Below, one piece after another: positions 1 to 53,050 of a stretch of 53,050 nucleotides of DNA. The DNA lies in contig CAJQIZ010000002.1 in assembly GCA_905478555.1 (NCBI GenBank), positions 1 through 53,050 on the forward strand, given 5' to 3'. This DNA is from an uncultured Flavobacteriales bacterium (lineage in GTDB: Bacteria; Bacteroidota; Bacteroidia; Flavobacteriales; BACL11). The notes under the pieces are model-generated. The model was not told the origin of the DNA. It saw only the letters and a list, made by a program, of their open reading frames with translations, and did no database searches. How positions within the stretch are numbered: the stretch's first letter is position 1; every line of letters begins with the position of its first letter. Position numbers and translations under genes: made by a program.

Positions 1-49
1 CACTATTCCTAATTCTATAGTTTACACAACTTTAGAATTAGGAATAGTG
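1..49. repeat. Perfect 17-bp inverted repeat at the left edge
   Basis: Arms 1-17 (cactattcctaattcta) and 33-49 are exact reverse complements around a 15-nt loop (18-32). The stop codon of the FG-GAP gene (22-24 on the minus strand) lies in the loop and the last codons lie in the right arm. The repeat touches the window edge, so it may continue further left. It could be a hairpin terminator, but there is no T-tract in view. It could also be an inverted duplication that truncated the gene, or a fold-back artefact at a contig end. Confidence 0.75.
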
Positions 50-738
50 CTTAAGCCAAATTGATTTAAGGTTGGAGTAGAAAATTGAGGATTGCTTGCA
101 GTTCCTATATTCTCATAATATATAAAATGAGAATTCCATGCATATGGATATGAGCTCATATCTACGGCTCTTACATTTGATAATATATCAAAATCCCCAT
201 CATTATCTAGATCTATAAATTTATGATGTTGCCTTAAACCTATTTCAGGTAAGGCTGGGCTATAAGCTGTAAGTCCAAATGGATTAATAGTCGGGTTAGC
301 AAAATTAGGGTTAGTAGCATTACCTATATTTTCTTGGAAATGAAATCCAAGACCATATCCAAAGCCGCTATAAATATATTCTCCTGAAAGATAATCTAAA
401 TCTCCATCATTATCAAGATCCGCAAATTCAGGGTTTATAATAACCTCATCATTTCCTTGTTGTAAATTAAATGGATCTTGAATAGGGTATGCAAACCACT
501 GAGCATTTGCTGTGTTTGTAAATGAAATCCCAATAAAAATGGCAACTGCACCTAATATTTTTTTTATTCTATTGCCTGATAGAACACCGTTTAGTTTACT
601 TACTAAAAATTTAATTTTAGAAGTAAGTTTACTTATTTCTGTTTTTAAATTCCCTTCAGTTTCTTGCAATAAAATATTTAGCTTCTTAACTAAATACTTT
701 AATTGTCTCTGATGTCTTGAATAATATTTATTTTTCAT
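22..738 (-). CDS. FG-GAP/VCBS-type repeat surface protein, probably truncated
   Basis: This is a secreted protein of 238 residues with two calcium-binding FG-GAP-like repeats. Each repeat carries a DLDNDGD motif (about residues 108 and 175) followed by YYENIG or FQENIG and a PTxNPFGL-type linker. These modules form beta-propeller or adhesion domains in surface proteins of Bacteroidota. The N-terminus is odd: about 55 basic, Leu/Lys-rich residues precede an ordinary signal core (KKILGAVAIFIG) that ends in ANAQ near residue 80. Relatives normally carry more repeats and a T9SS tail, whereas this one stops in the middle of a linker, inside the inverted repeat at the window edge. The ATG at 736-738 is supported by a TAnnTTTG element at 764-771. 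Function beyond surface display is unknown. Confidence 0.7.
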   Translation of the reverse strand: MKNKYYSRHQRQLKYLVKKLNILLQETEGNLKTEISKLTSKIKFLVSKLNGVLSGNRIKKILGAVAIFIGISFTNTANAQWFAYPIQDPFNLQQGNDEVIINPEFADLDNDGDLDYLSGEYIYSGFGYGLGFHFQENIGNATNPNFANPTINPFGLTAYSPALPEIGLRQHHKFIDLDNDGDFDILSNVRAVDMSSYPYAWNSHFIYYENIGTASNPQFSTPTLNQFGLSTIPNSKVV

Positions 739-763
739 AATATATTAATTTGTTTTGATGCTC

Positions 764-771
764 CAAAAATA
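764..771 (-). promoter_or_regulatory. Promoter -7 element (TATTTTTG) of the FG-GAP gene
   Basis: On the minus strand this reads TATTTTTG, a match to the Bacteroidota -7 consensus TAnnTTTG, 25 nt before the ATG. The inverted repeat at 789-807 sits where the -33 element would be expected. Confidence 0.5.
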
Positions 772-788
772 AGTATTAGGAAATAAAA

Positions 789-807
789 TACTATGCTTAG
801 CATAGTA
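789..807. terminator. Hairpin, candidate terminator or operator
   Basis: TACTATGC and GCATAGTA form a perfect 8-bp stem around a TTA loop. On the minus strand it is followed by TTTTATTTCC, so it could terminate the four-gene operon that ends at 838. It also covers the -33 region of the downstream FG-GAP promoter, so an operator role is an alternative. Confidence 0.5.
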
Positions 808-837
808 AATTGTGGTTACTAGTTTGATGTAATGTTT

Positions 838-1977
838 TTATTCGTTTTTTTCTTTCCTCCAAAAAGTAGTGTTTGGTATCATTATTCCATTTTTATGGTC
901 GTCTGTTAATGTATTTAATATGTTTGGTCGTGTTTTATCAGCAAGTACATGTATGTCGTAGATTTCATCTAAAGAACTAATATAGGTTATTTTTCCAACA
1001 ATACTTTTTGTAGGCAAATGAACCACAACAATTCCCGCTTCATTTGCTTTTTTAGCAAATGGTAGTTTACTAAAGGTTGAAGACCCTTCTCTTAGTTTTG
1101 ATAATCCGATAAAAAGATACTCTTTATGAAAACTCATTCCTCTAACAAATCCATCAATTTTTACTATTACTTCATAAGTACCATCTTCAGTATTAACTTT
1201 TACTACTTCTCCTGTTGCAGAAAGAAGTAGATATAATTCCCCATTAAAAATTCGAGGAGTATGTGGCATAGCAAGTCCTTTTGCTATTATTTTATTATTT
1301 TCTACATCCATAACAATACCACTCTCTGTTACTTTTTCTCTCCAACTTTGCGGACTGTTTCCATTGTTGAAAGCAGTTGCATATTTTGGTTTTCCGTTTT
1401 CCATTGCCATTCCATTTAGGTGGCATCTGTCTTCAGAAGCAATTTTATCAATAAATGGGGGAGTCCAATATGTAGTGAAATTATAATTATCATCAATTTT
1501 TACAATGGTAGAAAAGAGAGTGTTTACAGCATACAACTCTCCATTATTCCCAAAATTTAAATCATGAATATCAATAGCTCCTGTATGAAATGTGTTTCTA
1601 GGTAAATAAAGTGCATCATATTTATTAGGTGCTTTCGGATAATGATTTGCTAAATCTTTAGAGTTTCGAAATACAATAACCTCTTCTTTACATGCAATTG
1701 CAATTTTGTCCGTTGTAGTGTCCTCTGCAATTCCCATTGCTTTTTCAAAATTTCTTGGTAATTGTATTATTGAGTTCTCATCTTTTGCAGATATAAATAC
1801 TACTTTACCTGCTTGGTAAGTAGAAACAGCAATACTACAATTAAGTTGTTGTAATAATTGTGGAATTTGAGGAGTATATTTACAAAGAAAAGGAGCTAAT
1901 GCTTTTGCAATTGTTTTGTTGTTATTCATAAGACAATAATACAAAAAAAGGATATCTTTCGATTCCCTTTTTTTCAT
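838..1977 (-). CDS. TIGR03032/DUF4915 family protein
   Basis: The core (LALSTYQAGKVVF-like start near residue 50, RNTFHTGAIDIHDL, CHLNGMAM, GLAMPHTPRIFNGELYLLLSATGEVV, GFVRGMSF) matches the TIGR03032/DUF4915 family. These proteins look like a beta-propeller, and the molecular function is not established. There is no signal peptide. The ATG at 1977 is 1 nt after the stop of the preceding gene, in line with the very tight spacing of this operon. A second ATG at 1929, giving 363 residues, fits the usual family start better, so the first 16 residues are doubtful. It is the last gene of the operon 4388-838, which also holds a 3-hydroxybutyryl-CoA dehydrogenase. A hairpin at 789-807 follows it. Confidence 0.75.
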   Translation of the reverse strand: MKKRESKDILFLYYCLMNNNKTIAKALAPFLCKYTPQIPQLLQQLNCSIAVSTYQAGKVVFISAKDENSIIQLPRNFEKAMGIAEDTTTDKIAIACKEEVIVFRNSKDLANHYPKAPNKYDALYLPRNTFHTGAIDIHDLNFGNNGELYAVNTLFSTIVKIDDNYNFTTYWTPPFIDKIASEDRCHLNGMAMENGKPKYATAFNNGNSPQSWREKVTESGIVMDVENNKIIAKGLAMPHTPRIFNGELYLLLSATGEVVKVNTEDGTYEVIVKIDGFVRGMSFHKEYLFIGLSKLREGSSTFSKLPFAKKANEAGIVVVHLPTKSIVGKITYISSLDEIYDIHVLADKTRPNILNTLTDDHKNGIMIPNTTFWRKEKNE

Positions 1978-1978
1978 T

Positions 1979-2611
1979 TTATAATTCTACTAATCCGTTT
2001 AGTAGTTTTTCGCAATCACCATTGTATTTTTTCATTAATTTTTGAGTAGAATAAGTAAGGAATTGTAAGGTTCCATTTTCATTAGTAAAATAATAACCTA
2101 AATAAGTGAACTTTGTTCCTTGTATAGTTCCATCTAATTGAAGTAATAATATTTTTATTCCATTTATATATCTGTATTCTTCTTTTACTATATGTATGTC
2201 GGGTGCAGCACCTCTAGCGTTTTCTACTGCTATTTCTTTTAAAGATTCTAAAGAAAGTTCAGATTCCTCAGTGATTACCATTCCATATAAATCTCCATGT
2301 TTATAAGAAAATTCATATTCAGTAGCATCACTTATTTCTCCTCCTTTTTCAAATGTCCAATCTTTAGGGTTTATGTTAAAACCAATATTGAAGACATCAC
2401 TTTTTATCAGAAATGTAGATTTTTTATCTTTTTTAAATTTGTAAGGATTTGTTTTAATTTCAGTTACTTCATTTAGAAATTGATCGGTGTATATCCAACT
2501 TCCATCAGTATATAATATTACCTGATCGCCTGTTTCAGTAATTGCAGATATTTGTGATTGAACAGTAAAACTGCTCAGTATTAGTATTAGTAATAGATTT
2601 TTCTTTTTCAT
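1979..2611 (-). CDS. Secreted protein of unknown function
   Basis: The protein has 210 residues. A signal peptide (about 1-19, MKKKNLLLILILSSFTVQSQ) is followed by a short beta motif, AITETGDQVILYTDGSWIY. This motif is common at the start of otherwise unrelated Bacteroidota exported proteins. The remainder is an alpha/beta domain with no catalytic motif that I recognise. It is the third gene of the operon, 3 nt after the dehydrogenase stop and 1 nt before the TIGR03032 start, so co-expression is very likely. It is probably periplasmic, or outer-membrane associated. I do not assign a function. Confidence 0.7.
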   Translation of the reverse strand: MKKKNLLLILILSSFTVQSQISAITETGDQVILYTDGSWIYTDQFLNEVTEIKTNPYKFKKDKKSTFLIKSDVFNIGFNINPKDWTFEKGGEISDATEYEFSYKHGDLYGMVITEESELSLESLKEIAVENARGAAPDIHIVKEEYRYINGIKILLLQLDGTIQGTKFTYLGYYFTNENGTLQFLTYSTQKLMKKYNGDCEKLLNGLVEL

Positions 2612-2614
2612 AAT

Positions 2615-3511
2615 TTATTTTTTGAATTGAGATGAAACTTTTTTATTTCTTGCTCCTTCAGAGTAATTGTAAAAACCCTCTCCAGATTTAATTCCTAATT
2701 TACCAGCAGTAACCATGTTTACTAATAACGGATTTGGAGCGTATTTAGGATTTCCGAAACCTTTGTGCATTACTTCCAAAATAGAAAGGCAAACATCTAA
2801 ACCAATAAAATCGGCTAAGTGTAAAGGTCCCATTGGATGTGCCATTCCTAACATCATAACCGTATCAATTTCTTCTACTCCTGCTACTCCCTGAAAAAGA
2901 GTTTCTATAGACTCGTTAATCATTGGCATTAGTATTCTGTTTGCTACAAAGCCTGGATAATCGTTTACTTCTACAGGAAATTTTCCTAAGTTTCTACTCA
3001 TGTCCATAATAGTATTAGTTACCTCATCAGAAGTAGCATAACCTCTAATTATTTCCACTAACTTCATAATTGGAACAGGGTTCATAAAATGCATCCCAAT
3101 TACTTTATCTGATCTATTGGTAACCGCTCCAATTTGTGTTATAGAGATAGAGGAAGTGTTACTTCCTAAAATAGTGTTCTCATCACAAATTTCATCTAGT
3201 TGTTTAAATATTTTTAGTTTAATATCTACATTTTCTGTAGCTGCTTCTACTACTAAATCAGCTCCTTTTACTGCGGAAACCAAATCAGTATTTGTAGTTA
3301 TGTTTGATAAGGTGTTTCCTTTTTCTTCTTTCGTTATTTTTTCTTTAGAAAGTTGTCTGTCTAAGTTTTTTGTAATGTTAGCAATTGCTCTGTCTAAAGC
3401 ATCTGCAGAAATATCTACTAAGTTTACATTATAATTACATTGAGCAAAAGCATGTGCAATTCCATTTCCCATTGTTCCAGCACCAATTACGGTTACATTT
3501 TTAATATTCAT
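2615..3511 (-). CDS. hbd: 3-hydroxybutyryl-CoA dehydrogenase
   Basis: This cytosolic NAD(P)-dependent enzyme interconverts acetoacetyl-CoA and 3-hydroxybutyryl-CoA in fatty acid, amino acid or butanoate metabolism. The length (298 residues) is close to the family norm of about 280-300. The N-terminal Rossmann motif GAGTMGNGIAHAF is at residues 11-23. The catalytic region HFMNPVPIMKLVEIIRG lies near residues 147-163, and the C-terminal dimer domain contains DYPGFVANRILMPMINE and HPMGPLHLADFIGLD. The HFMNPVP histidine and the following glutamate are the family's catalytic pair. It is the second gene of an operon with gaps of 1 and 3 nt to its neighbours. No thiolase or crotonase is nearby. Confidence 0.95.
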   Translation of the reverse strand: MNIKNVTVIGAGTMGNGIAHAFAQCNYNVNLVDISADALDRAIANITKNLDRQLSKEKITKEEKGNTLSNITTNTDLVSAVKGADLVVEAATENVDIKLKIFKQLDEICDENTILGSNTSSISITQIGAVTNRSDKVIGMHFMNPVPIMKLVEIIRGYATSDEVTNTIMDMSRNLGKFPVEVNDYPGFVANRILMPMINESIETLFQGVAGVEEIDTVMMLGMAHPMGPLHLADFIGLDVCLSILEVMHKGFGNPKYAPNPLLVNMVTAGKLGIKSGEGFYNYSEGARNKKVSSQFKK

Positions 3512-3512
3512 T

Positions 3513-4388
3513 TTAATATATAATTTTTAAGTTATCAAATTTAATCCAAGATTGTTCGATGGTATCTGCTCTATTCATATTAATGTAAAATTTTATCGAG
3601 CTATTATTAATAGCAGAACTTACAGTTGAAGTCATATTAATATAAATTTTATTCCATTCTTCTTTAGCAGTTACATTTACTAAAGGATGTTGAGATACCG
3701 CAAAAGGATAGTTTACATAAGCGCCTATTGTAAACTGATGACTACTCTTGTATTCCAATTCCATATATACTGGGGAAGCAACTTGAGGTAAATTTATAAA
3801 ATCTTTTGTAGCAACTTCAAAAGTTTTATTATCGTTTTCTAATATTGCTTCTGCAAAATGATTAGCACCTTCTGTTTTTATTTGAAAATCAATTTGAGAT
3901 TTTAGTGTAGTATCAATATCTGTTCCTACACCTTCAAAGTTTTCAACTTCAATAGTTGCTCCTGTTTTATATTTAAATACAGGACTTATATTTACTGAAC
4001 TATCTGGAACAAGGAATATGTTTTCTTCATACATTTTATAAAAACTATATGGTAAGCGGGTAGCAGATATTCCATTATCCATAATTCCAGCAAAAATCTT
4101 TATAGTTGCGCTATCTTTTTCTAAAATTGGTATGTGTGCTGGTAGGGGGTAAGTTCCTCTGTTTTGATCATTTACATACAACCAAACATCTGTAATTTTG
4201 TGTGTGTTCGATCCTTGAATGGTAGTAGCATTTAGTGTAACATCCGTAATAGTTATGTAAGATGGTATTTCTTGAATATCTTCATTTTTATCGCAGGAAG
4301 TAAATATAATGGATAAAATAAAAAAGAAGGCAAAGACAGCTTTTATATTAACAAACTGTTGTGTATTTTTTAGTTTTGTTTTTTGCAA
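3513..4388 (-). CDS. Lipoprotein of unknown function, TTG start
   Basis: The protein has 291 residues with a lipoprotein signal: basic start, hydrophobic stretch AVFAFFFILSIIFTSC, and lipid-attachment Cys near residue 32. The rest is beta-rich: a domain with a likely Ig-like fold, then a jelly-roll-like C-terminus (VYMELEYKSS...FTIGAYVNYPF...WNKIYINMTSTVSS...WIKFDNLKI). There is no in-frame ATG before the signal sequence and a stop lies 8 codons upstream, so the start is TTG at 4388, unusual in this window. It opens the four-gene operon; its stop is 1 nt before the ATG of the dehydrogenase. It is probably anchored to the outer membrane. Resembles hypothetical lipoproteins of Flavobacteriia. 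Confidence 0.7.
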   Translation of the reverse strand: MQKTKLKNTQQFVNIKAVFAFFFILSIIFTSCDKNEDIQEIPSYITITDVTLNATTIQGSNTHKITDVWLYVNDQNRGTYPLPAHIPILEKDSATIKIFAGIMDNGISATRLPYSFYKMYEENIFLVPDSSVNISPVFKYKTGATIEVENFEGVGTDIDTTLKSQIDFQIKTEGANHFAEAILENDNKTFEVATKDFINLPQVASPVYMELEYKSSHQFTIGAYVNYPFAVSQHPLVNVTAKEEWNKIYINMTSTVSSAINNSSIKFYINMNRADTIEQSWIKFDNLKIIY

Positions 4389-4468
4389 GATTTCTATTTT
4401 TTTGTTATTTATTTGTTGTCGATAAAACTATTGCGAAAATATAAATTTATTATCTGTAAAACTATAAA

Positions 4469-5110
4469 ATGAAAGATACTTTTAGACATAAAGGATTGAG
4501 ACAAATATTGGTAGATGAGTTAATAGGGAAGGGGATTTCGGATCAGTCGGTTCTTTCTATGATAAACGAAATACCAAGACATCTGTTTATGGACAATGCT
4601 TTTGTTCAATTTGCTTATAAGGACAAAGCTTTTCCTATTGGTAGCGGACAAACTATATCTCAGCCTTATACAGTAGCATTTCAAACGGAATTATTACAAT
4701 TAAATCCTTACGAAAAAGTATTAGAAGTAGGGACGGGTTCTGGATATCAAGCAGCTGTTTTAATAGGTATGGAATCAAATGTTTATACTATAGAACGACA
4801 AAAGGAACTCTTTACAAAAACCAAAGATTTTTTACCTAAATTAGGGTATAACTGCAACTTTTATTATGGAGATGGATATAAGGGTTTAGATAAATTTTCT
4901 CCTTTTGATAAGATAATAATAACTTGTGGTGCACCGAATATACCAGAAGGTTTAATAAAACAACTAAAAGTAGGAGGTAGGATGGTAGCTCCTATAGGAA
5001 ATGGAGATGTGCAAGTAATGCATTTAATTGAAAAACTGTCAGAGACAGAAATCAGGACAACAACCCACGGAGAATTTTCATTTGTACCTATGTTAAATAA
5101 TAAAAACTAG
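4469..5110 (+). CDS. pcm: Protein-L-isoaspartate O-methyltransferase
   Basis: This cytosolic repair enzyme uses S-adenosylmethionine to methylate isoaspartyl residues in damaged proteins. The 213 residues match the usual length. The family signature GSGQTISQPY (residues 60-69) precedes the SAM-binding motif VLEVGTGSGYQAAVL (residues 83-97), and the later motifs YGDGYKGL and FDKIIITCGAPNIPEGL also fit. It is transcribed alone, divergent from the lipoprotein operon. The stop is followed by an orphan signal-peptide ORF and an A/T hairpin shared with the convergent aminotransferase. Confidence 0.95.
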   Translation: MKDTFRHKGLRQILVDELIGKGISDQSVLSMINEIPRHLFMDNAFVQFAYKDKAFPIGSGQTISQPYTVAFQTELLQLNPYEKVLEVGTGSGYQAAVLIGMESNVYTIERQKELFTKTKDFLPKLGYNCNFYYGDGYKGLDKFSPFDKIIITCGAPNIPEGLIKQLKVGGRMVAPIGNGDVQVMHLIEKLSETEIRTTTHGEFSFVPMLNNKN

Positions 5111-5146
5111 AATATTTTTTGTTTTTTTACATCTTAAAATAAAACT

Positions 5147-5212
5147 ATGAAAAAGTTAATAGGTATACTATTGCTAAGTTGTTTTTTTATTGTTACAGCA
5201 AATGCACAATAA
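5147..5212 (+). pseudogene. Orphan signal peptide (21 codons), probable gene remnant
   Basis: ATG at 5147 opens a 21-codon frame that is a textbook signal peptide: MKKLIGILLL, a hydrophobic core ending in IVTANAQ, then TAA at 5210-5212. The stop falls exactly where signal peptidase I would cut. Reading through gives only ten more codons (GIYGVLKKNN) before the next stop. It begins 36 nt after the pcm stop. Possibilities are a secreted-protein gene that lost its body, a genuine tiny peptide, or read-through. A remnant seems most likely. Confidence 0.5.
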
Positions 5213-5228
5213 GGTATTTACGGAGTAT

Positions 5229-5258
5229 TAAAAAAAAATAACTGAAAAGTTTTTTTTT
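5229..5258. terminator. A/T-rich hairpin between convergent genes
   Basis: A run of A (5230-5239) and ACT (5241-5243) can pair with AGT (5248-5250) and a run of T (5250-5258) around a short GAAA loop. The arrangement suits a bidirectional terminator for pcm and the aminotransferase. The stem has little G/C, so support is modest. Confidence 0.45.
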
Positions 5259-6438
5259 ATTGGTCTAAAATCTCTTTTATAATATTACATCCTTTTATAA
5301 TTTCTTCTTCCGAAATGGTTAGGGGAGGAGATATTCTGAAAGATGTTTTAGTGAACAGAAAATAGAATAAAATTAATCCATTTTCTAAGGATTTCTCTAC
5401 TACTTTTCTTGTTAATTCCTCACTATCTAATTCTACAGAAAGTATTAATCCTGTTCCTCTTATTTCATTAATTTTCGGGTGAGATAAATGCGTTCTGAAA
5501 AGTTGTTCTTTTTTATCTACTTCTTCCATTATATCAGTAGAAAGTAAATGTTGTAAGCAAGCCAAGCTAGCAGCACAATTTATAGGATGACCTCCAAAGG
5601 TTGTAATATGTCCTAATTTTGGTTCAAAAGTTAGTAAGTTCATTAGCTCCCAAGAGGAGATAAAAGCTCCAATTGGCATACCAGCCCCCATTCCTTTTGC
5701 GATACATAAAATATCAGGAATAACATTGTATTTTTCAAAGCCAAAAAGTGTTCCTAAACGGCCGTAACAAGTTTGTATTTCATCAAGAATAAGAAGTGTG
5801 CCAGTTTCATTGCACTTTTGTCTTACTTTTTGTAAAAAGTTATTAGTAGGAGTGACAAATCCTGTTCCTCCTTGTACTACTTCAATGACGACTGCTGCAG
5901 TTTGTTTACTTATATTTTCTAATGAGTTTTCATCATTATACGTAATAGTATTACAATTGGGTAATAGAGGTCTGTATTTTGCTTTATGTTCTTCATTTCC
6001 CATTATGCTTAAAGCACCTTGTGTGGATCCATGATAAGAATCTTTACAAGAGATAATTTCAGAACGGCCTGTTGCTCTTTTTGCTAGTTTCATAGATCCT
6101 TCAATTGCCTCTGCTCCAGAATTTACAAAATAGGTGGAACTTAAATTTTCAGGAAGTTGATCAGAAAGTAGTTTAGCTAATTTATATTGTGGAGATTGAA
6201 TATACTCACCATAAACCATTACATGTGTGTATTTCTTCAATTGTTCTTTTACTGCATCAGTAATTATAGGATTGGAGTGTCCTAAAGTAATGGCAGAAAC
6301 TCCAGCTACAAAATCCAAATAGGCTGTACCGTTAACATCATAAATGTAACTTCCTTTTGCAGATTCTATTTCCAAACAAGAAGGAAAAGGAAAGGTTTGT
6401 GATTGATGTTTCTTAAAGATATCTTTTGCAGTATTCAT
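5257..6438 (-). CDS. Class III PLP-dependent aminotransferase
   Basis: This is a cytosolic pyridoxal-phosphate transaminase of fold type I, 393 residues, in the acetylornithine/ornithine/4-aminobutyrate aminotransferase group. Visible are STYFVNSGAEAIEGSMKLA (phosphate-binding turn), LILDEIQTCYGRLG (the Asp contacts the PLP pyridine nitrogen), and IAKGMGAGMPIGAF with the Schiff-base lysine near residue 248. The substrate cannot be read from the sequence, and no arginine biosynthesis genes are adjacent. The ATG at 6438 lies 4 nt after a TACTTTTG promoter element, which suggests a leaderless, single-gene transcript. It ends against the convergent pcm locus. Confidence 0.88.
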   Translation of the reverse strand: MNTAKDIFKKHQSQTFPFPSCLEIESAKGSYIYDVNGTAYLDFVAGVSAITLGHSNPIITDAVKEQLKKYTHVMVYGEYIQSPQYKLAKLLSDQLPENLSSTYFVNSGAEAIEGSMKLAKRATGRSEIISCKDSYHGSTQGALSIMGNEEHKAKYRPLLPNCNTITYNDENSLENISKQTAAVVIEVVQGGTGFVTPTNNFLQKVRQKCNETGTLLILDEIQTCYGRLGTLFGFEKYNVIPDILCIAKGMGAGMPIGAFISSWELMNLLTFEPKLGHITTFGGHPINCAASLACLQHLLSTDIMEEVDKKEQLFRTHLSHPKINEIRGTGLILSVELDSEELTRKVVEKSLENGLILFYFLFTKTSFRISPPLTISEEEIIKGCNIIKEILDQ

Positions 6439-6442
6439 TTTA

Positions 6443-6450
6443 CAAAAGTA
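6443..6450 (-). promoter_or_regulatory. Promoter -7 element (TACTTTTG) 4 nt before the ATG
   Basis: On the minus strand the order is TACTTTTG, four bases, then the aminotransferase ATG. With this spacing transcription would start at or next to the A of the ATG. It lies in the 18-nt gap between the lipoprotein stop (6457) and the aminotransferase start. Confidence 0.6.
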
Positions 6451-6456
6451 AATAAT

Positions 6457-6882
6457 TTAAAATGTTATACACTTTCTAAAATCAAAATCTTGTCTTACAA
6501 CATCATCTAAAAGGATTTCTATTTCTATGTGATTAGTCCCTTGAAATATTCCTGGGTAATTCTCTCCTGTAGTAAGAGTATATGTTCCTGAGGGAACTTC
6601 ATCATCAAGTTTCCCGTTTGTAATTTCTACATTAAAACTATTATCTAATAATTCTTGAAAATCTCCATTTTCTAAACTGTCTAGTTCTGTTTTAACAATA
6701 AAATACAGGGTGCCATTAAATTTTTCCAAAACAAAATTATCTGGATCTACAATAGGCATACAATCTCCCTCACCATACATAACTGTTCCTTCTATTCCGG
6801 TATTGTATTCTGGTTTTTCGCAACTTGATATACATAAAACAACCGACAATCCAACAAATAACTTAATGATAATGTTTTTCAT
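6457..6882 (-). CDS. Small lipoprotein of unknown function
   Basis: The protein has 141 residues. The signal peptide ends in a lipobox (VVLCISSC, Cys near residue 21). A compact beta domain follows with the pattern GIEGTVMYGEGDCMP, then PSGTYTLTT and a C-terminal FRKCITF. The two cysteines in GDC and RKC could form a disulfide. The arrangement resembles small carboxypeptidase-regulatory or transthyretin-like lipoproteins common in Flavobacteriales, but I cannot assign a role. It lies 45 nt downstream of the transketolase C-terminal subunit on the same strand and may be a read-through partner or have its own weak promoter. Confidence 0.7.
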   Translation of the reverse strand: MKNIIIKLFVGLSVVLCISSCEKPEYNTGIEGTVMYGEGDCMPIVDPDNFVLEKFNGTLYFIVKTELDSLENGDFQELLDNSFNVEITNGKLDDEVPSGTYTLTTGENYPGIFQGTNHIEIEILLDDVVRQDFDFRKCITF

Positions 6883-6927
6883 GATTTTATTTTTAATTAT
6901 TGGAATAACTAGAATAAAAACTAAATA

Positions 6928-7863
6928 TTATTTTCTGCTGATTGCTTTTTTAGCAGACTGAATAATTTCTTTTGATGTAAGTCCGTATTTTTCCATTAAT
7001 TTCATTGGAGGACCGCTTTCTCCGAAACTATCGTTCATAGCAACCATTTCTAAAGGAGTTGGTAGTTCTCTACTTAAAAGTTGAGCAATACTATCTCCTA
7101 ATCCACCATTCATTTGGTGTTCTTCAGCTGTCACTACACACTTTGTCTTTTTAACAGACTCTAAAATTGCATTGTTGTCCAATGGTTTTATAGTATGTAT
7201 GTTTATTACCTCAGCAGAGATGCCTTGTTTTTTTAGTTCTATTTGAGCTTCTAAAGCTTGCCAAACTAAATGTCCGGTAGCAAAAATACTTACATCCGTT
7301 CCTTCTTCTAAATGCAAGGCTTTCCCAATTTTAAAATCTTGATTTTTTGGAGTAAAGTTAGGCACTTTAGGTCTCCCAAATCTTAAGTATACAGGCCCTA
7401 CATAGTCGGCAATTGCTATGGTTGCTGCTTTTGTTTGGTTATAATCACAAGGGTTTATTACTACCATTCCTGGTAACATTTTCATCATACCTATATCTTC
7501 TAAAGTTTGATGAGTAGCACCATCTTCCCCAAGTGTAAGTCCTGCATGAGAAGCACAGATTTTTACATTTTTTTCGGAGTAAGATATGGTTTGTCTTATT
7601 TGGTCGTAAACTCTTGCAGTAGAAAAGTTAGCAAAAGTACCTGTAAATGGTATTTTACCACCTACAGTAAGTCCTGCTGCCATTCCAATCATGTTTGCTT
7701 CTGCAATACCAACTTGAAAAAACCTATCTGGATGCTTTGTTGCAAAATCTCCCATTTTAAGAGATCCTGTTAAATCGGCACAAAGTGCAACTACATTTTC
7801 ATTTGTTTGACCTAGTTCTGTAAGTCCTGCTCCAAATCCTGATCTTGTGTCTTTCATTTCCAT
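6928..7863 (-). CDS. Transketolase, C-terminal subunit
   Basis: This gene encodes the pyrimidine-binding and C-terminal domains of transketolase (311 residues). Paired with the subunit encoded just upstream it transfers two-carbon units in the non-oxidative pentose phosphate pathway. The motifs are FQVGIAEANMIGMAAGL (the Glu activates thiamine diphosphate), FSTARVYDQIRQTISY, ASHAGLTLGEDGATHQTLEDI, and the C-terminal fold VVTAEEHQMNGGLGDSIAQLL. The start follows the N-terminal subunit stop by 17 nt, so the two form an operon. The split form is normal in Bacteroidota. Confidence 0.93.
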   Translation of the reverse strand: MEMKDTRSGFGAGLTELGQTNENVVALCADLTGSLKMGDFATKHPDRFFQVGIAEANMIGMAAGLTVGGKIPFTGTFANFSTARVYDQIRQTISYSEKNVKICASHAGLTLGEDGATHQTLEDIGMMKMLPGMVVINPCDYNQTKAATIAIADYVGPVYLRFGRPKVPNFTPKNQDFKIGKALHLEEGTDVSIFATGHLVWQALEAQIELKKQGISAEVINIHTIKPLDNNAILESVKKTKCVVTAEEHQMNGGLGDSIAQLLSRELPTPLEMVAMNDSFGESGPPMKLMEKYGLTSKEIIQSAKKAISRK

Positions 7864-7880
7864 AATAAATGTTTTATTTT

Positions 7881-8726
7881 TTAGTAATCTCCTAAAGTTT
7901 CCTCATTTTGACTTAGAGCAATTTCTAATTGTTCATCATTTGGTGCTGATCCGTGCCATTTATGTGTTCCCATCATATAATCTACACCATTACCCATTTC
8001 GGTATACAGTAAGATAACAATTGGTTTTCCCTTTTTAGTTTCGGATTTTGCTGCATTTAATACATTAAGAATAGATTCCATATCGTTTCCTCTTTCCTCT
8101 TCAAAAACCATCCATCCGAATGCTTCAAATTTAGCTTTTAAATCTCCCATTGGAAGTACATCTTCTAAGCTACCGTCAATTTGTTTTTGGTTATAGTCCA
8201 CCGTAGCAATAATATTATCTACCTTGTTTCCGGCAGCATACATAATAGCTTCCCAATTTTGTCCTTCTTGTAGTTCTCCATCTCCATGTAATGTGTATAC
8301 AATGGAGTTGTCATTATTTAGTTTTTTTGCTTGGCAAGTACCCAATGCAACCGATAATCCCTGTCCTAAACTACCAGATGACATACGGATTCCTTCTAGT
8401 CCTTCTTCTGTTGCAGGATGTCCTTGCAAACGTGAATTTAATTTTCGGAAAGTAGCTAATTCTGAAACAGAAAAATATCCACTTCTAGCTAATACAGAAT
8501 ACCAAACAGGGGAAATGTGTCCGTTAGACAGATAAAAAATATCTTCTCCAATTCCGTCCATTTTAAAGTTTTTGTCGTGGTTCATTACTTCAAAATAAAG
8601 TGCTACCATAAACTCTGCACATCCTAAAGAACCTCCAGGGTGACCTGAATTGTTATCATGTACCATTCGCACAATATCTCTTCTTACCTGAATAGTTATG
8701 TTCTCTAACTTTGGAATTTTAGTCAT
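7881..8726 (-). CDS. Transketolase, N-terminal subunit
   Basis: This is the thiamine-diphosphate-binding half of the split transketolase (281 residues, cytosolic). It shows NSGHPGGSLGCAEFMVALYF near the start, the ThDP diphosphate/Mg motif GDGELQEGQNWEA followed by DYNQKQIDG (around residues 150-180), and the family motif THKWHGSAPN near the end. It has a good TATATTTG promoter element at 8751-8758 and is followed by the C-terminal subunit, with which it must form the active enzyme. Confidence 0.93.
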   Translation of the reverse strand: MTKIPKLENITIQVRRDIVRMVHDNNSGHPGGSLGCAEFMVALYFEVMNHDKNFKMDGIGEDIFYLSNGHISPVWYSVLARSGYFSVSELATFRKLNSRLQGHPATEEGLEGIRMSSGSLGQGLSVALGTCQAKKLNNDNSIVYTLHGDGELQEGQNWEAIMYAAGNKVDNIIATVDYNQKQIDGSLEDVLPMGDLKAKFEAFGWMVFEEERGNDMESILNVLNAAKSETKKGKPIVILLYTEMGNGVDYMMGTHKWHGSAPNDEQLEIALSQNEETLGDY

Positions 8727-8750
8727 TTTATATGTTTTTTAAATGAGAAG

Positions 8751-8758
8751 CAAATATA
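8751..8758 (-). promoter_or_regulatory. Promoter -7 element (TATATTTG) of the transketolase operon
   Basis: On the minus strand this is an exact TAnnTTTG match 24 nt before the ATG at 8726. No clear TTTG -33 element is visible. Confidence 0.6.
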
Positions 8759-9043
8759 ATTTATTAAGTAGAAAAAACTATTTTAAGAAAAGTTAAAGTT
8801 GTCTATCTTATTAACGGATTGTTAAAAAGAATTTTTTGTATAATTTGAATGTGATAAAAAAAATTACCTTTTATTATTAGTAATCTTGTTTGTAAGTGAG
8901 AATCAGATACAGTAAGTAAAAGATAATAATTTTTAAATGGAGTTAGATTCTTATTTTTTGATTAATATATAAGTATATAAATTTAATTATTGAGTTATAT
9001 TTAACTAAAATGTAATTTATAATATTTAGAAATATCTTATCTT

Positions 9044-9051
9044 TATATTTG
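9044..9051 (+). promoter_or_regulatory. Promoter -7 element (TATATTTG) of ychF
   Basis: An exact TAnnTTTG match 22 nt before the ychF ATG. The -33 element is not obvious. Confidence 0.6.
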
Positions 9052-9073
9052 CCGACCTAAAAAAACAAAACTT

Positions 9074-10171
9074 ATGGCATTACAATGTGGTATTGTTGGT
9101 TTACCTAATGTTGGGAAATCAACCCTTTTTAATTGTTTATCTAAAGCAAAAGCTCAATCAGCAAATTATCCTTTTTGTACTATAGAACCAAATGTTGGAA
9201 TTATTACAGTTCCAGATGATAGAATGGATAGATTGGCAGAATTAGTGAGTCCTGAAAAAGTACAACCTACTAATGTAGAGATTGTAGATATTGCAGGATT
9301 GGTAAAAGGAGCAAGTAAAGGAGAGGGTTTAGGAAATAAGTTTTTAGCTAATATCCGTGAAACAAATGCTATTATTCATGTACTTAGATGTTTTGAAGAT
9401 GATAATATAGTTCATGTAGATGGAAGTGTTGATCCTGTTAGAGATAAAGAAACAATTGATTTTGAACTGCAGATTAAAGATTTAGAAACAATAACAAAGA
9501 TTAGAGATAAAAATATTCGTACTGCAAAGTCGGGTAATAAAGATGCTCAAAAAATAGTTTCAAGTTTAGAGAAATACATTAAACATTTGGAGAGTGGGCA
9601 GTCTGCAAGATCGTTAGATGCTACAGAAGGGGATTTGGATGTGATTTCTGATTTACATTTATTAACTGCAAAACCAATTTTATATGTATGTAATGTAGAC
9701 GAAAACACTATGAAGTTGGGTAATAAACATGTAGATGCCGTAAGAGAATTAGTAAAAGATGAAGATGCTGAAATATTATTAATAGCAACAGCAATTGAGT
9801 CGGAAATTGCAGATTTAGAAGATTTTGAAGAACAACAAATGTTCTTAGAAGAAATGGGTTTAGAGAAACCAGGTGTACATCATTTAATACAAGCAACTTA
9901 TAAATTACTAAATTTACAAACTTACTTTACTGCTGGTGTAAAAGAAGTAAGAGCTTGGACAATAACTAAGGGAATGAAAGCACCACAAGCAGCAGGGGTT
10001 ATTCATACTGATTTTGAAAAAGGATTTATTAGAGCAGAGGTAATTGCATATAACGATTTTAACACTTTAGAGTCGGAACAATCTTGTAAGGAAGCAGGTA
10101 AAATGAAGGTTCAGGGTAAAGATTATATAGTAGAAGATGGGGATGTTATGCACTTCCTTTTTAATGTTTAA
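9074..10171 (+). CDS. ychF: Redox-regulated ATPase YchF (Obg family)
   Basis: YchF/Ola1 is a cytosolic, ribosome-associated P-loop NTPase of the Obg/TRAFAC class that prefers ATP. The length (365 residues) is exactly typical. Motifs are G1 GLPNVGKST (residues 8-16), G3 DIAGLVKGASKGEGLGNKFL, a coiled-coil insertion around 125-185, the altered G4 NVDEN that explains ATP preference, and the C-terminal TGS-like domain with YFTAGVKEVRAWTI and IHTDFEKGFIRAEV. It is preceded by its own promoter and appears monocistronic. Confidence 0.97.
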   Translation: MALQCGIVGLPNVGKSTLFNCLSKAKAQSANYPFCTIEPNVGIITVPDDRMDRLAELVSPEKVQPTNVEIVDIAGLVKGASKGEGLGNKFLANIRETNAIIHVLRCFEDDNIVHVDGSVDPVRDKETIDFELQIKDLETITKIRDKNIRTAKSGNKDAQKIVSSLEKYIKHLESGQSARSLDATEGDLDVISDLHLLTAKPILYVCNVDENTMKLGNKHVDAVRELVKDEDAEILLIATAIESEIADLEDFEEQQMFLEEMGLEKPGVHHLIQATYKLLNLQTYFTAGVKEVRAWTITKGMKAPQAAGVIHTDFEKGFIRAEVIAYNDFNTLESEQSCKEAGKMKVQGKDYIVEDGDVMHFLFNV

Positions 10172-10255
10172 AAACTAAATTTCTCCTTTATTTATTCAGT
10201 TGAAAAGCTGTTAATAACACAATTTCATTTTCTTAAAATAATATTAGTAGTGTGT

Positions 10256-10263
10256 TATATTTG
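10256..10263 (+). promoter_or_regulatory. Promoter -7 element (TATATTTG) of the parE-parC operon
   Basis: An exact TAnnTTTG match 39 nt before the parE ATG. Just downstream, CTATC (10264-10268) and GATAG (10280-10284) could form a small leader hairpin. A 7-bp inverted repeat (ATAACAC 10214-10220 / GTGTTAT 10252-10258) overlaps the element; both repeats are short enough to be chance. Confidence 0.55.
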
Positions 10264-10302
10264 CTATCTATAAAAAAACGATAGAAAAAATAATTTACTT
10301 AG

Positions 10303-12144
10303 ATGGCAGCAGAATACACGGAAGATAGTATACGGTCGTTAGACTGGAAAGAACATATTCGATTAAGACCTGGAATGTATATTGGGAAAATGGGAAATGG
10401 GTCTTCCCCAGATGATGGAGTTTATATACTTCTGAAAGAAGTATTAGACAATTCGATTGATGAGTATGTAATGGGAAATGGTAAAACCATTGAAGTTACT
10501 GTTAAAAACAATAAAGTTTCTGTTCGTGATTTTGGTAGAGGAATTCCTTTAGGAAAAGTAATTGATTGCGTATCCAAAATAAATACTGGTGCAAAATACG
10601 ACTCTAAAGTATTTAAAAAATCTGTAGGGCTAAATGGGGTAGGAACAAAAGCTGCTAATGCTCTTTCTTCTTATTTCTGTATTCGTTCTATTCGTGATAG
10701 TAAAAGTAAATTTGCGGAATTTTCTCAAGGAGAACTTACAAATGATGAAGATATACAAGAGAATACTTCGCGAAAAGGAACTAAAGTTTCCTTTATACCT
10801 GATGAATCGTTATTTGGTAAATATCGTTTTATCAATGAATACATAGAAAAAATGATGTGGAATTATTGTTACCTAAACCCAGGATTAACAATAATGTTTA
10901 ATGGTGAAAAATTTTATTCTGAAAAAGGTTTATATGATTTGTTAGATCAGAATACTGAAGCAGAAATGCTGTATCCTATTATCCATTTAAAAGGGGAAGA
11001 TATTGAAGTAGCAATTACCCATTGTAAAAATCAGTATTCCGAACAATATTATTCTTTTGTAAACGGACAACATACAGTTCAAGGAGGTACTCATCAAATT
11101 GCTTTTAGAGAAGCGATTGTGAAAACTATACGAGAACATTTTAATAAGAATTTTGATGCTTCTGATGTGAGGCAAGCCGTAAATGCAGCTCTTAGTATAA
11201 AGGTAATGGAACCTATTTTTGAATCGCAAACAAAAACAAAGCTAGGATCTACAGAAATGGAACCAGATGGGATTTCTGTTCGTGCATTTGTAAATGATTT
11301 TCTGAAAACAGAACTAGACAACTACTTACATAGAAATACGGATGTATCGGAGGTTATAGAAAAGAAAATAAAACAAGCAGAATATGAAAGAAAGGCTATG
11401 GCAGGAGTTAAAAAACTTGCTAAAGAAAGAGCTAAAAAAGCCAATCTTCATAATAAAAAACTTAGAGATTGCAGAGTACATTATAACGATCAGAAAAAAG
11501 AAGAAAGATACGAAACAACCATCTTTATTACAGAGGGAGATTCTGCTTCTGGTTCTATAACAAAAACAAGAGATATTAAAACTCAAGCTGTTTTTTCATT
11601 AAGGGGTAAACCTTTAAACTCATTTGGTTTGAGTAAAAAAATTGTTTACGAAAATGAAGAGTTTAATTTATTACAATCTGCATTAAATATAGAACAAGGA
11701 ATTGATGAATTAAGGTATAATAAAATTGTAATTGCTACAGATGCTGATGTAGATGGAATGCACATCAGATTACTTTTAATTACTTTCTTTTTACAGTTTT
11801 TCCCAGAATTAGTTAAAGAAGGACATGTATATGTTTTAGAAACCCCTCTTTTTAGAGTGAGAAATAAGAAGAAAACTTTTTATTGTTATTCTTTAGAAGA
11901 AAAACAAAAGGCTATGGAAGAGTTAGGGAAAAATCCTGAGATAACCCGATTTAAGGGGTTAGGAGAAATATCACCAGATGAGTTCAAATATTTCATTGGA
12001 AAAGACATGAGGTTAGAACCAGTTATATTAGGAAAGGATAATAAAATTCAAGAAATATTAACTTTCTTTATGGGGAAAAACACTCATGAAAGACAAAATT
12101 TTATTATTGATAATTTGAGAGTAGAAGAAGAAGTAGATCAATGA
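10303..12144 (+). CDS. parE: DNA topoisomerase IV subunit B
   Basis: This is the ATPase subunit of the type IIA topoisomerase that decatenates daughter chromosomes (613 residues). The GHKL ATPase shows [22 protein letters not shown] and [15 protein letters not shown] within the first 125 residues. The TOPRIM domain shows TEGDSASGS (about 410) and [11 protein letters not shown] (about 480), with the Glu and Asp residues that bind Mg. RFKGLGE follows near the end. Partnership with parC in the same operon favours ParE over GyrB. The stop overlaps the start of the next gene as ATGA, so the genes are translationally coupled. Confidence 0.93.
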
Positions 12145-12641
12145 AAATAGAATTACAAAATAAAAAGAAATCTACTTTTCTTACAATAATAATAACTTTG
12201 CTATTATGTTTTACTATAGTTGTACCTATAATATTTAGAATATCTTTTAGAGAATCATTTACTTATCACATTATTGTAGATTACCTTTTTTTATTTTGGA
12301 TAGTACTATTTTTATTTTTCTATTTTGTTTCAACAGGAGTGTTTTATTATAAAATTATTTTTGATGATTCCTCCTTTTTAATCAGATCAAGAAGAAGCTT
12401 GTCTGGACTTTTTGGTGGTAAAAATTATCAACTAGAAATTTCAAACGATATGCTATTTGGTTTTAAGTTTTTTTCTAGAGGGATATCATTTAATGATACA
12501 TTACTATTACAAATGAGAAGTCATAGTGGAAAAAAATCGGCAGTAAGAATTCCTTTAACTTTATTAAGTAAAGATAGAAGAAATAAAATATCAAACATAT
12601 TAAATAATATAATTCAGAAAAACGAATGTCAGACGAATTAA
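12141..12641 (+). CDS. Two-TM membrane protein with a PH-like cytoplasmic domain
   Basis: The protein has 166 residues. Two hydrophobic segments (about 13-32 and 45-68) are followed by a soluble domain starting [17 protein letters not shown]. Its strand pattern ([35 protein letters not shown]) and closing helix resemble a bacterial PH domain. It overlaps parE by 4 nt (ATGA) and parC by 16 nt, so its translation is tied to both. I know no role for such a protein in topoisomerase IV function. It may be a passenger, or it may tether the operon's product or the nascent chain to the membrane. The PH assignment is tentative. Confidence 0.7.
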
Positions 12642-15271
12642 ATATAGAACAAGATATTAACTCCGAACAACAAGAAAATGTAATTCATGTTTCGGGGATG
12701 TACAAAAATTGGTTTTTGGACTATGCCTCTTATGTCATTTTAGAGCGTTCTGTTCCTTATATTCAAGATGGGTTAAAACCCGTGCAGAGAAGGATATTAC
12801 ATTCCTTAAAGCAATTAGATGATGGTAGATACCATAAGGTAGCTAATGTTATTGGTCATACTATGAAATACCACCCTCATGGTGATGCTTCTATTGGTGA
12901 TGCAATGGTTCAGATTGGAAATAAAAACTTACTTCTGGATATGCAAGGAAACTGGGGGAATACAGCAACTGGAGATAGAGCAGCTGCACCTAGATATATT
13001 GAAGTTCGACTTACCAAATTTGCTTTAAATGTAGTTTTTAATAGTAAAATTACAGAATGGATTTCTTCTTATGACGGGAGGGGGAAAGAACCAGTTACAC
13101 TTCCTGTTAAATTTCCACTTTTATTAGCTCATGGAGTAGAGGGGATTGCAGTAGGACTTTCTACTAAAATTATGCCTCATAATTTTAACGAGTTAATTGA
13201 TGCTTCTGTAAAAATTTTAAAAGGTGTAAAACCAAAAATATATCCTGATTTTCAATCCGGGGGTATGGCAGATTTTTCAGATTATAATGATGGAAAAAGA
13301 GGTGGGAAAGTTAGGGTAAGAGCTAAGATTTATCAAATAGATAAAAACACATTACATATTACTGAAATACCTTTTAGCACTACCACTACCTCATTAATTA
13401 ATTCTATTTTAAAGGCAAACGAAAAAGGGAAAATTAGGATTAAAAAAGTTGAAGATAATACTTCTGAATTTGTAGAGATATCTATTTCATTACCTTCTGG
13501 TATTTCACCTGATAAAACCATTGATGCTTTGTATAGTTTTACTGATTGTGAACTTTCTATTTCACCATTATCCTGCATTATTGATGGAAATACTCCTTTA
13601 TTTATTGGAGTGTCAGAAATGTTATATAACTCCACTCACCATACATTAAATCTTTTAAAACAAGAGTTACAAATAAACTTAGAAGAATTACAAGAGAGAT
13701 GGCATTTTTCTTCTTTAGAAAGAATTTTTATAGAGAATAGAATTTACCATCAGATTGAAGAGTTAGAGGACTGGGATTTAGTTATTTCTACTATACATAA
13801 AGGACTAAAACCTTTTACTTCACACCTTTTAAGGGAAGTTACAGATGAAGATGTGTTGAGGTTAACTGAAATAAAAATTAAGAGAATTACTAAGTTCGAT
13901 TTAAATAAAGCAGAAGAAGAATTATTGAGGTTAGAGGATAAAATAAAAGAAATAAAACATGATTTGGATAACTTAGTAGATTATGCTATCGGTTATTTTA
14001 AAGAATTAAAAGTAAAATACGGTAAAGGAAAAGAAAGGAGAACTGAAATTAAAACTTTTGAGAATATTATAGCTGCAAAGGTAGTTGTAGCTAATAAAAA
14101 ATTATATGTAAATAGGGAAGAAGGCTTTATAGGAACTTCTTTACGTAAAGATGAGTTTGTTTGCGATTGTTCCGATATTGATGATATTATTGCCTTTAAA
14201 AAAGACGGTACTTTTATGGTTTCGAAAGTAGATTCGAAAGTATTTGTAGGAAAAGATATTTTATATTGCGCCGTATTTAAAAAGAAAGATAAACGAACGG
14301 TTTATAATCTTATTTATAAAGATGGAGATAAAGGATTTAATTATATTAAACGATTTTCAGTAACAGGAGTTACTAGAAATAAAGATTATAGTTTAACCAA
14401 AACAGATAAAGGAAGTAGTGTGTTATATTTTACTGCAAACCCAAATGGAGAAGCAGAAGTTGTAGGGATTAATTTAAGATCACTTCAGAAAATTAAAAAA
14501 TTGAAATTTGATACAGATTTTTCTGAAATAGCTATTAAAGGAAGAAGTTCAGGAGGGAATATCCTAACTAAAAATCCTATTAAAAAAATTGAACTAAAAT
14601 CAGAAGGAGTATCAACATTATCTGCCAGAAAAATATGGTTTGATACTAATGTACAAAGGTTAAATGTAGAAGAAAGAGGGGATTTGTTAGGTGAATTTCA
14701 GGCAGGAGATAAGTTACTTACTATTAACGGAAAAGGGGAGATGCAATTAATTGGAACAGAATTAAGCACTCATTTTGATGAAGATATGTTGGTGTTAGAA
14801 AAATGGAATGCTAAAAAACCAATATCAGCAATTTATTTTGATGGTACCAAACAATCTCATTATGTAAAACGTTTTTTGGTTGAAAATATAGAAGGGAAAT
14901 TCTCTTTTATAGGGGATCATAAAGATTCTGTTTTAGAAGTACTTTCTACAGATTGGAGACCCGTTGCAGAATTAGTATTTGTAAAACAAAAAGGGAAGGA
15001 TAGAAAAGAAGAACAGTTAAATATAGAAGAATTTATTACTATTAAAGGATGGAAAGCTCTTGGAAATAAATTAACTAATAAGAAGATAAAAGAGATTAAA
15101 CTATTAAACTCTTTACCTTATAATGAAGTGCAGGAAGAAATAAGTGAGCAGGAAATAGAAGTAATAGAAGATGTAAGTCAGGAGGTTGCAGAAATAGAAA
15201 CTGAAGATTCTTCTGATAATAAACCAAACATTTCTGATGAAGGTCCACACCAAATTACATTGGATTTATAA
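12626..15271 (+). CDS. parC: DNA topoisomerase IV subunit A
   Basis: This is the DNA breakage-reunion subunit partnering with ParE (881 residues). The N-terminal winged helix contains VPYIQDGLKPVQRRILHSL and KYHPHGDASIGDAMV. The catalytic tyrosine is Tyr124 in AAAPRYIEVRL. A coiled-coil tower and C-gate follow (LNKAEEELLRLEDKIKEIKHDLDNLV). The C-terminal half is a DNA-wrapping beta-pinwheel-like domain with repeated blades and an acidic tail. It starts within the preceding membrane-protein gene (16-nt overlap). Confidence 0.93.
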   Translation: MSDELNIEQDINSEQQENVIHVSGMYKNWFLDYASYVILERSVPYIQDGLKPVQRRILHSLKQLDDGRYHKVANVIGHTMKYHPHGDASIGDAMVQIGNKNLLLDMQGNWGNTATGDRAAAPRYIEVRLTKFALNVVFNSKITEWISSYDGRGKEPVTLPVKFPLLLAHGVEGIAVGLSTKIMPHNFNELIDASVKILKGVKPKIYPDFQSGGMADFSDYNDGKRGGKVRVRAKIYQIDKNTLHITEIPFSTTTTSLINSILKANEKGKIRIKKVEDNTSEFVEISISLPSGISPDKTIDALYSFTDCELSISPLSCIIDGNTPLFIGVSEMLYNSTHHTLNLLKQELQINLEELQERWHFSSLERIFIENRIYHQIEELEDWDLVISTIHKGLKPFTSHLLREVTDEDVLRLTEIKIKRITKFDLNKAEEELLRLEDKIKEIKHDLDNLVDYAIGYFKELKVKYGKGKERRTEIKTFENIIAAKVVVANKKLYVNREEGFIGTSLRKDEFVCDCSDIDDIIAFKKDGTFMVSKVDSKVFVGKDILYCAVFKKKDKRTVYNLIYKDGDKGFNYIKRFSVTGVTRNKDYSLTKTDKGSSVLYFTANPNGEAEVVGINLRSLQKIKKLKFDTDFSEIAIKGRSSGGNILTKNPIKKIELKSEGVSTLSARKIWFDTNVQRLNVEERGDLLGEFQAGDKLLTINGKGEMQLIGTELSTHFDEDMLVLEKWNAKKPISAIYFDGTKQSHYVKRFLVENIEGKFSFIGDHKDSVLEVLSTDWRPVAELVFVKQKGKDRKEEQLNIEEFITIKGWKALGNKLTNKKIKEIKLLNSLPYNEVQEEISEQEIEVIEDVSQEVAEIETEDSSDNKPNISDEGPHQITLDL

Positions 15272-15315
15272 ATGAACGAATAGTATAATTTGTATAACTT
15301 ATTTAAAAAAATATA

Positions 15316-15323
15316 TACATTTG
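15316..15323 (+). promoter_or_regulatory. Promoter -7 element (TACATTTG)
   Basis: An exact TAnnTTTG match 33 nt before the ATG at 15357. A TTTG at 15289-15292 could be the -33 element, although the 23-nt spacing is long. Confidence 0.55.
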
Positions 15324-15356
15324 CATGTAACTTAAATTAACTTAGTTAATAAAAAA

Positions 15357-17315
15357 ATGATAAAAAAAATATTAGTATTATTAATGTGTTTTCCATTTAT
15401 TATAACTGCACAAAATAGTTATAATCTTGGACTAGTTGGGACTTTCAATTGGAGTGGATTATCTTATGATAGTGAAGGATCTGACATTTGGGGATGGTAT
15501 AATCCCGCTACAGGAGTTGAATATGCCCTTGTAGGACTTAATTCAGGTTTTTCTGTAATAGACCTATCGTCTCCTCAAAACCCTACAGAGTCATTTTTCA
15601 TTCAAGATGTAAATTCTACTTGGAGAGATATAAAAACTTGGGGAAATCATGCTTACATTACTACAGAAGGTGGGGGTGGTTTGCTGATTGTAGATCTAAC
15701 AGATTTATCAGGACAAACTTATACGCATTATACCGGTAGTTTTAATTCTGCTCACAACATTTATATTGACGAGAATGGAGTAGCTTATATATTTGGTGCT
15801 GATGTTGGTAATGGTGGAGCTATATTTTTAGATGTTGCAACTAACCCTATGAATCCTTCATATTTAGGAGAGTGGGATGACTATTATATTCATGACGGCA
15901 TGGCTAGAGGAGATACTATGTGGGTTGGATGTATTTATGAAGGAGAATTTTATGCAGTAGATGTATCAGATAAAACTAATCCTTTTACTTTAGGTCATCA
16001 TTCTACACCTAATAATTTTACTCATAATATTTGGATATCTGATGATGGTAATCATGTTTTTACTACAGATGAACAATCAGATTCCTACATTGGTGCTTAT
16101 AATGTAGAGGATATGAATAATATTCAGGAAGTTGATAGAATACAGTCAAATCCTGGATCTAATTCAATTCCTCACAATACTCATGTAGATGGTGATTTTT
16201 TAATTACTTCTTGGTATCGTGATGGTACTATAGTTCATGATATATCTGATCCAAATAATTTAATTCAAGTAGCTTATTATGATTCCTATTCTGGTAGTGG
16301 TAATGGATTTGACGGTTGTTGGGGGACATATCCTTATCTTCCTTCCGGTTTAATTGTCTCTTCTGATATTAATAGTTCTTCTAATACTAATGGAAAATTA
16401 CTTATTTACGAGAGAGGTTTTTCTTCAGCTTGTTATTTAGAGGGAAATGTAATTGATGCAAGTACATCTCAAAATATTAGTGGAGCTTCAATTATTATTT
16501 TAAATACTATAATTCCTAATAATTCTAATTCTAATTTATTTGGTGATTATAGTAGTGGTAATGCTGACCCTGGTTTGTTTGATGTAGTTTTTTCTATGCC
16601 AGGTTATATATCTGACACACAACAGGTTAATTTAAGTAATACTCAAGTTTCAATCTTAAATGCAAGCTTACTTATTGATAATAATGTGCCTATTTTAGGA
16701 TGTATGAACCCTATGGATCCAAATTATAATCCGAATGCAAATACCTCAATAGAATTTGGTGGTGAGGTTAATAATTCTTTTTCAAGTGGAGATTATTTTA
16801 ATGGAGATCAATACTTGATTTTTGATGCAGCGATTAATTTTATCATTAAATCATCTGTTTTTTATGCTGAGGATAATAAAATAATAACTTTTGAATTAAG
16901 AAATAGTTCAGGAGTTGTTATAGATGATACTACACATTTTGTTACACAGGGTCAACAACAATTAATATTAAATTTTGATGTTCCAATTGGTAATGACATG
17001 CAATTAGGTATATCATCTGCAAACTCTGGTTTGTATAGAAATGACGCAGGATCTGTTTATCCTTATAATATTGCTTCTGTAATGAATATTACAGGAAGCA
17101 GTGCTGGTTCTCCTGGATATTATTATTTTTATTATAATATTGAAATAGAAGCTGAATGTATTGACACTCTAACAGATGTTAATAATATTCACTTAGAAAA
17201 GAATCTTTTGAAAATTATTGATGTATTAGGAAGAGAAGTAAATCCTACTACTAATATTACTCTATTTTATGTATATGATGATGGAAGTGTAATGAAGAAA
17301 ATAATAATGGAATAA
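15357..17315 (+). CDS. Secreted LVIVD-repeat (choice-of-anchor B) protein with short tail motif
   Basis: The protein has 652 residues with a signal peptide at about 1-19 (ending IITAQ). Residues 20-355 form an LVIVD-repeat beta-propeller of the choice-of-anchor B type, with recurring VDVSDKTNPF, LDVATNPMNP and HDISDPNN units. A carboxypeptidase-regulatory-like domain (about 360-440) follows. A roughly 130-residue beta module (about 460-600) recurs in the subtilisin at 34226. The last 40 residues form a compact tail, IIDVLGRE ... LFYVYDDGSVMKK, found on three other proteins here. That position is where T9SS sorting domains sit, so export by T9SS is inferred. The stop overlaps the next start (TAATG). 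Confidence 0.82.
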   Translation: MIKKILVLLMCFPFIITAQNSYNLGLVGTFNWSGLSYDSEGSDIWGWYNPATGVEYALVGLNSGFSVIDLSSPQNPTESFFIQDVNSTWRDIKTWGNHAYITTEGGGGLLIVDLTDLSGQTYTHYTGSFNSAHNIYIDENGVAYIFGADVGNGGAIFLDVATNPMNPSYLGEWDDYYIHDGMARGDTMWVGCIYEGEFYAVDVSDKTNPFTLGHHSTPNNFTHNIWISDDGNHVFTTDEQSDSYIGAYNVEDMNNIQEVDRIQSNPGSNSIPHNTHVDGDFLITSWYRDGTIVHDISDPNNLIQVAYYDSYSGSGNGFDGCWGTYPYLPSGLIVSSDINSSSNTNGKLLIYERGFSSACYLEGNVIDASTSQNISGASIIILNTIIPNNSNSNLFGDYSSGNADPGLFDVVFSMPGYISDTQQVNLSNTQVSILNASLLIDNNVPILGCMNPMDPNYNPNANTSIEFGGEVNNSFSSGDYFNGDQYLIFDAAINFIIKSSVFYAEDNKIITFELRNSSGVVIDDTTHFVTQGQQQLILNFDVPIGNDMQLGISSANSGLYRNDAGSVYPYNIASVMNITGSSAGSPGYYYFYYNIEIEAECIDTLTDVNNIHLEKNLLKIIDVLGREVNPTTNITLFYVYDDGSVMKKIIME

Positions 17316-18448
17316 TGAAAAGAATATTGTTTTTTGTATTCCTTCCTTTTCTTACTTTTTCTCAGCAAACCAAAGAAGTCCTTTTTTTAGGAAACTCCTA
17401 TACTTTTTATAATGATTTACCAAATATGGTAAAACAGATAGCATTATCTTTTGGAGATACCTTAAATTATGATCAAAATACTCCAGGAGGAGCTGGTTTT
17501 AGTTTTCATTCATCAAATCAGCAAACTTTAAATAAAATAGCGCAAAAAGAATGGGACTATGTAGTGTTACAAGCTCAATCTCAAGAACCTTCTTTCTCTC
17601 CTAATCAAGTAAGTAATGATTTGTTTCCTTATACACAGATTCTTATAGACTCTATAGAATCGAATTCAAAATGTACGGAACCTATGTTTTTTATGACTTG
17701 GGGTAGAAAGTATGGAGATCAACAAAATTGCCAATTTTATCCTCCTATTTGTACTTATACTGGTATGCAAAAAAGGTTAAGACAATCATATTTGCAGATG
17801 TCGTTTACACATGAGTCTTCTTGTGCTCCTGTTGGTATGGCATGGAAAGAATCTATTGAACAAGATTCTACTTTAAACTTATATTCTTCTGATAATAGTC
17901 ATCCTAGTTTAGAGGGAAGTTATTTGTCTGCTTGTACTTTTTATTCTTCTTTATTTAAAAAACCCTCCATTGGCAGTACATATGTTCCAAATGGAATGGA
18001 TTCTGTTACCGCTTCTTTTTTACAAAACATAGCTTCTAATACTGTTTTGGATAGTCTTTCCACTTGGAATATATTTAACGTAGATGGAGTGTTAATAGAC
18101 AATCTATCAGTACTAGATTTTCTGAATTTTTCTTCCAATTATGAATCTGTGCTTTGGGATTTTGGAGATAGTACCACTTCTACTTTAGAAAACGGAAATC
18201 ATGTATATGATCAACCAGGAACTTATACTATTACTTTAACTGCTTTTACAAATGATTCGTGTGTTTCAGAATCTATTTCTGTTGATATTACTTTATCTTT
18301 TGCTACTTCAATTTCTGAAACTAATGTAAACAAGAAAGTAGTCAGTATAATAGATGTATTTGGCAGGGAAACTACAGAAAGAAAAAACACTATTTTATTT
18401 TATTTATATAAAGATGGTCGGGTAGAAAAGAAAATGGTTATAGAATAA
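17315..18448 (+). CDS. Secreted SGNH-hydrolase-like protein with PKD domain and short tail motif
   Basis: The protein has 377 residues. The signal peptide ends at TFSQ (1-17). The N-terminal domain resembles SGNH/GDSL or DUF4886 hydrolases: LGNSYT with candidate nucleophile Ser28, and DNSHPS with candidate Asp193 and His196. Substrates of such enzymes are usually esters on polysaccharides or lipids; here it is unknown. A PKD domain follows (VLWDFGDSTTSTLENG and PGTYTITLTAF, about 275-325). The protein closes with the compact tail IIDVFGRE ... LFYLYKDGRVEKK shared with its neighbours. Its ATG overlaps the stop of the LVIVD protein by one base, so the two are probably made together and may act together on the cell surface. 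Confidence 0.75.
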   Translation: MKRILFFVFLPFLTFSQQTKEVLFLGNSYTFYNDLPNMVKQIALSFGDTLNYDQNTPGGAGFSFHSSNQQTLNKIAQKEWDYVVLQAQSQEPSFSPNQVSNDLFPYTQILIDSIESNSKCTEPMFFMTWGRKYGDQQNCQFYPPICTYTGMQKRLRQSYLQMSFTHESSCAPVGMAWKESIEQDSTLNLYSSDNSHPSLEGSYLSACTFYSSLFKKPSIGSTYVPNGMDSVTASFLQNIASNTVLDSLSTWNIFNVDGVLIDNLSVLDFLNFSSNYESVLWDFGDSTTSTLENGNHVYDQPGTYTITLTAFTNDSCVSESISVDITLSFATSISETNVNKKVVSIIDVFGRETTERKNTILFYLYKDGRVEKKMVIE

Positions 18449-18469
18449 GCTGTACTAGAATCTTATTTC

Positions 18470-18477
18470 TATTTTTG
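18470..18477 (+). promoter_or_regulatory. Promoter -7 element (TATTTTTG) within a hairpin
   Basis: An exact TAnnTTTG match 20 nt before the DEAD-box helicase ATG. It lies in the loop of an 8-bp inverted repeat (TTATTTCT 18463-18470 / AGAAATAA 18479-18486), which could act as an operator or as a terminator for the preceding gene. Confidence 0.5.
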
Positions 18478-18497
18478 CAGAAATAACTAATAGCCAA

Positions 18498-19841
18498 ATG
18501 AGTAACTTTTCAGAAATCAACTTAAACAAGCAATTGCAAAATGCAATTGAAGATTTATACTTTGTAAAGCAAACTCCTATACAGAGACAAACTTTTTCTA
18601 AAATATTAGGAGGTAAAGATTTGATAGGTATCGCACAAACTGGTACTGGAAAAACTATTGCCTATTGTTTGCCACTTTTACAGGAATTAAGCTATTCTAA
18701 TCAGAAAGATCCACGAATTTTGATTTTAGTTCCTACCAGAGAATTAGTTATACAAGTGGTAGAAACTCTTAAAAGCCTTACAAAATATATAGACTGCAGA
18801 ATTGTTGGGGTATATGGAGGTACCAATATAAATACCCAAAAAATAATGCTGCAAGAAGGGGCTGATATATTGGTTGCTACGCCAGGTAGATTGTACGATT
18901 TGGCACTTTGTAGAGCGCTTCAACTGAAGGGAATTAAAAAACTAGTAATTGACGAGGTAGATGTAATGTTAGATTTAGGGTTTCGTTTTCAATTGATAAA
19001 TATTTTTGAATTACTTTCTGAGAAAAGACAAAATTTAATGTTCTCTGCTACTATGACAGAAGAAGTAGCTCTACTTATTTCCTCTTATTTTAGTAGAGCA
19101 GAAACGATACAGGTTGCATTGAGTGGTACTCCTTTGGAAAACATTTCTCAAACTAAATTTGAGGTTCCTAATTACTATACAAAAGTAAACTTATTAACTC
19201 ATTTACTTAGAGATAAACAGGAGATGAAGAAGGTTTTGGTTTTTGTTTCTTCTAAGAAAACTGCAGATAGATTATTTGAAGCTCTGGAAGAGTTTTTTGT
19301 TTCGGATCTTGCGGTGATACATTCTAATAAATCGCAAAATTACAGGTTTAAATCTATAAAAAATTATGAGGAAGGAAGGTGTAGAGTTTTAATTTCTACC
19401 GATCTTGTTTCCAGAGGCCTAGATTTAGATAAGATATCGCATGTAATTAACTTTGATACTCCTATTTATCCCGAAAACTACATGCACCGAATTGGTAGAA
19501 CTGGTAGAGCGGAAGAAGAGGGGAAGTCCATTTTATTTTTTACAGAAAAAGAGGAAAAGAACAAAGGTTATATTGAAGATTTAATGAATCTCACTATTCC
19601 TGAATTAGAAATACCTGAATTGGTAGAAGTAACTCAACAGCTTACGGAAGAAGAACATAAGGCAAATGGTAAAAACTTTTACAGAAATGTAAAAAAAGCA
19701 GAGATAAATCCAGCTTTTCATGAAAAGAAAGAGAGTAACTTAAAAGTGAATGATAGGGATAAATGGAGAAAAGAAAGGAGAGTGAAATACAAAAAACCTC
19801 AAAGTAGAGGTGATATAGGAGTAAATAGAAGAAGGAAATAA
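18498..19841 (+). CDS. DEAD-box ATP-dependent RNA helicase
   Basis: This cytosolic RNA-unwinding enzyme probably acts in ribosome assembly or RNA decay (447 residues). Motifs in order are TPIQRQTF (Q motif), AQTGTGKT, PTRELV, TPGR, VIDEVDVMLDLGF, SAT, SRGLD and HRIGRTGR. Motif II reads DEVD rather than DEAD, and the Walker B acidic pair is kept. The C-terminal tail (about 400-447) is very basic (WRKERRVKYKKPQSRGD) and likely binds RNA. The gene stands between secreted-protein genes and has its own promoter. Confidence 0.93.
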   Translation: MSNFSEINLNKQLQNAIEDLYFVKQTPIQRQTFSKILGGKDLIGIAQTGTGKTIAYCLPLLQELSYSNQKDPRILILVPTRELVIQVVETLKSLTKYIDCRIVGVYGGTNINTQKIMLQEGADILVATPGRLYDLALCRALQLKGIKKLVIDEVDVMLDLGFRFQLINIFELLSEKRQNLMFSATMTEEVALLISSYFSRAETIQVALSGTPLENISQTKFEVPNYYTKVNLLTHLLRDKQEMKKVLVFVSSKKTADRLFEALEEFFVSDLAVIHSNKSQNYRFKSIKNYEEGRCRVLISTDLVSRGLDLDKISHVINFDTPIYPENYMHRIGRTGRAEEEGKSILFFTEKEEKNKGYIEDLMNLTIPELEIPELVEVTQQLTEEEHKANGKNFYRNVKKAEINPAFHEKKESNLKVNDRDKWRKERRVKYKKPQSRGDIGVNRRRK

Positions 19842-19869
19842 TTCACTATATTTACCGAAAATTAAAAAT

Positions 19870-21195
19870 ATGAGACAACTTTTACTAATTTTCCTTATAA
19901 GTATTCCAAATTTTATTTTCTCACAATTTACATTTAGTCCAGAAACACAAATTTCAGACAATACTACTGGATATGGTAGGCCTAGAATGGCGATTACTGC
20001 AAATGATATTCCTGTAATTATTTGGTTTAAGGAAGGAAGCAGTCAGTCCATAAAAATTAGTAGAGGAAGTGGTAGTGCAACTTTTTCCCTCCCAACAGAT
20101 GTAGTCAACTCAGATTTAGAACCTACAGGTTTTATTGGTCCGGAAATTGCAGCAAAAGGAGATACAGTTTATATTGCATTTATTTGTGGTGCTCAGAACA
20201 ATGCCATTATGCTAAAAAAATCTTTTGATGGAGGGATTACCTTTTCAGATACTATTAGGGTTTCTCCAAATGATAATGCTTACAAATATTCCATGCCAAA
20301 TGTTGCTGTAACGGAGGATGGTAATCCTATAGTGACTTATATGAAATGTCTTGCTAATTATACTAATTGGGAACAAATGGTGAAAGTGTCTTTTAATTTA
20401 GGATTATCTTTTTCTGATGAAACTGACGCTTCTGCTATTGCAGCTGGGGTACCTTGTGATTGTTGTAAATCTACTATAGTTAGTCAAGGAAATAATGTTT
20501 TTCTAATCTTCAGAAATGACTATAATAATGTCAGAAATATGTATATATCTAAATCTATTGATGAAGGGCTTTCATTTACTGCTACACAAGATTTAGATGA
20601 TTTAAATTGGGTAATTAATTCTTGTCCTACTTCTTCTGGAAATGGAGTAGTAAATGGAGATTCTATTATGGTAGTAAGAAGAAATGCAGGAAGTGGAGTA
20701 CATCAATTGTATATTTCTAATATAAATACAACAGATTTGCAGAAATCTTACTTTAAAGAATTAGATCCTATAGGAACAGGATTGCAAGACAAAGCAGAAA
20801 TTGCTGGAGAAGGAAGTGTGTATGGAATGGTGTGGCACGATAACAGAAGTGGAAATAATTCTTGTTATTTTTCTTATACTACTAATGGAATTAACAATTT
20901 ATCTGTTTCTATTGAAATGTCCGACTCTACAGCAATTGGACATAAAATGTTCCCAGATATTGAATATTCTAACGGGAAATTCTTTTTTGTGTATAAATAT
21001 AATACCGGGCATTCTATTATTTATAAAGAGTTAGACTTGTCTAATTTTAATGCTATAAACACTTCAAATAATACAGAAAAAAAACTACTTAAAACTACAG
21101 ATTTATTCGGAAGGGAATCTGCTCCTAAAAATAATGTTCCGTACTTCAGTATTTATAAAGATGGTTCGGTAGAGAAGAAAGTTATTGTAGAGTAA
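19870..21195 (+). CDS. Secreted sialidase-like (BNR) repeat protein with short tail motif
   Basis: The protein has 441 residues. The signal peptide is about 1-19 (ending FIFSQ). The body reads as a six-bladed beta-propeller of the sialidase/BNR type: repeats such as SFDGGITFSDTIRVS, SFNLGLSFSDE and SIDEGLSFTATQDL resemble Asp-box blades. The arginine triad of true sialidases is not evident, so enzymatic activity is doubtful. A CDCCK cluster near residue 197 is unusual. The C-terminus carries the compact tail TTDLFGRE ... YFSIYKDGSVEKK. Probable T9SS cargo. It starts 28 nt after the helicase stop. Confidence 0.75.
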   Translation: MRQLLLIFLISIPNFIFSQFTFSPETQISDNTTGYGRPRMAITANDIPVIIWFKEGSSQSIKISRGSGSATFSLPTDVVNSDLEPTGFIGPEIAAKGDTVYIAFICGAQNNAIMLKKSFDGGITFSDTIRVSPNDNAYKYSMPNVAVTEDGNPIVTYMKCLANYTNWEQMVKVSFNLGLSFSDETDASAIAAGVPCDCCKSTIVSQGNNVFLIFRNDYNNVRNMYISKSIDEGLSFTATQDLDDLNWVINSCPTSSGNGVVNGDSIMVVRRNAGSGVHQLYISNINTTDLQKSYFKELDPIGTGLQDKAEIAGEGSVYGMVWHDNRSGNNSCYFSYTTNGINNLSVSIEMSDSTAIGHKMFPDIEYSNGKFFFVYKYNTGHSIIYKELDLSNFNAINTSNNTEKKLLKTTDLFGRESAPKNNVPYFSIYKDGSVEKKVIVE

Positions 21196-21201
21196 AAAAA
21201 T

Positions 21202-21476
21202 ATGAATAAAAAAATAAGATATTTGGAATAATTACTTTATTAGTAAGTTTAATTTGGTTATTATTTTATTTAAAAACTTACTATGATTATAATTATACTT
21301 CTAAGTTGTTCCTTGTAATGGTTCCAAATTGGATTTTAGTTATAAATATCATTGCCGGAATTATAGGTTCAATCGTTAGTATTGGTATTTTAAAACAAAA
21401 AATTAAACCTTTTATAAGTACAGTAATTATTTTTATTACCTATCTTTTTCTTTTTGAGTGTTATTCAATCCGTTAG
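21202..21476 (+). pseudogene. Small membrane protein interrupted by a one-base frameshift
   Basis: ATG at 21202 gives only MNKKIRYLE before a stop. Adding one base in the A-run at 21208-21214 (or in the T-run near 21222) restores a frame of about 91 residues ending with TAG at 21474-21476. The restored product starts MNKKNKIFGIITLLVSLIW and has three hydrophobic segments, including VMVPNWILVINIIAGIIGS and ISTVIIFITYLFLF. The homopolymer position points to a sequencing error or a recent mutation. It begins 6 nt after the sialidase-like gene. No function is recognised. Confidence 0.6.
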
Positions 21477-21559
21477 TACTATATAATTTATTAGTATATT
21501 AAATAAAAATTAGATTTTTTATTTAACCCCCTTCAATTCCCAACCTCTGTTTTATTAAT

Positions 21560-21567
21560 TACTTTTG
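21560..21567 (+). promoter_or_regulatory. Promoter -7 element (TACTTTTG) 4 nt before the ATG
   Basis: TACTTTTG, then CCCT, then the ATG of the ABC-F gene. The spacing implies a leaderless or nearly leaderless mRNA. Confidence 0.6.
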
Positions 21568-21571
21568 CCCT

Positions 21572-23440
21572 ATGAATTTAATATCGGTAGAAAGTCTGTC
21601 AAAAGACTATGGAGAGAGGGTGTTGTTTGAAGATTTAAGCTTTGGACTAAGTATAGGAAATAAAATGGCTTTAGTAGCCAATAACGGTACTGGTAAGTCT
21701 TCTATGCTAAAAATAATTGCAGAAAAAGATGTCCCTTCATCTGGTGAGGTGACTTTCAGAAAAGGAACTGAAGTAGGTTATCTATCTCAAAATTCTGATT
21801 TTGATGAGAGTTTAACTATTCAGCAGTTAGTAGATTCTGCACAAAGTAGAGTAAGCAACATAATTGCAGAATATGAAAAGGCAGTAGAAAATCAGACTAA
21901 CGATTTTTCAGAAGCAAATCAGAATAAAGTAGAGGAACTTACTCTTCTTATGGATCAGTATTCCGCTTGGGATTATGATAGGAGGATAAAACAAATTCTA
22001 AGTAAATTTAAAATTACAGATTTAACTCAGAAAGTAGGGAAGTTGTCTGGTGGGCAAAAAAAGAGACTTTCACTTTCCCTTTTACTTATTGATGAAGCAG
22101 ATGTGTTACTTTTAGATGAACCTACAAATCATTTGGATGTAGAAATGATTGAGTGGTTGGAAAAATATTTATCTCAGCAGAAAATAACCTTATTAATGGT
22201 TACCCATGATAGGTATTTTTTAGAAAATGTTTGTAATCATATTTTGGAATTAGAAAACGGACAGCTGTATCACCACAAAGGGAATTATTCTTACTTTTTA
22301 GAAAAAAGAGAGGAAAGAGAAAGTAATTTTAGTGTAGAAATACAAAAGGCAGGCAAACTGATGAAAAAGGAATTGGATTGGGTAAGGCGTTCTCCAAAAG
22401 CAAGAACTACAAAATCAAAATCTCGTTTGCAGAGTTTTGAGAAAATAAAAGAAAAAGCAAATTCTGGAATCAAGAAATCCGAACTGAAGTTAGAAGTGAA
22501 AATGAGTAGGGTGGGTGGTAAGATTCTAGAACTGAAAAATATTCGAAAATCTTATGGAGACCTTTGCATTTTAGATGGCTTTGACTATACCTTTAAAAAA
22601 GGAGAACGAATAGGAATATTAGGAAATAACGGAGTAGGGAAAAGTACTTTTTTGAATATCCTTACAGGAAAAGAAATAGTAGATAGTGGAAAAGTAAATG
22701 TAGGAAAAACCATTGTTTACGGATATTTTTCTCAAGGAGGAATAAAAGTAAAAGAAGACAAGAGAGTAATTGAGGTTTTAAAGGATATTGCAGATGTAAT
22801 AATATTAGCAAATGGAAGTAAAATTTCAGCTTCACAGATGTTGGAGCATTTTATGTTTACTCCCGAAATGCAATATACTAATGTAAGTAAACTTAGTGGT
22901 GGGGAATTAAGGAGGTTATATTTGCTTACCGTGCTGATGAAGAATCCTAATTTCCTTATTCTGGATGAGCCAACAAACGATATGGATTTACTTACTCTTA
23001 CCAAGTTAGAGGAGTTTCTGTTAGACTTTAAGGGTTGTTTAATCATTGTTTCTCATGATAGGTATTTTATGGATAAACTTACCGAACATATGTTTGTATT
23101 TAAAGGGGATGGAGTAATACAAGATTTTTATGGTAGTTATTCTGAATTTAGAGAGAAACAAAAAGAAGCAGAAAAACAATTAAAATCAGTAGAGAAGAAT
23201 AATACTCCTGATACAGTAAAAGAGAAGAAAAAGGTGTCTTACAAAGAAAAGTACGAATATGGAGAGTTAGAAAAAGAAATAGAAGTTTTGGAAAAAGAGA
23301 AAGAAGAGTTAGAGAAATCTTTATTAAGTCCTACACTTTCGATAGATGAAATAGTAGAAAACAGTAAGCGTCTGTCAGAATTAGAAAGCCAAATAGAGGA
23401 GAAAAGTTTTAGGTGGATGGAGTTAGATGAAATCATGTAA
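21572..23440 (+). CDS. ABC-F family ATPase, Uup type
   Basis: This soluble duplicated ABC ATPase is of the ribosome-associated ABC-F class (622 residues). The first cassette has NNGTGKSS, LSGGQKKRLSL and LLLDEPTNHLD. The second has GNNGVGKST, LSGGELRRLYL and LILDEPTNDMD. Between them lies the P-site tRNA-interaction linker (about 240-320, basic and helical: WVRRSPKARTTKSKSRL). The C-terminus (about 540-622) is a coiled coil rich in Glu and Lys, as in Uup, which distinguishes it from EttA. There are no membrane segments. Its stop overlaps or abuts the next gene, an alpha/beta hydrolase. Confidence 0.92.
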   Translation: MNLISVESLSKDYGERVLFEDLSFGLSIGNKMALVANNGTGKSSMLKIIAEKDVPSSGEVTFRKGTEVGYLSQNSDFDESLTIQQLVDSAQSRVSNIIAEYEKAVENQTNDFSEANQNKVEELTLLMDQYSAWDYDRRIKQILSKFKITDLTQKVGKLSGGQKKRLSLSLLLIDEADVLLLDEPTNHLDVEMIEWLEKYLSQQKITLLMVTHDRYFLENVCNHILELENGQLYHHKGNYSYFLEKREERESNFSVEIQKAGKLMKKELDWVRRSPKARTTKSKSRLQSFEKIKEKANSGIKKSELKLEVKMSRVGGKILELKNIRKSYGDLCILDGFDYTFKKGERIGILGNNGVGKSTFLNILTGKEIVDSGKVNVGKTIVYGYFSQGGIKVKEDKRVIEVLKDIADVIILANGSKISASQMLEHFMFTPEMQYTNVSKLSGGELRRLYLLTVLMKNPNFLILDEPTNDMDLLTLTKLEEFLLDFKGCLIIVSHDRYFMDKLTEHMFVFKGDGVIQDFYGSYSEFREKQKEAEKQLKSVEKNNTPDTVKEKKKVSYKEKYEYGELEKEIEVLEKEKEELEKSLLSPTLSIDEIVENSKRLSELESQIEEKSFRWMELDEIM

Positions 23441-23441
23441 T

Positions 23442-24254
23442 ATGAAAAAGAGTGTTGAAGTAATAAAAGGAAGTAACGGAAAACAAATTTTAATGGATAT
23501 TACTTTTCCTGAAAAGAGTAATAATAAATTAGTTATTTTCTCCCATGGATTTAAGGGTTTTAAGGATTGGGGTTGCTTTGATTTATTGGCACAAAACTTT
23601 GTTGAAAAAGGATTTACCTTCATTAAATTTAATTTTTCACATAACGGAACTACAGTTTCTGATCCTTTAAATTTTACCGACCTAGAAGCTTTTGGTAACA
23701 ATAACTTTTCTAAAGAACTAAACGATTTAGGTTTTGTGTTAGATTGGGTAGAAAACAATCTGAGTATCTTTGATATTTCTTTATTAGGACATAGTAGAGG
23801 AGGAGGGATTTCCATGTTAAAATCAGGAGAAGATAAAAGAGTAACAAGAGTGATAAGTTGGGCTTCTCCTTCTAATTTTTTGAACCGAATGCCACAGGAT
23901 AGGATAGAAATTTGGAAAGAAAAAGGAGTAGCTTTTGTTTACAATGGAAGAACTAAACAAAACATGCCTTTATACTTTCAGTTTTATACCGATTGCATGC
24001 AAAATAAAGATAGATTAAATATTGAAAAATCAGTTAGTAATTTAAAAATTCCTCATCTTATTATTCATGGAGATTCTGATCCCACTGTAGATATAAAAGA
24101 GGCAGAAGATTTACATAGTTGGAATCCTAATTCTACGTTTATTATTTTTAAAGATGCGGATCATGTATTTGGTGGTTGTCATCCTTTTTCAGAAAATGTA
24201 TTACCTCATTTTTTACAGAGAGCAGTGGAGGATACTATTGATTTTATTCAATAA
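23442..24254 (+). CDS. Alpha/beta hydrolase
   Basis: This cytosolic serine hydrolase-like protein has 270 residues from the ATG at 23442. An in-frame ATG at 23427 would overlap the preceding gene and adds only five residues outside the fold. Motifs are the oxyanion region FSHGFKGFKDWG, the nucleophile elbow LLGHSRGGG (Ser118), HGDSDPTV (Asp213) and DADHVFGG (His241), giving a complete triad. The family is near the dienelactone hydrolase / acyl-peptidase group, with substrate unknown. It starts one base after the ABC-F stop and overlaps the convergent dihydroorotase-like gene by 11 nt. Confidence 0.85.
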   Translation: MKKSVEVIKGSNGKQILMDITFPEKSNNKLVIFSHGFKGFKDWGCFDLLAQNFVEKGFTFIKFNFSHNGTTVSDPLNFTDLEAFGNNNFSKELNDLGFVLDWVENNLSIFDISLLGHSRGGGISMLKSGEDKRVTRVISWASPSNFLNRMPQDRIEIWKEKGVAFVYNGRTKQNMPLYFQFYTDCMQNKDRLNIEKSVSNLKIPHLIIHGDSDPTVDIKEAEDLHSWNPNSTFIIFKDADHVFGGCHPFSENVLPHFLQRAVEDTIDFIQ

Positions 24255-25512
24255 CAACAAACTGTTTGTTGTTATAAATAGCAACCGCTTTTCCTTTAAG
24301 TTTTTCTCCTATAAATGGAGTGTTATCCGATTTCGATTTTATATCTGATTTTGTTAGTTCCCATTCTACATCCGGATTAAATAAAGTGATATTTGCTATT
24401 TCTCCTTCTTCAATTTTAAGTTTTTGTTTTAATGCAATTTTTCTAGGGTTGGTAGATATTTTCTCAATTATTTCTTCTAGAGTTAAATCTTTGCTTAGGT
24501 GTTTTCCAATTAGACCGAACATGCTTTCTAGTCCTAATATTCCGAATGCGGCATTATCAAATTCTGTTTTCTTATTCTCATTATCTTCTGGAGAATGATC
24601 AGAACAAATTACATCTATAGTTCCATTTTTTAGTCCCTTTATTAATTCGGTATTATCTTTTTCGGTTCTAAGTGGTGGTAGTACTTTGTAGTGTGTATCA
24701 AATGTCTTTACCATTTCATCTGTCATTACTAAATTATTTATCGATACATCTGCAGTGATATTTACTCCCTCTTTTTTTGCTCTTTTTATTTTATTTACAG
24801 ATTCTTTAGCAGATATGTAAGATAAATGTAAATTTCCTTCTGTATACTTTGCTAGGTTGATGTCTCTATCTACCATTATCTCTTCTGCAATATTAGATAT
24901 TCCTTTTAGTCCTAAATTAGTAGATGTAACTCCTTCATTCATTTTCCCGTTATTACTAATGCTTTTATCGTTTGCAAAGTTCATTATTAAACCATCTAAG
25001 TCTTTACTATACAGAAGAGCAATTTTCATTACTTCTGTTCTATCTAACGATTTTTTGTCGTCTGTAAATACTCTACAACAAACTGCATTCAAGTCATGCA
25101 TTTCTACTATTTCGTTTCCTTTTATTCCTTTTGTTATTGCAGAGGTGGTAAGTACATCTATAATACTTTCTTTAGTATTGTTGTAAATATATTGAGTATG
25201 TGCTTTACTGTCTATTACTGGTTCAGTTTGTGGCATTAGTAATACAGAAGTAAATCCTCCTTTTATAGCAGATTTTATTCCGGTTTTTAGGTCATCTTTG
25301 TATTCAAAACCTGGTTCTCTAAAATTAGAGTGTAGATCCATCCAACCAGTAGAAATATGAAGATTAGATTCTGTAAATACAGTAGATGCTTTTTCACTGA
25401 TGTTCTTACTGATTTTAATTATCTTCCCATCATCAATTAATACATCTAAAATCTTATTATTATTTTTAGAGTTTACATCAATTATTTTAGCGGATTTAAT
25501 AAGTACTTTCAT
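24244..25512 (-). CDS. Dihydroorotase-like protein with degenerate metal site
   Basis: The protein has 422 residues and the amidohydrolase fold of class I dihydroorotases. Family landmarks are MDLHSNFREPG (59-68), GGFTSVLLMP, FTDD (149-152) and VICSDHSPE (301-309). Compared with the active-enzyme pattern, the HxH motif is H61-S-N63, the later HAED-type motif is NFAND (178-182), and the histidine of the HxxH pair is Tyr232. Three expected metal ligands are therefore missing, while His61 and Asp305 remain. A non-catalytic or altered role is inferred, and a separate active PyrC should exist elsewhere. The ATG overlaps the stop of the BatA/VWA gene by one base (TAATG), so translation is coupled. 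Confidence 0.85.
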   Translation of the reverse strand: MKVLIKSAKIIDVNSKNNNKILDVLIDDGKIIKISKNISEKASTVFTESNLHISTGWMDLHSNFREPGFEYKDDLKTGIKSAIKGGFTSVLLMPQTEPVIDSKAHTQYIYNNTKESIIDVLTTSAITKGIKGNEIVEMHDLNAVCCRVFTDDKKSLDRTEVMKIALLYSKDLDGLIMNFANDKSISNNGKMNEGVTSTNLGLKGISNIAEEIMVDRDINLAKYTEGNLHLSYISAKESVNKIKRAKKEGVNITADVSINNLVMTDEMVKTFDTHYKVLPPLRTEKDNTELIKGLKNGTIDVICSDHSPEDNENKKTEFDNAAFGILGLESMFGLIGKHLSKDLTLEEIIEKISTNPRKIALKQKLKIEEGEIANITLFNPDVEWELTKSDIKSKSDNTPFIGEKLKGKAVAIYNNKQFVVIE

Positions 25513-27533
25513 TATTTTAATATTTTAATAAGGAATATTTCTATAAAAATAAATAGCAGACTGAGTAATAGGAGTATTTTCCAATATTCTTTATTGCTAT
25601 TTAATTGTTCTATTTTGTATTGTAAGTTATTGTCAGATTGTAATACCCTAATGTTACTTAAATTGTTTAGTGTAATATATTCTTCTAGTTCAGAGTTATT
25701 ATATTGTTGAATATTACTTTCTTTTCTATCGAAATTAAAAGCTAATGAACTTAGTAATTCTTCTTCTTGTAATAATTGATAATGATTTGCTTCATTAATC
25801 TGATTATGAATAAGTAGGTATCTATTATTTTTTTCTGAATGGTAGTCTGCAATTATATCTGTCCCTTCTTTTTTAATATGAAATATATTTTGCAAATTAG
25901 GGTTACTTTTCGGAAGGCTTATTTCAGAGTTTTTATTTAGAGTATAATAAATTTGTTTTATTTGAACAGATTGTAAAGACATGTTATATAAGGTAGTTAC
26001 AAATAGAGCATGCTTCTGAAAATCACTTTCTTTTTCTGATAGTGTAGATGCAAAAACATAAACCTGTCCTTTGTCTTTCTTGTAGTTATTCAAAAACTCT
26101 GTTCCGTTTTCTAATCGGAAAATATTTTCTTTTATATTTCTTGAGTTTCTGTTAAATGTATAGTACTCATTTATTGTTGGTAGGTGGATGTCTTTTTTTA
26201 ATTTGTTACTACTAAACACATCATTAAATATAGGGTGTTTTAAATTAAGTTCAGAGATTTTCAGATGTTCTGTTTTTTTGCTTTTTATTTTATCACACTC
26301 TAGAATATTTAACAGATTGTTGTATTCTTCCATATTCATGTTTTTAGCAGGAATAATACATACTGTACCACCCATAGAAACATATTTTTGCATACTATTA
26401 ATGAACCCGCTACTGTAATTTTTTATTTCGTTTATGAAAATTATATTCTGTTCATCAATGATATTATAGTCTAGTTGATGAATGTATTGTTTTATATAAT
26501 TACTATTTTCTTCAGACTGAAATAGTTGGTTAATATGTGTGTTTTCAGTTTCGTAAATTTGACAGATATTTATTTTTTCTTCTAATACAAAACTAAAATA
26601 TAATTTATTATCAAAGGTTATTGGGTATTCTTCAATATAAACAATACCATTATTTATTTTACTATTATCTAATACAAAATGAAGTTCTATTTTTTCACTT
26701 TCTCCTTTTAATAGATTTATATTTTGCTGTGTTTTATGTTGTTTATTAATACTTAAATTTATGGTTATTCCGTTTACATTTTCTTCTGAATTATTACTTA
26801 TTATAGTTGTTATAGTAGTGGTGTTTCCTATACTGTTTATAGGACTACTTAGGTAACAACTATCTATACTTATATTATTTTGTAATTGTTGCTTATTAGG
26901 TATAAGTACTATGTTAGAATTACTGTCTATTTGTTTTAAATGTTCTTTTTCTGTAGATGATTTCTGAAAATCGGATATGATATATAAAGAAGAAATCTCA
27001 TTTGAGATACTTTTTTGTTTTTCAATAATATCCTTTTTAGATCTAATCTTAGAGGAAGGAACTATAGATAAAATATAATCTTCAGCTTGTTTTTTATTTT
27101 TTGATATATTTTCTGTGGAACTAAATTGGTTAGTTAATATCCAGATATTATTATTAGTAGGAGTGCTTTCTAAAATCTTTATTGCATCTTCTTTTGCTAC
27201 ATCTAATAATTTTCCTCTTTCCGACACATTATCCATACTAAATGAGTTATCTACATATATAAAGGTATTATTAGTATTACTCTTTTTGGTGTCAGAGGGA
27301 ATGAAAGGATTGGAAAATGCTAGAATTAAAGAGGTAATAGATAACATCCTACTTAAAAGTATAAATATTTGTTTTAATGTACTTCTTTTTTTCTTTTCAG
27401 ATTGAATCTCTTTTAAAAACCTAATATTAGAAAAATAAACAACTTTATGTTTTTTCAGGTTAAATAAATGAATAAAAATAGGGATTGCTAATGCAAAAAG
27501 AAAATATAGTATCTGTGGGTTTTGATAGCTCAT
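25512..27533 (-). CDS. BatA/VWA-domain membrane protein
   Basis: The protein has 673 residues from the ATG at 27533. The BatA N-terminal region has two membrane segments (LYFLFALAIPIFIHLFNL and the stretch around 58-77 with SITSLILAFSNPF). A von Willebrand A-like domain follows with FIYVDNSFSMDN (a MIDAS-like DxSxS near residue 95). A long periplasmic region and a final membrane helix (ILLLLSLLFIFIEIFLIKIL) complete it. Such proteins in Bacteroidota are called aerotolerance-related, but their job is unclear. A TAAATTTG element lies 7 nt before the start. The gene is coupled to the dihydroorotase-like gene, which suggests that the two products work together. Confidence 0.85.
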   Translation of the reverse strand: MSYQNPQILYFLFALAIPIFIHLFNLKKHKVVYFSNIRFLKEIQSEKKKRSTLKQIFILLSRMLSITSLILAFSNPFIPSDTKKSNTNNTFIYVDNSFSMDNVSERGKLLDVAKEDAIKILESTPTNNNIWILTNQFSSTENISKNKKQAEDYILSIVPSSKIRSKKDIIEKQKSISNEISSLYIISDFQKSSTEKEHLKQIDSNSNIVLIPNKQQLQNNISIDSCYLSSPINSIGNTTTITTIISNNSEENVNGITINLSINKQHKTQQNINLLKGESEKIELHFVLDNSKINNGIVYIEEYPITFDNKLYFSFVLEEKINICQIYETENTHINQLFQSEENSNYIKQYIHQLDYNIIDEQNIIFINEIKNYSSGFINSMQKYVSMGGTVCIIPAKNMNMEEYNNLLNILECDKIKSKKTEHLKISELNLKHPIFNDVFSSNKLKKDIHLPTINEYYTFNRNSRNIKENIFRLENGTEFLNNYKKDKGQVYVFASTLSEKESDFQKHALFVTTLYNMSLQSVQIKQIYYTLNKNSEISLPKSNPNLQNIFHIKKEGTDIIADYHSEKNNRYLLIHNQINEANHYQLLQEEELLSSLAFNFDRKESNIQQYNNSELEEYITLNNLSNIRVLQSDNNLQYKIEQLNSNKEYWKILLLLSLLFIFIEIFLIKILK

Positions 27534-27540
27534 CAAAGTG

Positions 27541-27548
27541 CAAATTTA
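27541..27548 (-). promoter_or_regulatory. Promoter -7 element (TAAATTTG) of the BatA/VWA gene
   Basis: An exact TAnnTTTG match on the minus strand, 7 nt before the ATG. It sits inside a 14-bp near-palindrome (gtgcaaatttacac, 27538-27551, one mismatched pair) that could bind a dimeric regulator. Confidence 0.5.
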
Positions 27549-27594
27549 CACTATTTTGATAAGCAGCAATCTTTTTTTTATTTTTTTGTAAAAA

Positions 27595-28242
27595 TTAAAT
27601 AACTCCGTCTTTTATTTCTAGTTTTCTGTTAGTTATGTCAGCTAGTTGATTATTGTGAGTTACTACTACTATAGTTTGCTTCATTTCTTGGTTTAGTTTT
27701 AGTAGTAAATTATGTAAACTAATTGCGTTTTCTGAGTCTAAATTACCAGATGGTTCGTCTGCTAAAATTATAGATGGAGAATTTATTAATGCACGAGCAA
27801 CTGCAACTCTTTGTTGCTCTCCACCAGAAAGTTCGTTTGGTTTATGAGAACTTCTATGGTCTATTTTAAGAAGTTTTAATAATTCAGTTGCCTTTTCTTG
27901 AGTTTCTCTTTTTTCTTTTCCTGCAATAAATGCGGGTAAGCATACATTTTCTAAGGCGGTAAATTCAGCTAGTAAATTATGAAACTGAAAAACAAATCCG
28001 ATATTTTCATTTCTGAAATTAGATAGGTCTTTGTCATTTAGTTCTGTTATATTAGTACCGTCTATTATTACCTCTCCAATAGTTGGGTTTTCTAGTGTCC
28101 CTAAAATTTGAAGTAAGGTAGTTTTTCCTGCTCCAGATGAGCCAATAATTGAAACAAATTCTCCTTTTTTTATGTGTAAGTTTACTCCTTTTAATACTGG
28201 TAAATTACCATAGTTTAACTGTATGTTATTTGCTTTTATCAT
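27595..28242 (-). CDS. ABC transporter ATPase, LolD/MacB-like
   Basis: The protein is a 215-residue single ATPase of the LolD/MacB/FtsE group. It has GSSGAGKTT (Walker A, about 34-42), Q-loop [49 protein letters not shown] (Walker B and D-loop) and VVTHNNQLA. The HNLL after the Q-loop and the SGNLDS are characteristic of the lipoprotein-release and MacB branches. No permease gene is adjacent, so it must pair with a permease encoded elsewhere. It starts inside the stop of the upstream DUF5916 gene (ATGA, 4-nt overlap). Confidence 0.88.
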
Positions 28243-30602
28243 TTTTTTTTCTTTAAGTAAAGGTAGTCTAAATAATACATAATTTTAAAGGAAAAACTAT
28301 TTTGTGGATTTGAGTTAAAGGTATTGTTAATGTTTTCAGACCAATTTGATATAAATAATATATCTTCTTCTGGTTGCATAGAATTTTTCCATACAATACT
28401 AATTTGGCTACCAGCAGCAAACCACCAATTAAATGACATATCCATTGTCCAAATATTAAAGTTATTATTATGTGATCCAGAATAATCAGTATTGGATACA
28501 TATCCATTTGTCTCTAGTTCACTAAATTGATTGTATTTTACTCCACTCCAATAATGTCTTATTTTAGTAGAGAAGTCCATTTTGTTATTTAAGATATAAG
28601 TCCCTTCTAAAAGATTAGTAATCATAAACACGTCTCTTTCTCCAAAAACAAATCGATTTTCTGCAGGATATATTATTTTTGGTAAAGTATCATTTGTTAC
28701 AAAACCAATATCATTATATTTATTTTCTAAAGATAGAATGTATTTAAAAGATGTTTTGTCATTAATTCTATATCTAGGTGCTATTCTCCAATGATAACTG
28801 TACCCTTGGTGTAATGGATTTAATTTACCTCCCAAACTTAAATCAATAGCAAAACTTTTTCTGTAATCTGTAGAGATGTATGTACGAACTTTTATTGATT
28901 TTGATAATTTAACAGGATTATTAAAATCTCCTGTTCTTGATTCATAGAAATCATTCCCTTCATAAGGGTTTATATCTGCACTCATAAATAATGTAAGATG
29001 ATTTTTTAAAGTAATTTTACCTTCTATATCAAGATTTAGATTAACAAATTTTTGATCTGTGAATAGAGATTCATATGAGATTTCTGAAGATAATCTGGAA
29101 CTTATAAATCGTTTATTTTCTTTTAACTGGTTATAGCTGATATATAAACCACTATTAATTTCGTTATTTGCGTATAAGAATCCAAGATCATTAGGATTGT
29201 ATTTATCATCTACAAATGATGTCCATATATCATAACGATATTTTCCATTTTTTTTACCTGCAGCTAACATGGCAGAAAATCCTTTAGTAATATTATTGCT
29301 GTTTTCTTCAGGATATATCATAATCGGTAAAGTTTCATTTTCAAATTCTTGACTCATCTTTATTTCTCCTAAATAAGTATATGTATTTGAATTATTGTTG
29401 ATTCTAGCAAATAATCCTGTAACATTTGCATCTTTATTACTTCCATTTTGTGTCATGTTGGTATTCATCAGACTTATTGAAGAATTATTCAAAAATGTCT
29501 GATCAAATATCATTACATTATAATTTGTTAAAGGTTTATCATCTGTTTGATTTGTTATTGCATTCAGAGTAGCAAATCCTAATCCATTTTTTGTTCTTCC
29601 AGTTACTTTTGTAGAGTTTATTAAATCATCTTTTATTCTACGACTATAAAACATATTACCTCCTTTGTTGAACAATTCTGTTCCTTCATTAAAGAATTGC
29701 CTTTTTTCTTCATATCTAATTTCAAAAGGAGATAGGTTTAAAATTTCAGCATCCGAATCAACTTGACCAAAATCGGGTATTAATGTCATGTCTAATGTAA
29801 AACTCTCATTTATTCCATATTTAAGATCCATTCCATAGTTGTAAGGGAATGTTGTTTCTCCATTATATATATATGTATACACAGAAGTATATGGCATGAA
29901 TGAAAGACGTAGAGGTGGATTGACATTCTTAATACCATCGATTAAACCAGCTTGAAGAGCAATGCTTTCTATATATTCTACATCAATTGGATTCCAGGTA
30001 TATACTGAACGATATCTTCTAATACTTCTTCCCATATTTATAGCCCATGGTTTACCGTCATTTGAGAATCGTAATGAAGAAAATGGTATAGTAAATTCTG
30101 CCACCCAACCATCATCATTTATTTTAACTGCAGATTTCCATACTGCATCCCATGTGTCATCAGACCATTCAGGAAAGAATTTAGCATCTTTTTGTACTCC
30201 TGCAGCTGTAACAGAAAAATTATATTCAATTTGCCCATCATTAAAAGGATTAATCCAAACACCAAATTCATCATAGTTTTTATTTCCCTGATCTCTTTTA
30301 GAAAGTTCTGTTAAGATGCTATCTGGGGCATTGTCATACATCATAACTCCAAAATAAATGTTCTTATCATCATAACACATCTTTACTTCTGTTCTCTGAT
30401 GATATTTTTCTTTCTCTCCATTATTAGGTTCTAATTGAGAGAAATCTTTTGCAATGTCGATATTTTTCCATACCTCATCATTAAGTGTCCCATCAATTTT
30501 AGGACTTTTAAATATTTTATTAATATTATATTTTTTTTTCTCATAAAATTGAGAGAATGAAATAATTGGAAGTAATATAGATATAATTAGATATTTTTTC
30601 AT
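28239..30602 (-). CDS. DUF5916 family outer-membrane protein with CBM9-like domain
   Basis: The protein has 787 residues from the ATG at 30602. A longer reading from TTG at 30683 would start within the neighbouring promoter. The signal peptide ends near residue 17 (IISFSQ). The N-terminal part (about 25-210) is a CBM9-like beta domain (KIDGTLNDEVWKN, VKMCYDDKNIYFGVMMYD, DDGWVAEFTIPFSSLRF). The remaining about 550 residues (DUF5916) are rich in alternating aromatic/polar strands and look like a large outer-membrane beta-barrel. YEEKRQFFNEGTELF is the family hallmark. The substrate is unknown; the CBM9 fold suggests a glycan or carbohydrate ligand. It is coupled to the LolD-like ATPase. Confidence 0.85.
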   Translation of the reverse strand: MKKYLIISILLPIISFSQFYEKKKYNINKIFKSPKIDGTLNDEVWKNIDIAKDFSQLEPNNGEKEKYHQRTEVKMCYDDKNIYFGVMMYDNAPDSILTELSKRDQGNKNYDEFGVWINPFNDGQIEYNFSVTAAGVQKDAKFFPEWSDDTWDAVWKSAVKINDDGWVAEFTIPFSSLRFSNDGKPWAINMGRSIRRYRSVYTWNPIDVEYIESIALQAGLIDGIKNVNPPLRLSFMPYTSVYTYIYNGETTFPYNYGMDLKYGINESFTLDMTLIPDFGQVDSDAEILNLSPFEIRYEEKRQFFNEGTELFNKGGNMFYSRRIKDDLINSTKVTGRTKNGLGFATLNAITNQTDDKPLTNYNVMIFDQTFLNNSSISLMNTNMTQNGSNKDANVTGLFARINNNSNTYTYLGEIKMSQEFENETLPIMIYPEENSNNITKGFSAMLAAGKKNGKYRYDIWTSFVDDKYNPNDLGFLYANNEINSGLYISYNQLKENKRFISSRLSSEISYESLFTDQKFVNLNLDIEGKITLKNHLTLFMSADINPYEGNDFYESRTGDFNNPVKLSKSIKVRTYISTDYRKSFAIDLSLGGKLNPLHQGYSYHWRIAPRYRINDKTSFKYILSLENKYNDIGFVTNDTLPKIIYPAENRFVFGERDVFMITNLLEGTYILNNKMDFSTKIRHYWSGVKYNQFSELETNGYVSNTDYSGSHNNNFNIWTMDMSFNWWFAAGSQISIVWKNSMQPEEDILFISNWSENINNTFNSNPQNSFSFKIMYYLDYLYLKKKK

Positions 30603-30619
30603 AAATAAATTTAGGATTA

Positions 30620-30627
30620 CAAAAATA
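30620..30627 (-). promoter_or_regulatory. Promoter -7 element (TATTTTTG) of the DUF5916 gene
   Basis: An exact TAnnTTTG match 17 nt before the ATG at 30602. It supports the shorter start, since the longer reading frame would run through this element and into the sucC promoter. Confidence 0.55.
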
Positions 30628-30648
30628 GAATTTATTCTTAAATAACTA

Positions 30649-30677
30649 TTGTAATTCGCCCGATTCCTATATTTTTG
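30649..30677 (+). promoter_or_regulatory. Promoter of sucC (TTG, 18-bp spacer, TATTTTTG)
   Basis: TTG at 30649-30651 and TATTTTTG at 30670-30677 are separated by 18 bp, close to the Bacteroidota -33/-7 arrangement. The ATG follows 19 nt later. It lies back to back with the DUF5916 promoter. Confidence 0.6.
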
Positions 30678-30696
30678 CAACAATAAAATTTAAAAA

Positions 30697-31887
30697 ATGA
30701 ATTTACACGAATATCAAGGAAAAGAGCTTTTAAATAGCTTTGGAGTAAGAATACAAAGAGGAATTGTAGTTTCATCCCCAGAAAAGGCAGTTGAAGCTGC
30801 TAATAAATTAACTGAAGAAACAGGAACTAGCTGGTGGGTCGTAAAAGCTCAGGTACATGCTGGTGGTAGAGGAAAAGGTGGTGGAGTTAAATTAGCGAAA
30901 TCATTAGAGGAAGTAAAATCCATTTCAGATGACATTTTGGGAATGAATTTAATTACTCCTCAAACTACTGTAGAAGGGAAATTAGTACACCAAGTACTTA
31001 TTTGTGAAGATGTATATTACCCAGGTGAAACTGAAACTTCAGAGTTTTATATGTCTGTTTTATTAAACAGATCTACTGGTAGAAACATGATTATGTATTC
31101 TACTGAAGGAGGTATGGATATTGAAGCAGTTGCTGAGGAAACTCCACATTTAATTTTTCATGAAGAGATTGATCCTAAAGTTGGTTTAACAGGTTTTCAA
31201 TGCCGTAAAATTGCTTTTAACTTAGGTTTAAATGGTACCTCTTTTAAGGAAATGACTAAATTCGTTTTTGCACTTTATACTGCATACGATAAAACAGATT
31301 CCGCTTTATTTGAAATTAACCCAGTACTTAAAACTTCTGATAATAAAATAATGGCAGTTGACGCAAAAGTAAGTTTAGATGCTAATGCTTTATTTCGTCA
31401 TAAAGATTTTATTGAATTAAGAGATACAAGAGAGGAGGATCCGACAGAAGTGGAAGCTGGAGAATACGGACTTAATTTTGTGAAGTTAGATGGTAATGTT
31501 GGTTGTATGGTAAACGGTGCAGGACTTGCAATGGCAACTATGGATATTATTAAAATGGCGGGTGGTAATCCTGCAAACTTTTTAGATGTTGGTGGTACTG
31601 CTGATGCAAAAAGAGTAGAACAAGCATTCCGTATTATTTTAAAAGATAAGAATGTAAAAGTACTTTTAGTGAATATATTTGGTGGTATTGTAAGATGTGA
31701 TAGAGTAGCACAAGGAATTGTTGATGCTTATAATAATATTGGTGATATTAATGTTCCGTTAATTGTAAGATTAGAAGGAACAAATGCAGCTGAAGCTAAA
31801 AAATTAATTGATGAAAGCGGATTGAAGGTAGAATCGGTTATTTTATTACAAGAAGCAGCTGATAAAGTAGCGGAAGTATTGGCTTAA
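30697..31887 (+). CDS. sucC: Succinyl-CoA ligase (ADP-forming), beta subunit
   Basis: This TCA-cycle enzyme subunit couples succinyl-CoA cleavage to nucleoside diphosphate phosphorylation. The length (396 residues) is typical. The ATP-grasp domain begins MNLHEYQGKELL and includes KAQVHAGGRGKGGGVKLA. The CoA-binding and C-terminal domain shows NGAGLAMATMDIIKMAGGNPANFLDVGG and LVNIFGGIVRCDRVAQGIV. The alpha subunit gene sucD is not adjacent; downstream is a convergent LRR-protein gene. Confidence 0.97.
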   Translation: MNLHEYQGKELLNSFGVRIQRGIVVSSPEKAVEAANKLTEETGTSWWVVKAQVHAGGRGKGGGVKLAKSLEEVKSISDDILGMNLITPQTTVEGKLVHQVLICEDVYYPGETETSEFYMSVLLNRSTGRNMIMYSTEGGMDIEAVAEETPHLIFHEEIDPKVGLTGFQCRKIAFNLGLNGTSFKEMTKFVFALYTAYDKTDSALFEINPVLKTSDNKIMAVDAKVSLDANALFRHKDFIELRDTREEDPTEVEAGEYGLNFVKLDGNVGCMVNGAGLAMATMDIIKMAGGNPANFLDVGGTADAKRVEQAFRIILKDKNVKVLLVNIFGGIVRCDRVAQGIVDAYNNIGDINVPLIVRLEGTNAAEAKKLIDESGLKVESVILLQEAADKVAEVLA

Positions 31888-31919
31888 ATCATTAGCATTT
31901 TTTTCATTTCATATTTATT

Positions 31920-32534
31920 TTATTGTATAAATATTCTCTTTTTTATACTTCCATCAGAATAGATGTAAATTAATGGAGTGTTTGGCATTGTTTTTGTAAG
32001 TCTTCCGTGTATATCCATAATTTTAATAAGTTTTTTATTTTCCACTGTTGAATAAATAGAAGTTGGGTTGCAATTATTACTAAAGTAAGTCCAACTGTCT
32101 ACTGACCAGTTGTCTTCACAATAACTAATATCCTCTACATCAATACAATTTAAATTGGGATTGTTCATGGATAAGAAATACCATAATCCTAAGTTATTTC
32201 CATTTCTTAAATCGATAGATATTAGGTTGTTTCCTGAACAAGTGACTTCAAAAAGTTGAGTATTATTACTTAAATTAATTGTAGATAAGTTATTATTGTA
32301 GCAGAATAAAGATTTAAGAGCAATAAAATCCTCTATACCAGTTAAATCTGCTATATTTTCATTATTAATATAAAGTTCAGTAATTGTATCAATAGCAGAA
32401 GTTTCTACTACACCATCTATTACAAAATCGTACCCTAAATTTAAAAGAGCTAGTTCGAAATTGGCATCTGGTACGTTAGTATATTGACCAAATATATTGA
32501 TAGGTATTAAAAGTGTTAAAAGTATTTTTTTCAT
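31920..32534 (-). CDS. Small secreted leucine-rich-repeat protein with short tail motif
   Basis: The protein has 204 residues. The signal peptide ends in NIFGQ (1-17). The opening YTNVPDANFELALLNLGYD is a standard start of flavobacterial LRR proteins. Four or five short LRR units follow (ITELYINNENIADLTGI, LKSLFCYNNNLSTINLS, LFEVTCSGNNLISIDLR, NNPNLNCIDVED). It ends with the compact tail IMDIHGRL ... LIYIYSDGSIKK, which is otherwise found on three proteins at 15-21 kb. Probably a surface-attached or secreted T9SS substrate. It is convergent with sucC and follows the COG2509 gene with a 41-nt gap. Confidence 0.78.
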   Translation of the reverse strand: MKKILLTLLIPINIFGQYTNVPDANFELALLNLGYDFVIDGVVETSAIDTITELYINNENIADLTGIEDFIALKSLFCYNNNLSTINLSNNTQLFEVTCSGNNLISIDLRNGNNLGLWYFLSMNNPNLNCIDVEDISYCEDNWSVDSWTYFSNNCNPTSIYSTVENKKLIKIMDIHGRLTKTMPNTPLIYIYSDGSIKKRIFIQ

Positions 32535-32575
32535 ATTTAATTTAAACGAGTATTATTAATTTAATGTTTATCTAA

Positions 32576-34117
32576 CTAACATTTTTCTGCACACTTTACT
32601 CCATCAATTGCTGCAGAGATTATTCCTCCTGCGTATCCTGCTCCTTCACCACATGGATACAATCCTTTAATTTGCGGGTGTTGTAGTGTTTCGAAATCTC
32701 TTGGAATTCTAACTGGGGAAGAACTTCTACTTTCAGGTGCATGAACTACTGCTTCATTAGTCATGTAACCTTTCATTTGTTTCCCAAATAATTTAAAACC
32801 ATCTTGTAAGTTTTGGTTTATAAAATCTGGTAATACATCTGATAATAGAGCAGATGTTGTTCCTGGGAAATAAGATGTTTTAGGAATGCTGTCAGATAGT
32901 TTATTGTTGGTGAAATCTGCTAATTTTTGTGCAGGAACTTTCTGTGTTTCTCCACCCACTTTCCATGCTTTTTGTTCTATATTCTTTTGAAATTCTAGTC
33001 CTGATAAAGGTCCGAATTGTTCGTATTCAGCAAAGTCTGTAAGTTTTAATTCTATTACAATACCTGAATTTGAAGTAGCATAATCTCTTCTTGAAGGAGA
33101 CCATCCGTTAGTAACTACTTCTCCAGGCTTTGTTGCACAAGGAGCAATAATTCCACCTGGGCACATGCAAAAAGAATATACGCCCCTTCCATTTACTTGT
33201 TTTACTACAGAATAGGGAGCGGGAGGTAGAAATTCACCTCTTATTTCGCATTTATATTGTATTTGATCTATCAGCTCTTGTGTATGTTCTACTCTTACCC
33301 CAACGGCAAATGCTTTTGATTGAATTTCTATTTCTTTTTTATGAAGTAGTTCGAAAATATCTCTAGCAGAATGACCAGTAGCGAGTATGATGTTAGGGGC
33401 ATTAATTTCATCCCCATTTTGTAATTGCACTCCATCTACCTTATTGTTTTTTATAATTAGTTCTGTTACTCGACTATTAAATAAAATTTCACCACCATAT
33501 TGCAAAATAGTTTCTCTTATATTTTTTATTATTTTAGGAAGTTTATTAGTTCCAATATGAGGGTGTGACTCTATTCTTATTTCTGGAGAAGCTCCATGCA
33601 TTACTAATATATCTAAAATATTATTTACATCTCCTCTTTTTTTACTTCTAGTGTATAGCTTTCCATCCGAAAAAGTACCTGCACCACCCTCTCCAAAGCA
33701 ATAGTTAGAATCTTCATTTACAATATGCTCTTTTGTTAGTTTTGCTAGGTCAAATCTTCGATCTCTCACTTCTTTCCCTCTTTCTATGATAATAGGTTTT
33801 TTCCCTTTCTCTATTAGTTTTAGTGCAGCAAACATACCTGCTGGGCCAGCTCCTACAATTATTATCTCTTCTTTCCCTTCTACATTTTTAAATATAGGAA
33901 AGTCCTCTTCTTTTTTTTCAAATTCTTGTTGTATAAATACATTTAACCTCAAATTTATTTTTATAATTCTATGTCTGGCATCAATAGATCGTTTTACAAT
34001 TTCAATATGATTAATTTCAGATAATTCTATATTTAATTTTTTAGAAATAAGTTCCTTTAGTACTTCTGTTTTTTTCGCTTGCTCGGGTAAAACTTGTAAT
34101 TGTATTTCTTTTATCAT
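32576..34117 (-). CDS. COG2509-type FAD-dependent dehydrogenase
   Basis: This is a cytosolic flavoprotein of 513 residues. A family-specific N-terminal domain (about 1-75, MIKEIQLQVLPEQA to KINLRL) precedes the FAD-binding motif IIIVGAGPAGMFAALKLIEKG (about 86-106), with a second glutamate motif IIERGKEVRDRRFDLA. GEGGAGTFSDGKLYT, ATGHSARDIFELL and PCGEGAGYAGGIISAAIDG are all typical of COG2509. The substrate is not known. The ATG follows a TACTTTTG element by 4 nt, predicting a leaderless mRNA. It is divergent from the subtilisin gene. Confidence 0.9.
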   Translation of the reverse strand: MIKEIQLQVLPEQAKKTEVLKELISKKLNIELSEINHIEIVKRSIDARHRIIKINLRLNVFIQQEFEKKEEDFPIFKNVEGKEEIIIVGAGPAGMFAALKLIEKGKKPIIIERGKEVRDRRFDLAKLTKEHIVNEDSNYCFGEGGAGTFSDGKLYTRSKKRGDVNNILDILVMHGASPEIRIESHPHIGTNKLPKIIKNIRETILQYGGEILFNSRVTELIIKNNKVDGVQLQNGDEINAPNIILATGHSARDIFELLHKKEIEIQSKAFAVGVRVEHTQELIDQIQYKCEIRGEFLPPAPYSVVKQVNGRGVYSFCMCPGGIIAPCATKPGEVVTNGWSPSRRDYATSNSGIVIELKLTDFAEYEQFGPLSGLEFQKNIEQKAWKVGGETQKVPAQKLADFTNNKLSDSIPKTSYFPGTTSALLSDVLPDFINQNLQDGFKLFGKQMKGYMTNEAVVHAPESRSSSPVRIPRDFETLQHPQIKGLYPCGEGAGYAGGIISAAIDGVKCAEKC

Positions 34118-34121
34118 ATCA

Positions 34122-34129
34122 CAAAAGTA
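34122..34129 (-). promoter_or_regulatory. Promoter -7 element (TACTTTTG) 4 nt before the ATG
   Basis: On the minus strand: TACTTTTG, TGAT, then the ATG of the COG2509 gene. This is the same spacing as at 6443, 21560 and 52705. Confidence 0.6.
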
Positions 34130-34181
34130 AGCGGTTTACACTATAAAAGTCAGAAAATATGAATTAGTTTTTTCATTGGCC

Positions 34182-34210
34182 TTGCAAATTGAATTAGCTT
34201 TGTATATTTG
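34182..34210 (+). promoter_or_regulatory. Promoter of the subtilisin gene (TTG, 18-bp spacer, TATATTTG)
   Basis: TTG at 34182-34184 and TATATTTG at 34203-34210 are 18 bp apart. The ATG at 34226 follows by 15 nt. The element overlaps an in-frame TTG at 34208, so that upstream TTG cannot be the start. Confidence 0.65.
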
Positions 34211-34225
34211 TTTAAAATATTATTG

Positions 34226-37200
34226 ATGAAAAAATTATTCTTTTCCGTTACCTTCTTACTTTCTGTTTACTCAGTAATGTCCCAACAAATTGTTTTAAAT
34301 TTAAAATCAGGAAGTTATAATTTAAACCAAAATTTAGAGTGTGACATTTCGGATAATGATAATAAAAGATTGTTGTTTTTCAGTGTACTTCCAACAGAAC
34401 AACAAAAAGTAGAATTACAAAAAAGAGGAGTAAAGTTTTTATATTATTTACCAAAAAATATTTTTGTAGTAAGTTTAAAAGACAATATTTCTTTAAAAGA
34501 GTTTGTTAATTTTAATATTCTTTCTGTAAATAAATTTTTTCCTAATTATAAAATTGATAAAAAACTAAAACAAACTAGATTTCCGGTTTGGACAATTAAG
34601 GAAGGTTTACTTCATGTAAAAGTACTTTTATTTGAAGATATAATTATTTCAGATGTAGTAGAAGATTTCAGATTTTTATCTCAAAGTATTGAAGATGTAA
34701 ATGAATTTTCTCACTCTATAACTATCTCCATAAATCCTCAAAATTTGAATTTAATTTCGGAATTAAATTCCGTTTCTTTTATTGAACCGATTGACCCTCC
34801 ATCTGAAAAAGAAAATCATGAGGGAAGAACCTTGCACCGATCTAATGTTATAAATACTAATTTTACTACTGGTCGTCATTATGATGGTAGTGGTATAAAT
34901 GTAATGATGCAAGATGATGGACTTATAGGTCCTCATATTGATTATCAGGGTAGAATAGATCAGTCTAATTGTACAGGTTGTAGTAGTAGTTTTTCCAACG
35001 ACCATGGAGACCATGTTGCAGGAACCATTATGGGAAGTGGTAATTTAGATCCTTTAGTTGCTGGTATGGCTAATGGAGCTTTCTTGTATGTATATTCTTC
35101 TTCTAACAATAACTATTATGATCTTCCTACTATTTACCAAAATAATGATGTGATTATCACTTCAAAATCTTATTCTAATGGTTGTAACGCAGGATACACT
35201 TCTTTGTCGAAAGATTTAGACGAGCAAATACTTTTATATCCTTCTTTAATACATGTTTTTTCTGCTGGTAATAGTGGTACTTCTGATTGTGGATACGGTG
35301 CTGGTAGCAATTGGGGAAATGTTACTGGTGGTCACAAACAAGCTAAAAATGTAATTGCTGTTGCAAACCTAAATGGATTAGGAGTTTTAGCTAGTTCTTC
35401 TAGTAGAGGGCCAGCTGCTGATGGTAGAATAAAACCAGATATTGGTGCTAAGGGTACATCTGTAAACTCTACAATTCCAGAAAATAATTACGGACTTAAA
35501 ACCGGTACTTCTATGTCTTGTCCGGGTATTGCAGGTATTTTGGCACAATTATACCAAGCTTATAAAGATTTGAATGGGGGAGTAAATCCTCCCTCTGCAC
35601 TAATGAAATGTATTTTACTTAACTCGGCAGATGATTTAGGAAACCCGGGACCTGACTTTAAATATGGTTGGGGAGAAGTGAATGCTTTTAAAGCAGTTAA
35701 GATGTTAGAAAATAGTAACTATACTACTTCTTTTATTTCTCAATCAGGAGTAAACACGCATAGTATAACTATTCCTTCAGGAACAAAACAGGTAAAAATA
35801 ATGACTTATTGGCACGATAAGGAAGCATCAACTTCTGCATCTGTTGCTTTGGTTAATGATATTAATACTACTTTAAGTTATATTCCTTTAGGAACCTCTT
35901 ATAATCCTTTAGTGTTAGATGAAAGCCCTAACCAAACTTCTTTAAATTCTATTGCGATTCCATCTATAGATGATTTAAATAATATGGAACAGATTATAAT
36001 TGACAATCCTATTGCAGGAAACTATACTTTGAATGTAAATGGTTTTGCGGTTCCATATGGTCCTCAAGAATATTGGATTACTTATGAGTTTATTTCAGAT
36101 GATGTAGAACTTACTTTTCCTATTGGAGGAGAGGGTTTTGTACCTGGAGATTCAGAATTTATTAGGTGGGATGCTTCTGAAGGCACAACTCCTTTTATGT
36201 TGGAATATACAATTGATGGTACTAATTGGATTATTATTAATTCGACTATAAATTCTAATAGTAGATATTATTCGTGGTTAGTGCCAAACACGGTAAGTGA
36301 TAATGTAAAAGTGAGAGTGAGTAGATCTGCTTCTATAGATGAAAGTGATGAAAACTTTACTATTGTGGGCGTTCCACAAAATGTATTTGTTAATTGGGTT
36401 TGTCCAGATTCTATTTATGTTTTTTGGAATGCGGTAAGTGGAGCTACCTCTTATGAAGTAAGTATGCTAGGAAATGTATATATGGACTCCATGATGACCA
36501 CTACTAATACAATGGGATTTATCTTAAATACAAATTCTACTAATATTGATTCTTGGTTCTCTGTTTGTGCGAAAGTAAATAACAATAAAGGTAGAAGAGC
36601 TATTGCTGTAAATGCTCAACCCACTAATAGTGGATGTGTAGCTGCTCCTATTGCTAACTTTAGTTTTTCTACTTCTGTATCTTGTACTGGAGATATTAAC
36701 TTTATTGATAATAGTCAAAATCAACCTAATAGTTGGTTTTGGGATTTTGGGGATGGAACAACATCCAGTTTGCAAAACCCAGTGCATTCGTATTTACAAC
36801 AGGGAAGTTATTCTGTTCAACTTATTGTGTCTAATAGTTTAGGTATAGATACTGTTTTACAAAATAGTGTTGTTACGATTGTTTTTTTTCCTGCACCATT
36901 AGTAGATAACGATACTTCTTATGTAAATCCTTCTACCTTTATTCTAACTTCACCATCAAATAATGTAAATTGGTATGCGGATACTTTAGGAAATACTATT
37001 TTATATTCTGGAGCTAATTTTACGACTCCGTTACTTACTCAAAATACCACTTATTATGTAAGAGAATTTGGTGGAACTGCTGTTTATGGAGGTCCTGCAG
37101 ATAATACAATTGGTAGTGGTGGATATTATAATAACGACAGACATTTATTTTTAGATTGTTATACACCTTCTACAATAATTTCTTTTGATGTGTATGCGGG

Positions 37201-37795
37201 TACGGCACAATCTATTACTTTTGAGTTAAGAGACAATAACTCTAATATTCTGGAAGATACAACCATAACGGTTCAAGTAGGTTTAAACACTCTTTATATT
37301 GATTTTGATGTTCCGGTAATGAATGATTTAGAATTAGGAATGAATAGTAATAATTCTGATTTGTATAGAAACTCCACAGGTTCTGCTTATCCTTATTATA
37401 TTGGTGGATTAGCTTCTATTACCGGACATAACTCGCCTAATAGTGACACTTATCATTATTTCTTCTATAATGTACAGATGAGGGAGAATTGTAAATCTGA
37501 ATTTGCAGAAGCTACAGCAGTGTTTTTAACTCCCCAAACAGTATTTACTCCCCAATCAGATTTTAAATTGTATCCTAATCCGAGCTCTAACTATTTATTT
37601 GTAGAAAATAAAGAATGGATAAAAAGGATTAAAATATACGACATACAATCTAGAGAAGTGTTTTCAGAAAACATCTATTCTAAAACAAAAAGTATAGATG
37701 TTTCTACTTTTTCATCTGGAGTGTATTTTATAGAATTGCATATTGAAAATAATATTATTCGAAAAGAATTTGTAATTCAAAATGATAAAAAATAA
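34226..37795 (+). CDS. Secreted S8 (subtilisin) peptidase with PKD and T9SS type A tail
   Basis: The protein has 1189 residues from ATG 34226. The signal peptide ends near residue 19 (SVMSQ). A pro-region (about 20-210) precedes the S8 domain, with Asp230 in MMQDDGLIG, His263 in NDHGDHVAGT and Ser429 in KTGTSMSCPGIAG, so the triad is complete. A P-domain-like or Ig-like region and an FN3-like segment follow. A PKD domain (FWDFGDGTTSSLQNP, about 807-880), a CHU_C-type Ig domain, and the about 130-residue module shared with the 15357 gene (about 957-1095) come next. The C-terminus is a canonical type A T9SS sorting domain (LYPNPSSNYLFVENK ... GVYFIELH). It is an extracellular protease. The next gene overlaps by 14 nt. 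Confidence 0.92.
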   Translation: MKKLFFSVTFLLSVYSVMSQQIVLNLKSGSYNLNQNLECDISDNDNKRLLFFSVLPTEQQKVELQKRGVKFLYYLPKNIFVVSLKDNISLKEFVNFNILSVNKFFPNYKIDKKLKQTRFPVWTIKEGLLHVKVLLFEDIIISDVVEDFRFLSQSIEDVNEFSHSITISINPQNLNLISELNSVSFIEPIDPPSEKENHEGRTLHRSNVINTNFTTGRHYDGSGINVMMQDDGLIGPHIDYQGRIDQSNCTGCSSSFSNDHGDHVAGTIMGSGNLDPLVAGMANGAFLYVYSSSNNNYYDLPTIYQNNDVIITSKSYSNGCNAGYTSLSKDLDEQILLYPSLIHVFSAGNSGTSDCGYGAGSNWGNVTGGHKQAKNVIAVANLNGLGVLASSSSRGPAADGRIKPDIGAKGTSVNSTIPENNYGLKTGTSMSCPGIAGILAQLYQAYKDLNGGVNPPSALMKCILLNSADDLGNPGPDFKYGWGEVNAFKAVKMLENSNYTTSFISQSGVNTHSITIPSGTKQVKIMTYWHDKEASTSASVALVNDINTTLSYIPLGTSYNPLVLDESPNQTSLNSIAIPSIDDLNNMEQIIIDNPIAGNYTLNVNGFAVPYGPQEYWITYEFISDDVELTFPIGGEGFVPGDSEFIRWDASEGTTPFMLEYTIDGTNWIIINSTINSNSRYYSWLVPNTVSDNVKVRVSRSASIDESDENFTIVGVPQNVFVNWVCPDSIYVFWNAVSGATSYEVSMLGNVYMDSMMTTTNTMGFILNTNSTNIDSWFSVCAKVNNNKGRRAIAVNAQPTNSGCVAAPIANFSFSTSVSCTGDINFIDNSQNQPNSWFWDFGDGTTSSLQNPVHSYLQQGSYSVQLIVSNSLGIDTVLQNSVVTIVFFPAPLVDNDTSYVNPSTFILTSPSNNVNWYADTLGNTILYSGANFTTPLLTQNTTYYVREFGGTAVYGGPADNTIGSGGYYNNDRHLFLDCYTPSTIISFDVYAGTAQSITFELRDNNSNILEDTTITVQVGLNTLYIDFDVPVMNDLELGMNSNNSDLYRNSTGSAYPYYIGGLASITGHNSPNSDTYHYFFYNVQMRENCKSEFAEATAVFLTPQTVFTPQSDFKLYPNPSSNYLFVENKEWIKRIKIYDIQSREVFSENIYSKTKSIDVSTFSSGVYFIELHIENNIIRKEFVIQNDKK

Positions 37796-38360
37796 GAAAA
37801 TATTATTTCTGCTTTTACTATTTAGTTCTGTAAATATTTTCTCTCAGAATATAATAAAGGACTATATTGTAGAACAAGGAGATACTATTTTACTTACAGA
37901 AGTACCTAGTATTGAAATTATTTCCTTTGCGAATAATAAAGAACGTTGGAGGTATCAAATACTAAAACGAAAGGTATTAAAAGTATATCTTTATGCTATT
38001 TATACCAAACAAAAATTAGAAGCAATGAAAAATGAATTGGATTCTATTTCCAGAAAAAGAAAGCAGAAAAAACACACCAAAAAAGTATCAAAATTCCTGA
38101 AAGAAGAACTAGGAGAGGAGTTGAAGGAATTGACTAGAACAGAAGGGAATATTTTGGTAAAACTAATTTACAGAGAAACAAACATATCAACTTATAAACT
38201 GCTAAAGCTGTACAGAGGTTCTGTAAATGCTTATTTCTGGCAAACAATGGCTAAAATTTACGATAACGACTTAAAACAAGAGTACGATCCACTAAACAAC
38301 AGAGAAGATATGTGGATAGAGCATATTATTAATCAGGCTAAATTGGAAGGAAAGTTATAA
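37782..38360 (+). CDS. DUF4294 family secreted protein
   Basis: The protein has 192 residues. The signal peptide ends at NIFSQ (about 1-22). The family pattern is clear: DYIVEQGDTILLTEVPSIEI, a YQILKRKVLKVYLYA segment, a strongly basic helix (RKRKQKKHTKKVSKFLKEEL), and LTRTEGNILVKLIYRET ... AYFWQTMAKIYDNDLKQEYDP. DUF4294 is widespread in Bacteroidota and its function is unknown. The start overlaps the subtilisin gene by 14 nt, indicating coupled translation. In many relatives this gene lies next to secreted peptidases. A hairpin terminator follows. Confidence 0.88.
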   Translation: MIKNKKILFLLLLFSSVNIFSQNIIKDYIVEQGDTILLTEVPSIEIISFANNKERWRYQILKRKVLKVYLYAIYTKQKLEAMKNELDSISRKRKQKKHTKKVSKFLKEELGEELKELTRTEGNILVKLIYRETNISTYKLLKLYRGSVNAYFWQTMAKIYDNDLKQEYDPLNNREDMWIEHIINQAKLEGKL

Positions 38361-38393
38361 AAAAACTCACAACATTTCTGAGTGGAGTTTTTA
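38361..38393. terminator. Hairpin terminator between convergent genes
   Basis: AAAAACTCAC (38361-38370) pairs with GTGGAGTTTTT with one bulged base, giving a stem of about 10 bp bounded by A- and T-runs. It lies between the DUF4294 gene and the convergent choice-of-anchor L gene, so it can act in both directions. Confidence 0.7.
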
Positions 38394-38409
38394 TATTTAT
38401 AGATTTCTT

Positions 38410-40008
38410 TTATTCTATTATCAATTTACTTTTTGATATGTAGTTATTGCTTTCAATAATTAGTAAATAGATTCCATTTTGTAGGTTTCCTTTTTCTATT
38501 TCTATTTTATCAGAACTAATTCTATGTGTAAAGTCTTTTACCATTCTTGCTTGTGGATCGAATAAAGAGATGTTATTTACTACAGAATTGTCTAACAAAT
38601 TAATAGTTGTTTTGTTAGTAAACGGATTAGGATATACTACTAGTTTATTAGTTAGTAAGTCAGAAATCCCTACTTGTATGTTCGATACATTTACTGGGTC
38701 TGCAGAAGCAACACATCCGTTAGAGTCAGTAACTGTTAAGTTGTAGTTTCCATTTTGAGAAGGAGTAAATATATTAGTAGTACTTACAGTAATTCCATTT
38801 AAAGTCCAATCGTAAGTATAGTTAGGAGTACCTCCACTAACAGTTCCTTCAATTTGTGTACCTGTATAATTAGCACTCAATAATATCTGCAATGGTTCTG
38901 TTATAGTATAAACAGCAGATCCTGAAGAACCTTGAATATCACTAACACTTACATTGTAAGTACCTGCAGATAAATTAATTGGATTTACACCATACCAATT
39001 TGTAGTATAAGGTCCAACACCACCAGCGATACATAATTGTGCTGTTCCTGTTGTATCTCCAAAGCATAATATATCAGATGTAACTGTGTTTACATTTAAA
39101 GCTCCTGGTTCCGTAGCATCAAAACTACCTGCTTCAAAAAATACTCCAGAATCATAACTATCGTCCGATCCATCTGCAATAGCTAATTTTATATGATATA
39201 CATTACACGGTATAACAACTGCTTTTGCAGTAAATACATCCGTAAAACCATTAAATGCAGATGCTGCCGCTAAGGTATCGTGATTGTAATATTGTGAGTT
39301 TAAGGTGTCGTTTACTGTAGAAATAGTAATAGGTAAGGAAGGACTAGAGTTTGGTACTTCAGCAATGTTGATTGCTCCACCTGGAAAATTAGATGGTGAG
39401 GCATAAGGTCCTGTTATTCCTGGCCCAGAAATGAAAAAGGAAAACACATCATTATATTGTGAATTTACAAAGTCTAAATATTCTTCTGAGGCAAATACAT
39501 AATTAAATTTTACGGTATCGGCAGAAGGTACGAAATCAAATTCTAAAATAGCAGCATCTCCAGTAGAACTAACGGAGAAAGTTTGACTAATTAAACCTGG
39601 TACAGAATTAGCGATTGTTAATAGGTCAACATCTCCATTTCCAGAAAAATTAGTAGTTAAATGATAAGTTTGAATTGACGGGGTAGAGTCAATAATATTC
39701 CATGCAGAGTCATAAATATAATTCCACCAAGGCATGGTGTCTGCACCAATTTTACCAATAGAATCTACACTTCCGGTAGAAAGTACAAATCCTTCCGTAA
39801 ATCCAATTAGTCCTAAAGAATCGGTAAAATAACCTATCTGTGATGAATCCCCTGTAAAAACATGATTAGAGGTAGTTACTCCATTTCCAATTAATACATT
39901 ATCAATTAAATAGGTTGCTTGGTTTTGTGCAGGGTTGGTACCCATTTGTAATTGAGAATAAGCAGTAACACTTATTACAGTAAGAACAACTAAGATAATT
40001 TTCTTCAT
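38410..40008 (-). CDS. Choice-of-anchor L surface protein with SprB repeat and T9SS type A tail
   Basis: The protein has 532 residues. The signal peptide ends near residue 18 (VTAYSQ). The choice-of-anchor L domain occupies about 25-295, with VKFNYVFASEEYLDFVNSQY and DVFSFFISGPGI as hallmarks. One or two SprB-like repeats (CFGDTTGTAQLCIAGGVGPY, then GGTPNYTYDWTLNG) follow. The end is a canonical type A sorting domain (VVYPNPFTNKTTINLLDN, GIYLLIIES). It probably belongs to the adhesin or gliding-related surface layer. A TATTTTTG element is 22 nt before the ATG at 40008. Confidence 0.88.
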   Translation of the reverse strand: MKKIILVVLTVISVTAYSQLQMGTNPAQNQATYLIDNVLIGNGVTTSNHVFTGDSSQIGYFTDSLGLIGFTEGFVLSTGSVDSIGKIGADTMPWWNYIYDSAWNIIDSTPSIQTYHLTTNFSGNGDVDLLTIANSVPGLISQTFSVSSTGDAAILEFDFVPSADTVKFNYVFASEEYLDFVNSQYNDVFSFFISGPGITGPYASPSNFPGGAINIAEVPNSSPSLPITISTVNDTLNSQYYNHDTLAAASAFNGFTDVFTAKAVVIPCNVYHIKLAIADGSDDSYDSGVFFEAGSFDATEPGALNVNTVTSDILCFGDTTGTAQLCIAGGVGPYTTNWYGVNPINLSAGTYNVSVSDIQGSSGSAVYTITEPLQILLSANYTGTQIEGTVSGGTPNYTYDWTLNGITVSTTNIFTPSQNGNYNLTVTDSNGCVASADPVNVSNIQVGISDLLTNKLVVYPNPFTNKTTINLLDNSVVNNISLFDPQARMVKDFTHRISSDKIEIEKGNLQNGIYLLIIESNNYISKSKLIIE

Positions 40009-40030
40009 TTTTTTTTATTTCTAATTTTCA

Positions 40031-40038
40031 CAAAAATA
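40031..40038 (-). promoter_or_regulatory. Promoter -7 element (TATTTTTG)
   Basis: An exact TAnnTTTG match on the minus strand, 22 nt before the choice-of-anchor L gene. Confidence 0.5.
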
Positions 40039-40100
40039 CATATAAAAATTAACTTCAAATAAAGGGATTTAACAAAATCTTATTCGTTCAGAATTGTTTG

Positions 40101-40784
40101 TTATTCCTCTATTAAGGACTCTCCATTTAAGTTACTAGTAAGTATACTGCTCATGTAATCAAAAAAAGGTCTTATAATTTCAAAGGAATTTAAAACTGTT
40201 TTCTGAAAGTTTTTATGTAGAACTTCTTTGTCAGTAAATCTTTTCATTAATATAAAATCTTTTTTATTTATTAATTCTATATTCGGATGGTTTTTATCAA
40301 ATCCTTTTGGTGCTTTTTTTAGAGAATTTCCTTTGTGAAATCCTCCAAATATTTTTTTAATATCTTTTGATTCTAATATTTCAGTAATCGTATTTCCATC
40401 TAGTTCAAATTCTTGTCGTATTCTGAGTAAATCTTCTTTATTAGGTTGCCAAAAACCAACTGCCAAAAACGAACCTTCATTTGTTATCTCCAAATGATAA
40501 CCTCCTCTTAAATCTTCAGTTGCTCTTTTGTAACTACAACTTCTGTAGGTTTTATAAGGTGATTTATCTTTAGAAAAACGAACATCTCGGTAAATTCTGT
40601 AGGCTTTCATTCCTTCCAATTTATCTACCGACTGTATCCCCTGAAAAATAGAAGTAAAAAAGGATTTTATTTTCTCTTCTTCCTCTAAATAATAATCTTT
40701 ATTTTCGGCAAACCACTCTCTGTTATTATTGTCTTTTAATGTATTTAAAAATTGAAATATAGAAGGGTTTACTTGAGGAGTCAT
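40101..40784 (-). CDS. DUF2461 family protein
   Basis: The protein has 227 residues, cytosolic, with no signal or membrane segment. It matches the DUF2461/TIGR02453 family: FLNTLKDNNNREWFAENKDYY at the start, YRIYRDVRFSKDKSPYKTYRS in the first third, GGYHLEI, AVGFWQPNKEDLLRIRQEF and the C-terminal helix. The function of the family is unknown. It follows hutU by 2 nt on the same strand, so it belongs to the three-gene operon DUF5522 > hutU > DUF2461. Confidence 0.9.
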   Translation of the reverse strand: MTPQVNPSIFQFLNTLKDNNNREWFAENKDYYLEEEEKIKSFFTSIFQGIQSVDKLEGMKAYRIYRDVRFSKDKSPYKTYRSCSYKRATEDLRGGYHLEITNEGSFLAVGFWQPNKEDLLRIRQEFELDGNTITEILESKDIKKIFGGFHKGNSLKKAPKGFDKNHPNIELINKKDFILMKRFTDKEVLHKNFQKTVLNSFEIIRPFFDYMSSILTSNLNGESLIEE

Positions 40785-40786
40785 AT

Positions 40787-42790
40787 TTATAGATTTAATT
40801 TGTTAATTAATTTTTCATCTGCAAAGTTGGGAATGGTAACCTTTAAGTTAGGTTCCATTTCCATGGCTCTTTTTATGGCAAAGTTAGCTTCTTTATTTCT
40901 GGCCCAACTTCTTCTGCTTATTCCATTATTTACATCCCAAAACAACATGGATTTTAATCTTCTTTCCGAATCGGTACTACCATCTAACATCATACCGAAT
41001 CCTCCGTTTATCACTTCTCCCCAACCTACTCCACCACCATTATGTATGGAAACCCAAGTAGCACCTCTAAAGCTATCACCAATTACATTTTGTATGGCCA
41101 TATCTGCTGTAAATTGCGAGCCATCATAAATATTTGATGTTTCTCTGTACGGAGAATCCGTTCCACTTACATCATGATGATCTCTGCCTAAAATAATAGG
41201 AGAGGATAGCTTACCACTAGCAACTGCATTGTTAAAAGCTTCTGCAATTTTCATTCTTCCTTCTGTATCTGCATATAGTATTCTGGCTTGTGATCCTACT
41301 ACCATTTTATTTTCTCCAGCCGATTTTATCCAATTGATGTTATCCTGCAATTGTAGCTGTATCTCTTTTGGTGCGTTAAACATTAATTCCTCTAATACTT
41401 CTGCTGCAATTCTATCTGTAATTTCCAAATCTTGTGCAGAGTTAGAAGAACATACCCAACGGAAAGGACCGAAACCATAATCGAAACACATGGGACCCAT
41501 AATATCTTGCACATAAGATGGATATTTAAAATCTCCTTTTTCATTTAGTATATCTGCCCCTGCACGGCTTGCTTCAAGTAAAAAGGCATTTCCATAATCA
41601 AAAAAGTACATTCCGTTTTTACTTAATGTATTTATTGCTTTGGCATGTCTTAATAATGTCATTTGTATTTCCTTTTTAAATTGTTCCGGATTATTGGCCA
41701 TCATCTCATTTGCAGCTTCAAAACTCATCCCAACAGGATAGTATCCACCTGCCCAAGGGTTGTGCAAGGAGGTCTGGTCGGAACCTAATTCAATATAAAT
41801 TTCTCTTTCTACTAATTTCTCCCAAAGGTCTACAATGTTTCCATCATAGGCAATAGATACTGCTTCTTTGTTTTTTCTGGCAGAAACCGCTCTATCTATT
41901 AACTCATCTAAGTCTTTATATACTTCATCTACCCATCCTTGCTCGTGACGTTTGTAAGTTGCTTCCGGATTTACTTCTGCTACTATACAAACTCCGTTTG
42001 CAATAACTCCTGCTTTTGGTTGTGCTCCACTCATTCCACCTAAACCTGCAGTAACAAATATTTTTCCACTCATGTCTTTAGCGGTAGAATCAATTTTTCT
42101 GGATGCATTTAAAACCGTAATTGTGGTACCATGAACAATTCCTTGAGGACCGATATACATGAAACTTCCTGCAGTCATTTGCCCATATTGAGTAACTCCT
42201 AAAGCATTAAATTTTTCCCAATCATCTGGTTTGGAGTAGTTGGGTATCATCATCCCGTTGGTTACTACCACTCTTGGTGCGTCTTTATGAGAAGGAAATA
42301 ATCCCATTGAATGACCAGAATACAAAGCTAAAGTTTGTTTATCTGTCATTTGGGATAAAAGTTGCATACAGAGTAAATATTGTGCCCAGTTTTGGAATAC
42401 GGCACCATTTCCTCCATAAGTAATTAATTCGTGTGGATGCTGAGCAATGGCATAGTCCAAGTTGTTGGATAGCATCATCATTATTCCTGCAGCTTGCTTA
42501 CTCTTATGAGGGAAATCTTCAAAATGACGAGATTTTATTTCATAATCTGGTCGGTATCGGTACATGTAAATTCTACCATATTCTTTTAACTCATCTGCAA
42601 ATTCTTGTGCTAAAACAGAATGTAAGTTTTCTGGGAAATATCGTAATGCATTTTTTATGGCAAGTTTCTTTTCCTCTGTTGTAAGTATATCCTTTCTTTT
42701 TGGGGCATGACTTACAGTAGTGTCGTATTGTTTTTTGTTAGGTAATTTAGAAGGAATACCTTCTAAAATGGCTTTTTTAATATCTGTCAT
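40787..42790 (-). CDS. hutU: Urocanate hydratase
   Basis: This NAD-dependent cytosolic lyase converts urocanate to 4-imidazolone-5-propanoate in histidine degradation. The 667 residues match the long form found in Bacteroidota. Motifs are YGGNGAVFQNWAQY, the NAD-binding FVTAGLGGMSGAQPKAG, YVQDIMGPMCFDYGFGPFRW containing the conserved active-site Cys, and LGRDHHDVSGTDSPYRET. Other hut genes are not in the window. Its first 14 nt overlap the end of the DUF5522 gene and DUF2461 follows by 2 nt. Confidence 0.96.
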   Translation of the reverse strand: MTDIKKAILEGIPSKLPNKKQYDTTVSHAPKRKDILTTEEKKLAIKNALRYFPENLHSVLAQEFADELKEYGRIYMYRYRPDYEIKSRHFEDFPHKSKQAAGIMMMLSNNLDYAIAQHPHELITYGGNGAVFQNWAQYLLCMQLLSQMTDKQTLALYSGHSMGLFPSHKDAPRVVVTNGMMIPNYSKPDDWEKFNALGVTQYGQMTAGSFMYIGPQGIVHGTTITVLNASRKIDSTAKDMSGKIFVTAGLGGMSGAQPKAGVIANGVCIVAEVNPEATYKRHEQGWVDEVYKDLDELIDRAVSARKNKEAVSIAYDGNIVDLWEKLVEREIYIELGSDQTSLHNPWAGGYYPVGMSFEAANEMMANNPEQFKKEIQMTLLRHAKAINTLSKNGMYFFDYGNAFLLEASRAGADILNEKGDFKYPSYVQDIMGPMCFDYGFGPFRWVCSSNSAQDLEITDRIAAEVLEELMFNAPKEIQLQLQDNINWIKSAGENKMVVGSQARILYADTEGRMKIAEAFNNAVASGKLSSPIILGRDHHDVSGTDSPYRETSNIYDGSQFTADMAIQNVIGDSFRGATWVSIHNGGGVGWGEVINGGFGMMLDGSTDSERRLKSMLFWDVNNGISRRSWARNKEANFAIKRAMEMEPNLKVTIPNFADEKLINKLNL

Positions 42791-42953
42791 TTTGTTTTCG
42801 TTTATCGTCTTTTTTGTACGGACAATGCTTGCAGTTATTGTTACAACAATATCCTCTTTTTAAGTGGTACTTTTCTGTAAAAACAATATACCCTTCTTTA
42901 GAGTGATAATATTCGTCTTTATCCAGATTTTGTATTTTTGAGAATTCTTTCAT
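42777..42953 (-). CDS. DUF5522 cysteine-cluster small protein
   Basis: The protein has 58 residues and starts MKEFSKIQNL. The core GYCCNNNCKHCPY has four cysteines (36, 37, 41, 44) in a CC-x3-C-x2-C pattern followed by PY, the DUF5522 signature. It suggests a small zinc ribbon or Fe-S site. The tail is basic (KKDDKRKQNDR). The gene is too short for many callers. It overlaps hutU by 14 nt and is the first gene of the operon. A TAAATTTG element lies 7 nt before the ATG. It is divergent from the desulfhydrase-like gene with only 29 bp between the starts. Confidence 0.85.
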   Translation of the reverse strand: MKEFSKIQNLDKDEYYHSKEGYIVFTEKYHLKRGYCCNNNCKHCPYKKDDKRKQNDRY

Positions 42954-42960
42954 TTAACGG

Positions 42961-42977
42961 CAAATTTACGATATTTG
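42961..42977. promoter_or_regulatory. Back-to-back promoter elements in a 29-bp divergent gap
   Basis: Minus-strand TAAATTTG (42961-42968) is 7 nt from the DUF5522 start. Plus-strand GATATTTG (42970-42977, one mismatch to TAnnTTTG) is 5 nt from the desulfhydrase start. Only one base separates them, so each -33 region must lie over the other promoter or coding sequence. Confidence 0.5.
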
Positions 42978-42982
42978 CACAA

Positions 42983-43867
42983 ATGAAAATCAAAACTCAA
43001 GAAATATCCCATCCTCTCTTAAAAGAGAAAGAAATTCAACTTTTTATAAAGAGAATAGATTTGATTCATCCTTTTGTTTCGGGTAATAAATATTACAAAC
43101 TAAAATATAATTTGCTAGAAGCAGAAAAACAAAACATAAAAATTATCTTAACTTTTGGTGGAGCATATTCCAATCATATAGCGGCAACGTCATTTGCTGC
43201 AAACGAAAAAGGATTTAATAGTATTGGAATAATTAGGGGAGTGGAGACTTTACCATTGAATGATACTTTAAGTTTTGCTAAGCAAAATGGAATGGAACTC
43301 CATTATGTAAGTAGGCAGGAATATCGACAAAAACATAGCTCTGATTTTATTGAAAAGTTAAAAGATAAGTTTGGAGATTTTTATTTAATTCCAGAAGGGG
43401 GAAGCAATAAATTGGCAATAAAAGGAACCCAAGAGATTTTAGATAAAAACAATACTCAACATTTTATTTGCATTGCAATTGGTACAGGAAGTACTATTTC
43501 AGGAATTGTAAATTCTTCTTTTGAAAATCAGAAAGTTATTGGCTTTCCTGCTATAAAAGGAAGTGAAGATTTAGAAAAGGATATCAGTAGTTGGACTAAC
43601 AAACAAAATTGGAAATTAATAAACGATTACCATTTTGGTGCTTATGCTAAGATCTCAGAAGAGTTAATCGGTTTTGTAATAGATTTTTACGATAAAAATA
43701 ATATTCCTTTAGACGCAATTTATACCGGAAAAATGATGTTCGGAATTTTAGATTTAATTAAAAAAGATTACTTCCCAAAAGGGAGTAGTATTTTGGCAAT
43801 ACACACTGGGGGTTTGCAAGGAAATAAAGGAATTAATGAAAGGTTTAAGTTAAATCTTCCTATTTAA
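42983..43867 (+). CDS. D-cysteine desulfhydrase / ACC deaminase-like PLP enzyme
   Basis: The protein has 294 residues from ATG 42983; a TTG 45 nt upstream lies inside the divergent gene and is unlikely. It is a fold-type II PLP enzyme. The PLP lysine sits in VSGNKYYKLKYNL (about 35-47), and FGGAYSNHIAATSFAA is the ACC deaminase/D-cysteine desulfhydrase signature. IPEGGSNKLAIKGTQEI, CIAIGTGSTISGI (phosphate-binding loop) and LAIHTGGLQGNKG also fit. Substrate choice between D-cysteine and 1-aminocyclopropane-1-carboxylate is open; D-cysteine desulfhydration is more common for this branch. It is monocistronic. Confidence 0.88.
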   Translation: MKIKTQEISHPLLKEKEIQLFIKRIDLIHPFVSGNKYYKLKYNLLEAEKQNIKIILTFGGAYSNHIAATSFAANEKGFNSIGIIRGVETLPLNDTLSFAKQNGMELHYVSRQEYRQKHSSDFIEKLKDKFGDFYLIPEGGSNKLAIKGTQEILDKNNTQHFICIAIGTGSTISGIVNSSFENQKVIGFPAIKGSEDLEKDISSWTNKQNWKLINDYHFGAYAKISEELIGFVIDFYDKNNIPLDAIYTGKMMFGILDLIKKDYFPKGSSILAIHTGGLQGNKGINERFKLNLPI

Positions 43868-44004
43868 AACTTACTAGATATGAGTCTTTTCTATCCAGAA
43901 GACCCAATCATGGATTTCAGAAAGTGTTTTATTTCATTGTAAAATGTTTATAATTAAGATTTTCGAAATGTATAAAATTTATAATAAATTTATATTTTAG
44001 TGGA

Positions 44005-44886
44005 ATGAAATATTTCCTTCTCCTTTTCTTTTCTTTTTTAGTGTTTACTACTTTTTCTCAAAGTAAAACTGATCTGTATATTGAAAAGTATGCCGAATTG
44101 GCAGTAAGTGAAATGAACGAATTTGGAATACCGGCATCTATTACATTGTCTCAAGGTATACTAGAAAGTGGAAATGGAGAAAGCTATTTGGCAAGGGAAG
44201 GTAAGAACCATTTCGGAATAAAATGTCATGGGTGGGAGGGAATGAAAATTTATGCAGATGATGATGCTAAAAACGAATGTTTCCGGAAGTATAAGAAGGT
44301 AAAGCAATCCTATAGAGATCATTCAGAGTTTTTAACTACACATAGTAGATATTCCTCTTTATTTGAATTGAAAATAACCGATTATAAAGGTTGGGCAAAA
44401 GGACTTAAAAAAGCAGGATATGCAACCAGCCCTACTTATGCAGATAATTTAATTTCTGTTATAGAACGATATGATTTAAATAAATTTGATAAGGGAGTTT
44501 TAGAACAAAAACAGCAGGAGTTATTTGTTACTCATACTTATGGATTTCCATTTGCCTATGGGGTAGGGCTGAGCTATATGAAATCTGTGGACTATTTTGT
44601 TTCTGCAGAGTTAAATTCCTCCTTTGTATTTAGTGGTGCTTCTATTGGAGGGGGAAAACATTTATTTGATAAATGGTATGGAAGTATATCTGTAAATGGA
44701 ATATATGCTATCTATGAAAAAGAAGAAACACATAGATTTGATTTTGCTATAAGCCCGCAACTAAACTACATGTTGGATACAAAAAACAAGAAAATATTAA
44801 TAAATGCTGGAGTGTTATTTCCTTTGAAGGGAGTAATAAAAAGGAAGATAATACCCACTTTTAGTTTAACTTATTTAATAAAATAA
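44005..44886 (+). CDS. Secreted GH73-type glucosaminidase with beta-rich C-terminus
   Basis: The protein has 293 residues. The signal peptide ends at TTFSQ (1-19). The glucosaminidase domain (about 20-165) shows SITLSQGILESGNGESYLA with catalytic Glu54, NHFGIKCHGWEGMKIYADDD, CFRKYKKVKQSYRDHSEFL and GYATSPTYADNLISVIERY. It would cleave N-acetylglucosaminyl bonds in peptidoglycan. Relatives usually end in LysM repeats. Here the last about 115 residues are beta strands with alternating aromatic residues (FAYGVGLSYMKSVDYFVSAE, YGSISVNGIYAI, FDFAISPQLNYML, IIPTFSLTYLI) and resemble a small outer-membrane barrel. The next gene begins 4 nt later. Confidence 0.85.
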   Translation: MKYFLLLFFSFLVFTTFSQSKTDLYIEKYAELAVSEMNEFGIPASITLSQGILESGNGESYLAREGKNHFGIKCHGWEGMKIYADDDAKNECFRKYKKVKQSYRDHSEFLTTHSRYSSLFELKITDYKGWAKGLKKAGYATSPTYADNLISVIERYDLNKFDKGVLEQKQQELFVTHTYGFPFAYGVGLSYMKSVDYFVSAELNSSFVFSGASIGGGKHLFDKWYGSISVNGIYAIYEKEETHRFDFAISPQLNYMLDTKNKKILINAGVLFPLKGVIKRKIIPTFSLTYLIK

Positions 44887-44890
44887 AATT

Positions 44891-45325
44891 ATGATAAACA
44901 GAATTTTATTAATTTTAATATCCATTTTTAGTATAACTACCATTTATGCGTTAGAAAAAGATGTAGATACAATTCGTTTTTTAGATAAAACAATATCAAT
45001 AAATGATATTAAAACCAATGTAGAATATTATCAAGCTATGTTATCATTAATAGATAATGAAATAAAAAATGATTCTACTAATAAATTTCTAAAGGAAATA
45101 AAATGGTATTATAATAGTTTAATTCAAGGCCTTGAAGATTTTCATTTTGATGTATTATTTTCTGAAGCAGGAAAAATTGAAACTAAATTACAACAGTATT
45201 TAATAGATAATCCTCAAAAATTACAATTTCATATAAATAAAGGTAAAAAATATTACATAGGAAGTTATATTGAAATGTATGATAAAGAATATCAAAAAAG
45301 AGGATATCATCTTGATGACGATTAA
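44891..45325 (+). CDS. Small exported protein of unknown function
   Basis: The protein has 144 residues. A signal-like N-terminus (MINRILLILISIFSITTIYA, about 1-20) is followed by an alpha-helical, charged body without known motifs (YYQAMLSLIDNEIKNDS, WYYNSLIQGLEDFHFDVLF) and an acidic end (HLDDD). It follows the glucosaminidase with a 4-nt gap, suggesting one operon and possibly a cell-wall-related role by association only. The stop codon overlaps that of the convergent gene. Confidence 0.65.
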   Translation: MINRILLILISIFSITTIYALEKDVDTIRFLDKTISINDIKTNVEYYQAMLSLIDNEIKNDSTNKFLKEIKWYYNSLIQGLEDFHFDVLFSEAGKIETKLQQYLIDNPQKLQFHINKGKKYYIGSYIEMYDKEYQKRGYHLDDD

Positions 45326-46596
45326 TAAAAAAACTTTTCCATAAAAAAGTAATCTCCATCTTCTGGTTGTTTTTTATCTAAATACCTCTGTATGGCAGTA
45401 TTCCAATCTAGTTTTTTGTTTCCGTTATTAACTATAAAATATACATGTTCTGATTTCACTTTATTATAATCGTATCCTCCTTTTTCTAATTTTAACTTTA
45501 GTTTTACGGTAGATTCTCTAAAAGATTCTCCATTTAAAAGATGGTATGTTATTTCTCCTACTTTTGTTTGTTCCTGACTTTCCTGATTTTGTTCCACAAT
45601 CTGATTTATCAATTGTTCTTCCTCTGTTACAGAATCAATTTGCATGCTATCTATGAAGGTAGAGTCTGTTAATATTTCTTTTATTTTTTCGAACTGAAAA
45701 AGATTAAAGTTAGTAATAACTCCATTTTTTTCTCCTCTTAATTGATAAGATAAAATGGTGTTTGTAGTATCGTTTTCATCAGTAATATTGTAGTAATAAT
45801 TGATTCCGTAATCCGAAAATTGTTTGCTTTTGTAGTGGATAAATAAAGGGTTATTTTGCATAGTATTTCCATCTTTTAAGTTGAAGTACATATAACTTAA
45901 TTCTGTGGTGTCGGAACCGAAAATAAAGTAATCACCTGTATTTATATAATAACTTTTACTTTCTGTAAATAAATTTCCTGCAAGGAGATGAAACAGATTA
46001 TCTGTATTTATTTTATAATACAACAATCTCTTGCTTATTTGAGGAGTGATACTGTCCATAATAAAATTAAGAAGGCTGACCACATTGTAGGCTTCTTCCG
46101 ATTTTAAGTAATAAAAAGTAGAAGTATTTGAAGTGAAACTTCCAATTTCGTTTATATAATTTGCTAGTTCAGAAACATTAAAATTAAAATCTGTTTTCAG
46201 AGATTTATTTATAGAGTCCCATTCTTGAAATTGATTGTTGCTTTTTAAGTATGTTTTGTAATTATTTAAAGTGCTTGCTTTGTAGTTTACACTCAAAAAC
46301 TCTATGGTGCTATAAGCAGCTATTTCTCCAATTGTAATGGATTGAGTTTGTTGTTTTTTTAAGATGTTTATGAAGTTACTAGTATCGGAAAAGGCAATGT
46401 TTTCTACTCCAATTAACGAATCGTATTTAAGAGTAGAATCTTTCTGTAAAAGCCTAAATATAAGATCAGAATTATTAGTTTTTTCTATCTGATTATCAAT
46501 AGGTTCTATTTTGTTGTTTAGTCCTGTAAATAACCAGTATCCTATAACAGAAAGGCTGATGATAAGCAGAATACTGTTTCTTAAATTTTTAGTCAT
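45322..46596 (-). CDS. Membrane-anchored protein of unknown function
   Basis: The protein has 424 residues with one N-terminal membrane segment (SILLIISLSVIGYWLF, about 8-23) and a long periplasmic region. The region has repeated helical and beta segments, an acidic Gln/Glu-rich stretch near 325-345, and a C-terminal domain ending GDYFFMEKFFY. I recognise no family with confidence. It is the third gene of the cluster 47223-48104 > rnhB > this gene, 30 nt after rnhB, and shares stop-codon bases (TTAA) with the convergent gene. Confidence 0.65.
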   Translation of the reverse strand: MTKNLRNSILLIISLSVIGYWLFTGLNNKIEPIDNQIEKTNNSDLIFRLLQKDSTLKYDSLIGVENIAFSDTSNFINILKKQQTQSITIGEIAAYSTIEFLSVNYKASTLNNYKTYLKSNNQFQEWDSINKSLKTDFNFNVSELANYINEIGSFTSNTSTFYYLKSEEAYNVVSLLNFIMDSITPQISKRLLYYKINTDNLFHLLAGNLFTESKSYYINTGDYFIFGSDTTELSYMYFNLKDGNTMQNNPLFIHYKSKQFSDYGINYYYNITDENDTTNTILSYQLRGEKNGVITNFNLFQFEKIKEILTDSTFIDSMQIDSVTEEEQLINQIVEQNQESQEQTKVGEITYHLLNGESFRESTVKLKLKLEKGGYDYNKVKSEHVYFIVNNGNKKLDWNTAIQRYLDKKQPEDGDYFFMEKFFY

Positions 46597-46626
46597 TATT
46601 TAATCTTTAATTTAAATTCAAAATTA

Positions 46627-47220
46627 TTAAAATAGATCTAGCTGATTTGCTAGTAATCGGAAACTTTTCCTATGATGAATGTTAGCACCTAATTCTTTTA
46701 TTGCAACTCTATGTTTCTTAGTAGGATAGCCCTTGTTGTTTTCCCAGTCGTATTTAGGAAACTCTTGGGATAAGTCTTCCATTATTTTATCTCTGGCCGT
46801 TTTAGCAAGTACAGATGCAGCCGCAATACTCATGTATTTAGTATCCCCTTTTATAATGCATTTGTGATCTACATTTTTATATTTATTAAATCTGTTCCCA
46901 TCAATAAGTAATAATTCAAACTTACCTTTTATTTTTTCTGTAGCTCGGTGCATGGCCAAAAAAGATGCGTTTAGTATGTTTACTTCATCAATTTCTTGAG
47001 GAGATACAATTCCTATCCCAAAACTAATGGCTTCTTTTTTTATTATAATTTCCATCTCCTCCCTTTTTTTCTTACTCATTTGTTTGGAGTCGTTTAGTTT
47101 TTTGTTTTTAAAATTATGGGGAAGTAAAACAGCTGCAGCTACTACAGGTCCTGCTAAGCATCCTCTTCCTGCTTCATCACAACCTACCTCTATTTTGTCG
47201 GAATATTTTTGTTGTAGCAT
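46627..47220 (-). CDS. rnhB: Ribonuclease HII
   Basis: This enzyme cleaves RNA strands in RNA-DNA hybrids and removes single ribonucleotides from DNA. The length is 197 residues (typical). The catalytic acidic residues are visible in GCDEAGRGCLAGPVVAAAV (Asp15, Glu16), LLLIDGNRF (Asp near 107) and SIAAASVLAKTARDKIM (Asp near 138). YDWENNKGYPTKKHRVAI is the substrate-binding region. It starts 2 nt after the stop of the preceding secreted-protein gene. Confidence 0.96.
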   Translation of the reverse strand: MLQQKYSDKIEVGCDEAGRGCLAGPVVAAAVLLPHNFKNKKLNDSKQMSKKKREEMEIIIKKEAISFGIGIVSPQEIDEVNILNASFLAMHRATEKIKGKFELLLIDGNRFNKYKNVDHKCIIKGDTKYMSIAAASVLAKTARDKIMEDLSQEFPKYDWENNKGYPTKKHRVAIKELGANIHHRKSFRLLANQLDLF

Positions 47221-47222
47221 AC

Positions 47223-48104
47223 TTAATTGTTAAAAAGACCTTTGTCTGATTTTGCCTTCTTTATTTCAGGTAATGTAGTTTTTGTTCTTGCATCAATATT
47301 CTGTGTAAACATCCATGTTCCATTTTTATATTGATAGCAATCATAACTCCCATCTGCAACATAAAATTGATTAAACCTTTCCTGGTTTTCTTTTAATGGA
47401 ACTAAATGATCCATTATAATTCTTTTATTTTCCTCATCATAATTTACTGATGCAGAGGTGTTGGAGTTGTATTTATAGATAATTCTTTTGGAGACTGTTT
47501 TTCCATTTATAAATATGTCTTTTCCAAAACTAACCTCTTTGTTTTTTATTTCTATTACATCAATTATTTTGGTGGTAGATTTACTATTACTTCCGTCCCA
47601 TGCTAAAATGGTGTACAGTTTATTGTTTTTCTTTTTCGGAGATATTATTTTATAGATTAACGCTCCGTACCAATTATCTTTATCTAAGGTATTGTTTTCA
47701 GAGTTCAACACATTTTTATTGTCTTTTAATTCAATAATAGTGTTGAAGTCGTTCTTTCCTGTAGCTTCTAATACTATCAAATTAAAATAGTTATAGCTGC
47801 CGTCTTCCTTCTTTAAAATCCAGCTGAATAAACGGAAACTATTATCTGTAGGATTTAGTTTGCTTATGGTTACTAATTTACCAAAAGGGTAGAGGTATGA
47901 TTTTTTATATTTTAAGACTTCTTTTAGTTCAGATAAAAACCCAATATTAGCTTGAGTTCTTATTTTTTCAGTTTCTCCGTTCATAATAGTATGTGCTATT
48001 ACCGAAAGAGTATCTTCATATTCTATTATAACATTTTGTGATATGTTCTGAGAAAATAAACTGTTAGAGAATAACAGGAATGAAAAGAAAATTATTTTGT
48101 TCAT
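47223..48104 (-). CDS. Secreted protein of unknown function upstream of rnhB
   Basis: The protein has 293 residues. The signal peptide ends at SLFSQ (about 1-19). The body is beta-rich with LYTILAWDGSNSKSTTKIIDV, and a C-terminal VADGSYDCYQYKNGTWMFTQNID. There are no catalytic motifs I recognise. It resembles conserved flavobacterial proteins located beside rnhB. The tight 2-nt spacing argues for one transcript with rnhB, but a functional link is not evident. Confidence 0.7.
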   Translation of the reverse strand: MNKIIFFSFLLFSNSLFSQNISQNVIIEYEDTLSVIAHTIMNGETEKIRTQANIGFLSELKEVLKYKKSYLYPFGKLVTISKLNPTDNSFRLFSWILKKEDGSYNYFNLIVLEATGKNDFNTIIELKDNKNVLNSENNTLDKDNWYGALIYKIISPKKKNNKLYTILAWDGSNSKSTTKIIDVIEIKNKEVSFGKDIFINGKTVSKRIIYKYNSNTSASVNYDEENKRIIMDHLVPLKENQERFNQFYVADGSYDCYQYKNGTWMFTQNIDARTKTTLPEIKKAKSDKGLFNN

Positions 48105-48144
48105 TTTTATTTTTAGTAAATAACTACAAATAGTAAACTAATAT

Positions 48145-48152
48145 TACTTTTG
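48145..48152 (+). promoter_or_regulatory. Promoter -7 element (TACTTTTG) of the acyl-CoA reductase gene
   Basis: An exact TAnnTTTG match 19 nt before the ATG at 48172. Confidence 0.55.
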
Positions 48153-48171
48153 CACAAAGATATTACATAAA

Positions 48172-49221
48172 ATGAACTTAGAAGAAAGAATACACACATT
48201 TGTACAGTTAGGTAGATTTATTTCTGGACTTTCGTTAGAAAACCCCACTTTTATGAAGGATGAATTAGGATCTCTAAAAGGTAAAATAAGAGAAGCGAAA
48301 GTGAGGAATAATTGGTTTACAGAAGATAGTATTAAGAATTCTTTATTGGCTTTGTCCGAACAGCTAAGTGCAGCAAATTTTGATGCTTGGCTGACTCCTT
48401 ATAATTTATCAGATTTAGGAGAGGATAAAAAAGTACTACTAGTAATGGCGGGAAACATTCCATTGGTTGGTTTTCATGATTTTTTGTCGGTAATTGTAAG
48501 TGGAAACAAAGCGGTGGTAAAACTCTCCTCCAACGATAGTGTGTTATTACCTTATTTATGGGAAATACTTTGTAAAATAAATCCTAATTTTTCAGATAAG
48601 CTAAAATATATTCAAAATTTAAAGGAGCGAAAATTTGATGCAGTTATAGCAACTGGTTCAGATAATTCCTCAAAATATTTTGAATATTATTTTAATAATA
48701 TCCGTAGGATAATCAGAAAGAACAGAAGGTCAATTGCTGTTTTGAATGGAAAAGAAACACAACAAGAGTTAAAAAGATTAGCGGAAGATATTTTCTTGTA
48801 TTTCGGATTAGGTTGCAGAAATGTATCTAAAGTGTTTTTGCCAAAAGGATATAATTTAGACAAATTATTTGAAGTATTTTTCCCTTTTCAAGATATTGTA
48901 AACCATAAGAAATACGGTAATAATTATGATTATAATAAAGCAATATTTCTGATGGGGAGCCATGAGTTAATAGAAAATGGTTTTGTGCTTTTAAAAGAAG
49001 ATTCTTCCTTACAATCTCCTGTATCTATGTTGTTTTATGAGTTTTATGAAGATTTGGAGAAAGTGAAAGATTACATTAATAAAAATGAAGACTTGCTACA
49101 ATGTGTTGTAAGTAAGGAAGATATTGTAAAGAAGAATACTCATTTTGGAGAAACACAAAAACCACAACTTTGGGATTATGCCGATAATATAGATACCATT
49201 GAGTTTTTAACTACTCTTTAA
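48172..49221 (+). CDS. LuxC-like acyl-CoA reductase
   Basis: The protein has 349 residues and resembles the aldehyde dehydrogenase-fold acyl-CoA reductases of the LuxC family, but is shorter than luminescence LuxC. Visible are VMAGNIPLVGFHDFLSVIVSGN (nucleotide-binding entry), AVVKLSSNDS, FDAVIATGSDNSSKYFEYYF, and FGLGCRNVSKVFLPKGYN with the likely catalytic Cys. It would reduce fatty acyl-CoA to aldehyde. No luxD or luxE or luciferase gene is nearby, so a role in lipid or storage metabolism is more plausible than light production. The stop overlaps that of the convergent gene. Confidence 0.85.
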   Translation: MNLEERIHTFVQLGRFISGLSLENPTFMKDELGSLKGKIREAKVRNNWFTEDSIKNSLLALSEQLSAANFDAWLTPYNLSDLGEDKKVLLVMAGNIPLVGFHDFLSVIVSGNKAVVKLSSNDSVLLPYLWEILCKINPNFSDKLKYIQNLKERKFDAVIATGSDNSSKYFEYYFNNIRRIIRKNRRSIAVLNGKETQQELKRLAEDIFLYFGLGCRNVSKVFLPKGYNLDKLFEVFFPFQDIVNHKKYGNNYDYNKAIFLMGSHELIENGFVLLKEDSSLQSPVSMLFYEFYEDLEKVKDYINKNEDLLQCVVSKEDIVKKNTHFGETQKPQLWDYADNIDTIEFLTTL

Positions 49222-50681
49222 TTCACTCTTTTTAAGGCTCCCAAATCAGGAACATTATCTCTTAATTTTCCTTCTAAGTCTGAATACAGAATTTGCTCTG
49301 TTTGTGTAATGTTAAAATCTCCAGCAGAATTACATGCAGAGTTTTGGGACAAATGAAAATCAAATAATTTTTTGTTTTCAAATGCTGGACTTTCATTTTT
49401 TATTACATTGATGTAATTAGAATTTTCTGTGTCTTCATTCGGATCAATTTTAATTAGGCAGTGGTCAAAAGTATAGTTGAAATTACCGATTTCATTTTCC
49501 TGAAAAGAGATTTCATTAGTAAGGTTTCCATCAATAATACAATTACCGAAATAAGCCTTATTCAAATCCCTAATATAAATATTTCCATCTGAACCTTCAT
49601 AATAATTGTTTAGTAGTATAGAGGGTGTGTTTCTAAAGTCAAAATTCCAATAGTTGGCAAAAGTACAATGCTTAAAGGAATAATCTCCACCAATATTACA
49701 CACTACTGAATATTGTCCGCATTTTGTGATAATTGTATTGTTTACTTCTATTTTTGCTCCTTGCCCTAGTATTCCTATTGCGGACATGTTATCTATTTTG
49801 CAATTATTTATTACTGCAGTAGGATTGATGTTTGTTACAGTATCTGCATGTATAGCTATGGTTCCGTTTTGGAAGTTACAATAATTAAATTCGTTATTAA
49901 TACTTCCTGGATACAACCAAACTTTATCCCATTGTCCTGGTAAAGAGTCGTACCAAGAATCTAATCTATCTCCTCTAAAAGTAACTTCATTTCCTAGTTC
50001 TCCATTTACTTTTATAGTTCCTCCTGTTGTAGCAGAAAATGGATTTCCTACAATAACACCTGAGTTTTTGTGTAGGTAAATATTTGATCCTGCATTTATA
50101 GTTAATTGGCAGTTCGGATCTACAATTACATATCCGTAAATAACATGTGGTTTGTCGTTATTCCAGACTTCATTGCATTCTAGTTGATGGTAAAAAAACC
50201 TAGAAGTATCTTCTCCATTTATTATGTCTCCATAAGTATTTGCAGTATGAAAATAAGCATCTTGTCCGTAGGCTACTAAGTCAACATCTTGTATTTTAAT
50301 TCCAGTAGTAAAAATAATAGAATCGGAAACTAAATAGGGAATATTTGTATTTGTTGGGTCAATGGTTACTTCTACAAAAACAAACATACTGTCGTTTGCT
50401 AATATTTTTACATTTTGTATGTTGTTGCCACTTTCTCCATCTACATTCATTCTGAAATTACCTTCTGTATCTCCAGATAATCTTACATTGGTGATAATAT
50501 CAAAATTATTGTAGTTGTACACCATAAGTTGTTTGGTAACAGAACCTATAGAACTAAAAATTGTATCAAAAATAACGGTATCGTTGGAAAACTGTAATGT
50601 GGCAGTTTCTTCAGTTTGTAAGTTTTCCTTTTTGCAGGAATAAGTAAGTATTAGAACTAATATGGGGAGGATGTATTTCAT
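49218..50681 (-). CDS. Beta-helix lipoprotein
   Basis: The protein has 487 residues. A lipoprotein signal ends in LILTYSC (Cys16). A roughly 120-residue N-terminal domain looks like an Ig/transthyretin-type fold (FDTIFSSIGSVTKQLMVYN). The C-terminal two thirds carry short beta-helix rungs (CQLTINAGSNIYLHKN, IAIHADTVTNINPTAVINNC, IEVNNTIITKCGQ, YFGNCIIDGNL) and fit a right-handed parallel beta-helix. It is probably anchored to the outer membrane and may bind or cleave a polysaccharide; activity is unproven. The ATG follows the smpB stop with no gap (TAA ATG). Confidence 0.8.
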   Translation of the reverse strand: MKYILPILVLILTYSCKKENLQTEETATLQFSNDTVIFDTIFSSIGSVTKQLMVYNYNNFDIITNVRLSGDTEGNFRMNVDGESGNNIQNVKILANDSMFVFVEVTIDPTNTNIPYLVSDSIIFTTGIKIQDVDLVAYGQDAYFHTANTYGDIINGEDTSRFFYHQLECNEVWNNDKPHVIYGYVIVDPNCQLTINAGSNIYLHKNSGVIVGNPFSATTGGTIKVNGELGNEVTFRGDRLDSWYDSLPGQWDKVWLYPGSINNEFNYCNFQNGTIAIHADTVTNINPTAVINNCKIDNMSAIGILGQGAKIEVNNTIITKCGQYSVVCNIGGDYSFKHCTFANYWNFDFRNTPSILLNNYYEGSDGNIYIRDLNKAYFGNCIIDGNLTNEISFQENEIGNFNYTFDHCLIKIDPNEDTENSNYINVIKNESPAFENKKLFDFHLSQNSACNSAGDFNITQTEQILYSDLEGKLRDNVPDLGALKRVN

Positions 50682-51137
50682 TTAAAAGTTTTTACGGATT
50701 CTATCTAAATCTCTTTTATTGTCCTTGTCTTTTAAGGATTCTCTTTTATCGAATAGCTTTTTACCCTTTGCAACTGCAATTTCTAACTTAGCTCTTCCTT
50801 TATCATTTACAAATAATCGGGTAGGGATAATGGTCATTCCCTTTGTAGTTACTTTCCCGTTAATCTTCTCTAATTCTTGTCTATTTAAAAGAAGTTTTCG
50901 TTCTCTTTTTGGTTCATGATTTACATATCCTCCATTGGAGTATTCCGAAATATGTAGGTTTTTTATCCAGAGTTCATTTTCAATAAATACGCAATGCGCA
51001 TCCGACATAGTTACATGACTATTCCTAATTGATTTTATTTCTGTTCCCTTCAACACTACCCCTGCAACGAACTTATCAATAAATTCGTATTCGTGGGAAG
51101 CTTTTCTGTTCTTAATATTTATAAAATCTTTGGACAT
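50682..51137 (-). CDS. smpB: SsrA-binding protein SmpB
   Basis: SmpB binds tmRNA and ribosomes to rescue stalled translation. The 151 residues match the family. Motifs are NRKASHEYEFIDKFVAGVVLKGTEIKSIR, DAHCVFIENELWIKNLHISEYS, RERKLLLNRQEL and the basic C-terminal tail KKLFDKRESLKDKDNKRDLDRI. The start is supported by TATCTTTG 5 nt upstream. No tmRNA gene (ssrA) is visible here. The beta-helix lipoprotein gene follows directly. Confidence 0.96.
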   Translation of the reverse strand: MSKDFINIKNRKASHEYEFIDKFVAGVVLKGTEIKSIRNSHVTMSDAHCVFIENELWIKNLHISEYSNGGYVNHEPKRERKLLLNRQELEKINGKVTTKGMTIIPTRLFVNDKGRAKLEIAVAKGKKLFDKRESLKDKDNKRDLDRIRKNF

Positions 51138-51142
51138 AATTG

Positions 51143-51150
51143 CAAAGATA
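51143..51150 (-). promoter_or_regulatory. Promoter -7 element (TATCTTTG) 5 nt before the smpB ATG
   Basis: An exact TAnnTTTG match on the minus strand, lying in the 29-nt gap between the ZIP transporter stop and smpB. The spacing predicts a near-leaderless message. Confidence 0.6.
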
Positions 51151-51166
51151 GTAAAAAGATGAGGGT

Positions 51167-52042
51167 TTATCCTAAAGAAACATCTAATACCATCATCACT
51201 ATAAAACCTAATATAAGTCCCATTGTTGCTAGATCAGTATTACCACCTCTCTGACTTTCGGGAATAACTTCTTCTACTACAATAAATATCATAGCTCCTG
51301 CTGCAAAAGAGAGTGCGTAAGGTAATATTGGTAAAACTTGCATTACCACTGCTGCACCTATTACAGCAAATATTGGTTCTACAATAGCAGATAATTGTCC
51401 CCATTTCCACGATTTCCATCTACTAACTCCTTGCCTTCTTAGTGGCATGGAAACGGCAAATCCTTCTGGGAAGTTTTGAATACCAATGCCAATACCAAGT
51501 GCGATAGCCGCTCCCATAGTAAAGATTGGCTCACCTCCAATCATTAAATCAGAACTTGCAATTGCTCCAAAAGCTACACCAACTGCCAATCCTTCCGGTA
51601 TGTTGTGTAATGCAATTGCTAGTACAAGTAGTATTGTCTTTTTCCAATTTGTTTCTATTCCTTCCGCTTCTTCTCTTTTTGCAAATATGTGTAGGTGAGG
51701 GATTATTTTATCTAATCCGAAAAGAAATAAAGCTCCTAAAAAGAATCCTATTGCTGGTGCAATCCAAGATGGGGTTATAGGAAGATTATTTTGCTCCGCT
51801 AAAACATTTTGCATTTCTACATAGTTTATTGCAGGTGATAATAATGACCAGAAGCTTGCTGCTATCATTACTCCACCAGTAAATCCTAAAGCAATATCTA
51901 AAATTTTTCTGTTTGATGTTTTGAATAAGAAGACAAGTGCTGCTCCTAAAGCGGTTAATGCCCAGGTAAAAAGTCCTGCGTAAAGTGCTTGTAAAATTGG
52001 GTTTTGTATTATAAACCACTGGTATAATTCGTATTTTTCCAT
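51167..52042 (-). CDS. ZIP family metal transporter
   Basis: This inner-membrane divalent-metal transporter of the ZIP family has 291 residues and about eight membrane segments. Signature sequences are ALHNIPEGLAVGVAFG (helix 4, metal-binding His and Glu) and GIGIQNFPEGFAVSMPLR (helix 5). A His-containing cytoplasmic loop with HLHIFAKREE separates helices 3 and 4. The metal (zinc, manganese or iron) cannot be told. The gene lies 1 nt after the DtxR-type regulator, so the regulator and transporter form an operon for metal homeostasis. Confidence 0.92.
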   Translation of the reverse strand: MEKYELYQWFIIQNPILQALYAGLFTWALTALGAALVFLFKTSNRKILDIALGFTGGVMIAASFWSLLSPAINYVEMQNVLAEQNNLPITPSWIAPAIGFFLGALFLFGLDKIIPHLHIFAKREEAEGIETNWKKTILLVLAIALHNIPEGLAVGVAFGAIASSDLMIGGEPIFTMGAAIALGIGIGIQNFPEGFAVSMPLRRQGVSRWKSWKWGQLSAIVEPIFAVIGAAVVMQVLPILPYALSFAAGAMIFIVVEEVIPESQRGGNTDLATMGLILGFIVMMVLDVSLG

Positions 52043-52043
52043 T

Positions 52044-52700
52044 TTATTTGTTTTTTATTAAAAGGTGTTTTGCTACCTCATTACTAATGTTTTGTTTTTT
52101 ATTATTTATGCTAATGTTAACTGATTTATCGAAATCTATTCTATCAAAAATTTGAATTTCAGTTCCAATTTCTATTTTTAATTTATTCAGATATTGTAAA
52201 AAAGACGTTTCGTCCAATGATACTCCTAATACGATTCCATTAGTATTTTCCTCTATCTCACTTAATAGTACTCTGTCAGTTTGTGGTATGGTACCTTCTT
52301 TTGTTGGTATTACTTCCCCATGAGGGTCAAATTTTGGGTAGTATAAAAAGGAATCTAATTTATCTATTAACTCCTCCGATTTTATGTGTTCTAACTGTTC
52401 TGCAACATCATGCACTTCATCCCAGTTAAAATCTAGTTTTTTTACCAGAAAAGTTTCCCATAATCTGTGTTTTCTAAGTATGTTTACGGCAATGGATTTC
52501 CCTTGTTTGTTTAGAGCTACTCCTTTGTATTTTTTGTATATAATTAGTTTTTTTTCCTGTAATTTCTTTAGCATATCGCTTACTGATGCAGCAGAAGTGT
52601 TCAATTCTGTTGCAATGGAATTTGTTGAAACTAACTCTTCCCCTTGAATGGATAGGGATAAAATAGCTTTTAAATAATTTTCTTCTGCAAATGTATTCAT
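52044..52700 (-). CDS. DtxR/MntR-family metal-dependent transcriptional regulator
   Basis: The protein has 218 residues. The N-terminal winged helix (NYLKAILSLS, VSTNSIATELNTSAASVSDMLKKLQEK) precedes the dimerisation and metal-binding region (HRLWETFLVKKL, EVHDVAEQLEHIKSEELIDKL, DPHGEVIP). The C-terminal SH3-like FeoA domain starts near residue 145. With metal bound, such proteins repress uptake genes. A TACTTTTG element lies 4 nt before the ATG, and a 16-bp palindrome at 52740-52755 is a plausible binding site. The coupled ZIP gene supports a metal-sensing role; whether the metal is Mn, Fe or Zn is unknown. Confidence 0.92.
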   Translation of the reverse strand: MNTFAEENYLKAILSLSIQGEELVSTNSIATELNTSAASVSDMLKKLQEKKLIIYKKYKGVALNKQGKSIAVNILRKHRLWETFLVKKLDFNWDEVHDVAEQLEHIKSEELIDKLDSFLYYPKFDPHGEVIPTKEGTIPQTDRVLLSEIEENTNGIVLGVSLDETSFLQYLNKLKIEIGTEIQIFDRIDFDKSVNISINNKKQNISNEVAKHLLIKNK

Positions 52701-52704
52701 GCTG

Positions 52705-52712
52705 CAAAAGTA
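52705..52712 (-). promoter_or_regulatory. Promoter -7 element (TACTTTTG) 4 nt before the regulator ATG
   Basis: On the minus strand: TACTTTTG, CAGC, ATG. A leaderless message is predicted. The palindromic site starts 27 nt further upstream. Confidence 0.6.
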
Positions 52713-52739
52713 ACAAAATTAGATTATTCTTGAAATAAA

Positions 52740-52755
52740 TTTAGATATATCTAAA
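52740..52755. promoter_or_regulatory. Perfect 16-bp palindrome, candidate DtxR/MntR operator
   Basis: TTTAGATATATCTAAA is a perfect palindrome located in the 90-nt gap between the regulator and the divergent reading frame at 52791. The TTTAG-N6-CTAAA form resembles known DtxR/SirR-type operators. Its place suggests control of both directions, including autoregulation. Confidence 0.6.
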
Positions 52756-52790
52756 AATAAATTTATTTTGTAGAAAATTAAATCAATAAA

Positions 52791-53050
52791 ATGAAAAAAA
52801 ACTTTTACTTTAGGAGTGATAGTAGTTGGTGAGGAAAGAAGTTTAAATCTGTATACTATTGATTTTATTTTTCCTATAGGAGTGGGAACTTTTTGCAATT
52901 ACTGGCACTGTAATAGGGTAATGCAACATTCACAACTGGTGTAGGTATTTTTTTTAGTTCGACAGATGGAACGGTTTTTTTTGTGCGAACTACCGTCATC
53001 ATTTAATAACAGATGTTTTGGGTAACGCACCTGCAGTAATGGGAGGTTTC
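52791..53050 (+). pseudogene. Divergent reading frame broken by several frameshifts, cut by window end
   Basis: ATG at 52791 gives only MKKNFYFRSDSSW before a stop. Removing one A from the run after the ATG gives MKKTFTLGVIVVG, a signal-peptide-like start. Later, coherent pieces appear in other frames: GNATFTTGVGIFFSSTDG and FVRTTVII near 52919-53006, and TDVLGNAPAVMGGF at the very end. At least three shifts are needed to join them, and T-runs are prominent. Either the gene is decaying or the sequence here is unreliable. The promoter position opposite the metal regulator suggests a regulated exported protein, but identity cannot be given. Confidence 0.45.

Follow-up and report, generated by a model that had tools for sequence, protein, structure and literature searches.

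The window, i.e., the whole stretch of 53,050 nucleotides that was analyzed, is one contig (30% G+C) of a 1.79-Mb, 99% complete genome of an uncultured Flavobacteriales bacterium. It harbors four genes whose products end in a shared tail of approximately 46 residues, as the sequence-only reading had claimed. Three of these genes are on the plus strand and code for a secreted choice-of-anchor B protein (15357..17315; TIGR04312, 201 bits), a secreted protein with matches to the DUF4886 (PF16227) and PKD models (17315..18448), and a secreted BNR-like protein (19870..21195), while the fourth, on the minus strand, codes for a secreted LRR-like protein (31920..32534), many relatives of which bear the same tail. 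Each of the four carries an N-terminal signal peptide, with a Gln after its probable cleavage site, the usual arrangement in Bacteroidota. Their bodies are indeed unrelated; of the domain labels that had been given to them, the first two, LVIVD and SGNH-PKD, become choice-of-anchor B and DUF4886-PKD, and the assignments to BNR and LRR fall below the Pfam cut-offs. LRR proteins with a tail of this kind occur elsewhere as two or three genes per 8-kb stretch (L130, L106), this family being expanded in the corresponding genomes.

The tail of the choice-of-anchor B protein (17175..17312, plus strand; 46 residues, DVNNIHLEKNLLKIIDVLGRE...KKIIME) gives this protein the C-terminus ...KNLLKIIDVLGREVNPTTNITLFYVYDDGSVMKKIIME. 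Those of the DUF4886-PKD protein (18305..18445, plus strand; 47 residues), the BNR-like protein (21049..21192, plus strand; 48 residues), and the LRR-like protein (31923..32063, minus strand; 47 residues) yield the C-termini ...KKVVSIIDVFGRETTERKNTILFYLYKDGRVEKKMVIE, ...KKLLKTTDLFGRESAPKNNVPYFSIYKDGSVEKKVIVE, and ...KKLIKIMDIHGRLTKTMPNTPLIYIYSDGSIKKRIFIQ, respectively. With the first tail as a reference, the three others show 39-52% identity and can be aligned over their full length, and a regular expression for the tail pattern matched exactly these four tails in a six-frame translation of the window. The literal form LFYxYxDGSVxKK is found in the choice-of-anchor B protein alone, and the other tails vary. 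Two further proteins of the window had been said to carry canonical type A CTDs and serve as comparators, namely an S8 peptidase (34208/34226-37795; CTD at 37568..37777, plus strand) and a choice-of-anchor L protein (38410-40008; CTD at 38416..38637, minus strand). Both pass the type A models TIGR04183 and PF18962, although the latter CTD has GIYL rather than the GVYF ascribed to it. As had been noted, YPNP is seen in none of the short tails.

Existing models do not recognize the tail. Neither TIGR04183 nor PF18962 matched any of the four proteins at E<=10, nor did the models of the T9SS type B CTD (TIGR04131/PF13585) at the same threshold. Among 25 tails of the same genome, one reached E=0.21 with TIGR04183, and none was listed with PF18962. 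When the PDB was queried with a profile of the tail, the sole match was weak and unrelated. Anchors of the LPXTG or PEP-CTERM types were ruled out as well, as the proteins have no long hydrophobic segment and do not match the corresponding models.

The tail is abundant in its own genome. A profile built from the four tails detected about 27 tails that are intact, as well as three that are broken. Approximately 23 of the full tails lie outside of the window and were found with E values down to 1.5e-21, and therefore the resemblance between tails is not due to chance. The same genome has 47 type A CTDs above the PF18962 cut-off, at places other than those of the short tails. The broken or orphan copies (C4:33286-33351, C14:61452-61535, and C15:24122-24181; L028, L029, and L030, respectively) are affected by stops, a frameshift or loss of the body, which suggests turnover of tail-bearing genes.

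Both kinds of CTDs coexist in each of the 52 genomes of the GTDB family, with 3-51 short and 18-62 long matches per genome. The family totals are 1,062 short vs. 2,026 long CTDs, and the short ones represent a median share of 34% of the T9SS signals detected. At the level of the order, the tail was found in at least 58 of 296 sampled genomes, in four families with several copies and in a fifth with one or two. In the phylum sample, it was found in at least two of 392 genomes, the second with a single copy; the counts of both scans are lower bounds. A search for related loci with six of the closer rows of the tail alignment led to named records that are mostly from uncultured marine Flavobacteriales and Cryomorphaceae. 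The single copy of the phylum sample (L169) is carried by a protein that reads as GH16-like from its sequence, in a 5.2-Mb genome (G379) of another family, where it was perhaps acquired horizontally. Typical tails are also present in MAG records titled Candidatus Neomarinimicrobiota (L103) and Chryseobacterium gleum (L137, L145), which are probably mislabelled or contaminated.

The position of the tail is invariably terminal, without internal matches. The set comprises 173 distinct tails, 171 of which have their end within a locus; all of these end 0-6 residues from the stop, 138 of them with no residue in between. The carriers usually have a signal peptide. Of 137 full-length ones, 119 passed a crude test for it, vs. 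79 of 252 ORFs of other kinds, and many of the carriers that failed show a recognizable signal peptide that begins in an unusual way. In 107 of the 119 that passed, Gln comes after the probable cleavage site. In pairs of tails from the window's own genome, identical residues are encoded by the same codon in 52.6% of cases, vs. 54.7% expected from codon usage. The peptide has thus been conserved while its codons were randomized, which indicates long-lasting purifying selection; recent copying of a DNA cassette is thereby ruled out as the cause of tail uniformity.

In an AlphaFold2 model of the tail calculated with 58 rows, residues 11-15, 29-34, and 39-43 form the strands of a three-stranded sheet, with pLDDT values above 90 in the core. 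While Foldseek returned no significant match with this 46-residue model, 14 entries were found with VIA-align, among which are the CTDs of RgpB (7pq4), RemZ (8gl8), and RemA (8gl6), with 41-43 of the 46 residues aligned at 2.4-3.1 A. The Z scores of the CTD matches are only 2.5-3.0 and unrelated folds score alike, and therefore the structural match represents support rather than proof. Upstream of the sheet, 105 of 160 tails have a T[SAGND][IVL] sequence, located approximately 14-16 residues ahead of motif B, vs. a background of 22%; counted from this putative junction, the tail is 41-55 residues long, with a mode of 46. In the window, the tail of the DUF4886-PKD protein starts with such a T|SI sequence, a predicted sortase junction, and its AlphaFold2 model from S-I onward comprises three strands. 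In the model of the full-length LRR-like protein, the T158|S-I junction is located within a low-confidence linker, residues 158-164, which connects the repeats to the three-stranded part.

Comparison with type A CTDs has revealed two shared motifs and an altered one in this very uniform family. The profile homology to type A is weak: with hhalign, the motif B stretch alone is matched (P=5e-5), with a probability of 68%, or of 41% when the wider alignment was used. For motif E, the C-terminal residues of the tails score 8.0 on a type A matrix, vs. 8.4 for type A ends, -1.0 for shuffled sequences, and -5.9 for other proteins (p about 1e-49). The tail also has Lys or Arg at places that correspond to the conserved Lys of type A CTDs. 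Motif D is of the NTPLFYIY type, and a manual alignment of the next strand places a conserved Asn, present in 83% of the tails, at the position that the Gly of GxY occupies in type A CTDs. A GxY-like motif D was seen only in an outlying relative, L188 (LPAGVYVFWYSDGSFEKRLI), which keeps GVY and has no YPNP; judging from its sequence, its tail is an intermediate between the type A and short forms. Another outlying relative, L184 (FNGEVLLYLYNDGTVEKKMVK), also retains more of the type A form.

The strongest evidence for the function of the tail comes from natural exchanges. When proteins were compared without their tails, 78 pairs of bodies were found whose members differ in their C-terminal signal, short in one and type A in the other. 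Some of these pairs share only common repeats or domains, and thus it is the close pairs that carry weight. In the own genome of the window, L013 and L014, which have short tails, are 91-94% identical at the ends of their bodies to L034 and L038, which have type A CTDs; their DNA is nearly identical over the last 250-300 bases of the bodies, and the similarity ends at the junction. Over 457 residues, the body of L115, which has a short tail, shows 93% identity to that of L122, which has a type A CTD. In L115, an additional domain separates this body from the short tail, so that more than the CTD was exchanged in this case. In addition, the body of the window's choice-of-anchor L protein, which ends in a type A CTD there, is combined with a short CTD in a relative from a genome of the same genus (L062). 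As far as sequences go, these swaps argue that the short and type A signals do the same kind of job.

The machinery for such signals is available. The genome of the window codes for SprA, for PorU adjoining PorV, and for PorQ. SprA was identified in 57 of the 58 tail-bearing genomes of the order, and the 58th (87% complete) has PorV at 418 bits, so that each of them has SprA or PorV. The SprA-negative genomes of the sample are mainly the small, reduced genomes of one family (f15), and the co-occurrence is therefore confounded by phylogeny: it provides no counterexample rather than independent support. Two more proteins of the PorV family are encoded in the genome of the window, L206 (C19:34213-35181), which by NCBIfam is neither PorV, PorQ nor PorV2, and L208 (C9:67171-68136), which is PorV2-like; they are possible further carriers.

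Given its terminal place, the machinery, the swaps, the predicted fold, and the motifs, the tail is very probably a reduced T9SS CTD of approximately 46 residues, which would most likely take its carriers along a Sec, SprA-PorV, and PorU route. The minimal sorting signal that had been proposed from the letters of the window is well supported by the terminal location, the signal peptides, the presence of T9SS in the host genomes, the failure of the type A models to detect it, its likeness to the core of the CTD, and the exchanges with type A. It also withstood the checks that had been named as able to refute it, for internal matches, missing signal peptides, host genomes devoid of T9SS, and matches to type A models. 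Tail-bearing proteins would be exported through Sec, and their tails would then be recognized by the translocon SprA and by the carrier PorV. Once the protein has crossed the outer membrane, its flexible T|S-I linker would most likely be cut by PorU, and the mature protein would be either released or joined to a surface polysaccharide. The tail appears to retain the counterparts of three of the seven strands of a type A CTD, namely 3, 6, and 7, with motif B (KLIKIxDxLGRE), an altered motif D (N-T-P-LFYIY), and motif E (EKKIIIE), YPNP and the upper sheet having gone. It may have derived from the type A core or converged on it.

Such an economy of structure has precedents. In P. intermedia, short CTDs are cleaved off and the new C-terminus is glycosylated, and AlphaFold3 models superimpose strands 1-3 of a short CTD on strands 3, 6, and 7 of a long one, at the same site of PorV (Ye et al., 2025; PMC11969387). 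For HBP35, the region of the CTD required for the transport of GFP was localized within the C-terminal 22 residues, the last strands with motifs D and E thus holding the required part of the signal (Shoji et al., 2011; PMC3120885). That fragment is an artificial deletion of a full CTD, unlike the tail described here, which is natural and has kept motif B too. In the structures of the F. johnsoniae translocon, only one of the conserved residues of type A CTDs, the Lys close to their C-terminus, is seen in contact with PorV (PMC10994853). The surface buried there by the entire CTD is, on the other hand, very large (PMC10994853), and the short tail can provide only a part of it, which counts against the route proposed here.

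The closest likeness is to the short CTDs of P. intermedia, which are 43-55 residues long from the cleavage site, vs. 41-55 for the tail. Both have motifs B and E with a short spacing between the motifs and a predicted single three-stranded sheet, both coexist with long CTDs in the same genome, and both have LRR proteins among their carriers (PMC11969387). An Ile stands at position +2 of the junction in P. intermedia (PT/GI), and the putative junction of the tail, T/SI, would have it there too. They differ in motif D, GxY/GxN in P. intermedia and marked by the conserved Asn here, in the far greater uniformity of the tail (LFYIYDDGTVEKKIIIE), and in their hosts, marine Flavobacteriales being a lineage distant from P. 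intermedia. Moreover, HMMs of the P. gingivalis and T. forsythia CTDs detected most of the P. intermedia ones, whereas TIGR04183 and PF18962 miss the tail. Because motif D differs, the tail was not placed in the P. intermedia family, a separation that is based on the published description of those CTDs. By analogy, the tail most likely works like the P. intermedia short CTDs. With type A CTDs (TIGR04183/PF18962) it has in common the C-terminal location, the Sec signal peptide, a T-S/G-I/V-like junction, motif B, motif E with its Lys, and interchangeability on the same bodies, but it lacks motif A (YPNP), the upper sheet, and GxY, has three rather than seven strands and approximately 46 rather than 70-80 residues, and is not detected by the models. 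The type B CTD (TIGR04131/PF13585) is likewise a C-terminal T9SS signal; it differs by its five motifs in the last 100 residues, by its PorP/SprF partner, and by the frequent clustering of the genes (PMC10202324; PMC12618676), and its models do not match the tail.

It had also been suggested that the tail might form a class of its own, whose proteins may be attached in a different way. In its most developed form, this idea would have the short tail recognized by a PorV-family carrier of its own, such as L206 or PorV2, and its proteins kept uncleaved or sent elsewhere, much as type B CTDs use PorP/SprF. The presence of L206 and L208 beside PorV and PorQ, the altered motif D, the uniformity of the tails, and the carrier-specific CTDs of the type B pathway (PMC12618676) speak in its favor. 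It nevertheless seems unlikely, as motif B, motif E, and the T|S-I junction are kept as in type A proteins of the same genome, short and type A CTDs replace each other on the same bodies, and the short CTDs of P. intermedia, which are processed like the long ones, are predicted to bind PorV like them (PMC11969387). Were it true, a class with its own carrier would direct about a third of the T9SS cargo of these marine bacteria to a different destination than that of type A proteins, an equally doubtful prospect, and a CTD swap would re-route a protein.

Two other explanations would deny the tail a role in sorting. That it is a small stabilizing or adhesive C-terminal β-sheet module of surface proteins exported in another way has nothing direct in its favor and is quite improbable, given that it sits precisely where other bodies, 91-94% identical, have a type A CTD, that it is always terminal with C-terminal residues like those of type A CTDs, and that it is confined to genomes with T9SS components. 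Even less credible is the notion that the tails are non-functional, decayed type A CTDs that have lost their N-terminal half. The three broken copies in the window's own genome and relatives such as L188, which keep more of the type A pattern, might be taken as signs of decay, but a peptide strongly conserved over randomized codons, with at least three matches in every genome of the family, does not behave as a relic. A reduced T9SS CTD thus remains the preferred reading.

The short T9SS CTDs described here form a genuine family, which is large and has escaped annotation. That a CTD can be short was already known, from reports on a single species, P. intermedia, which has been described as the sole one with CTDs of both sizes. 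In a non-exhaustive search of the literature, the peptide DGTVEKK of the present tail occurred in none of the papers listed, and work on short CTDs of T9SS was found for P. intermedia only. What is new is a second lineage, a divergent variant, its wide use, and the natural swaps of signals. A divergent short CTD is now known in every sampled genome of one marine Flavobacteriales family and in several related families. As the standard models miss it, the secretomes of these marine Flavobacteriales are systematically under-counted. Near-identical bodies on which short and full CTDs have naturally replaced each other offer a ready comparison for the role of the upper half of the CTD, and they also allow one to ask whether short and long signals share one fate.
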